Below, piece by piece: positions 1-34,707 of a DNA stretch of 34,707 nucleotides (position 1 is its first letter; each line of letters starts with the position of its first letter). Source of the DNA: a virus; the IMG/VR virus record IMGVR_UViG_3300008110_000193, positions 1-34,707 of that record. The stretch is one strand, 5' to 3'. A program made the translations under genes and the position numbers. The notes beneath the pieces are model-generated. The model did no database searches. It was not told the origin of the DNA and saw only the letters and a list, made by a program, of their open reading frames with translations.

Positions 1-249
1 GTATCTGTTTTAGTATTTTTGTGGGTTATTTGGGATGCCTCTGACCTGCGGTTATGTTGTTTTTGTAAGTTTTTTTGTGCCGATGTGTTACCTTTGTGGT
101 TGGTAACGACTTATATATAGTAGAAGGTTTTTTATTTTTTGTATTATTTACCCCATCCTGGGGTTATGGATGGGTAAGTATTATTGGTGGCTTTTGCAGC
201 CACTGTTTTTGTTTTTGTTGTTTGTTTCTGATTGGGGACGATTAGGTTT
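1..249 (+). promoter_or_regulatory. Late-module leader, structured and G/T-rich
   Basis: This is the non-coding stretch upstream of the terminase gene, with a very T/G-rich top strand. Visible elements are an inverted repeat GTTACC (87-92) / GGTAAC (102-107) and an AT-rich -10-like TATATA (113-118) with no convincing -35. A hairpin ACCCCA/TGGGGT (150-164) competes for the same bases with a longer bulged stem (149-158 with 168-176). A terminator-like stem follows at 187-203. A 23-codon ORF (35-106) with two CxxC-like cysteine groups could be a leader peptide, but it lacks a good ribosome-binding site. The position just before terL would also suit a packaging site. The role is inferred; only the repeats are directly seen. 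Confidence 0.4.
187..222 (+). terminator. Terminator-like hairpin upstream of terL
   Basis: A 6-bp stem, GTGGCT (187-192) with AGCCAC (198-203), closes a 5-nt loop and can extend by two G-T wobbles. It is followed by a T-rich tract. In front of the late operon it could act as an attenuator or stop incoming transcription. The tract is interrupted by G residues, so its strength is uncertain. Confidence 0.35.
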
Positions 250-2154
250 ATGGCGGCTGGTAAGGGTGATGCCCATCATTTGAGGGCGGCTTCTTTGAAG
301 AAGCGTAAGGATTATATTGCGGCTATTGCATCTGGGATGACTAATGCTGATGCTTGTAAGGTGGCTGGGGTTTCGGTTGATACGGCTAAGTATTGGTTGA
401 AGTCTGATAAGAAGTTTAGGGCTGAACTTGATGATGCTAAGGTGTCTAGGGATGGGGTTCGGTCTTCGGTAGTAAAGCCTGAGAAGTTGAATCTTTCTTT
501 TGAGGATTTTTCTGAACAGTTTTTAGGTATGAAGGTTTTCCCGCATCAGCGTAATTTTATTTCGCTTCTTGAGAAGGGTGAGCCTGCATGGGTTCATGAT
601 GCTATGGTGTATGAGCCTGGGAATCCTAATAGGGTTTTAATTAATATTCCCCCTGAGCATGCTAAGTCGACTACGATTACGGTTAATTATTCTACGTATC
701 GTGTTGCTATGGACCCTAATGTTCGAATCATTATTGTGTCCAAAACCTTGTACAAAGCGAGGGAGTTCATTTACGCCATCAAACAGCGTTTGAGTCATCC
801 TCGTTGGCTGAAGATGCAGCAAATGTACGGTCCTGAGGGTGGTTGGAAAGAGGACGCTGATACTTGGAGAACAGATACGGTGTATCTTGGTTCTGAGACA
901 CGTGATTCTAGTGAGAAAGACCCCACCCTTCAGGCACTCGGTATGGGTGGACAGATTTACGGTGCACGTGCCGACTTGATTATTCTTGATGACTGTGTGA
1001 CTAATGCTAACGCCCATGAGTGGGAGAAGCAGATTAAATGGTTACAGCAAGAAGTTATTACTCGTCTTGGTAAGAACGGTAAACTTCTTGTTGTTGGTAC
1101 ACGTGTTGCCCCTAATGATTTGTATAGGGAGTTACGTAATCCTGAACATTGGTCTGGTGGTAAGTCACCGTTTACATATTTGGCTATGCCAGCCGTTTTA
1201 GAGTTTAATAATAATCCAGAAAAATGGGCTACGCTTTGGGCTAAGTCTGACCGTCCTTGGGATGGTGAGGATGATGCTGTCGCAGATGAGAATGGTTTGT
1301 TTCCTAAGTGGGACGGTCCAGCCCTGTTTGTTAGGCGTTCAGAAGTAACTCCTTCAACTTGGGCTATGGTTTACCAGCAGCAGGATGTGGAAGATGATTC
1401 TATTTTTCCACCATTGTGTGTGCAGGGTTCTATAAATGGTATGCGTAAAACTGGTGTACTTAACCCAGGTGCCCCTGGTCATCCTAAAGACTATGGTACT
1501 TGGCGAACAATTGTAGGTATTGACCCAGCGATGTCTGGTGCAACAGCAGCAGTTGTTGTAACAGTTGACATGTCTACTAAGAAAAGATATTTATTGGATG
1601 CTGTCAATATGACTGAACCAACTCCAGAAAAAATTAAAACTCTTATCCACGACTGGGCTATCAAATACCAACCTAATGTGGTAGTTGCGGAGAAAAATGC
1701 ATTCCAACTCTTCCTCACCAAAGATGAAACGATACGTGACTTTCTATCTTCAAGGGGCATCCAGTTCCGTGAGCATTTCACTGGAAATAACAAATGGGAT
1801 GTGGACTTTGGTGTTGCTTCTATGGCTCCGCTCTTTGGTATTACCAATGATAACAAATTCGTAAAAGGCTCCAACCTTATGGAATTACCATCCTCTGAAT
1901 CATCTGAGGGTGTTAAGGCTTTAGTTAACCAACTTATTGTTTGGAAACCTGAAATGAAAAAGAACCAGCCAACAGATTGTGTTATGGCTTTATGGTTCAC
2001 GGAGATAGTTGCAAGAGAATGGTTAGAACGTGGTAACTATTCACAACAATTTTTAAACTCTAAATGGCATTCTAGAAAACAATTAAACACAAGATACATT
2101 GTTGATTTAGATGAAGCCTACGCTCAACAACAAGAAGAAACATTCTACGTATAA
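250..2154 (+). CDS. terL: Terminase large subunit with N-terminal helix-turn-helix
   Basis: This is the motor and nuclease that packages phage DNA into the prohead through the portal. In the 634-aa protein, residues ~15-65 form a basic helix-turn-helix of the type seen in small terminase subunits (GMTNADACKVAGVSVDTA). The ATPase follows, with Walker A NIPPEHAKST (~132-141), Walker B DLIILDD (~242-248) and a coupling motif VVGT (~281-284). The C-terminal RNase H-like nuclease carries acidic residues in VGIDPAMSG (D425), VVAEKNAF (E481) and TDCVMALWF (D576). I prefer ATG 250 over the upstream TTG 232, because a GGGGA ribosome-binding site at 234-238 serves 250 and nothing serves 232. No separate terS is visible. 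Codon choice changes abruptly near base 740: all 15 lysines before it are AAG, while AAA is common after it. Confidence 0.95.
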   Translation: MAAGKGDAHHLRAASLKKRKDYIAAIASGMTNADACKVAGVSVDTAKYWLKSDKKFRAELDDAKVSRDGVRSSVVKPEKLNLSFEDFSEQFLGMKVFPHQRNFISLLEKGEPAWVHDAMVYEPGNPNRVLINIPPEHAKSTTITVNYSTYRVAMDPNVRIIIVSKTLYKAREFIYAIKQRLSHPRWLKMQQMYGPEGGWKEDADTWRTDTVYLGSETRDSSEKDPTLQALGMGGQIYGARADLIILDDCVTNANAHEWEKQIKWLQQEVITRLGKNGKLLVVGTRVAPNDLYRELRNPEHWSGGKSPFTYLAMPAVLEFNNNPEKWATLWAKSDRPWDGEDDAVADENGLFPKWDGPALFVRRSEVTPSTWAMVYQQQDVEDDSIFPPLCVQGSINGMRKTGVLNPGAPGHPKDYGTWRTIVGIDPAMSGATAAVVVTVDMSTKKRYLLDAVNMTEPTPEKIKTLIHDWAIKYQPNVVVAEKNAFQLFLTKDETIRDFLSSRGIQFREHFTGNNKWDVDFGVASMAPLFGITNDNKFVKGSNLMELPSSESSEGVKALVNQLIVWKPEMKKNQPTDCVMALWFTEIVAREWLERGNYSQQFLNSKWHSRKQLNTRYIVDLDEAYAQQQEETFYV

Positions 2155-2162
2155 GGATATAA

Positions 2163-3911
2163 GTGGCTCTTAACATTACACAAATAGCATCCAAGGTTGA
2201 GGCATTAAAACGCCGCAACGCACAACGTGATGCAAGAATGGCAGACATTCTAGAAGTACGCCGAGGAAACCTCGTAGACGTATATCCAGAAATGTTCCCA
2301 GAGGGTGCAACAAAGGCTATGATAGCAAACTTTGTTGACGTTGCAGCACGTGACGTTAGCGAAGTATTAGCACCACTACCATCATTCAACTGCACTAGCA
2401 ACAATAACTCTGACCGTGCTAAAAAATTTGCTGACACAAGAACACTTATAGCCAACAACTACATTCAACTATCACGTCTGCAAACACAAATGTATCAAGG
2501 TGCAGACTGGTACGGTTCATATGGTTTCCTACCAATAGCAGTAGAACCAGATTTTGATTTAAACCTTCCACGTATCCGTGTAGAAAACCCACTAGGCTTC
2601 TACCCAGAATTCGACAGATACGGTCGCATAGTTTCATATGCTAAAAGATACATTAAAACTATTGCTGAACTTATTGCAGAGTTCCCAGAATACGAACGTG
2701 AAATATTAAACGGATTCAACATTGAAGAAGTAGACTTATACGCAGATGTTGAAATGATTAAATACGAAGATAAAGATGTTATCCTTCTCTATCTTCCAAC
2801 AAGAAGTAACCTTGTTTTAACACGCACAGATAACCCAATGGGTGAAGTATCTGTACGTGTAGCAAAACGTCCTGGCATAGATGATGAACCACGTGGACAA
2901 TTCGATGATGTTCTATGGGTTCAAATAGCCAGAGCAAGATTTGCACAGTTAGCGATGGACGCTGCAGAGAAATCTATCAACGCTCCACTTGCTGTACCAA
3001 ACGATGTACAAGAATTTGCGTTTGGTCCTGATGCAATATTAAGAACTGCTCAACCGCAGAACATACGCCGTGTAGGACTTGAGGTTCCACCTGCTGCGTT
3101 TACTGAAGCAGAACTATTACAAAGAGAAATGCGTCTTGGTGCACGCTACCCAGAAGGTCGTTCAGGTGTTTTGGATGCCAGCATCATTACAGGACAAGGC
3201 GTACAAGCCCTCCTAGGTGCATTTGATACACAAGTAAAAACAGGTCAACAAATACTTGCAGACACTTTTGAAGACATACTTGCATTATGTTTTAAAATGG
3301 ATGAAAAACTTTTCCCAGTTGACAAAAAAATTGCAGCCACATCAGGTGGTGCAAGATACGAATTAACATACAACCCACGAACAGACATTCGTGGAGACTA
3401 CACAGTACAAGTACGCTACGGCTTAATGTCAGGATTAGACCCAAGCCGTGCCTTAATTTTCTCACTACAAGCATTAGGTGCCGATTTAGTATCACGTGAC
3501 TTTGTTATGCGTGAACTACCTTGGTCAATGAATGTTACTGGTGAACAACAGTCAATAGATGTACAAAAAATGCGTGACAATCTAAACGCATCAATGGCAT
3601 CATTGGCACAAGCCATACCTCAATTAACAGCACAGGGACAAGACCCAAGTCAACTCGTAATGAATATCGCCGAGGTGATAAAGGAGCGACAAAAAGGCAC
3701 AAACATTGAAGATGCCGTAAAGAAAGTATTTGCTCCAGAACCTCCACAAGTTGCCCCTGCTGAGGTGCAGGCTCCAGTTGAGCAAACCGTCCCTAATGCT
3801 CCTGTGGAAGCCCCTCCAGGGGCTCCTTCCCCAGAGACAGCACCAGAACGAGCATTACAACAACAACCACAACCAGACATACAACAAGTACTAGGGCAAC
3901 TAGTAGGATAA
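2163..3911 (+). CDS. Portal protein
   Basis: This 582-aa protein directly follows terL, the usual place for the portal, the dodecameric ring at the unique vertex through which DNA enters and leaves. The body is mixed alpha/beta, with the length and tone of portals from small-genome phages: an early YGSYGFLP segment, a long middle region, and a helical region around VLDASIITGQGVQALLG (~340-356). The last ~65 residues are rich in Pro, Ala and Gln and probably disordered. It starts at GTG 2163 behind AAGGA at 2153-2157, overlapping the terL stop. Lysine is AAA in 17 of 21 cases, unlike the first part of terL. The call rests on context and overall character, not on a short signature motif. Confidence 0.8.
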   Translation: MALNITQIASKVEALKRRNAQRDARMADILEVRRGNLVDVYPEMFPEGATKAMIANFVDVAARDVSEVLAPLPSFNCTSNNNSDRAKKFADTRTLIANNYIQLSRLQTQMYQGADWYGSYGFLPIAVEPDFDLNLPRIRVENPLGFYPEFDRYGRIVSYAKRYIKTIAELIAEFPEYEREILNGFNIEEVDLYADVEMIKYEDKDVILLYLPTRSNLVLTRTDNPMGEVSVRVAKRPGIDDEPRGQFDDVLWVQIARARFAQLAMDAAEKSINAPLAVPNDVQEFAFGPDAILRTAQPQNIRRVGLEVPPAAFTEAELLQREMRLGARYPEGRSGVLDASIITGQGVQALLGAFDTQVKTGQQILADTFEDILALCFKMDEKLFPVDKKIAATSGGARYELTYNPRTDIRGDYTVQVRYGLMSGLDPSRALIFSLQALGADLVSRDFVMRELPWSMNVTGEQQSIDVQKMRDNLNASMASLAQAIPQLTAQGQDPSQLVMNIAEVIKERQKGTNIEDAVKKVFAPEPPQVAPAEVQAPVEQTVPNAPVEAPPGAPSPETAPERALQQQPQPDIQQVLGQLVG

Positions 3912-3921
3912 AGGATTTAAA

Positions 3922-4347
3922 TTGGCTAATGAAATAGTTTCAGGCGTAGGCAAAATGGCACGCAGAACAGATAAAAATATTTCAAGCCGTACCACACAAG
4001 GTGCAAAAGAGATGCCAGCAACACAATACGGTGAACGTAAAATGTTGAACGAACTACAAACATCTGCACCAATGCAAGGTGCGTCTGCTAGAACACCAAG
4101 AATAAAAGCAACAGCAGCACCTTCAACACCTATGGAAAAAATAACACCTTTATTCTCTGAAACAACAAGACCAGATGAAGCACCAGAAACAGGTTTACCA
4201 TTTGGTGCAGGACCAGGACCAGAAGTTTTAGGTATCACACCACAAAGTGGAAGAAGTGTTTCACAAATACTTGCAGACATAGCACAATACGACCCAACAG
4301 GCGAAGTAAACGCAATATACGAAGATTCATTACTTAAAGGATTCTAA
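3922..4347 (+). CDS. Hypothetical protein between portal and internal protein
   Basis: This is a 141-aa protein I do not recognise. It is hydrophilic, begins with a basic stretch (KMARRTDKNISSRTTQ), has a low-complexity Ala/Thr/Pro middle, and ends in a short acidic helical segment (VSQILADIAQYDPTG). It starts at TTG 3922 behind an AAAGGAT ribosome-binding site, and its stop TAA shares a base with the next ATG, so the two are probably translationally coupled. Its place between the portal and a very large virion protein suggests a small head or portal-associated component, which is inference only. Confidence 0.7.
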   Translation: MANEIVSGVGKMARRTDKNISSRTTQGAKEMPATQYGERKMLNELQTSAPMQGASARTPRIKATAAPSTPMEKITPLFSETTRPDEAPETGLPFGAGPGPEVLGITPQSGRSVSQILADIAQYDPTGEVNAIYEDSLLKGF

Positions 4348-7300
4348 TGGCTGGCGAAGAAGATATTATCTTAAGAACCAGCAAACAACTCTATGCTGGC
4401 ATCAAACAAGCACAACTTCCACAAGAAGATGTGACTAAAGTTGCAAACTATTTAAACGTTGTTGACATAAACAAAAACTTACGTTCAATACCTGTAACTG
4501 ATGCTGCTAAAGAATTCAAAAAACTTGATGAAGATGTTCAAACAATCATTAAACAATGGGACCCAGCAGCCCCATTCATTGAACAAGAAAAAGAAGGTTT
4601 CTTTTCTAGAGTATTTAAACCAGTGGGAACAGGTTTACAAACATATTCAAGCAAACTATCTGAACCATACCGTGCTTTTAGAGTACGTCAAACACAAAAC
4701 GTATCATGGGACCAAGCATGGAAACTTGCAAAGAATGGTAATGCTCTTTTTGATAAAGAACGTGAAAGAAAAGTTGACAACTTCTACAAACCAGGTGTTG
4801 CAAAGGTAGCAAAACTTGCTGCAACAGGTAAAACAATTGGTGAAATTGCTGCATTTCTAGATACAACAAACGTTGAAGAAATAGAAGCATTCCAAAAACT
4901 TTTAAACAGTGACGAAGAAGTACGTAAAGCAATTGCTGACTACGATACAGCAAAAATATCTGTAGGTAGAGACGCTTTCTATAACATTTTTGATGTAGAC
5001 CCAGGTGAGTTTGGTGCAAACCGTAAAGGTTTCAACATTCTTTCTGGTGTAACAGACCTAGCACAACAAATAGTTTCTGACCCAATAACATATATTCCAA
5101 TATTTGGTCAAGCATACAAGATTTCACAACTATCTATCACAAATATTGCTAAACAAGCAGCCAAAGCAGGAGCAACTGCAGGTGCAAGAGAACAAGCATT
5201 TGCTAAAGGTATAGATAACGCATTCGACCACTGGCTATATGGTAAGGCTGTAACAAAATACTTTGATGAACTAGGTGCAAGTGTTGAAAAATTTGCAACA
5301 AGTAAAGGCGTAGCCAAACAAGAAGCCTTCTCTGAAATAAGAAGGAAGTTTGGTAAAGACTTTAACCAACAAACAATCAAAGAATTTACTGACAATAAAG
5401 TATTCAACGCTAGTGCTGCCAAAAAATTCTTAGCAGACCAACAACGTGCAGAAGGATTACTAAGAGGTAGAGCAACAAGAAGCATACCTGTACTTCCAAC
5501 ATACACTGTTATCACTAGAGCAAAGAATGCTATCAAAGATACTTTTGTTAAAACAACAGGTTTAGCAACTAGAAAAGCCACACCTGCTTTTGATTTACAA
5601 GGCGAAGGTTTAGATATTCTTTTCAGTGGTGGTAAGAATGCTGCTGAAGACCCACGTATTAGACAAGTACTTGATGCTGTTAAACAAACATCAGGCAGAT
5701 TAGATAAAATATCTAGATTCGGTGAAATATCACCAAGCATTAAATCTTTACAAGTAAGCCGTATCGTTGAAAAAGTTGGCGAAAAGAACGGTAAAGCAAT
5801 CTACAAAACAGTAGATAAAGGTTTAGAATCAACAGATGCCGTATACGCTATCGCACGTGCAGCAAACTTCTCAAAACCTTTTGCAGATGAAATCGCTTTA
5901 AGATGGAATCGTGCTACTGAAGGTGAAAGATTTAATATCCGTGATGGTTTAGTTATTGCTTTAGCAGACGCTATTGGATATAAATCAACCAAAGCAGGTG
6001 CTGATGATTTCTCTAAAGCATTAAACTTTTTAAAACCTGAACAATATGCTGCTAACAGAACTATTCAATGGTCTGATTATTTAAAGTTTTCTAAACAAGA
6101 CCAAAAAGCATTAAAGCCTTTTATCACTAAACCAGGCGACCCAATAGAATTTAACCCTGCAACATTTGGTGATGGTGTAAATAAAGCCGTTAACGAATCA
6201 CAACTTGCTAGACAAGTAAGCATTCCAGATATTCGTGAATGGACAAAATTATCCTATTCAAATAAAACATGGTTCTTTAGAAGCATGGGAACATTCTTCA
6301 ACGGTAAAATATCTGAAGGATTAGTTAATGCTTGGGCATTCTTAACACTTGTTCCACGTTTAGGATATCGTTCCGTACTTGAAGAAGTAATGATGTTCGG
6401 TTTAACAGCCCCATTAAAGGCTATACAAGAATACATTACTAAAGGTTTCAAACTATCTGTTATCACAAGAGTTGTACAAAACAGTCGTGGTGGATTCTTT
6501 GACCCTAAAGGTTTAGGTTTATTTAACCGTATCTGGTTCAATGTTTTATTTCGTGGTAAAACTGAAGACATTGTTAAACGTGCATCTACTGCAAAGAACG
6601 TTGACGAAATAGCAGACCTTGTTGCAGAACTAATGCTCAACAGCAAGATATTTCCAAAATCTAAAAACAGAATACAAGATGCTGAAGACGTTAAAGACTG
6701 GGTTAAATACGGTTGGGGACGTTCAGTATGGGCAGATGTAACACTTGGTGGTTCTTTTGGTGCACGTAACGTACCATTAGCACAAAAAGCAATTGGTTCT
6801 TCTAGAGAAATTGCACGTATTCATGGTGATGTTGCACCTTTCTTTGCTGATAAAGAAGCAGCCAAACGTAACTTTAAACGTCAACAAAAATTTGAAGAAC
6901 TAGTTTATTCAAACACTGACGCATACTACTTCTCATTAAACAATGAAATCGTTAGACGTGTAGAATTCGGTGGACGTACTGGAAGAATAGCATTAGAGAA
7001 CATTGAAAACCCTACTAAGGCTATATCTCAAATAGCAAAATTCCTACGTAACAATCCTATTGTTAGACAAAGATTTGCTAACGCATATAGTGCTGGACAA
7101 GTAGATGCAAACAAATTAGCACATTCAATCTACTGGTCAATACGTGAACCATTTGAAGACCGTATCGGTAGAGTCAATATGGACCTTGTTAAACTGGTAC
7201 GTAAACCAGGTAAGAAAAAAGGTACCTACGAATTTGATTCAGAAATAGATTTTGATACATTAAGAAGTTTCAAAGAAGAACAATTACCTAGAAACATTCT

Positions 7301-9152
7301 TTCAGAACAATATGTTGAAACATTTCAAGATGCTGGAAGTTTCATTAAGAAAGCAGTTGACGATTTATACGGCTTAATGGACCGTCAAATCACAACACTA
7401 GGTAGAGAACCTATATCTTTTGCTAACTACTTATTTTACAGAAATGAAATAAGAGGCTTAGAAACTTTAAGACGTAGCCAATTAATGAAAAATGGTATCG
7501 CTGAAGAAGAAGCAACACAATTAGCAAGACGTTGGGCTTCTGAACAAGCCACAGATATGGGTGTTAAGAGGACTTTAGACTTCGTAGATAACCCATTAGT
7601 TCGCACCAATCTAGCATTTACTATGCGTAACTTTGCTAGATTCTACCGTGCAACTGAAGACTTTTATCGCCGTGCATACAGGGCAACAATAAAAAATCCA
7701 CAATCTCTAGTTAGATTACGTATTGCATCAGAGGGATTAGACCACTCTGGTTTCATCTATAACGATGAGAACGGCGAAAAATACTTTGTATTCCCAGGTG
7801 ATGACATTATTTACAGTGCATTATCTAAAGTAACTTGGATATTCAATAGAGAAACACCTTTAGTTCCAACACCTTTAGAGTTCACTGGAAAGATTAAATT
7901 CTTAACACCATCATTGGACCCACAATCATCTATACCAACATTCTCAGGTCCACTTGCTGGTGTAACAATGTTAACTCTAAGAAACCTAATGCCAAACTAT
8001 TGGGGTATTAGAGATAGAATAACTGGTGTAACTCTTGGACCTATGTCTAAGAATGCTACATATCGTGATGTTATTATCCCATCAAATATCAAACGTTTCA
8101 TGGATGCATTCCTTGATAAGAATGAAATAGATTCACAATGGGCATCTGCTGCACGTAAAGCAGCAATTGCTTTAGAAGCAAAAGGTGAAGGTTTAGCCGT
8201 AGATGCTACTGAAGAACAAAAACTTGCATACCAAAAACGTATTGAAGCGATAGCAACAAACACTGTTACTGTTAGATTCTTCCTTGGTTTAGTATCACCT
8301 GTATCACCACAACTTGGTATGGGTAAAGATATGCCTGACTATCTAAAAGATTTAGGTAACGTAAACTTTAAAGCAGAGTTTAATAAACTTGTTGGAGAGT
8401 TAACTAAACAAGGTCATCCAGACCCATACAATGAAGCAATCATTAGATACGATATGGCTAATCCTGGTCTTCTAGCATATAGAATACCTGAAAGCGATTT
8501 AGATAAAGTTGCTACTGTGCGTAAGACTAAAGAAGCAGCACAGTGGATTAGAAACAATCGTGAACTTGTAAACAAATACCCAGAAGGTGCATTGTTCTTT
8601 ACACCAAACACTGGAACATTTGACTTTGATGACTTTGAATTCTTAGAACAAGAAGGATATATTCAATATATTCCTGTTAAGGATTTCATCAAATCAGTTA
8701 GCGTTGCTAATGAGAAACAAGCATATTATGCATTAGTCAATTCATGGGATGAGAAGATTGATAATGCTAATCAATATCTAAAACCTATATTACGTAAACA
8801 AAAGAGTGCCGAAGTTGAACAGTTTAAGAAAGATAAACCTTTACTTAAACAAGAACTTGAAACACGTAGTAATCGTCAACAAATAGAAAACGCTTACGAA
8901 GATTTACGTAGAATGCTTGATTCTGGTGATGCACCAAATAATGAATTGGCATCAAAGTATAAAGAAATGATTCAAGTATTTGATGAAGCAGATGGAATGA
9001 TTAGCATGATTATGTTTGATACTACTGAAAGTAGAATGCAAAAAGAAATACTACGTAAAACTGCTTATCAAAATCTTGAAGATATTGCTGGGCAAGACCC
9101 ACAAGCAAAAGCAATTGTACGTTCAATATTCAGAGAACTATTAGGAGTCTAA
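4347..9152 (+). CDS. Very large putative internal/ejection virion protein
   Basis: At 1601 aa this is the largest gene in the window, lying between the portal and capsid genes. It is mostly alpha-helical, rich in Lys, Asp, Glu and Ala, and has no signal peptide. A hydrophobic stretch lies near residues 655-695 (NAWAFLTLVPRLGYRS), and an aromatic-rich segment follows later (TMRNFARFYRATEDFYRR). I see no lysozyme, transglycosylase or polymerase motif. It sits before the capsid gene, and no tape-measure gene follows the capsid. With the two genes after it, it therefore fits the role of podovirus internal proteins that are ejected with the DNA. That role is inferred from position, size and lack of a tape measure. 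It starts at ATG 4347, overlapping the previous stop, behind AAAGGAT. Confidence 0.75.
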   Translation: MAGEEDIILRTSKQLYAGIKQAQLPQEDVTKVANYLNVVDINKNLRSIPVTDAAKEFKKLDEDVQTIIKQWDPAAPFIEQEKEGFFSRVFKPVGTGLQTYSSKLSEPYRAFRVRQTQNVSWDQAWKLAKNGNALFDKERERKVDNFYKPGVAKVAKLAATGKTIGEIAAFLDTTNVEEIEAFQKLLNSDEEVRKAIADYDTAKISVGRDAFYNIFDVDPGEFGANRKGFNILSGVTDLAQQIVSDPITYIPIFGQAYKISQLSITNIAKQAAKAGATAGAREQAFAKGIDNAFDHWLYGKAVTKYFDELGASVEKFATSKGVAKQEAFSEIRRKFGKDFNQQTIKEFTDNKVFNASAAKKFLADQQRAEGLLRGRATRSIPVLPTYTVITRAKNAIKDTFVKTTGLATRKATPAFDLQGEGLDILFSGGKNAAEDPRIRQVLDAVKQTSGRLDKISRFGEISPSIKSLQVSRIVEKVGEKNGKAIYKTVDKGLESTDAVYAIARAANFSKPFADEIALRWNRATEGERFNIRDGLVIALADAIGYKSTKAGADDFSKALNFLKPEQYAANRTIQWSDYLKFSKQDQKALKPFITKPGDPIEFNPATFGDGVNKAVNESQLARQVSIPDIREWTKLSYSNKTWFFRSMGTFFNGKISEGLVNAWAFLTLVPRLGYRSVLEEVMMFGLTAPLKAIQEYITKGFKLSVITRVVQNSRGGFFDPKGLGLFNRIWFNVLFRGKTEDIVKRASTAKNVDEIADLVAELMLNSKIFPKSKNRIQDAEDVKDWVKYGWGRSVWADVTLGGSFGARNVPLAQKAIGSSREIARIHGDVAPFFADKEAAKRNFKRQQKFEELVYSNTDAYYFSLNNEIVRRVEFGGRTGRIALENIENPTKAISQIAKFLRNNPIVRQRFANAYSAGQVDANKLAHSIYWSIREPFEDRIGRVNMDLVKLVRKPGKKKGTYEFDSEIDFDTLRSFKEEQLPRNILSEQYVETFQDAGSFIKKAVDDLYGLMDRQITTLGREPISFANYLFYRNEIRGLETLRRSQLMKNGIAEEEATQLARRWASEQATDMGVKRTLDFVDNPLVRTNLAFTMRNFARFYRATEDFYRRAYRATIKNPQSLVRLRIASEGLDHSGFIYNDENGEKYFVFPGDDIIYSALSKVTWIFNRETPLVPTPLEFTGKIKFLTPSLDPQSSIPTFSGPLAGVTMLTLRNLMPNYWGIRDRITGVTLGPMSKNATYRDVIIPSNIKRFMDAFLDKNEIDSQWASAARKAAIALEAKGEGLAVDATEEQKLAYQKRIEAIATNTVTVRFFLGLVSPVSPQLGMGKDMPDYLKDLGNVNFKAEFNKLVGELTKQGHPDPYNEAIIRYDMANPGLLAYRIPESDLDKVATVRKTKEAAQWIRNNRELVNKYPEGALFFTPNTGTFDFDDFEFLEQEGYIQYIPVKDFIKSVSVANEKQAYYALVNSWDEKIDNANQYLKPILRKQKSAEVEQFKKDKPLLKQELETRSNRQQIENAYEDLRRMLDSGDAPNNELASKYKEMIQVFDEADGMISMIMFDTTESRMQKEILRKTAYQNLEDIAGQDPQAKAIVRSIFRELLGV

Positions 9153-10361
9153 TTGGTAGCCCAATCAGGATATAAATCGCCACTTCCTAACTATACAGGT
9201 GTGACATCAGTAACAGCACCAACAGGACCAGTAGGCATTTCAGGTTATAGCATTGAAAACATTGTTCAGGTTCCAACTGAAGATGGCATATTTGTTATTA
9301 ACTCTAATGACCCTACTGTTAGTTCTAAAACTTGGTTAGTTCTTCCACAACCTGGTGGTGGAGCAGAAATACAAGATGCTGTTCTATTTGAACGTAACTT
9401 ATATCGTTTATCTGGTGCAGATTATCAAGCATACAAACGTGCTCTTGGTATTGCTGATTCTTCTACAGCACCTAATAAAGATTTTGTTGACAAGGCTTTA
9501 AGAGAAGCAAAGAAACTTTCTTCAGAGAACTATTTTAAATCTTGGAATCAACAACAACCTATATCTTTTCAAGATAGATTATTTAATCCTAACTACAAAA
9601 CTAGTGCTGGTGTTGGTGGAATATCTAAGAGTGTTTCTTTAACAGCACCTGAAGTTGCTCAAGCAGAATATAAAGAACTTGTTAAACAATATTTAGGTGA
9701 CGATGTTTACTCAACTCTTAACCCTAAAATTCTTAATGCAGATGCTAAAGCATATCAAAAGCAAAAGAATAAATTAGAACGTAGTCGTCCAACAACTACT
9801 AGAAGTGGTGAAGGTTATACCGAAACTATTGCTGGTGGTTTAAATGAAGACGAAGCAGAACAAATAGCATTAGACCTTATTGGTAAATATATTACTGTTG
9901 AAGGTTTAAAGAATGCTAGTGGTGTTATTGGTTCTAATCTTAGACAAATTAAAGCATCTGCTTCAGACTATGGTATCTCTTTATCTCCAACTGATTTACG
10001 TCAATATGCACTAAATAGCGTTGGTCAAAAAGATGGTTTACAAAACATATTAACTAAGTTTAATAATCTTGCTAGAGTTAAATATGCTGCATTAACACCA
10101 TACTTGGACCAAGGTTTAAGTGTTCGTGATATTGCTAATGAATACATTCAAAAGAAAGCAAACATTTTAGAAATGAATCCTGCTGGTATTACTCTTGACG
10201 ATTCTGATATTCAATCTGCTTTAACTGGTAACAATCTTGTTCCTTTATATCAGTTTGAAACACAGTTACGTAAGAACCCTAAATGGCAATACACAAACAA
10301 TGCACGTGAATTAGCATCTAGTTATGCTACTACTGTGCTTCAAGATTTCGGATTAATCTAA
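9153..10361 (+). CDS. Putative internal virion protein, 402 aa
   Basis: This 402-aa protein directly follows the 1601-aa protein. It has a Pro/Gly-rich N-terminal ~60 residues, then is largely helical. Its end (PLYQFETQLRKNPKWQYTNN, ~363-382) resembles a conserved C-terminal pattern I remember from actinophage structural proteins; I know no function for it. It starts at TTG 9153 behind AGGAG at 9143-9147. Its stop TAA shares a base with the next ATG, so it is translationally linked to the 416-aa gene. A virion-internal role shared with its neighbours is inferred from gene order. Confidence 0.7.
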   Translation: MVAQSGYKSPLPNYTGVTSVTAPTGPVGISGYSIENIVQVPTEDGIFVINSNDPTVSSKTWLVLPQPGGGAEIQDAVLFERNLYRLSGADYQAYKRALGIADSSTAPNKDFVDKALREAKKLSSENYFKSWNQQQPISFQDRLFNPNYKTSAGVGGISKSVSLTAPEVAQAEYKELVKQYLGDDVYSTLNPKILNADAKAYQKQKNKLERSRPTTTRSGEGYTETIAGGLNEDEAEQIALDLIGKYITVEGLKNASGVIGSNLRQIKASASDYGISLSPTDLRQYALNSVGQKDGLQNILTKFNNLARVKYAALTPYLDQGLSVRDIANEYIQKKANILEMNPAGITLDDSDIQSALTGNNLVPLYQFETQLRKNPKWQYTNNARELASSYATTVLQDFGLI

Positions 10362-11611
10362 TGGCTGAGAATAAACCTAAACTTCCTACACCTACAAATA
10401 ATAAACCAAAGTTACCTAAGCCTACAAATAATATGCCGAAGTTACCTACACCTACAACTTCTGGTATTAGTATTAATAGAGCAGTTACACAATACACTTC
10501 TCCTATAGGACCTAGAGCAACAAGTTCTGGTCAAGGTGTTATGGGTTCTTCTTATGTTCCTGGTAGAACTTCAACAACTTCATATGGTCCACGTGTTGCT
10601 ATACAAACTGGTCCTGCTGGTCCAACAATTAGACGTGGTAGGGAAACTGGTCCTACTGCTGGTGCAAGCGTTACAGGTAGTACAGGCGAAACTGGTAATA
10701 CTGGTAGTGCTGGTAATGCTATTGACCCAGGTTTACAGTATCAAATGGATAGAGATGAAGCAGCACGTAAGTCTGCTTTTGCAATACTACAAGATAGTTT
10801 TAAACAATTTGGTTTAGATGAACTTGCTTCAGAAATACAAAACTATATGCTTGAAGGTATTTCTTCTGAAGAAGCAACACTTCGTTTACGTCAAAGCCAA
10901 CCATACAAATTAAGATTTAAAGGTAATGAAGGACGTATTGCTAAAGGTCTTGCAGCCTATTCACCTGCTGAATATTTACAAGCAGAAGAAACATATCGTA
11001 ATCTTTTAGCATCAAGTGGTTTACAAGACTTAGGTGTTAAAGAAAATTTTGCTACTCTTATTGGTGGTGCTGTTTCTGCACTTGAAGTACAAGACCGTAT
11101 CCAAAATGTTTTCAATAAGATTGATAATGCAGACCCTGCATTGAAACAACAACTTAATCAATACTTCCGTGCATATGGTGTTGGTGATGCTAATACTCAA
11201 CGTGCACAGGTTGCTAAAGCAATTCTTACTGGTGACACTAGTGCTCAATCACTTGAACGTAGTTTAAAGAAAGCACAACTTCGTACTGGTGCAGCACAAT
11301 ATGCTGTTAATATTGCTGAAGCAAATATTGAATCTTTACAACAACAACTTGAAGCACAAGGTGTTGCTGATGTTTATGCTGCTGGTCAAAAAGGTTTTGA
11401 AACTCTTTCACAAACCCAGGCTGAAGCAGAGAAACTTGCAAGTATTTACAAAGAACCTGCACCATTAAATCAAGAACTTCAACAAGAAGCATTCTTTGGT
11501 TTGCAGTCACAAAGACGTAAAAAACTACAAGAACAAGAGAGAGCCGCTTTTGGTGGTCAAGCAGGTACTACAACTGCTTCACTATCTAAAGGTGTTGCTG
11601 GCTCAATTTAG
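10361..11611 (+). CDS. Putative internal virion protein with N-terminal repeats, 416 aa
   Basis: This 416-aa protein begins with three tandem 10-residue repeats of the form N-x-PKLPxPTN (bases 10370-10459). A low-complexity Gly/Thr region with short G-x-y triplets follows (~80-120), then a long helical domain. The core pattern QPYKLRFKGNEGRIAKGL with SPAEYLQAEETY resembles a family I remember next to ejection-type proteins in aquatic phages. The C-terminus is rich in Gln, Ala and Glu and probably forms coiled coils. It overlaps the preceding stop by one base (TAATG). It is likely the third member of an internal-protein set with the 1601- and 402-aa products. Confidence 0.7.
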   Translation: MAENKPKLPTPTNNKPKLPKPTNNMPKLPTPTTSGISINRAVTQYTSPIGPRATSSGQGVMGSSYVPGRTSTTSYGPRVAIQTGPAGPTIRRGRETGPTAGASVTGSTGETGNTGSAGNAIDPGLQYQMDRDEAARKSAFAILQDSFKQFGLDELASEIQNYMLEGISSEEATLRLRQSQPYKLRFKGNEGRIAKGLAAYSPAEYLQAEETYRNLLASSGLQDLGVKENFATLIGGAVSALEVQDRIQNVFNKIDNADPALKQQLNQYFRAYGVGDANTQRAQVAKAILTGDTSAQSLERSLKKAQLRTGAAQYAVNIAEANIESLQQQLEAQGVADVYAAGQKGFETLSQTQAEAEKLASIYKEPAPLNQELQQEAFFGLQSQRRKKLQEQERAAFGGQAGTTTASLSKGVAGSI

Positions 11612-11728
11612 ACCCCTCACAGGACCCACCAGCCCCTGTAGGAGTAGAAGACTGGTAGTAAGAGCCATTTAAATCCCCCCAGATTTAAGTGAGGCTTACG
11701 ATAACAACAAATGATGGGAGCGTTGCAA
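11612..11728 (+). promoter_or_regulatory. Intergenic leader upstream of scaffold/capsid genes
   Basis: This is one of the longest gaps inside the late module (117 bp). It holds a short ACAGG...CCTGT stem near 11620-11640 and a clearer hairpin, TTAAATC (11669-11675) with GATTTAA (11682-11688), around a C-rich loop. No convincing -10/-35 pair is visible. Its place before the highly expressed scaffold and capsid genes makes an RNA-processing or expression-tuning role plausible, but unproven. Confidence 0.35.
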
Positions 11729-12217
11729 ATGAGCAACAATTATCAAGACTGGGATGATGACGAAGACTTCGAAATGGAGGATTCTCGTCAAAGACAAAAC
11801 TCTGATAGTGACTTATTAAAACAGTTACGTAAAGAGTTAAAGACTAAAACTAAATTGTTATCCGAAATGGAATCACAACTTGGTGTTATTAAGTCTGAAC
11901 AACGTCAAAACACAATCAAATCAGTTTTGGAAAATAAAGGCGTTAGTCCAAAGATAGCCAAATTTATTCCTCAAGATATTGATGCATCACCTGATGCTAT
12001 TGATAATTGGATTAGGGATAATGCTGATGTTTTTGGTTTAACAGTACAAACGCCTTCTGAGCAAGTACCAGATTTGGCTACTCTCAGACAGATAGATGCT
12101 GTTACATCTAATGCCCAATCTCCTGCTGGATTGGACGATATAATGTTGAGACTTCAATCTGCAGAATCTGCAGAAGAAATCAAATCATTAATCTTCCAAC
12201 AAGGTGGAGAGATTTAG
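11729..12217 (+). CDS. Capsid scaffolding protein
   Basis: This 162-aa acidic, coiled-coil protein lies immediately upstream of the major capsid gene, the classic position of a scaffold that directs prohead assembly and then leaves. It has a very acidic start (DWDDDEDFEMED), a charged helical coiled coil (~25-65), and then a pattern common in actinophage scaffolds (NKGVSPKIAKFIPQDI followed by an acidic W-containing helix). I prefer ATG 11729 to the upstream ATGs at 11711 and 11714, because GGGAG at 11716-11720 sits at good spacing from it and nothing serves the earlier ones. A capsid-assembly chaperone is the only serious alternative. Confidence 0.8.
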   Translation: MSNNYQDWDDDEDFEMEDSRQRQNSDSDLLKQLRKELKTKTKLLSEMESQLGVIKSEQRQNTIKSVLENKGVSPKIAKFIPQDIDASPDAIDNWIRDNADVFGLTVQTPSEQVPDLATLRQIDAVTSNAQSPAGLDDIMLRLQSAESAEEIKSLIFQQGGEI

Positions 12218-12248
12218 GCTCTAACTACAACCAAAGGAAATAACCGAA

Positions 12249-13274
12249 ATGGCTAATGCATATACCGCATTATCTGGTGGTGCCACAGGCACAAACGGTG
12301 GTCTTGGTGGCGGTCAATACTCTGCTGGAGATAACACAGGTACCTTCACACCTTCAAACGGTGCAGGTCTTGTTCAAAAAGCATATGACCGTTTAGTTGA
12401 GTTTGCTCTTCGCTCTCAACCACTACTCCGTTCAGTCGCTGACAAGCGTCCTGCCAGACAATCAATGCCAGGTTCATCTGTAGTATTCCAAATCTACAGC
12501 GACCTAAGCAAAGCAACAACTGCTCTATCCGAACAAGTTGACCCAGATTCAGTAGCAATTGGAACTCCAACTGCAGTTACTGTAACTCTCAACGAATACG
12601 GAAACGCAGTGTTAACAACTCGCAAGTTACAATTAATGTCACTTGCAGAAGTTGACCCAGCAATTGCAAACATTGTTGCATTCAACATGGCAGATTCCAT
12701 TGATGAAATTGTTCAAACAGAACTACGTGCTGGAAGCAACGTAATCTACGGAACAAATGCATCAGGAACAACTGCAACTGGAACAGCATACATCACTGCA
12801 GCACAAACAATTCGTGCAGCAGATATCCGTAAGGCTGTTGCTAAATTACGTGCAGGTAAAGCAGTTCCACGTAAGGGTTCATTGTACTGGTGTGCAATTC
12901 ACCCTGAAGTTTCACACGACCTTCGTGCAGAAACTGGCTCTGCTTCATGGAGATTGCCACACGAATACCAATCAAACGATGCCATCTGGGCAGGCGAAAT
13001 TGGAACATTCGAAGGTGCATACTTCATTGAATCACCACGCATGTACAACGCAACTGATGGTGCATCAAGTGCACGTGTCTTCCGTACATTGTTAGCAGGT
13101 CAACAAGCACTTGCTGAAGCAGTGGCTGAAGAACCACACGTAGTAATCGGAAACGTAACCGACAAATTAATGCGTTTACGTCCAATCGGTTGGTACGGTG
13201 TACTAGGCTTCAAACGTTATCGTGAAGAAGCATTGTACAGAATTGAAACTTCATCCAGCATTAACGCTGCATAG
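12249..13274 (+). CDS. Major capsid protein, N4-gp56 family
   Basis: This 341-aa HK97-fold capsid subunit forms the icosahedral shell. I recognise the N4-gp56 type from the N-terminal AYDRLVEFALRSQPLLRSVA helix, the strand VTVTLNEYGNAVLTTRKL (~107-124), the helix after LMSLAEVDPAIA, the W-rich loop near SLYWCAIHPEV, and the C-terminal RPIGWYGVLGFKRYREEALY. It starts at ATG 12249 behind AAAGGAA. Codon use stands out: phenylalanine is TTC in 7 of 8 cases and asparagine is nearly always AAC, while neighbouring genes favour TTT and AAT. That pattern suits very high expression. A strong hairpin follows the gene. Confidence 0.92.
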   Translation: MANAYTALSGGATGTNGGLGGGQYSAGDNTGTFTPSNGAGLVQKAYDRLVEFALRSQPLLRSVADKRPARQSMPGSSVVFQIYSDLSKATTALSEQVDPDSVAIGTPTAVTVTLNEYGNAVLTTRKLQLMSLAEVDPAIANIVAFNMADSIDEIVQTELRAGSNVIYGTNASGTTATGTAYITAAQTIRAADIRKAVAKLRAGKAVPRKGSLYWCAIHPEVSHDLRAETGSASWRLPHEYQSNDAIWAGEIGTFEGAYFIESPRMYNATDGASSARVFRTLLAGQQALAEAVAEEPHVVIGNVTDKLMRLRPIGWYGVLGFKRYREEALYRIETSSSINAA

Positions 13275-13289
13275 TTTCAAAACTAATTT

Positions 13290-13319
13290 AAAGCCCCTGG
13301 ACGGAAACCCAGGGGCTTT
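13290..13319 (+). terminator. Hairpin after the capsid gene
   Basis: A perfect 11-bp stem (13290-13300 with 13309-13319, core AAGCCCCTGG) closes an 8-nt loop 16 bases after the capsid stop. It ends in only a short T run, and the next ribosome-binding site follows directly. It may be a partial terminator lowering downstream expression, or a structure protecting the capsid mRNA 3' end. Confidence 0.65.
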
Positions 13320-13337
13320 ACCTATAAGGAGTTTAAA

Positions 13338-13592
13338 TTGCCATTGTTTTTCCCACCTACTGTTGATGAAGGACCAGCAGGGTTTGGTCTATTTTATAGA
13401 TATAAACTTTCACGTGGCATTAGTGTATTAAAAATCGGTGGAAAGTATTACAAAATTAGAGTTCCTTCTACAGACCAAATAGATTCTGCTACAGAATACT
13501 ACGCTGGAGGTCATGAATATGAAGTTAGTGAAACAATTAAAACCGCACTTCTTAATGCTGGTATCGGTATTACGGAAGGTAACTTCGGATGA
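13338..13592 (+). CDS. Small conserved-type protein after capsid, 84 aa
   Basis: This 84-aa protein looks mainly beta-stranded (VLKIGGKYYKIRVPSTDQ) with a C-terminal helix. It starts at TTG 13338 behind AAGGAG at 13326-13331, just after the capsid hairpin. Its stop overlaps the next ATG (ATGA). I do not recognise a function; small proteins here in phage genomes are often head-completion or head-decoration factors, which is only a positional guess. Confidence 0.7.
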   Translation: MPLFFPPTVDEGPAGFGLFYRYKLSRGISVLKIGGKYYKIRVPSTDQIDSATEYYAGGHEYEVSETIKTALLNAGIGITEGNFG

Positions 13593-13873
13593 CCAACACA
13601 ATTATTACTATAGGTGCAGTTGCAGGTGCAATCGCTGCGGTGGTTGCAGTAGTTGCTGTTCCGATTAAAAAACTTAGAATCTTTTTTACTTGGCTTGATA
13701 AGTTTCGTAGGGACTGGGAAGGCGAAGAAGCCGAACCAGGTAGGGACAGAGTTCCAGGTGTTATGGAACGATTAAACAGACTTGATGGTGAACTATCTAA
13801 TAATGGTGGTTCATCTTTGAAAGATGCAGTACAACGTATTGAATATAAACTAGATAAACTACAAAGGGACTAA
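13589..13873 (+). CDS. Small membrane-anchored protein, DUF2746-like
   Basis: This 94-aa protein has one N-terminal membrane segment (IGAVAGAIAAVVAVVAVPI, ~7-25). A basic/aromatic helix follows, then PGVMERLNRLDGEL and SSLKDAVQRIEYKLDKL, which look like a coiled coil. The RPGVMERL...GGSSLKDAVxRI order matches a group I remember as DUF2746, known mostly from actinobacteriophages, and is one reason for proposing an actinobacterial host. Its function is unknown; roles in lysis or membrane anchoring have been guessed. It starts at ATG 13589, overlapping the previous stop. Confidence 0.75.
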   Translation: MTNTIITIGAVAGAIAAVVAVVAVPIKKLRIFFTWLDKFRRDWEGEEAEPGRDRVPGVMERLNRLDGELSNNGGSSLKDAVQRIEYKLDKLQRD

Positions 13874-14125
13874 ATGAGTTTACATAGGTTAAGAACACAT
13901 CCAGAATTTGTTGAAGGATGTTTTGGATGTAAGGCTTCTACCATTGACCTTAATCCAGGTGAAGCAAACTCAAGATTAACTATGAGTGCAAAGAAATGGG
14001 ATAATGAACTTGCGTTATATCGTCAGGCTAGAGCACAAGGCATACAGCCTTCCTCTACTAAAACTAAAGATATACGTAAGGCAATAGATATTTCTAACAA
14101 AACTGGAAGGGCGTTTGGTAATTAA
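13874..14125 (+). CDS. Small protein with GCFGCK cysteine pair, 83 aa
   Basis: This 83-aa protein has HPEFVEGCFGCK near the N-terminus (C16, C19), then a helical part KKWDNELALYRQARAQGIQP. It ends with TKTKDIRKAIDISNKTG. I remember this combination from actinophage genomes, usually as an uncharacterised protein in the structural region; the cysteine pair could bind zinc with the nearby histidines. The AAAGGGAC ribosome-binding site sits inside the end of the previous gene, and the stop shares a base with the next ATG. Confidence 0.75.
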   Translation: MSLHRLRTHPEFVEGCFGCKASTIDLNPGEANSRLTMSAKKWDNELALYRQARAQGIQPSSTKTKDIRKAIDISNKTGRAFGN

Positions 14126-14250
14126 TGTCAAACTATAAAAACAAAAAAGCCAAGATGAAACACGAAAAATCAGAAGGCAAAAAAGAACGCATGATGGAAT
14201 ACGGTAAAAAAGGTATGAAGTCTATGAAAAAAATGGGTAAAAAGAAATAG
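14125..14250 (+). CDS. Lysine-rich micro-protein, 41 aa
   Basis: This 41-aa ORF has about 17 lysines and six methionines (ends MKSMKKMGKKK) and no hydrophobic segment. It starts at ATG 14125 within the preceding stop (TAATG), and its TAG shares a base with the next GTG. Such compact coupling at both ends supports a real gene. A nucleic-acid-binding or DNA-condensing role is plausible from charge alone. I do not recognise a family. Confidence 0.6.
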   Translation: MSNYKNKKAKMKHEKSEGKKERMMEYGKKGMKSMKKMGKKK

Positions 14251-14405
14251 TGAAAAAGACTAAAGCCCAAAAGAAAATCTCTAAAGTAATGAGAGAATAC
14301 AAAAAGGGTGAACTTAATATCGGTAAATCACCTAAGAAAGTCAAATCAAAAAAACAAGCAATAGCAATCGCTTTATCTCAAGCAGATAAAGCAAGAAAGA
14401 AGTAA
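14250..14405 (+). CDS. Basic micro-protein, DUF6496-like, 51 aa
   Basis: This 51-aa, very basic protein starts at GTG 14250 overlapping the upstream stop (TAGTG). The order KVMREYKKGELNIGKS, then VKSKKQAIAIALSQADKA, matches a small bacterial and phage family I remember as DUF6496, of unknown function. The SKKQAIAIALS helix is the most characteristic part. Recognition is from memory and should be confirmed by profile search. Confidence 0.7.
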   Translation: MKKTKAQKKISKVMREYKKGELNIGKSPKKVKSKKQAIAIALSQADKARKK

Positions 14406-14407
14406 CA

Positions 14408-14566
14408 ATGTGTGCAACATGTGGATGTAACTATCCTTCATACAATCATGGCAACCAAGGAATGAAAGTTCCTATGATGCCTAATGGAATTAACCCAATG
14501 CCTTTGGCTAATGGTATTCCACAATCAAAGAAAGAAACTGCTACTCCTAGAAAGCCTAAGAAATAA
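14408..14566 (+). CDS. Small Cys-cluster protein, 52 aa
   Basis: This 52-aa protein begins MCATCGCNYPS, giving three cysteines as CxxCxC. A Met/Pro/Asn-rich middle and a basic tail (TPRKPKK) follow. The cysteines could bind a metal. It lies two bases after the previous stop, and its TAA shares a base with the next ATG. I do not recognise a function; it is part of the small-basic-protein run. Confidence 0.6.
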   Translation: MCATCGCNYPSYNHGNQGMKVPMMPNGINPMPLANGIPQSKKETATPRKPKK

Positions 14567-14955
14567 TGAAAGAAAAAGGAATGGGTGGTTCTAAGCCAAA
14601 GAAGAAAGTAAGTTCTTTAGGTGTTGCTAAAGTTTCTCCTACTGTTATTAAACAAATTAAAACATTAGGTATGACTAAGGCTCTTGCTTCTGCTAAATCT
14701 AAAAGAAGCGATGCAGCATACATCACTGGTTTAAAACGTATGTATGGTGCCAAACGTGTTAACGATGCTCTTGGCTATAAAGCAAGTGCAGGTTCTTCAC
14801 GTCCTGTAGGTGGAGTTATGGGTTCATCCAAATACAAAAATGTTATGGGTGGTTCTTCTGCTGCTAAATCAAATGTTGTAATGATTGATGGTAGAAAATA
14901 TACTCCTGCTGCTGCAGCAAAATTACGTAGAGAAAGATTAAAGAAAAAAAAGTAG
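14566..14955 (+). CDS. Basic protein, 129 aa
   Basis: This 129-aa lysine- and serine-rich protein has basic ends (GGSKPKKKVSS and KLRRERLKKKK) and a central helical part (ALASAKSKRSDAAYITGLKR). A second segment (VVMIDGRKYTPAAAAKLR) may pair as a small DNA-binding fold. It starts at ATG 14566 overlapping the previous stop. No catalytic motif is visible. It is probably a virion or DNA-associated protein, judged by charge and location only. Confidence 0.65.
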   Translation: MKEKGMGGSKPKKKVSSLGVAKVSPTVIKQIKTLGMTKALASAKSKRSDAAYITGLKRMYGAKRVNDALGYKASAGSSRPVGGVMGSSKYKNVMGGSSAAKSNVVMIDGRKYTPAAAAKLRRERLKKKK

Positions 14956-14986
14956 TAAGTTAAACTCTTAGATTGATTGGATAACA

Positions 14987-15355
14987 ATGGCTCAAAACAG
15001 ACCAGGACCTGGTAGTGGTGCTTCAGGTTTAGGTGGTACATATAAGTATTTCACTAAACCTGCTAAATCTTCTACTCCAAAAAAGTCTAAGAGTTTCACT
15101 CCTCCTCTAGATAAAATGCCAATTAAAAAGCATGAATATCGTAGAGTTAAATTAGTTAACGCTAAAGATAAACAATCAACTTTAAGACAACAATTAGATG
15201 CTGCAAACAAAAGAGTTAGGGAAGCAAAAAAGACAGGGAACTCTTTAGAACTTTCTAAGGCAGTGTATCAAGCAAGACTTCTTAGAAGTAAATGGAAGTC
15301 AGTAAGTAAAGAAGTTAAACGTATTCCGAAAAGAAAGTACTCATGGGAAAAGTAG
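14987..15355 (+). CDS. Basic coiled-coil protein, 122 aa
   Basis: This 122-aa protein has a Gly/Ser-rich N-terminus (RPGPGSGASGLGGTYKY), a basic middle, and a long charged helix (~55-110, STLRQQLDAANKRVREAKK) typical of a coiled coil. The C-terminus is again basic (KRIPKRKYSW). Its 3' end overlaps the next gene by 13 bases. The ribosome-binding site is weak. No known domain is seen. Confidence 0.65.
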   Translation: MAQNRPGPGSGASGLGGTYKYFTKPAKSSTPKKSKSFTPPLDKMPIKKHEYRRVKLVNAKDKQSTLRQQLDAANKRVREAKKTGNSLELSKAVYQARLLRSKWKSVSKEVKRIPKRKYSWEK

Positions 15356-15606
15356 ATTCTAGATTAAAACGTGCAGGTGTTTCTGGTTACAATAAACCAA
15401 AACGTACACCTAGTCATCCAACTAAATCACATGTTGTGGTTGCTAAGGTTGGTTCACAAGTTAAGACTATTCGCTTTGGTCAACAAGGCGTAGTTGGAGA
15501 TAGAAAACCAACTAAACGTCAAGCAAGTTTTAAAGCAAGACATGCAAAGAATATTGCTAAAGGAAAAATGTCTGCAGCATATTGGGCAGACAAGGTTAAA
15601 TGGTGA
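15343..15606 (+). CDS. Small basic conserved-type protein, 87 aa
   Basis: This 87-aa basic protein contains SGYNKPKRTPSHPTKSHVVV, then KTIRFGQQGVVGD, and ends SFKARHAKNIAKGKMSAAYW. I remember this arrangement from several environmental phage genomes, always without a known function. The central strands plus C-terminal helix suggest a small folded nucleic-acid-binding protein. It starts inside the previous gene, and its stop TGA overlaps the next GTG. Confidence 0.7.
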   Translation: MGKVDSRLKRAGVSGYNKPKRTPSHPTKSHVVVAKVGSQVKTIRFGQQGVVGDRKPTKRQASFKARHAKNIAKGKMSAAYWADKVKW

Positions 15607-15755
15607 AAAAACAATTTTGGGATAAGAAGAACCCTAAGAAAACTTCTAAGAAATTAACACCAGCACAAATCAAACAAGCCAAAGCACGTGCTAAGGCTGC
15701 TGGTCGTAAGTATCCAAATCTTGTAGACAATGCTTTCGTAGCAAGAAAGAAGTAA
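15603..15755 (+). CDS. Basic micro-protein, 50 aa
   Basis: This 50-aa protein starts at GTG 15603, overlapping the previous stop (GTGA). It is lysine-rich with a helix KLTPAQIKQAKARAKAAGRK followed by YPNLVDNAFVARKK. The PNLVDN segment is a pattern I remember in short basic phage proteins of unknown function. It is the last of seven consecutive tiny, mostly basic genes. Confidence 0.6.
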   Translation: MKKQFWDKKNPKKTSKKLTPAQIKQAKARAKAAGRKYPNLVDNAFVARKK

Positions 15756-15757
15756 TA

Positions 15758-16100
15758 ATGGCTGGTAGATATAATATGGTCTGTGACCAAGGTTCTACTT
15801 TCAGTTTAAATTTTACAATTAAAACTGATGGTGTTGCCTGGGATTTAGTTGGCAACTATACAGCCAAAATGCAAGTTCGTTCTTTTCTTAACGCTGATAC
15901 TGTTCTTGTTGAATTAACTACTTCTAATGGAAGAATTACTTTTGGTGCTGGTGGAACTGTTAACTTGTCTTTAACTGCTGCCACAACTACAGACTTAATT
16001 GCTGGTCGTCATACTTATGATTTGGAATTAACACAAACTAGCACAGGTGTTGTGACTAGAGTACTTGAAGGAAAATTTGTTGTCAGAGCAGAGGTGACAC

Positions 16101-16111
<11 letters not shown>
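15758..16111 (+). CDS. Beta-rich virion protein, BppU-like N-terminal type
   Basis: This 117-aa, mostly beta-stranded protein has the pattern [20 protein letters not shown], then a 'Y-A-M-Q-R' strand, [17 protein letters not shown], and a Y-D-L strand. It resembles small phage structural proteins related to the N-terminal domain of baseplate upper proteins. It lies directly upstream of the collagen-like fibre and overlaps it by 11 bases, so it may attach that fibre to the virion. The family likeness is from memory; the role is inferred. Confidence 0.7.
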
Positions 16112-17750
<1,639 letters not shown>

Positions 17751-17767
17751 TAAAGGATTAAAATAAA

Positions 17768-18292
17768 ATGCCATTAAATTTTCCATCAAGTCCAAACGTT
17801 AATGACACATATACATATAATGGTCAAACTTGGAAATGGGATGGTACTGCTTGGAATCTTGTAATCATTACACCTACTGGTCCAGTTGGACCTACAGGTC
17901 CTACAGGACCAACAGGTTCTACAGGACCTACAGGTGGTACAGGTGCAACAGGTACTTATTCAGATTCATTTACTGTTAATGCTCAAACAGGAACAACATA
18001 TACTGTTGTATTAGCAGATGCTTCTAATAAAGTTGTAACAATGGATAACGCTTCAGCAAATACTTTTAGTATTCCAACTAATGCTTCTGTTGCTTTTCCT
18101 ATTGGTTCACAAATAACTGTTGCACAAAAAGGTGCAGGTCAAACAACTATACAAGCAGTTACTTCTGGTACAACAACTATTAACGCTGCATCAGCAACAA
18201 CTACTGCACCTAAACTTAGAACAAGATATTCAGCAGCAACCTGTATGAAAGTTGATACAGATATTTGGTACGTCTTTGGAGATATTGTTTAA
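17768..18292 (+). CDS. Second fibre-type protein with collagen stub
   Basis: This 174-aa protein opens with a short module MPLNFPSSPNVNDTYTYNG plus W-containing strands. This is a pattern I remember at fibre N-termini. A brief collagen-like run follows (~38-62), then the same C-terminal domain as the large fibre (from VNAQTGTTYTVV, through ASVAFPIGS, to KVDTDIWYVFGDIV). It ends overlapping the Gly-rich gene (TAATG). A short alternative or co-assembling appendage subunit is likely. Confidence 0.75.
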   Translation: MPLNFPSSPNVNDTYTYNGQTWKWDGTAWNLVIITPTGPVGPTGPTGPTGSTGPTGGTGATGTYSDSFTVNAQTGTTYTVVLADASNKVVTMDNASANTFSIPTNASVAFPIGSQITVAQKGAGQTTIQAVTSGTTTINAASATTTAPKLRTRYSAATCMKVDTDIWYVFGDIV

Positions 18293-19005
18293 TGGCTTTT
18301 GTTAAAGGTGTAATGGCTTCTTCCGTAATAGATTTTTCTGCTACAGGTGGAACTGTAACTACTGCTGGTGGTTACACTATTCACACTTTTACTGGTGGTG
18401 GAACTTTTACTACAAGTGGTGCAACTAAAACTTTAGAATGTTTTGTACTTGCTGGTGGTGGCTCTAGCCCTGGAACATCATGGAACGGTGGTGGTGGAGG
18501 GGGAGCAGGAGGTTTAATAATAAACTCCTATTCTTTTACTCCAGGAAGTTACACAATTACTGTTGGTGGTGGAGGTGGTTCATCATCTATTGGTGCTCTT
18601 GTTACAGCCAACGCTGGTGGTAATGGTGGTGCTTGGAGAAGTAATGGTGGTGGTGGAGCATCAGGTGGAGGTGGCGGTGGCTACAACTCTGGTGCATCAG
18701 AAAACTACGCTAATGACGGCTTAGCCTACACTTATGGTGGTAACGGTGGAAACGGAAACGTTTCATCTGTTAACGACCCAGGTGGAGGAGGAGGCGGTGC
18801 AGGTGGCAACGGCGGTGGTGGTGGCGGTAACACTGGTGGTGCTGGTGGTGCAGCCTATACTTCAAGTTTTAATGGAACATCAACATCTTATGCACGTGGT
18901 GGTGCTGGTGTAGGTGGTTCTAATAGTGGTACTCCAGCAAACTCTGGCAACGGTGGAACTTATGCAGGTGGCGGAGCATCTGGTAGAGTTATGATAAGGT
19001 ATTAA
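18292..19005 (+). CDS. Glycine-rich appendage protein, copy 1
   Basis: This 237-aa protein starts with a beta-rich part (TVTTAGGYTIHTFTGGGTFT), then a long stretch of poly-Gly motifs (GGGGGGAGGLI, GGGGAGGNGGGGGG), and closes with ASGRVMIRY. This is the phage glycine-rich-domain architecture associated with virion tips and receptor binding. I choose ATG 18292, which overlaps the upstream stop, over an upstream GTG at 18265. A close homologue lies at 22950, and each copy follows a fibre with the same C-terminal domain. Confidence 0.8.
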   Translation: MAFVKGVMASSVIDFSATGGTVTTAGGYTIHTFTGGGTFTTSGATKTLECFVLAGGGSSPGTSWNGGGGGGAGGLIINSYSFTPGSYTITVGGGGGSSSIGALVTANAGGNGGAWRSNGGGGASGGGGGGYNSGASENYANDGLAYTYGGNGGNGNVSSVNDPGGGGGGAGGNGGGGGGNTGGAGGAAYTSSFNGTSTSYARGGAGVGGSNSGTPANSGNGGTYAGGGASGRVMIRY

Positions 19006-19006
19006 T

Positions 19007-19372
19007 ATGGCACACTTTTGTCAACTAGATGAAAACAATGTTGTTTTAAATACCATTGTAATTAATGATTCTGATTGTTTAGATTCAAATGGTGTTGAAT
19101 CAGAAGAAGTTGGTATAGCATTTTGTAAAAACCTTTATGGTCAAGATACTAAATGGGTTCAAACTTCTTGGACTAGAAGAATACGTAAACATTATGGTGA
19201 ACCAGGTTTTACTTATGATGAAGAACGTGATGCTTTTATTCCACCAAAATATTATGAGTCTTGGACATTTAATGAAGAAACATATGATTGGGACCCACCA
19301 GTACCATATCCTTCTGAAGGACCTAAATGTTACTGGAGTGAATCAAAACTAAGTTGGATTCCTTTAGTTTAA
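19007..19372 (+). CDS. Small accessory protein, cyanophage-type family, 121 aa
   Basis: This 121-aa protein runs MAHFCQLDENNVVLNTIVIN, then GIAFCKNLYG, a tryptophan-rich GFTYDEERDAFIPPKYYESW, and ends WSESKLSWIPLV. I remember this pattern as a common uncharacterised protein in aquatic phages, often beside fibre genes. It may assist fibre assembly; that is a guess from context. Its stop meets that of the reversed gene at a shared TTAA (19369-19372). Confidence 0.75.
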   Translation: MAHFCQLDENNVVLNTIVINDSDCLDSNGVESEEVGIAFCKNLYGQDTKWVQTSWTRRIRKHYGEPGFTYDEERDAFIPPKYYESWTFNEETYDWDPPVPYPSEGPKCYWSESKLSWIPLV

Positions 19373-20103
19373 GAATAAGTTTTCTTTACCCAATATTGAT
19401 TCTTGTAAGACCTAATTATTTTAGAAAGCAAAGTATATAAACCTTTTTCTCTAAGACCTTCATCAAATGGTTCTTGAGTAGATTCCCAATCATCTCTTTT
19501 AAAAGGAATGATTTGGGCAATAGGTGTACCTTTTTCAATAATGTACATATCGTTCTTAAACTTGTTTAATTGTATTGGAAAGTTTACTGGATTAGGATAT
19601 ACATCTGTATCCACTACTCCACTAAATGTTCTGAATGGTAAATCGTTTCTGTTTAAGGGATGAGTAAATAAACAACTGTATCCTTTAGGAGTAATTACCT
19701 GTATAGGATTGATTACTTTAAATATGATTTCACTATCTTTAGACATCTCAATTAAAGGTAATCCTGGGTATTGGTGCTTATTGTGAACATCCATAATCTT
19801 TTCAGCAATACGCCAGTTGGCATATACCTCATTACCATCTTTGGTAAATTGGACATCTGCTGGTAGTTTAAATACATAACCTGCCATAAGGGCATCCATC
19901 ATAGGAGTGCACCCTTTAAGGGTTAAATTGGTGCCATCTGGGGAGTTTCTCATAACCCCTAGTTGTTTATGACCCTCTATTAAAAGAGGCATCTTTTGGT
20001 ACCATTCTGGGATGGCTGTGGTTGCTGGTTCTATAAAGGTAAACCATTCAGGTAAACCTGGCTGTGTGGCTTTGAAAGTTATTTCCATAGGTTTATGGTA
20101 CAT
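19369..20103 (-). CDS. Reversed gene of unknown function, aquatic-phage family
   Basis: This 244-aa leftward gene sits inside the rightward late module. It contains TLKGCTPMMDALMAGYVFKL, PADVQF, KGYSCLFTHPLNRNDLPF, SGVVDTDVYPNPVNFP and KGTPIAQIIPFKRDDW. I remember a family with this order in marine phages; no function is known to me. The 'TPxMDALxAGY' and 'GIxDTDxxPNP' patterns look like binding-site loops rather than a classical enzyme. I place the start at ATG 20103 (ATG 20088 is possible). A TTG at 20175 would overlap the divergent glycosyltransferase. It may be a separately acquired accessory gene. Confidence 0.75.
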   Translation of the reverse strand: MYHKPMEITFKATQPGLPEWFTFIEPATTAIPEWYQKMPLLIEGHKQLGVMRNSPDGTNLTLKGCTPMMDALMAGYVFKLPADVQFTKDGNEVYANWRIAEKIMDVHNKHQYPGLPLIEMSKDSEIIFKVINPIQVITPKGYSCLFTHPLNRNDLPFRTFSGVVDTDVYPNPVNFPIQLNKFKNDMYIIEKGTPIAQIIPFKRDDWESTQEPFDEGLREKGLYTLLSKIIRSYKNQYWVKKTYS

Positions 20104-20153
20104 TACTGTATAGGTTTGTGCAAAAGCAGACACGCCGATAGTTGGGACATATC

Positions 20154-21215
20154 TTGAAAATAGCCGTATACACAATAGCCCTTAATGAAGAAAAACATGT
20201 TGAACGATGGTTCAATGCTACCAGAGATGCAGATTACCATCTGATAGCAGATACTGGTTCAACAGATAAAACTATAGAGATTGCCAAATCTTTAGGTATC
20301 AATGTTCATTCAATATCAGTTAAACCTTTTAGGTTTGATGATGCACGTAATGCTGCTCTAGCATTAGTGCCTAGTAATATTGATGTTTGTTTATCTTTAG
20401 ATATGGATGAAGTTCCAGAAGAAAACTTTTTCTCTGTACTTAAAAAAGAATGGAAACCAGAAACAACTAGAGGTTGGGTTTGGTGGGACACAGGTCAAAC
20501 TTGGGAAAACAATAATCGTTTACACGCAAGAAATGGTTATCGTTGGGTTAAACCTTGTCATGAAGTTACAGAGTATTATGAAGATTTAGCAAATGGTAAA
20601 AAAGAAGTTACACAAAGATTTAATGTAACTGTTTATCATAAACCTGATGATACTAAATCACGTGGACAATATCTTCCTATGTTGCAGATAGCAGTTAAAG
20701 AAGACCCTAGTGATGCACGTATGTGGGCTTATCTTGCTAGAGAATATTTCTTTCATCAAAGATGGAGAGATGTTATTGATACAGCAGAGAAAATGCTTGA
20801 GCATGGTGGATGGTACATAGAACGTGCTTCTACTTGCAGGGCTGCTGGTCAATCTTTTATGAATCTTAACAATAAAGAAATGGCTAGAGAATGGTTTGTT
20901 AAAGGTGTTAAAGAAGCACCTGACCAACTTGAAGCCTGGTTTAGTCTTGCCCAGTTCTGTTATGAAATAAAGAATTGGCAAGGTTGCTGGGATGCAGCAA
21001 TTAAAATAAATGAACTACAAAAACAAACCCATTACTTGGTTGATAAAAGTATTTGGGATTGGAGATGCTACGACTTGTTAGCAGTCTCTGGATGGAATAT
21101 AAATAAAAAAGATGAAGCAATTGAATATGCTAGAAAAGCAGTTGCTGGTAATCCTAATGAAGAAAGACTAAGAACTAATTTAGAATGGATGCAAAAGAAT
21201 AATGCCAACGTTTAA
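20154..21215 (+). CDS. GT2-type glycosyltransferase with C-terminal TPR repeats
   Basis: This 353-aa protein has an N-terminal GT-A fold with KIAVYTIALNEEKHVERWF, IADTGSTDKT and the metal-binding DMD in LSLDMDEV (D83, D85). Residues ~195-350 are helical repeats of TPR type (DARMWAYLAREYFFHQRWRD and later copies). I choose TTG 20154, which gives the typical start and has GGGA at 20144-20147. It probably transfers a sugar to a virion protein, host surface glycan or DNA; the substrate cannot be read from sequence. It lies divergently from the reversed gene and overlaps the adaptor gene by 14 bases. Confidence 0.85.
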   Translation: MKIAVYTIALNEEKHVERWFNATRDADYHLIADTGSTDKTIEIAKSLGINVHSISVKPFRFDDARNAALALVPSNIDVCLSLDMDEVPEENFFSVLKKEWKPETTRGWVWWDTGQTWENNNRLHARNGYRWVKPCHEVTEYYEDLANGKKEVTQRFNVTVYHKPDDTKSRGQYLPMLQIAVKEDPSDARMWAYLAREYFFHQRWRDVIDTAEKMLEHGGWYIERASTCRAAGQSFMNLNNKEMAREWFVKGVKEAPDQLEAWFSLAQFCYEIKNWQGCWDAAIKINELQKQTHYLVDKSIWDWRCYDLLAVSGWNINKKDEAIEYARKAVAGNPNEERLRTNLEWMQKNNANV

Positions 21216-22095
21216 AGAGATGGTTGATGAAGTAATAATAAACCTTCAAGGTTTTACTTTACGCCAAGATAGGTCAACACATTTAACATCTGCTATCACT
21301 TCAACTGCTACCTCTATTACGGTTGCATCAGCAGACAATATTGCTAAAGGTATAATTCAAATTGATGATGAACTTATTTGGGTTGATTCATACAATAAAG
21401 CAACAGGTGTAATGACTATTCCTCCTTATGGTAGAGGATATTTAGGGACAACAAAGTCTTCACATACTGCAGGTACACAAGTTATTATCAAACCAACTTA
21501 TCCTAGATTTAATGTTAAGAAAGCAATTAATGATACTGTTCGTGCAGTAGGAGAAACATTGTTTTCTACAGGAACATACACATTTACATACAATCCTGCA
21601 CAAGTTACATATCCATTACCTGATGATGTTGAAAAAGTATTGGCTGTATCTTGGCAATCTATTGGTCCAACCGAAGAATGGTATCCTGTTCGTGCTTGGC
21701 GTGTAGACCCAATGGCTAACGTTAATGAATTTAATTCTAACTATTCTTTATCTATATATGATGGGATAGTTCCAGGAAGAACTGTTCAAATATTTTATAC
21801 AACAAATCCTGATACTTTTGAAATAGACCAAGATGATTATGAAGATGTTACTGGTCTTCCATTATCTTGCAAAGATGTCATTATCTATGGTGCCGCATAT
21901 CGTATGGCATCTATGATTGACCCAGGTCGTTTGACATTGACTGCTCCTGAAGCAGATATTCAATCAAATAAAATTCCTCTCAATGCTGGTACTAACGCTG
22001 CAAGATATTTACTTGCTTTGTATCAACAAAGATTAGACGAGGAATCTAAGAAGTTGAGAGACCGTTATCCAATTCGTGTTCACTACACAAGATAG
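21202..22095 (+). CDS. Head-tail adaptor-type protein
   Basis: This 297-aa protein has an N-terminal helix (FKEMVDEVIINLQG), then a beta domain with SATSITV- and GRGYLGT-like elements. Helical parts include FNVKKAINDTVRAVGETLF and a C-terminal helix with YQQRLDEESKKLRDRYP. This arrangement matches phage adaptor/connector proteins that sit under the portal and take part in the tail machine. A typical feature is the beta insert carrying an 'LxVDSxNxxT' loop followed by GRGY. The assignment is by pattern and by its place in the tail gene group. It overlaps the glycosyltransferase gene. Confidence 0.7.
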   Translation: MPTFKEMVDEVIINLQGFTLRQDRSTHLTSAITSTATSITVASADNIAKGIIQIDDELIWVDSYNKATGVMTIPPYGRGYLGTTKSSHTAGTQVIIKPTYPRFNVKKAINDTVRAVGETLFSTGTYTFTYNPAQVTYPLPDDVEKVLAVSWQSIGPTEEWYPVRAWRVDPMANVNEFNSNYSLSIYDGIVPGRTVQIFYTTNPDTFEIDQDDYEDVTGLPLSCKDVIIYGAAYRMASMIDPGRLTLTAPEADIQSNKIPLNAGTNAARYLLALYQQRLDEESKKLRDRYPIRVHYTR

Positions 22096-22103
22096 GTAAA
22101 TAA

Positions 22104-22940
22104 ATGCCAGCAAGAAATTACACATCCATACTAGATGCTAAGTCATTGTCTTTAACAATGAACTCATCTGTTACAACAATGCAATTAAATAACCTAACAG
22201 GTATACCATCATATCCATTTACTATGGTTTTGGAACCTGATACTGCTAATGAAGAAATTGTTACAGTTAATAGTTTATCATCTGGTACTACTGTAAACGT
22301 TACACGTGGTCAAGATGGAACTACAGCAGTAGGTCATGACTCTGGTGCTGAAGTACGTCATATGATTACAGCACGTGATTTACAAGAACCACAAAACCAC
22401 ATTTATGGTAATTCAGGTGTTCATGGTGTAACTGGTTCAGTAGTAGGTACATCTGATTCACAAACTTTAACTAACAAAACTATTGATTCTGCAAGTAATA
22501 CTTTAACTGGTGTTGCTACTCTTACTGGTTCTCAAACATTAACCAATAAGACTTTAACAACTCCAACTATAGGTTCATTTGCTAATGCACTTCATACTCA
22601 CGCAGACTCTGCAGGTGGTGGTCCATTATCTTATACTTTGAACAGTCAAACTGGAACATCATATACTTTAGTATTAACTGATTCTAATAAAGTTATTCCT
22701 ATTAGTAATGCTTCTGCTAATACTGTTACTGTTCCACCTAATTCTAGTGTGGCTTTTCCAGTAGGTTCAATCGTTACATTTATTCAAACTGGTTCTGGTC
22801 AAACAACTTTCCAGGCTGGTTCTGGTGTAACTATTAACTCTGAAGGTGGCAAACTAAAGATTAAAACACAATACGCCCTTGCTGGTGTAATTAAAGTTGA
22901 TACAGATTCTTGGGTTGCTTTTGGCAACCTTACTATTTAA
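22104..22940 (+). CDS. Third fibre-type protein
   Basis: This 278-aa protein has an N-terminal beta part with [35 protein letters not shown] and a tail-fibre signature [17 protein letters not shown]. This is followed by two TLTNKT repeats and then the C-terminal domain shared with the other two fibre genes ([40 protein letters not shown]). It probably forms a trimeric appendage. The Gly-rich gene follows 9 bases later, repeating the fibre/Gly-rich arrangement at 17768-19005. Confidence 0.8.
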
Positions 22941-22949
22941 GGGAGCAAA

Positions 22950-23750
22950 ATGTTAGTTGGTACGGTAGCAGCATCTGCTTATCCAGGTGTTGAAGCAACA
23001 GGTGGAACTACTTCCACTTACACATCTGGTGGCACAACATATAAAGTTCACACATTTGATTCAGTTGGCACAAGCACTTTTGCTGTACAAAATGGTGGAA
23101 GTATTGATTACTTAATTGTTGCTGGTGGTGCTTCAGGTGGTCGTGGTGATGGTGTATTTGGTTCTTGGGGTGGAGGTGGAGGTGCTGGTGGTTTATTGTC
23201 TGGCACAACTACTGTAAATACTGGAACAAATTATTCTATTGTTGTTGGTGCTGGAGGTGCTGCTAGAACAGGTACAGACAATGGTGCTGATGGCAATAAT
23301 TCAAGTGCTTTTAATTTAACTTGTTATGGCGGTGGTGGTGGTGGTGCAACTAACCGTACAGGACGTAATGGTGGTTCTGGTGGTGGCGGTGGTGGTGCTC
23401 AAGACCAAGGTGGTGGTTCATCAGGTGGTTCAGGTACTGCAGGACAAGGTAATAATGGTGGTGGAGTAAACGGCGATAGCACAAACATCGTTAACGGTGG
23501 TGGAGGTGGAGGTGCTGGAGGTGCAGGTGGTACTGGTGGCTTAAACGTTTCTGGTAATGCTGGTGCTGGTTCTTCTTCTTCTATTAATGGTACTGCTACT
23601 ACTTACGCTTATGGTGGTGGAGGTTCTCCACGTAACGCAGGCGTTGGTACAACTTATACAACTCCTGGTTCTGGTGGTGGTGGTTCTAGAGGAACCAATT
23701 CTGGTGCTGGTTCAAACGGTATTGTAATTATTCGTTACACATTAGTTTAA
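22950..23750 (+). CDS. Glycine-rich appendage protein, copy 2
   Basis: This 266-aa homologue of the Gly-rich protein at 18292 has a beta start (GGTTYKVHTFDSVGTSTFAV), IDYLIVAGGASGG, many poly-Gly runs, and a closing GSNGIVIIRYTLV. It starts at ATG 22950 behind AAGGGAGC. A virion-tip or receptor-contact role is typical of the family. Two divergent copies in one small genome suggest distinct host contacts or a fibre-switching reserve. Confidence 0.8.
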   Translation: MLVGTVAASAYPGVEATGGTTSTYTSGGTTYKVHTFDSVGTSTFAVQNGGSIDYLIVAGGASGGRGDGVFGSWGGGGGAGGLLSGTTTVNTGTNYSIVVGAGGAARTGTDNGADGNNSSAFNLTCYGGGGGGATNRTGRNGGSGGGGGGAQDQGGGSSGGSGTAGQGNNGGGVNGDSTNIVNGGGGGGAGGAGGTGGLNVSGNAGAGSSSSINGTATTYAYGGGGSPRNAGVGTTYTTPGSGGGGSRGTNSGAGSNGIVIIRYTLV

Positions 23751-23759
23751 AGGATTAAA

Positions 23760-25925
23760 TTGGCTATTAAAGATATTTCCGAAGATTTTGTTTATGACCT
23801 TTCATTAGTTGAAGGCGTAGGAACTAACTATCAATTATCAGATATTTCGTTTGATATTGCAGTTAACGATATGCCATTCTTTGTAGCATCAACAGATGAG
23901 CAACCTTATCGTAGAGAATCTGCACCTTCTAAACGTGAACAGATTGACCAAACAACTGAACCAGGTGAGCAATCATTTACTGGTTGGTGGTTTAGAAGTC
24001 AATCATCTTTTCATTTAGGTAATGGTGCTAAGTTCTTTGAACCTGTTCAAGATGAAACATTACGTTATAGATTCTTTGATTCTGAAGGTGTTGATGTTTG
24101 GACAAAGGGTGAAGTAAGTCTTCTTAAAGATGTTGAACGTTCACACTTAACAACTTCTTCTGATTTAAGACTTCGTTCTATTAGAGAATCAGGTAGAGAT
24201 GAAGCCTTACTTTGGGATGCTTATGATGTTGATAAAATATTTGCACCTATTGTTGTTTACATTAATAATAAGGCTTTAACAAGTAACGTTGCTACTTTGA
24301 CTACTACAACTGCACATAATTTAGCAGTTGGTATGCAAATAGAAATTACTGGTGTTGATGCCACATTTAACGGTGAGTATCGTATTACTGGTACTCCAAC
24401 AACAACTACTTTTACTTACGCTAAAACTGCAACAGATGTTACATCTACCCCAGTAAGTCCTGTTGGTACTGGTCTTGCAGAACTTATACATTTTATTGAT
24501 TACAATAGTGGTACTGAAGACCCTGTATATGCTATCTGTGATGATGGTACTACAGCATATTGGTTAACTAATGATATAGATGCTGGTGTTAATAAAGGTT
24601 ATTTTTACAAAAAGGCTTTAACTGGTGATTCAACTACTGCTGATACTTTACTATTTAAAGACTCTGGAATAGTAAACAGTGCAGGTAAAACAATAATTGA
24701 ATGGGTTAAAGGTCGTATTATTGCAGCAGTTAATAATAAAGTTTATGAATTAACTCCTAGTTCTAATGCTTTGCCTTCTCCAATATTTACTCATCCAAAT
24801 ACTAATTATACTTTTACAAGTATTGCTGAGTCTGGTGTTGCTATTTATATTTCAGGATATGCAGGAACACAGTCATCTATATATAAATTTACTCTATCTG
24901 ATGCTGGTGCTATCACTTCGTTAACATCTGCTGTTGTTTCAGCAACTATGCCTGACGGTGAATTAGTTTATTCAATGAAACAATATCTTGGATATATGCT
25001 TATTGGTACATCTAAAGGTATCAGGGTTGCAACAGTTTCACCTGATGATGGTTCTTTAGCATATGGTCCATTGATTGCAGAGTTAGAACAACCTTGTTAT
25101 GACTTTGCTTTTAGAGATAGATTTGCTTGGGCTACTGCAGAAGTAAATGGTAATGCTGGATTAGTTCGTATTGATTTATCTGAACAAATCAGCCCACTTA
25201 GATTTGCTTATGCTCATGACATTTTTAAAGATGGTGTAACTAAACAATGTAGGGCTGTTGCTTTTCTTGGTACATCTGACCGTAAAATATTTTCTGTAGA
25301 TACAGACTACAATTATGTAGAAGAAGCAGACAGACTTGTAGAAAGTGGATATCTTCGTACAGGTTTTATTCGCTATGCAACTATTGAATCTAAATATTTT
25401 AAGTTCCTTAAAGTTAGAGGTAATTTAGATAACGGAACTATCAGTGTTAATACAGTTACAAGTAAAGAAGTTGATACATTTCTTTACAATGTTACATCTG
25501 AAACAACTAACTTAGACCTTGGTATTGCTAGACCTACTGGTGGTCAAGAATATTTAGCATTTAAATTTACTCTTAATAGAGATGATAATGATAATACTGC
25601 TGGTCCTACTATGAGTGGTTATCAAGTTAAAGCATTACCTGCTATTGAGAAACAAAGACTTATTCAATTTCCATTGTATTGTTACGATGTAGAAATGGAT
25701 AAGTACAACAACCTTGTTGGTTCTGAAGATGATAGAGCATTTGACCGTATCTCTGAGTTAGAACAAATAGAAGCAACTGGAAACATTGTTACTATTCAAG
25801 ACTTTAGAACTGATGAAACATATCCAGCGTTGATTGAAGAGATTAGATTCTTTTCAGCAACGCCACCTAGTGAAAGATTTAATGGTTTCGGTGGGAAACT
25901 ATTATTAACAGTAAGGAAATTATAG
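23760..25925 (+). CDS. Tail nozzle-like / beta-propeller virion protein
   Basis: This 721-aa, mainly beta-stranded protein contains EQSFTGWWFRSQSSFHLGNG and AKFFEPVQDE near the N-terminus (~70-100), a pattern I remember in large tail proteins of actinophages. A middle ~180-residue part resembles inserted Ig-like strands (NNKALTSNVATLTTTTAHNL). The rest has repeated blade-like segments. In a podovirus-type tail this position and size fit the nozzle under the adaptor; no signature confirms it. It starts at TTG 23760 behind AAAGGA, and its stop overlaps the holin gene (TAGTG). Confidence 0.65.
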   Translation: MAIKDISEDFVYDLSLVEGVGTNYQLSDISFDIAVNDMPFFVASTDEQPYRRESAPSKREQIDQTTEPGEQSFTGWWFRSQSSFHLGNGAKFFEPVQDETLRYRFFDSEGVDVWTKGEVSLLKDVERSHLTTSSDLRLRSIRESGRDEALLWDAYDVDKIFAPIVVYINNKALTSNVATLTTTTAHNLAVGMQIEITGVDATFNGEYRITGTPTTTTFTYAKTATDVTSTPVSPVGTGLAELIHFIDYNSGTEDPVYAICDDGTTAYWLTNDIDAGVNKGYFYKKALTGDSTTADTLLFKDSGIVNSAGKTIIEWVKGRIIAAVNNKVYELTPSSNALPSPIFTHPNTNYTFTSIAESGVAIYISGYAGTQSSIYKFTLSDAGAITSLTSAVVSATMPDGELVYSMKQYLGYMLIGTSKGIRVATVSPDDGSLAYGPLIAELEQPCYDFAFRDRFAWATAEVNGNAGLVRIDLSEQISPLRFAYAHDIFKDGVTKQCRAVAFLGTSDRKIFSVDTDYNYVEEADRLVESGYLRTGFIRYATIESKYFKFLKVRGNLDNGTISVNTVTSKEVDTFLYNVTSETTNLDLGIARPTGGQEYLAFKFTLNRDDNDNTAGPTMSGYQVKALPAIEKQRLIQFPLYCYDVEMDKYNNLVGSEDDRAFDRISELEQIEATGNIVTIQDFRTDETYPALIEEIRFFSATPPSERFNGFGGKLLLTVRKL

Positions 25926-26179
25926 TGTCATTAAAGATAGCAAAAGATGTATTGTTCCGTTCATTCGCATTGTTTTTAACAATGGCTTTACCAGCAATCG
26001 GTGCTGGTGCTTTTGCTGGTGTTGAACCAGTTAAGTCTGCTCTTATTGCAGGGGCTTTAGGTGTGTCTAAAGTTATTACAGATTTAGCCAAAGCATTTTT
26101 GGATGATGGCAAACTTACTCAAGAAGAAGTTGATGTTGTATTTAAACGTGCTAACAAGAAATCTGAAGGTGGCAAGTAA
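25925..26179 (+). CDS. Holin (class II-like)
   Basis: This 84-aa protein has two hydrophobic segments (~11-32 FRSFALFLTMALPAIGAGAF, and ~35-57) and a hydrophilic, charged C-terminus containing DDGKLTQEEVDVVF. The size, the two helices and the position directly before the endolysin fit a holin, which opens the membrane for lysis. It starts at GTG 25925 behind AAGGAA, and its stop TAA shares a base with the endolysin ATG. The C-terminal acid-rich loop resembles actinophage holins I remember. Confidence 0.8.
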   Translation: MSLKIAKDVLFRSFALFLTMALPAIGAGAFAGVEPVKSALIAGALGVSKVITDLAKAFLDDGKLTQEEVDVVFKRANKKSEGGK

Positions 26180-26580
26180 TGGCTTTGCCTATTAAAGATG
26201 GAAAGATAACTACACCTTACGGTAAAGAAGGTAAGATGTGGAAAGGTGGCAAGCACACTGGTGTTGACTTTGCAGTACCAACAGGTACAGATATTCTTGC
26301 AGCCTGTGATGGAACCGTAGTTGCTAACAACTGGGGTGCTGCTTATGGCAAACAAGTAATTGTTAAAGCAAATATCAATGGTAAAGACTTGTGGATGATT
26401 TATGCACATTGTTCACAAACATTTGTTAAGGCTGGTGCTAAGGTTCAAAAAGGACAACACATAGCAGAGTCAGGTAATACTGGTAATTCTTCTGGACCTC
26501 ATCTACATTTTGAGGTTCGTGATGGTGCTAGATGGTCTGCTTCTAAACCAGTTGACCCTAAAGATATTCTTGCCATTTAG
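26179..26580 (+). CDS. M23 metallopeptidase endolysin
   Basis: This 133-aa single-domain M23 peptidase cleaves peptidoglycan cross-bridges. It shows the zinc site H26-x3-D30 (KHTGVD), H77 (YAHCS) and H108-L-H110 (GPHLHFE), with the usual core strands and TGNSSGPH loop. It has no signal peptide and no cell-wall-binding domain, so it depends on the holin just upstream for release. It is shorter than most endolysins, close to the bare catalytic fold. Its 3' end overlaps the reversed glycosyltransferase gene by 23 bases. Confidence 0.9.
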   Translation: MALPIKDGKITTPYGKEGKMWKGGKHTGVDFAVPTGTDILAACDGTVVANNWGAAYGKQVIVKANINGKDLWMIYAHCSQTFVKAGAKVQKGQHIAESGNTGNSSGPHLHFEVRDGARWSASKPVDPKDILAI

Positions 26581-27148
26581 TTTCAAATTCTATTTTATCT
26601 TGCTCAGTTAGTTTCATTAGGGACGGATTAGTACTAGTTAATTTGTTTGGTTCCATATGTTGGACATCACAAGTTATCTGTACTATTCCGTTCTTTTTTT
26701 CTGCCTGAAAATATAAATCATTATCACCATACCACCATCTGAATCTTTCATCTGGTCTTAATCCATCTTTAACATTTATTACAAAACAGTAACCACATAT
26801 GTGTCCAGAATGTGGATATGGTATTGCTAAACTAAATCCTATTTCATCTAATGCATATGCAAGTGTATTGATTGGGTCGTTATCAAGTTTTAAATCATCA
26901 TTAAGTACTGCAACATATTCAGCACCACGTTCTACTGCGTAGTCTATTCCTTTATTCCACCATCTGTGGATATTTATTTCACCTAAGTCCCAAATGTTGT
27001 GTACTTCTGGGATTGGTTCTGATTCAACAGTATGTACTATTACTATTCTTTCAGGAGACAATTGACTTTCTTTAATTATATCTGCCAAATATTCTCGTCT
27101 AGTACCTGTAGGTATGGTCATCCAAATGTTTAGATTATTGTCTGTCAT
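26558..27148 (-). CDS. Reversed glycosyltransferase-like protein
   Basis: This 196-aa leftward protein looks like a compact GT-A glycosyltransferase: a Rossmann-like start (ERIVIVHTVES), HRWWNKGIDYAVERGAEYVA, the metal-binding VLNDDL (N83-D84-D85), and RFRWWYGDNDLYFQAEKKNG near the acceptor region. It starts at ATG 27148 behind AGGACAG. It overlaps the endolysin at its 3' end and the secreted protein at its 5' end. As with the other reversed gene it sits inside a rightward module, so it needs its own promoter. The substrate is unknown. Confidence 0.75.
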   Translation of the reverse strand: MTDNNLNIWMTIPTGTRREYLADIIKESQLSPERIVIVHTVESEPIPEVHNIWDLGEINIHRWWNKGIDYAVERGAEYVAVLNDDLKLDNDPINTLAYALDEIGFSLAIPYPHSGHICGYCFVINVKDGLRPDERFRWWYGDNDLYFQAEKKNGIVQITCDVQHMEPNKLTSTNPSLMKLTEQDKIEFETKWQEYL

Positions 27149-28049
27149 TTGTATTGCTGTCCTAACTACTTTAGTTGCTCAACCATCATACTCTGATGAT
27201 GTTGTTATTAATCTTAATCAAGATACTGCATATGTTGATGTTCCTGTTACTGTTTCTGAACCAGTTGATGCAACTATTCAAACTAATACTGGTACTCCTG
27301 ATGAAGATTTTATTGATTCTTGGATTGAATTGTGGCAGGGTGAAGTAAGGCTTACATATAATGATGATGGTGCACATTCTGCTACGAATGTTTTAGCATC
27401 TTTCATTAGTATTCCTTTACAAATTGGTGAATATTTTATTCGTGCAACATCATATGCTTATATGTGTTGTCAACAATTACCTACTGGTAGTTATACTTTG
27501 ACTACTAATTTAGTAGTAACAACACCTAGTCCAAGCCCAACTCAATCTTCATCTGAGCCAAGCGTTGAGCCAACTCCTGAGCCTTCTTCTCCTTCTCCGT
27601 CACCGACTGATACTCTTTATCCAACATCATATCCAGAGGTTCCAGAACCTCCAGTTCAAGAGCAACCCGAGCCAAGCCCTGTAGTTTCAGTAGCGTCTTC
27701 AACGCCTGAGCCATCTCCGACTCCAAGTGTTCAAGATACTTTAGAAGCAGTTGTTGATTCGTCACCTACTTCTTTCCCTTCTTCCGAGCCCTCACTATTT
27801 GTTTCTGAATTAGTTCCAAGTCCTGCTCCCACTGACGAAACTCTATTTCAGATTTTATCGCTTGATATATCCCTACCACCAGTTCTTTCAGAAGCAGTGC
27901 AATTAGTATCTGAATCCATAGTTGATTCATTAGAAGTAATCTCCAATCTTGGTTCCGAGTTCACACCAGAAGAACGTGAACAAGCCCAACAAGTTGTATT
28001 GGGTGCAATTATTGTAACACAAATCGCTAGTATAAGGAGAATAAAATGA
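27114..28049 (+). CDS. Secreted protein with PPC-like domain and Pro/Ser linker
   Basis: This 311-aa protein has a signal peptide (~5-25, LLSVICIAVLTTLVAQP, then SYSDD). A beta-sandwich follows (~30-135) with 'LTYNDDGAHS', 'IGEYFIRATS' and 'LPTGSYTLTT', resembling the pre-peptidase C-terminal domain of secreted bacterial proteins. A ~100-residue linker rich in Pro, Ser, Thr and Glu leads to a helical end with a short hydrophobic segment (VVLGAIIVTQIA) and basic tail. The architecture suggests export and attachment to the cell envelope. Its role in the phage cycle (superinfection exclusion, lysis aid) is open. ATG 27114 or 27126 could start it. It overlaps the reversed gene head-to-head. Confidence 0.75.
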   Translation: MVIQMFRLLSVICIAVLTTLVAQPSYSDDVVINLNQDTAYVDVPVTVSEPVDATIQTNTGTPDEDFIDSWIELWQGEVRLTYNDDGAHSATNVLASFISIPLQIGEYFIRATSYAYMCCQQLPTGSYTLTTNLVVTTPSPSPTQSSSEPSVEPTPEPSSPSPSPTDTLYPTSYPEVPEPPVQEQPEPSPVVSVASSTPEPSPTPSVQDTLEAVVDSSPTSFPSSEPSLFVSELVPSPAPTDETLFQILSLDISLPPVLSEAVQLVSESIVDSLEVISNLGSEFTPEEREQAQQVVLGAIIVTQIASIRRIK

Positions 28050-28234
28050 AGCGTGTCTGGAAATATCTTGATGCTTGGGCAGGGGAAGCCTTTACTCTTG
28101 TAGGTTTGGCTATAGCCTGGATAGTTTTACCACCTGGGGGAACTAGGAACATTGTAGGTATCTGTTGTCTTGGTGCTTTTGCTATGTGGACACTATTTAA
28201 AGTAACCCTAGACGCAGACAAAGACAAAGAATAA
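28046..28234 (+). CDS. Two-helix small membrane protein, holin-like
   Basis: This 62-aa protein has two hydrophobic segments (~15-29 AFTLVGLAIAWIVL and ~36-52 NIVGICCLGAFAMWTLF) separated by PPGGTR, with a charged tail ADKDKE. The size and topology fit a second holin or an antiholin. It starts at ATG 28046 behind AAGGAGAA, overlapping the secreted-protein stop (ATGA). It is the last gene of the rightward module; a strong terminator follows. Confidence 0.7.
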   Translation: MKRVWKYLDAWAGEAFTLVGLAIAWIVLPPGGTRNIVGICCLGAFAMWTLFKVTLDADKDKE

Positions 28235-28255
28235 GGGCAAAATTAACCACTTTTA

Positions 28256-28293
28256 GGCAGGTGTGGTACTTCGGTACTACCCCTGCCTTTTTT
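28256..28293 (+). terminator. Rho-independent terminator with UUCG loop
   Basis: A 14-bp stem (28256-28269 with 28274-28287; one mismatch and one G-T wobble) is capped by a C-TTCG-G tetraloop, the very stable UNCG type, and followed by six T at 28288-28293. It ends the rightward late transcripts just before the convergent early operon. It lacks a T run on the other strand, so it looks one-directional. Confidence 0.9.
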
Positions 28294-28294
28294 G

Positions 28295-28465
28295 TTATTT
28301 ATAGGTATTTTTAATTACTTCATCTCTTGTCTTATTTGTCCATTTAGACCAGGCTTTAGCCCAGTTCTTTGGTCTATCTTCAATAGGAAATTTTACAGCC
28401 CACTTATCTCGCATCTCAATATTGCTACTGTAGTTATCATAAATGTAATCGTTACTCCACCACAT
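28295..28465 (-). CDS. Small Trp-rich protein, 56 aa
   Basis: This 56-aa protein is the last gene of the leftward operon. It has six tryptophans and many tyrosines (MWWSNDYIYDNYSS, then KNWAKAWSKWTNKTRDEVI). I choose ATG 28465, which has an AGGGAT ribosome-binding site and overlaps the end of the sigma-like gene. I do not recognise it. The Trp/Lys-rich end could bind nucleic acid or a host protein. Confidence 0.6.
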   Translation of the reverse strand: MWWSNDYIYDNYSSNIEMRDKWAVKFPIEDRPKNWAKAWSKWTNKTRDEVIKNTYK

Positions 28466-29084
28466 TTTTATTATCCCTATCTGTGTATGGTGCTTTACCA
28501 CCAAGTTTACGTATCAATGCATCAATAGCACGAAGTACTTTCATGCGAGCAGTCTTTTCATTTACTTGTAATACTGTTCCTAATTCTTTAGAGTTACGAT
28601 TATTATAGTACCACAAATATAAAATGTTTTGTTGTTCTTCTCTTAGTTTACTGAATGCTCTAGATATATCTGATTGCATAGCAAGAAGATTTCCACCTTC
28701 ACTTGGTGCAAAGGTTGACCTACCACTGTTGCTATGGTCTGTTGTGTTTACTACTTGTAAATCACCTGCAAGAACACTAGGTAATAGTTCTTCAACAATA
28801 TCTCTACGATAATAGAATAAATCTGATACTTCGTATCCTATTGTTTTTGCTTTTTCTGAAACACAAAACTTTCTTGAAGCATTATGTAATGCTCTAGCAA
28901 ATAGTTTTGTTGATTCTTTTTTATCTTCTAAGTTATGCCATTCTTCTAGTTTATTTGGATGAGTAATAAACCATAACCAAAGTTCTTGAACAATGTCTTC
29001 TTTAGGAACCATTGGAAACTCACGATGTTTTTGTGAAGCAATCGTATGTACCATGCTTCCATATTCTGTTACGTAATCTACCAT
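28452..29084 (-). CDS. Sigma-factor-like transcription regulator
   Basis: This 210-aa protein has the layout of a reduced sigma-70-type factor. Residues ~10-80 resemble region 2 (VPKEDIVQELWLWFITHPNK, then basic FARALHNASRKFC). Residues ~140-195 form a region 4-type helix-turn-helix (LREEQQNILYLWYYNNRNSK, ELGTVLQVNEKTARMKVLRA). A low-complexity link lies between. As a late gene of the early operon it could direct host RNA polymerase to the phage late promoter. It starts at ATG 29084 and overlaps the previous stop by 7 bases. Alternatively it is only a region 4 DNA-binding protein. Confidence 0.75.
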   Translation of the reverse strand: MVDYVTEYGSMVHTIASQKHREFPMVPKEDIVQELWLWFITHPNKLEEWHNLEDKKESTKLFARALHNASRKFCVSEKAKTIGYEVSDLFYYRRDIVEELLPSVLAGDLQVVNTTDHSNSGRSTFAPSEGGNLLAMQSDISRAFSKLREEQQNILYLWYYNNRNSKELGTVLQVNEKTARMKVLRAIDALIRKLGGKAPYTDRDNKNVVE

Positions 29085-29833
29085 TTATATGTTTTACCTT
29101 CTACTACGAATGAGTTACCTATCATCGGTACTGGCACTGGTGTTACTTTACCTCTATCAATGTAAAGCAAACCAAAACCTGACTGCCAGTTGGCACTGCC
29201 ACCTTTTAGGTAAGTTGCTTGTTTTAAATCCATAATGTTTCCAACTTCAAAACCATAAAGCGATGAAGTATATCGCCCATTAAATGATGTATTGGTATGG
29301 ATTAATCCTTGTTTATGTGTATGTCCACAGACCACTGACATGCCAATCTTTTTGGCTAATGCCATCGCTGTACCACCTGCGTAGCGTGAAGTTGAACCTT
29401 CATCACCGTGACCCATAACCCAACCTGGAGCAAACTCCCAAAGTTTATTATGGTATGTGATACCTAGTTCACGATATCCTAAAAGTTTTTCATATTTTAA
29501 ATCTCTAAGTGTTGCTAATGCTGGTGCATCACGCTCAATGTAGCGTTGTATTCTGTCACCATGATTACTTCTCATTAAATGAAATGGGCTATCACCTATT
29601 ACTTTACGAAACTTGCCCATGATACGTGTAGTTTCATCTAAATCTCTTTGTAAATTAGAATGTTCTGCAACATATCCTTTAGACCATCTTGCTGGTGCTA
29701 AACAATCTGCTTCATCACCAACGCAGAACAATTCATCTGGTTGATAATCTTTAACAAATCTTATCGTTGCATCTATTGCTTTCTTATTATGCAAAGGTAT
29801 TTGCATATCAGATAAAACTACTATTCGTTTCAT
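29078..29833 (-). CDS. Calcineurin-like metallophosphoesterase
   Basis: This 251-aa protein has the five motifs of the two-metal phosphoesterase fold: LSDMQIP (D9, Q11), CVGDEAD (D40), RSNHGDR (N90, H91), MGHGDE (H142) and VCGHTHK (H171, H173). The usual first motif DxH is DxQ here, a known variation. Family members cleave phosphomonoesters, cyclic nucleotides or nucleic acids; the target is not evident. I choose ATG 29833, which overlaps the previous stop (ATGA), over ATG 29848. Confidence 0.88.
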   Translation of the reverse strand: MKRIVVLSDMQIPLHNKKAIDATIRFVKDYQPDELFCVGDEADCLAPARWSKGYVAEHSNLQRDLDETTRIMGKFRKVIGDSPFHLMRSNHGDRIQRYIERDAPALATLRDLKYEKLLGYRELGITYHNKLWEFAPGWVMGHGDEGSTSRYAGGTAMALAKKIGMSVVCGHTHKQGLIHTNTSFNGRYTSSLYGFEVGNIMDLKQATYLKGGSANWQSGFGLLYIDRGKVTPVPVPMIGNSFVVEGKTYKW

Positions 29834-30129
29834 TGTTTTGCTTCCCATTGGTCATCTAGTACCATCATAGCGATGATAGCGTAGTTTGCTATATCCATAA
29901 AAGAATCTCTTAATGATTCGTTTTCTGGTGTTGCACCTGTCTCTATCAAGTTATTGATACGAGCAAGTTTGTCAAACATTCTTACACGTAAACCATTCAA
30001 TGGTCCACCTGGTGCAAGAGAAATATTCTTTGGACCATAGTCTTTTTGTTTCTTAATTAATAGTTCTGCTAACCCATCTGTATGGTTGTAAACTATTGTT
30101 GAGAATCTTATTTCTTCTTCAGAGTTCAT
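29830..30129 (-). CDS. DUF1599 / nucleotide-modification-associated protein
   Basis: This 99-aa helical protein has KKQKDYGPKNISLAPGGPLN, GLRVRMFDKLARINNLI and SLRDSFMDIANYAIIAMMVL, the DUF1599 (Nmad1) pattern. That family is linked by comparative genomics to nucleotide or DNA modification, and is distantly like MazG-type pyrophosphatases (the D-IANY-I end). No modifying enzyme other than the two glycosyltransferases is seen nearby. ATG 30129 is preferred for its GGAAAGG ribosome-binding site and ATGA overlap. Confidence 0.82.
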   Translation of the reverse strand: MNSEEEIRFSTIVYNHTDGLAELLIKKQKDYGPKNISLAPGGPLNGLRVRMFDKLARINNLIETGATPENESLRDSFMDIANYAIIAMMVLDDQWEAKQ

Positions 30130-30740
30130 GCTGCTACCTTTCCTTCGAACCATTCTGAACCTTGTTTAGTAAACAAACTATTCACATCTTCTCCTTCAGG
30201 GATTGAGATTGGGATGACTCCTGGTACTCGCCTAGATAAATCTTTGGTGAACTCTTTACCAGCAGGGTCTCCATCAGCGAAGACATAAATCCTTTGAAAG
30301 TCGGAGAGTATTCTGTAGTGGTGACTCTTAATATTTTTAACCCCAGGTACCCCAACTGCAGGGATACCAAGTTTGCTAAGTGTAATTGTGTCGATTTCAC
30401 CTTCACAAACAGCAATCCAATCAGTGGCTTTGAAGTAGGAACACACATTATATAAGCGTGTTTCGGACCCTGGTAGACCCAAATATTTAGGTTCTTCGTG
30501 GTTGATTGCTCTGAATCTGATGTCCACCACACCTGCTGGAGATATATATGGGATTGCAAGTCGTCCTTCATATTGTTCATGCCCCACGATTGGTTCTGAT
30601 ACTACTCCCAGTTGAAAATTCCGAGCGTCTTCCAGAGATAATCCCCTGCTTGCTAGATAATTTTCTGCTAAGTGTATTGATTTTTGGTAATGGAATGTTG
30701 CTTGTTCCAATAATTTCTTCTGCTCTTGACTTTGCTTCAC
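30126..30740 (-). CDS. Primase TOPRIM subunit
   Basis: This 204-aa protein starts with a helical part typical of DnaG after the zinc domain (HLAENYLASRGLSLEDARNF, then QLGVVSEP). A TOPRIM catalytic domain follows, with VCEGEIDTITLSKLG (E113) and YVFADGDPAGKEF (D156, D158). With the zinc ORF upstream it makes a complete primase core for RNA primer synthesis. It starts at GTG 30740, inside the zinc ORF and one frame over, with AGGAGTAGGA just upstream. The C-terminal helicase-binding part of DnaG is absent. Confidence 0.88.
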   Translation of the reverse strand: MKQSQEQKKLLEQATFHYQKSIHLAENYLASRGLSLEDARNFQLGVVSEPIVGHEQYEGRLAIPYISPAGVVDIRFRAINHEEPKYLGLPGSETRLYNVCSYFKATDWIAVCEGEIDTITLSKLGIPAVGVPGVKNIKSHHYRILSDFQRIYVFADGDPAGKEFTKDLSRRVPGVIPISIPEGEDVNSLFTKQGSEWFEGKVAA

Positions 30741-30951
30741 GGAATCCTACTCCTTCTTGAATCATTATTATTTTATACACATCACCTACTGTATCACAAG
30801 CGAAACAATTAAACACGTTAATGTCGTGGTTAACTGCTGCACTTGCGTGCTTGTCACCATGAAAAGGACAGTTTATTTTTTTCCATCCTTTACCACTTGG
30901 TACACGTTTTGCACCATAGTGTTCAAGCAATCTTCCTATAGGTGATGTCAC
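30577..30951 (-). CDS. Primase zinc-binding subunit
   Basis: This 124-aa protein has a CHC2 zinc ribbon, C28-x2-H31-x17-C49-x2-C52 (INCPFHGDKHAS ... VFNCFACDTVGD), then IMIQEGVGFREAKSRAEEI as in DnaG. The last ~45 residues look unlike DnaG, as if the reading frame had left the ancestral one. The catalytic part lies in the overlapping ORF at 30126-30740. It starts at GTG 30951, sharing a base with the upstream stop (TAGTG), behind AGGA. Confidence 0.85.
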   Translation of the reverse strand: MTSPIGRLLEHYGAKRVPSGKGWKKINCPFHGDKHASAAVNHDINVFNCFACDTVGDVYKIIMIQEGVGFREAKSRAEEIIGTSNIPLPKINTLSRKLSSKQGIISGRRSEFSTGSSIRTNRGA

Positions 30952-31289
30952 TAGTATCCTGCTTTTTTTAGTAGTTCAACATAAATACTTAATGGCATTG
31001 TTGCATACCAGTCTGCTGGATTTGATTTGCCACGCCGTTTATGTACAACTGTTCCTGTCTCTGCTTTAGCGTTTTTTATTTCAACGATTAACTCTTCGGT
31101 CCAGCCCGCCAAGTCTTTCGCCTTGTGGTCTTTGATTTCAAAACAAACGTTAGGTACTCCAGCCACATCGCCCCTATCTTGCGAATTGCCTGCCAGTCTT
31201 CTCTCTGCATGTTTCCATCCTTCTTTCCTTAAGTATTTAACTACGTCTAGTTCTGCTTTAGAACCTTTGCGTTTACTAGGTGTACTCAT
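30951..31289 (-). CDS. Holliday-junction resolvase-type endonuclease
   Basis: This 112-aa PD-(D/E)xK nuclease of the archaeal-Hjc-like kind is common in actinophages. Visible residues are E13 in GSKAELDVVKYL, D41 in QDRGDVAGVPN, and E51-x-K53 in CFEIKDHKA. A conserved VVHKRRGKSNPADWY follows. It probably resolves branched replication or recombination intermediates before packaging. It starts at ATG 31289 behind AAGGTAATT. Confidence 0.85.
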   Translation of the reverse strand: MSTPSKRKGSKAELDVVKYLRKEGWKHAERRLAGNSQDRGDVAGVPNVCFEIKDHKAKDLAGWTEELIVEIKNAKAETGTVVHKRRGKSNPADWYATMPLSIYVELLKKAGY

Positions 31290-31291
31290 AA

Positions 31292-31825
31292 TTACCTTGT
31301 CTGCTTGTGTGTAATAAATGGTGGTGCTGTGTAGATATTATTTTTTGTTGCAATCTGCATGGCTTGTCGCCATGTTGCACCAGCATGTAACGCACCTATT
31401 GCATATGGTGAACCTGAACCTATGCCGTAGATACCATCGTCTCTTAACAACACAGATAGTGTGTCATCTATTTCAAATATAGTTCCACCTAATGCTACTA
31501 AGAATATAAAATCTGGGTCTTCTGATTCTTTATCAGGTGTGTAACCATTAACTGCAAGTGTTGCTCTTATCGATGGCACAACATCAGCAATCATGTAGTG
31601 ATATAAATCTTTGTATGCTGTTGGTGGTGGTGTTGGTGGTCTCCAAACGTGTTGAACTATGTCGCAAGGTTGAGTGGTTCCTGCACCTGCAATAAGAAAC
31701 TTTCCACGTTTACTTATCTTTGCCATAGTGGAATGAGTGTATGTTCTTCCACTGTCGTCAGTGATTCTTGAGTCAGCAATAAGCAAACAGTGGTCTTTGT
31801 TTTGTATACCTATAATTGTTGTCAA
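31292..31825 (-). CDS. HslV/proteasome-like Ntn hydrolase
   Basis: This 177-aa protein begins with the start Met directly followed by Thr (MTTIIGIQ), so Met removal exposes the nucleophilic Thr1. Counting from that Thr, D17 (IADSR), K35 (MAKI) and IAGAGTTQ match the active-site residues and Gly loop of the HslV/proteasome beta fold. GIGSGSPYAIGAL and NNIYTAPPF match its C-terminal half. No ATPase partner of ClpY/HslU type is encoded. The start is TTG 31825 behind GGAGAG, sharing bases with the preceding micro-gene's stop (TTGA). The substrate is unknown; it may trim a phage protein or remodel host proteins. Confidence 0.85.
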   Translation of the reverse strand: MTTIIGIQNKDHCLLIADSRITDDSGRTYTHSTMAKISKRGKFLIAGAGTTQPCDIVQHVWRPPTPPPTAYKDLYHYMIADVVPSIRATLAVNGYTPDKESEDPDFIFLVALGGTIFEIDDTLSVLLRDDGIYGIGSGSPYAIGALHAGATWRQAMQIATKNNIYTAPPFITHKQTR

Positions 31826-31917
31826 GGTTTCTCTCCAATGTTTGATTCGTTATTGCAAGTGCAATACCATGTTGATAAACATATAGGGCATTCTTCTTTG
31901 TTAATGCTTGTATTCAT
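31822..31917 (-). CDS. Cys-rich micro-protein, zinc-knuckle-like, 31 aa
   Basis: This 31-aa ORF reads MNTSINKEECPICLSTWYCT and continues to a basic end. Its four cysteines (C10, C13, C19, C21) could form one metal-binding knuckle. It starts at ATG 31917 inside the preceding membrane micro-gene in another frame. Its stop overlaps the TTG of the Ntn hydrolase (TTGA), which argues for a real coupled gene. The ribosome-binding site is weak. No family is recognised. Confidence 0.55.
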   Translation of the reverse strand: MNTSINKEECPICLSTWYCTCNNESNIGEKP

Positions 31918-31969
31918 TATATAAGACGAACCCTACAAGTCCTATTAATACTAGTGCAAAAATTATCAT
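31901..31969 (-). CDS. Single-helix membrane micro-protein, 22 aa
   Basis: This 22-aa ORF is almost wholly one membrane helix (MIIFALVLIGLVGFVLY) with a short polar tail NEYKH. ATG 31969 shares bases with the ATPase stop (ATGA) and has GAGGGAC upstream at good distance. It could be an inner-membrane anchor, a toxin-like or regulatory peptide. It is too short for family recognition; the coupling and ribosome-binding site are the support. Confidence 0.55.
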   Translation of the reverse strand: MIIFALVLIGLVGFVLYNEYKH

Positions 31970-32751
31970 TGTCCCTCTCTTAAGTCTGCTATGTACATAT
32001 ACTCTGGCGAGAAGGAAAGATAAACTGCTTCTTCTCCACTAGCATTTGCTTTGCCGTATCTGTTCTTCACTGGTGCTACAGCAAGTAAACCATTATCAAG
32101 TTGTGCCATTGTACAAATCAAGGCTGGTAGTTGTGATACTTTACCTTGAATACTTGCACGTGGTGGACAAGGTTTACCATCGAATGCTTCAGATGTGTGA
32201 TGCAGAATTAATATGGCAGAGTTTGTATCTCTTGCAAGATACTTAACTTCTTTCATAACTGAACGCATACCTGACCATTCTTCTCCACCACCATCAGTAA
32301 TGTCGATAAGATTATCAAGCACTATGAGGTGTGGATTTTCACCATGAAGTTCTTCGAACGCTAATACTTCTTCATCAATATCGTTCAAGGTTGGTGCTGC
32401 ATCAAATGACCACTTGATGTGGTTAGTTGGTGCTAATGCATCCTTTGCTTGTTCAATGTCGTGTTTAAGTATTTGTTCTGCTTCTTCTTGGCTTTTACCT
32501 GTAATCATTGAGAACAAACGCATACTCATTGTGTGTGCACCTGTGTCTGCTGATACGTATAGTGTTGGAACATTTGTTCTCAAGGCTATTGCTAAGGCTA
32601 GTGTTGATTTACCTGTTCCTGGTGGTCCAGCGAACATCGACACTTCACTTCGTCTTAATGCAATCTTTGATACATCAAATGTCCTGAAGACAGGTGGCAG
32701 TGGTTCGCCACCTGATTCAGTTTTACCTATTGTTCTGACTAATGTCTTCAT
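31966..32751 (-). CDS. RecA/DnaB-like ATPase (putative helicase)
   Basis: This 261-aa RecA-fold ATPase has Walker A GPPGTGKST (42-50), TLYVSADTGAHTMSMRLFSM (a RecA/DnaB-type motif), Walker B LIVLDN (~142-147), and AILILHHTSE with two histidines (184-185). The end has a NRYGKANASGEEAVYLSF segment. It probably works with the primase as the replicative helicase or as a recombination ATPase; the lack of a DnaB N-domain fits phage-type proteins. It starts at ATG 32751 overlapping the previous stop (ATGA). Confidence 0.85.
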   Translation of the reverse strand: MKTLVRTIGKTESGGEPLPPVFRTFDVSKIALRRSEVSMFAGPPGTGKSTLALAIALRTNVPTLYVSADTGAHTMSMRLFSMITGKSQEEAEQILKHDIEQAKDALAPTNHIKWSFDAAPTLNDIDEEVLAFEELHGENPHLIVLDNLIDITDGGGEEWSGMRSVMKEVKYLARDTNSAILILHHTSEAFDGKPCPPRASIQGKVSQLPALICTMAQLDNGLLAVAPVKNRYGKANASGEEAVYLSFSPEYMYIADLREGQ

Positions 32752-33143
32752 GCGTTAATTGGTTTGCACTTGTCAGGGGCATTCATTGGTGCAGTACATG
32801 CCCAGAATTGTTTACCTGCACGTGGTCCTTGTTTTGCTGTACGCAACACCATCGCACCATGTGTACAAGTTGGTGCTGGTGCACTACCTTGTGCTGGTTG
32901 TTGTGGTGGTGGTACTGGAGCAAACGCAGGTTTAGCACCTAGTGTATTAGTTACGTATTCCAGATTCTTTTCAACATCTGGACCAATCATTACGTCTTCT
33001 AATGCACCAACAACTGTTGCCACATTACCTACAACAGCATCACTAATTCGTTTAGTGAATGTATCCCATTCATCACCACGAATAGTAATGATTGTTCCTT
33101 TTGGTGTCTTAACGTTCGCTACAAACGCTGACTCATTTGACAC
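32748..33143 (-). CDS. Zinc-ribbon DNA-binding-type protein
   Basis: This 131-aa protein has an N-terminal alpha/beta part (~8-70, SAFVANVKTPKGTIITIRGD) and a Pro/Ala-rich linker. A C-terminal zinc ribbon follows with C93-x-H95 ... C116 ... C126 (CTHGAMVLRT, GKQFWACTAP, DKCKPI). This is a GRF/topoisomerase-like pattern that I know from actinophage replication genes. It may bind single-stranded DNA or recruit the neighbouring ATPase or nuclease. It starts at GTG 33143 behind AGGAG. Confidence 0.8.
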   Translation of the reverse strand: MSNESAFVANVKTPKGTIITIRGDEWDTFTKRISDAVVGNVATVVGALEDVMIGPDVEKNLEYVTNTLGAKPAFAPVPPPQQPAQGSAPAPTCTHGAMVLRTAKQGPRAGKQFWACTAPMNAPDKCKPINA

Positions 33144-33801
33144 TGATTTCTCCTAACTGTTCGGAATTGTTTCCGTTCTTCCAGTAACAGAAGTCTATTA
33201 CTGAGCACATCTTACAACCATCAAAGTTAGGCAAGAAGATTTTTTCTTTTCTTGCTTTCTCAAAGAGGGCGACAAGTTCATCTAGTTTTTGTAGAGTCAT
33301 TGACTCTAGGTTTACTGGTGGCGTGGTTGTGCCTTGCCTTGCCATCCAGTAAGTTCCCCAACTTGGACGAACTCCTATAGCACGTTCCATCATACATGCG
33401 TAGATGGATAACTGTAGGTCTGATTGTGGTGAACGCATCCCTGTTTTTAAATCTAGGATTACTAGTTCACCATCTGGTGTTACGAACACTCGGTCTACTC
33501 CACCTTGCATCCATATGCCACCTGTTTTTATTTCAAGTTTCATTTCAATTGCTGGTTGTCTTTCAGGTGTTGTCCATAGTTTCCAACCTGAACCTTCACG
33601 CCAGTTAATCCAAGACTCAACAAACTTTTGACCATTCTCAAACCACCATGTTGCGTTCTCACCATCAGGGTTTGCTTTAGTTGTTCTAACTGATTGTCTA
33701 AGGTCAGAAAGATTATATGAATCACCATGCAGTTGTTTAATTTCTTCAACGCCTATGGTCCATGCGTCTTCCCAGAACTCTTTCGCTGTTCTTTTAATCA
33801 T
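33133..33801 (-). CDS. RecB/Cas4-like nuclease, C-terminal part
   Basis: This 222-aa protein carries the catalytic core of a PD-(D/E)xK exonuclease of the RecB/Cas4 type: MQGGVDRVF (D103), GELVILDLKTG (D117-x-K119), and the QLSIYA motif (Q130, Y134). It ends in three cysteines (C196, C199, C205) of an Fe-S cluster. The first cysteine and the N-terminal GxxxH motif of the family are missing here and appear in the 67-aa ORF at 34282-34485. The start ATG 33801 overlaps the interposed gene by 8 bases. It likely processes DNA ends in replication or recombination. Confidence 0.85.
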   Translation of the reverse strand: MIKRTAKEFWEDAWTIGVEEIKQLHGDSYNLSDLRQSVRTTKANPDGENATWWFENGQKFVESWINWREGSGWKLWTTPERQPAIEMKLEIKTGGIWMQGGVDRVFVTPDGELVILDLKTGMRSPQSDLQLSIYACMMERAIGVRPSWGTYWMARQGTTTPPVNLESMTLQKLDELVALFEKARKEKIFLPNFDGCKMCSVIDFCYWKNGNNSEQLGEISVK

Positions 33802-34285
33802 ATGTTTTCCAAGTTTCTATTGGTAGAAGTTTTGCTCTAGGAATTATTTTACCATACGATGTTGGTATTCCTACTTCCCAACCAAAGTCTGCACGTAACC
33901 ATCCTAGTATCTCAACCTCTGTAAACTCTGGTGCTATTGGTTTGACACCGAAGATGTAGAAGTTTGGTTTAAGTAAATCTTTTTCCCTAACTGCTGGACC
34001 ATCTTGTGTACGTACTCTACGTACTTCAATGTTACGTCCAACATCTGGAATTAATTTATGTTCATCATGTTTTGATGCGTCCCAAATACTTGCATGCCAA
34101 TACTGGTTAGTTGCTTTTGCTACTGCCAGTTCACCAATTGCTGATGCAACTTGTGCTGTTCGGTTATCTTCCATTCTGTTCTTGTCATAGTATGACGCAT
34201 CGTATTTGTCCCAGTTTGCTGTGAATCTACGGATACCTATGTGACTAGCGTATTCGTATTCCCAAGTTTCTAATTTGATTATCAT
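33794..34285 (-). CDS. Interposed PD-(D/E)xK-like protein
   Basis: This 163-aa protein lies between the two parts of the split nuclease. It has SAIGELAVAKATNQYWHASI (E52), IPDVGRNIEVRRVRTQDG (D81, E87-x-R89) and EVEILGWLRADFGWEVG. These spacings resemble small phage restriction-like nucleases where R can replace the usual lysine. I choose ATG 34285, which overlaps the upstream stop (ATGA). Function is uncertain: it may be a mobile, homing-type endonuclease that invaded the nuclease gene, or an ordinary phage nuclease. Confidence 0.75.
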   Translation of the reverse strand: MIIKLETWEYEYASHIGIRRFTANWDKYDASYYDKNRMEDNRTAQVASAIGELAVAKATNQYWHASIWDASKHDEHKLIPDVGRNIEVRRVRTQDGPAVREKDLLKPNFYIFGVKPIAPEFTEVEILGWLRADFGWEVGIPTSYGKIIPRAKLLPIETWKTYD

Positions 34286-34485
34286 CTTTGTTCCAATTCC
34301 CAAAGTTGTTTGTCAAAGTTTTCTGTTGCTAAATGTACAGCACTACCACCTAGCGACCATACTGCTGGTTCTTCTTTAACTCTACGTATACGTGTCAGAT
34401 AATACTGGTATCCACAAGATAACCATGTGGTTAAACTTGAATACGAAGTATGTTCTGGTACATCATGTCCATTTACTTTTAGCAT
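34282..34485 (-). CDS. RecB/Cas4-like nuclease, N-terminal part
   Basis: This 67-aa ORF contains SYSSLTTWLSCGYQYYLTRI and WSLGGSAVHLATENFD. These are the N-terminal signature of Cas4/RecB-type nucleases, with the first Fe-S cysteine (C24) and the GSAVH histidine (H51). The remaining motifs lie in the 222-aa ORF beyond the interposed gene, whose start is in the same frame (684 nt away). It starts at ATG 34485 behind AAAGGAAC and is the first gene of the early operon. Confidence 0.8.
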   Translation of the reverse strand: MLKVNGHDVPEHTSYSSLTTWLSCGYQYYLTRIRRVKEEPAVWSLGGSAVHLATENFDKQLWELEQR

Positions 34486-34507
34486 TTGTTCCTTTCGTTT
34501 ATTTGAT

Positions 34508-34551
34508 GCAGATGATGAGCGAGAAAGGAGATAAAGAATCTCACCACCTGC
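34508..34551 (-). promoter_or_regulatory. Leader-RNA hairpin in the early transcript
   Basis: In the leftward RNA, the complement of 34540-34551 (GCAGGTGGTGAG) pairs with that of 34508-34519 (CTCATCATCTGC) over 12 bp, two of them G-U wobbles. The loop can form a further GAGAU/AUCUC stem. On the other strand the wobbles become A-C mismatches, so the structure belongs to the early leader RNA. It may control translation or stability of the first early gene. Confidence 0.5.
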
Positions 34552-34601
34552 ACCAAGTTCGTAGCATGTCGAGGACTACATACTACCTCAGTAAAATCTT
34601 G

Positions 34602-34617
34602 TAATTACATGATAACA
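34602..34617 (-). promoter_or_regulatory. Putative early promoter (extended -10)
   Basis: Read leftwards, TGT-TATCAT (complement of 34609-34617) is an extended -10 with 5 of 6 matches to TATAAT. No good -35 lies at 17 bp; a TTGATA is present further up at 34640-34645. It lies ~120 bp upstream of the first early gene, with the leader hairpin between. This is a candidate only. Confidence 0.4.
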
Positions 34618-34632
34618 CACCACATTAGACTT

Positions 34633-34657
34633 CACGCCGTATCAAACCAACGGCGTG
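34633..34657. promoter_or_regulatory. Inverted repeat, operator-like
   Basis: A perfect 8-bp inverted repeat, CACGCCGT (34633-34640) and ACGGCGTG (34650-34657), spaced by 9 bp. It is GC-rich in an AT-rich region and overlaps where the -35 of the early promoter would be. This fits a repressor or activator site; a short hairpin is also possible. Confidence 0.5.
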
Positions 34658-34693
34658 TCGAGGTACTTAATTAGTAGTTATTAATATATATTA

Positions 34694-34707
34694 CTTACTT
34701 AAGTAAG
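34694..34707. other. 14-bp perfect palindrome at the window end
   Basis: CTTACTTAAGTAAG reads the same on both strands and ends exactly at the last base, after an AT-rich stretch. It could be a regulatory site, part of an origin, or the place where assembly of the genome ended. Confidence 0.5.

Follow-up and report, generated by a model that had tools for sequence, protein, structure and literature searches.

A conserved fibre-end domain and the gene behind it as a candidate connector for exchangeable phage tip proteins

One domain of about 100 residues, here called D, ends three fibres of a single virus, and a Gly-rich gene stands directly behind two of the three copies. How did this arrangement arise, and what might it do? 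The DNA analysed, referred to throughout as the window, is a stretch of 34,707 nucleotides (positions 1 to 34,707 of IMG/VR record IMGVR_UViG_3300008110_000193). The original prediction had read the locus as an old duplication of a two-gene cassette that supplied alternative receptor contacts.

The repeated parts are as predicted. D1, D2 and D3 each form the C-terminus of a fibre (Table 1), D1 terminating the collagen-like fibre (16101-17747), and alignments among the three score 210-316 against shuffled maxima of 50-57 (200 shuffles each). Local protein identity is 57% for D1/D3, 51% for D2/D3 and 46% for D1/D2, and the DNA of D2 is about 72% identical to that of D1 and of D3. The Gly-rich genes directly follow D2 (18292-19002) and D3 (22950-23747), the ATG of Gly1 overlapping the D2 stop by one base and Gly2 starting 9 nt past the D3 stop. 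Their products align with a score of 401 (shuffled maximum 246) at 42% identity, much of it glycine. The gene after D1 is the D2 fibre, not a Gly-rich gene, and of the motifs ascribed to the domain, KVDTDxW is present in D2 and D3 but reads KRATDTW in D1.

Table 1. Features of the fibre region, in window coordinates
Feature	Position	Strand	Basis or remark
Collagen-like fibre, 549 aa, C-terminus is D1	16101..17750	+	PF01391 E 1.4e-28
Domain D1, putative fibre-end socket	17442..17747	+	followed by another fibre, no tip
Short fibre FibB, 174 aa, short collagen-like stretch, C-terminus is D2	17768..18292	+	phrog_3449 tail collar (N-terminus) E 4e-18; phrog_8780 minor tail (C-terminus) E 1.1e-17
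Domain D2	17966..18289	+	end of FibB
Gly1, putative Gly-rich tip protein, 237 aa	18292..19005	+	phrog_2295 E 7.3e-26
Gly1 putative plug peptide (MAFVKGVMASSV)	18292..18327	+	weak match to other-phage profile
121-aa protein after the Gly1 cassette	19007..19372	+	phrog_7759 E 3.5e-38
FibC fibre, 278 aa, conserved N-terminus (1-137), C-terminus is D3	22104..22940	+	phrog_12150 (1-137) E 1.4e-32
Domain D3, XD1-like fold (predicted)	22632..22937	+	AlphaFold2 pLDDT 94.7
Gly2, putative Gly-rich tip protein, 266 aa	22950..23750	+	PF21722 57 bits; phrog_2295 E 7e-37
Gly2 putative plug peptide (MLVGTVAASAYPG)	22950..22988	+	92.9th percentile of controls
Gly2 folded body, TNF-like plus glycine-rich (TG) fold (predicted)	22995..23747	+	structure comparison

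The supposed duplication does not survive comparison with other phages, because each copy has its closer relatives there, a pattern that the original prediction had itself named as speaking against it. D1 is nearest to the unrelated phage contig L048 (67%), with the window's D3 ranking 16 of 182; D2 is nearest to L188 (69%), with D3 ranking 31 of 182; and D3 is nearest to its orthologue in L024 (87%), with D1 ranking 7 of 182. In a 181-sequence tree the three window copies stand apart, D3 grouping with L024, L015 and L017 (100/99) and D2 with L198-L205 (100/99). A common clade of all three is rejected (p-AU 2.1e-6; AU test, 3 rows of 44), as is D1 with D3 alone (p-AU 0.0037). Nearest neighbours, tree and AU test all speak against local duplication, which we reject. 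Set beside relatives, FibB and the Gly1 gene look like an insertion, and the three copies are best explained as having been put together by exchange between phages or fibre slots.

Across phages, 181 of 182 unique, near-full-length copies of D form the C-terminus of their protein, as does D at 13 of 15 held-out loci in bacterial genomes. With four truncated copies dropped from the 181, the next gene starts within -10 to +24 nt of the D gene in 165 of 177 cases, against 745 of 1078 for other ORFs at the same loci; the other 12 D genes are without an immediate tip gene. The order of D fibre and next gene is kept across unrelated phages. The viral collection holds at least 587 D relatives, from 600 pattern-matching stretches listed, and 295 of 50,697 phage records carry D, mostly those of Gordonia and Ruegeria phages. 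No DNA-level relative was found among the phage records, and none of 13 pattern matches to Gly1 in viral contigs was confirmed.

We propose a model that we consider probable, though well short of certain, in which D serves as a socket at each fibre end and the next gene, translated in coupling with the fibre, supplies a separate receptor-binding tip protein. The first 10-13 or so residues of the tip would act as a plug onto the distal face of a presumably trimeric D, a face that would be free given the position of D at the extreme C-terminus. The remainder would form the body that binds the receptor, in this phage a TNF-like/glycine-rich adhesin. As the connector would be standard, bodies and whole cassettes of D and tip could be swapped from phage to phage, or from one of a genome's two fibre slots to the other.

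Within this pair D is conserved, and the bodies encoded behind it are very different. Unrelated Gly-rich, LamG, RCC1 and fn3 products often have an N-terminal peptide of about 10 residues in common, although some next genes lack it. A scan of 77 non-redundant, non-Gly-rich next genes of up to 750 aa, excluding PASTA- and MSRLAL-types and FibB, gave matches to LamG (10), fn3 (2), RCC1, sialidase N-terminal and CBM families. The predicted link between cassette and receptor contact stands, but D, being the conserved part, is a less likely site of that contact than the Gly-rich proteins. D could conversely be the receptor (glycan)-binding domain itself, its three divergent copies offering the alternative contacts originally envisaged and the next gene encoding an accessory adhesin or chaperone. 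The window copies do differ by 43-54%, and the glycan-binding domains of StcE and CpaA have the same fold (their role as given in the available part of PMC8825819), with a Z of 6.7 between the StcE domain and D. We nevertheless find this improbable: D is conserved beside its variable neighbours, and some of those neighbours contain families that commonly bind ligands (LamG, sialidase N-terminal and CBM). As for a chaperone, neither Gly1 nor Gly2 matched tail-fibre-chaperone families except for a weak match of Gly2 to phrog_863 'tail fiber assembly' (E 2.6e-4, against E 7e-37 for phrog_2295).

The N-terminal motif recurs across unrelated bodies. A profile built from 26 Gly-rich N-termini ranks 29 others over 463 control N-termini (AUC 0.84, p 4e-10), and training on the 29 recovers the 26 with an AUC of 0.95; these 55 were retained from 72 distinct next genes after dropping starts past +12 nt and N-termini more than 60% alike. 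Applied to 13 held-out next genes, a profile from viral contigs likewise scores them above controls (p 0.002), and 6 lie beyond the 95th percentile. The misfits are three low-scoring Bacteroidota loci (L225, L227 and L228), of which L225 and L227 have a hydrophobic leader at the start of the next gene. A regular expression for the plug matches 18/26 Gly-rich, 15/29 other and 17/463 control N-termini, but since it was composed after inspecting these very N-termini it serves only to describe them; the motif claim rests on the cross-trained and the held-out profiles. The window's own plugs score weakly to moderately against controls, Gly1 at the 77.5th percentile and Gly2 at the 92.9th. The motif lies at the overlapping stop and start of the two genes and at recombination borders, and it might thus be conserved as a recombination hot spot or start-site context rather than for protein binding. 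We give this very little credence, as peptides stay identical while the DNA changes solely at third codon positions: in L107/L170 all 11 residues agree, although the third positions differ at 5 codons and the first and second positions at none. The overall third-position excess arises partly by construction, since pairs were chosen for peptide identity.

Body swaps are visible in related phages, where DNA identity falls to background right after the N-terminal peptide. Between L188 and L197 it stands at 86-88% within the D gene and at 97% over the opening 11 codons of the next gene, then drops to 43% over the following 20 codons; L139/L197, L154/L160 and L155/L160 show similar drops past the plug codons. 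Slot-1 Gly-rich bodies resemble D-adjacent tips of other phages (L009, 60% over 227 aa; L017, 56% over 259 aa), and in this phage group homologous bodies behind fibres without D bear a different N-terminus. Against a profile of 115 N-termini from other phages, 8 D-adjacent tips lie at control percentiles 77.5-100, compared with 28.7-90.5 for 18 genes of this group that are not D-adjacent (p 3e-4). Among the 18 are near-copies (L011/L013/L018), and 4 of the genes come from D genomes, where they lie further downstream; L012, L014, L016, L020, L021, L025 and L027 were omitted as truncated, as near-copies of L011 or because no tip-like gene was seen. The N-terminus of FibC is retained among relatives both with and without D. 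Separately, a phrog_7759 homologue in the relative L019 (12740-13144) comes after the tip genes of that phage's other fibre slot.

Could D be no more than a foldon-like C-terminal trimerisation cap that sets fibre register, with the adhesin attaching elsewhere and its N-terminus intended for another virion site? The extreme C-terminal position fits a cap as well, XD1 domains are called probable spacers in the available part of PMC8825819, and co-variation between D and plug is weak (Mantel rho 0.08, p 0.037) and disappears among pairs whose bodies differ (p 0.65). That test used 128 tip-like genes of 148 non-redundant of the 165, excluding YKVLAQSAP-, MSRLAL- and PASTA-type genes, late starts, products under 100 aa and FibB. 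We still regard a mere cap as rather unlikely, since the N-termini of homologous bodies vary with the end of the preceding fibre and gene order is conserved across unrelated phages.

By structure prediction, D folds like the XD1 domains found in T4 gp9/gp10 and in CBA120 TSP4. Among structures of these proteins the D3 model matches 1qex 65-165 (Z 9.1), 7rej 80-180 (Z 9.6) and 5iv5_AC (Z 8.1), with a Foldseek probability of 1.00 for 7rej and 5iv5. The closest solved fold is the Pseudomonas phage Pa223 capsid spike (PDB 9ny6, Z 14.4, 94 residues). Sequence searches of the PDB with D gave no credible relative, the best profile match being at E 0.15 to unrelated proteins; for Gly2 none appeared at E 0.01, a search limited by its low-complexity glycine sequence. 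The predicted Gly2 body matches the receptor-recognition region of the cyanophage Pam3 fibre (7ypx_A, Z 16.4 over 180 residues) and the Bxb1 tail tip (9d93_Qb, Z 14.2 over 173 residues). Against the PF21722 (Gly_rich_2) cut-off of 24.3 bits, Gly2 scores 57 and Gly1 18.3, which is below it. When D3 and Gly2 are modelled as one joined monomer, pLDDT falls below 50 over 3 or more residues in a single stretch (residues 105-119), which contains the Gly2 plug; the plug is disordered in this model, which shows no docking onto D.

On the best reading, the arrangement of D and tip resembles the gp37-gp38 tip of T2 and S16, differently built. Gene 38 comes after gene 37, and the Gly1 and Gly2 genes likewise lie right after a fibre gene (at -1 and +9 nt). 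In T2/S16, as far as the available parts of the sources describe, the gp38 adhesin has a glycine-rich, hypervariable body and attaches through its N-terminus to the end of the trimeric gp37 fibre (PDB 6F45; PMC6851490, PMC12892980), and a T2-PP01 chimera shows that the gp38 N-terminus sets fibre compatibility (PMC12892980). The gp38 attachment domain has Trp-bearing helices (available part of PMC6851490), whereas Gly2 has about 15-20 residues without Trp before its folded body. The fibre end here, unlike that of T2/S16, is XD1-like, and other phages often have bodies that are not rich in glycine. Gp38 has a polyglycine-II sandwich on a beta-helix. The matches listed for the joined D3-Gly2 model are TNF-like/glycine-rich folds, and S16 gp38 (6F45) is not among the entries listed, which need not mean that it fails to match.

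Other systems share single elements of this design. D resembles XD1 in fold (Z 8.1-9.6 over 88-95 residues), and XD1 belongs to branched machinery that joins receptor-binding proteins; in TSP4 and gp9/gp10, however, XD1 is N-terminal or internal and a probable spacer, docking falling to XD2/XD3 (available part of PMC8825819), whereas D sits at the extreme C-terminus. In Pa223 the D-like fold is also near the C-terminus (residues 198-291 of a 294-residue chain), but of a capsid spike rather than a fibre. Pam3 gp24 (PMC9608196) and Bxb1 tail tip chain Q (PDB 9d93) have a TNF-like plus glycine-rich domain like that of Gly2; according to the available part of the Pam3 account, gp24 carries this domain and a helical anchor in one polypeptide, whereas Gly2 is encoded by a gene of its own after a fibre ending in D. 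In Dhillonvirus, Traversvirus and Littlefixvirus a spike without its own receptor domain has been modelled as capped by products of the next genes, but the spike end is knife-like, the tips are Ig-like and hand-like, and the available part of that paper describes no common plug peptide (PMC12309495). Searches of open-licence PMC papers, covering listings and passages of the papers named here, turned up no description of a D socket with a peptide plug, which is no proof that none exists.

It is tempting to extend the model further. D and plug may be a connector standard that crosses phyla (hosts in Actinomycetota, Pseudomonadota and others), with one XD1-like socket and one peptide, in which cartridges of unrelated fold swap by recombination at the plug codons, and a second connector (fibre ends LLMGG/FLGGM, tips MAx[RKN][LF]) may run in parallel in the same phages. 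We would argue as readily against this extension as for it. If the socket-and-plug model is true, D and the gene behind it would provide a sequence signature for receptor-binding proteins of uncultured phages, and would explain how adhesins of unrelated fold (glycine-rich, LamG, RCC1 propeller) come to stand behind one fibre end. Host-range evolution would then proceed by testable single-gene swaps.

The same domain of about 100 residues, here called D, closes three proteins of the window: the collagen-like fibre (copy D1), the short fibre FibB (D2) and the fibre FibC (D3). D2 and D3 are each followed by a gene for a glycine-rich protein (Gly1 and Gly2). Aligned in pairs, the D copies are 46-57% identical and score well over shuffled sequences. 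The original prediction of a local duplication of this cassette does not hold, as each copy has its nearest relative in another phage. In a comparison of 182 unique D sequences of near full length, D1 has its best match in compared locus L048 (67%) and D2 in L188 (69%); for D3 it is the orthologue in L024 (87%). The other window copies rank 16 and 165 for D1, 31 and 145 for D2, and 7 and 124 for D3. The three copies are placed apart in a 181-sequence tree, and a joint clade is rejected, costing 82 log-likelihood units with 44 sequences (p-AU 2.1e-6).

Coordinates of features in the window and in compared loci (L numbers)
Feature	Locus	Positions	Strand
D1, at protein end	window	17442-17747	
D2, at protein end	window	17966-18289	
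Gly1 gene	window	from 18292	
D3, at protein end	window	22632-22937	
Gly2 gene	window	from 22950	
Glycosyltransferase with TPR repeats (phrog_13126)	window	20142-21212	
DUF6065-like gene (phrog_7084)	window	19372-20175	minus
Sigma-factor-like gene	window	28455-29084	minus
HslV-family peptidase-like gene	window	31295-31825	minus
Second fibre-end/tip pairing	L009	9402-10662	
Second pairing	L011	3778 and 6613-8316	
Second pairing	L017	3275-4560	
Split PASTA-like gene	L041	6309-	
Split PASTA-like gene	L043	6294-	
Split PASTA-like gene	L044	5135-	
Split PASTA-like gene	L052	4132-	
Split PASTA-like gene	L085	6276-	
Split PASTA-like gene	L090	6297-	

The window, a viral record (34,707 bases, 38% G+C), encodes terminase, portal, SU10-like adaptor, primase and DnaB-like helicase families, and its adaptor is 33-47% identical to those of Streptomyces phages and two unclassified records. 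Family content, adaptor identity and the taxonomy line of a phage record place it near Beephvirinae, which are short-tailed. Viral contigs supplied 19 relatives of the adaptor. FibC residues 1-137 are kept in most relatives and the C-terminal end varies, being D in the window, L015, L016, L017, L019, L022, L024 and L026, an LLMGG-like peptide in L009, L010, L011, L013, L018 and L020, and neither in L021 and L023. Among collagen fibres of the window and relatives, only the window's was found to end in D; others read to their end mostly carry a hydrophobic FLGGM-like terminal peptide. These patterns show that exchange has affected both fibre ends and cassettes.

A glycosyltransferase gene follows the collagen fibre in relatives, directly or with other genes between; the phrog_13126 family lies between collagen fibre and adaptor wherever the contig spans that stretch, except in L025, and the window's enzyme perhaps modifies fibres. 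The DUF6065-like gene runs against the plus-strand tail region and adjoins the FibB/Gly1 insertion; the other two minus-strand genes lie in the replication half. Doubled D cassettes occur in 12 other contigs (L019, L022, L077, L089, L166, L170, L173, L177, L180, L184, L185 and L190), each with two D-ended fibres and a 106-110-residue YKVLAQSAP protein behind the first.

FibC had no match in Pfam or NCBIfam at E 0.1, and D forms the terminal part of several PHROG profiles (e.g. 658-755 of 755 in phrog_8780, 450-554 of 555 in phrog_21510). Relatives of D are encoded in at least 587 stretches of viral contigs (587 of the 600 pattern matches listed). Of 50,697 phage records, 295 encode one, Gordonia phages accounting for 223; a further 15 contigs are from bacterial genomes (Actinomycetota, Pseudomonadota and others), and many of these are metagenome-assembled. 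Distant relatives occur in Bacteroidota contigs L225, L227 and L228; in two of them, L225 and L227, a hydrophobic leader opens the following gene, and these relatives may therefore belong to a cell-surface system. The AlphaFold2 model of D (pLDDT 94.7) resembles the C-terminal end of the Pa223 capsid spike (Z 14.4) and, with lower scores, TSP4 residues 80-180 (Z 9.6), T4 gp9 65-165 (Z 9.1) and T4 gp10 (Z 8.1). PMC8825819 calls the TSP4 region, XD1, a probable spacer with termini on opposite trimer faces, so that flanking linkers would obstruct a trimeric partner. As the last domain, XD1 would have an unobstructed distal face; this would account for the position of D, 181 of 182 copies of which finish no more than six residues from the stop codon.

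What lies behind D was counted for 177 C-terminal copies followed by 200 nt of sequence or more, taking genes of 60 residues or more. A gene starts at -10 to +24 nt in 165 of them, most often at -1 (57), -4 (38) or +3 (22), against 745 of 1078 for other ORFs of those loci. Products are at least 25% glycine in 67 of the 165; 77 non-glycine-rich products scanned included Laminin_G_3 (10), fn3 (2), RCC1, sialidase N-terminal, CBM35 and other domains, most having no Pfam match. The same order occurs in cultured phages: EE36phi1 (gp33/34), Ruegeria V16 and V17, Dinoroseobacter DS-1410Ws-06, Brevundimonas Kabachok (a glycine-rich, 'lectin-like' product), Gordonia Wizard, Tolls and StorminNorm, and Marinobacter PS6 (an RCC1 product). 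Also downstream of D is a protein with terminal (F/Y)FxPP repeats, named PASTA-like by eye. Its gene is split at the same place in six loci by an apparent +1 frameshift, at a CGG codon according to three-frame translations, and is unbroken in L040 and L071; the split is possibly a programmed frameshift.

The predicted Gly2 body, the protein beyond its N-terminal peptide, resembles cyanophage Pam3 gp24 (Z 16.4, 180 residues) and chain Qb of the Bxb1 tail tip (Z 14.2). It has a weaker resemblance to the glycine-rich domains of ALK/LTK (Z 6.8-8.4). The matched gp24 region is assigned to receptor recognition in PMC9608196. Fold, position and exchange together suggest a putative tip role for the proteins next to D. 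In the joined D3-Gly2 monomer model (mean pLDDT 87.8, pTM 0.66), D and body mostly score high and residues 105-119 fall below 50; no binding of the N-terminal peptide to D was seen in this monomer. An N-terminus conserved yet predicted to be unfolded suits a binding peptide, or plug.

Many next genes start M-x(0-4)-hydrophobic-G/A-...-A-S, as in MQILAGVG, MPILGTIASS, MILASHGLIASS and MNIPLGIMASA. N-terminus profiles carry over between body classes: trained on either class, they pick out the other from 463 control N-termini (AUC 0.84 and 0.95). The viral-contig profile likewise picks out genome loci kept out of its training (6 of 13 over the 95th percentile; p 0.002). In four pairs (L188/L197, L139/L197, L154/L160 and L155/L160), DNA identity is 70-87% in D and 85-97% in the first 11 codons, then drops to 43-55% in bodies that differ. 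Sequence co-variation between D and plug was near nil.

Fibres without D in this phage group also have tip-like genes behind them, mostly via a 109-residue YKVLGQSAP protein, starting MAIRRFLSS, MAVNRLNVG, MIKRFSASS and similar. A second pairing can be described, of an LLMGG or FLGGM end, often the YKVLGQSAP protein, and tips starting MAx[RKN][LF]; this N-terminus occurs, at a 99% threshold, in 1 of 165 D-next genes, about chance. L017 has both connector types. Scored with a profile of 115 N-termini from other phages, as percentiles relative to controls, eight D-adjacent tips reach 77.5-100 and 18 genes not adjacent to D 28.7-90.5 (p 3e-4); the plug of Gly1 matches weakly. The glycine-rich bodies at the first fibre position of L009 and L017 are nevertheless homologous to D-adjacent tips of other phages (60% identity over 227 residues and 56% over 259). 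The type of tip N-terminus therefore tracks the type of fibre end, and the type of body does not.
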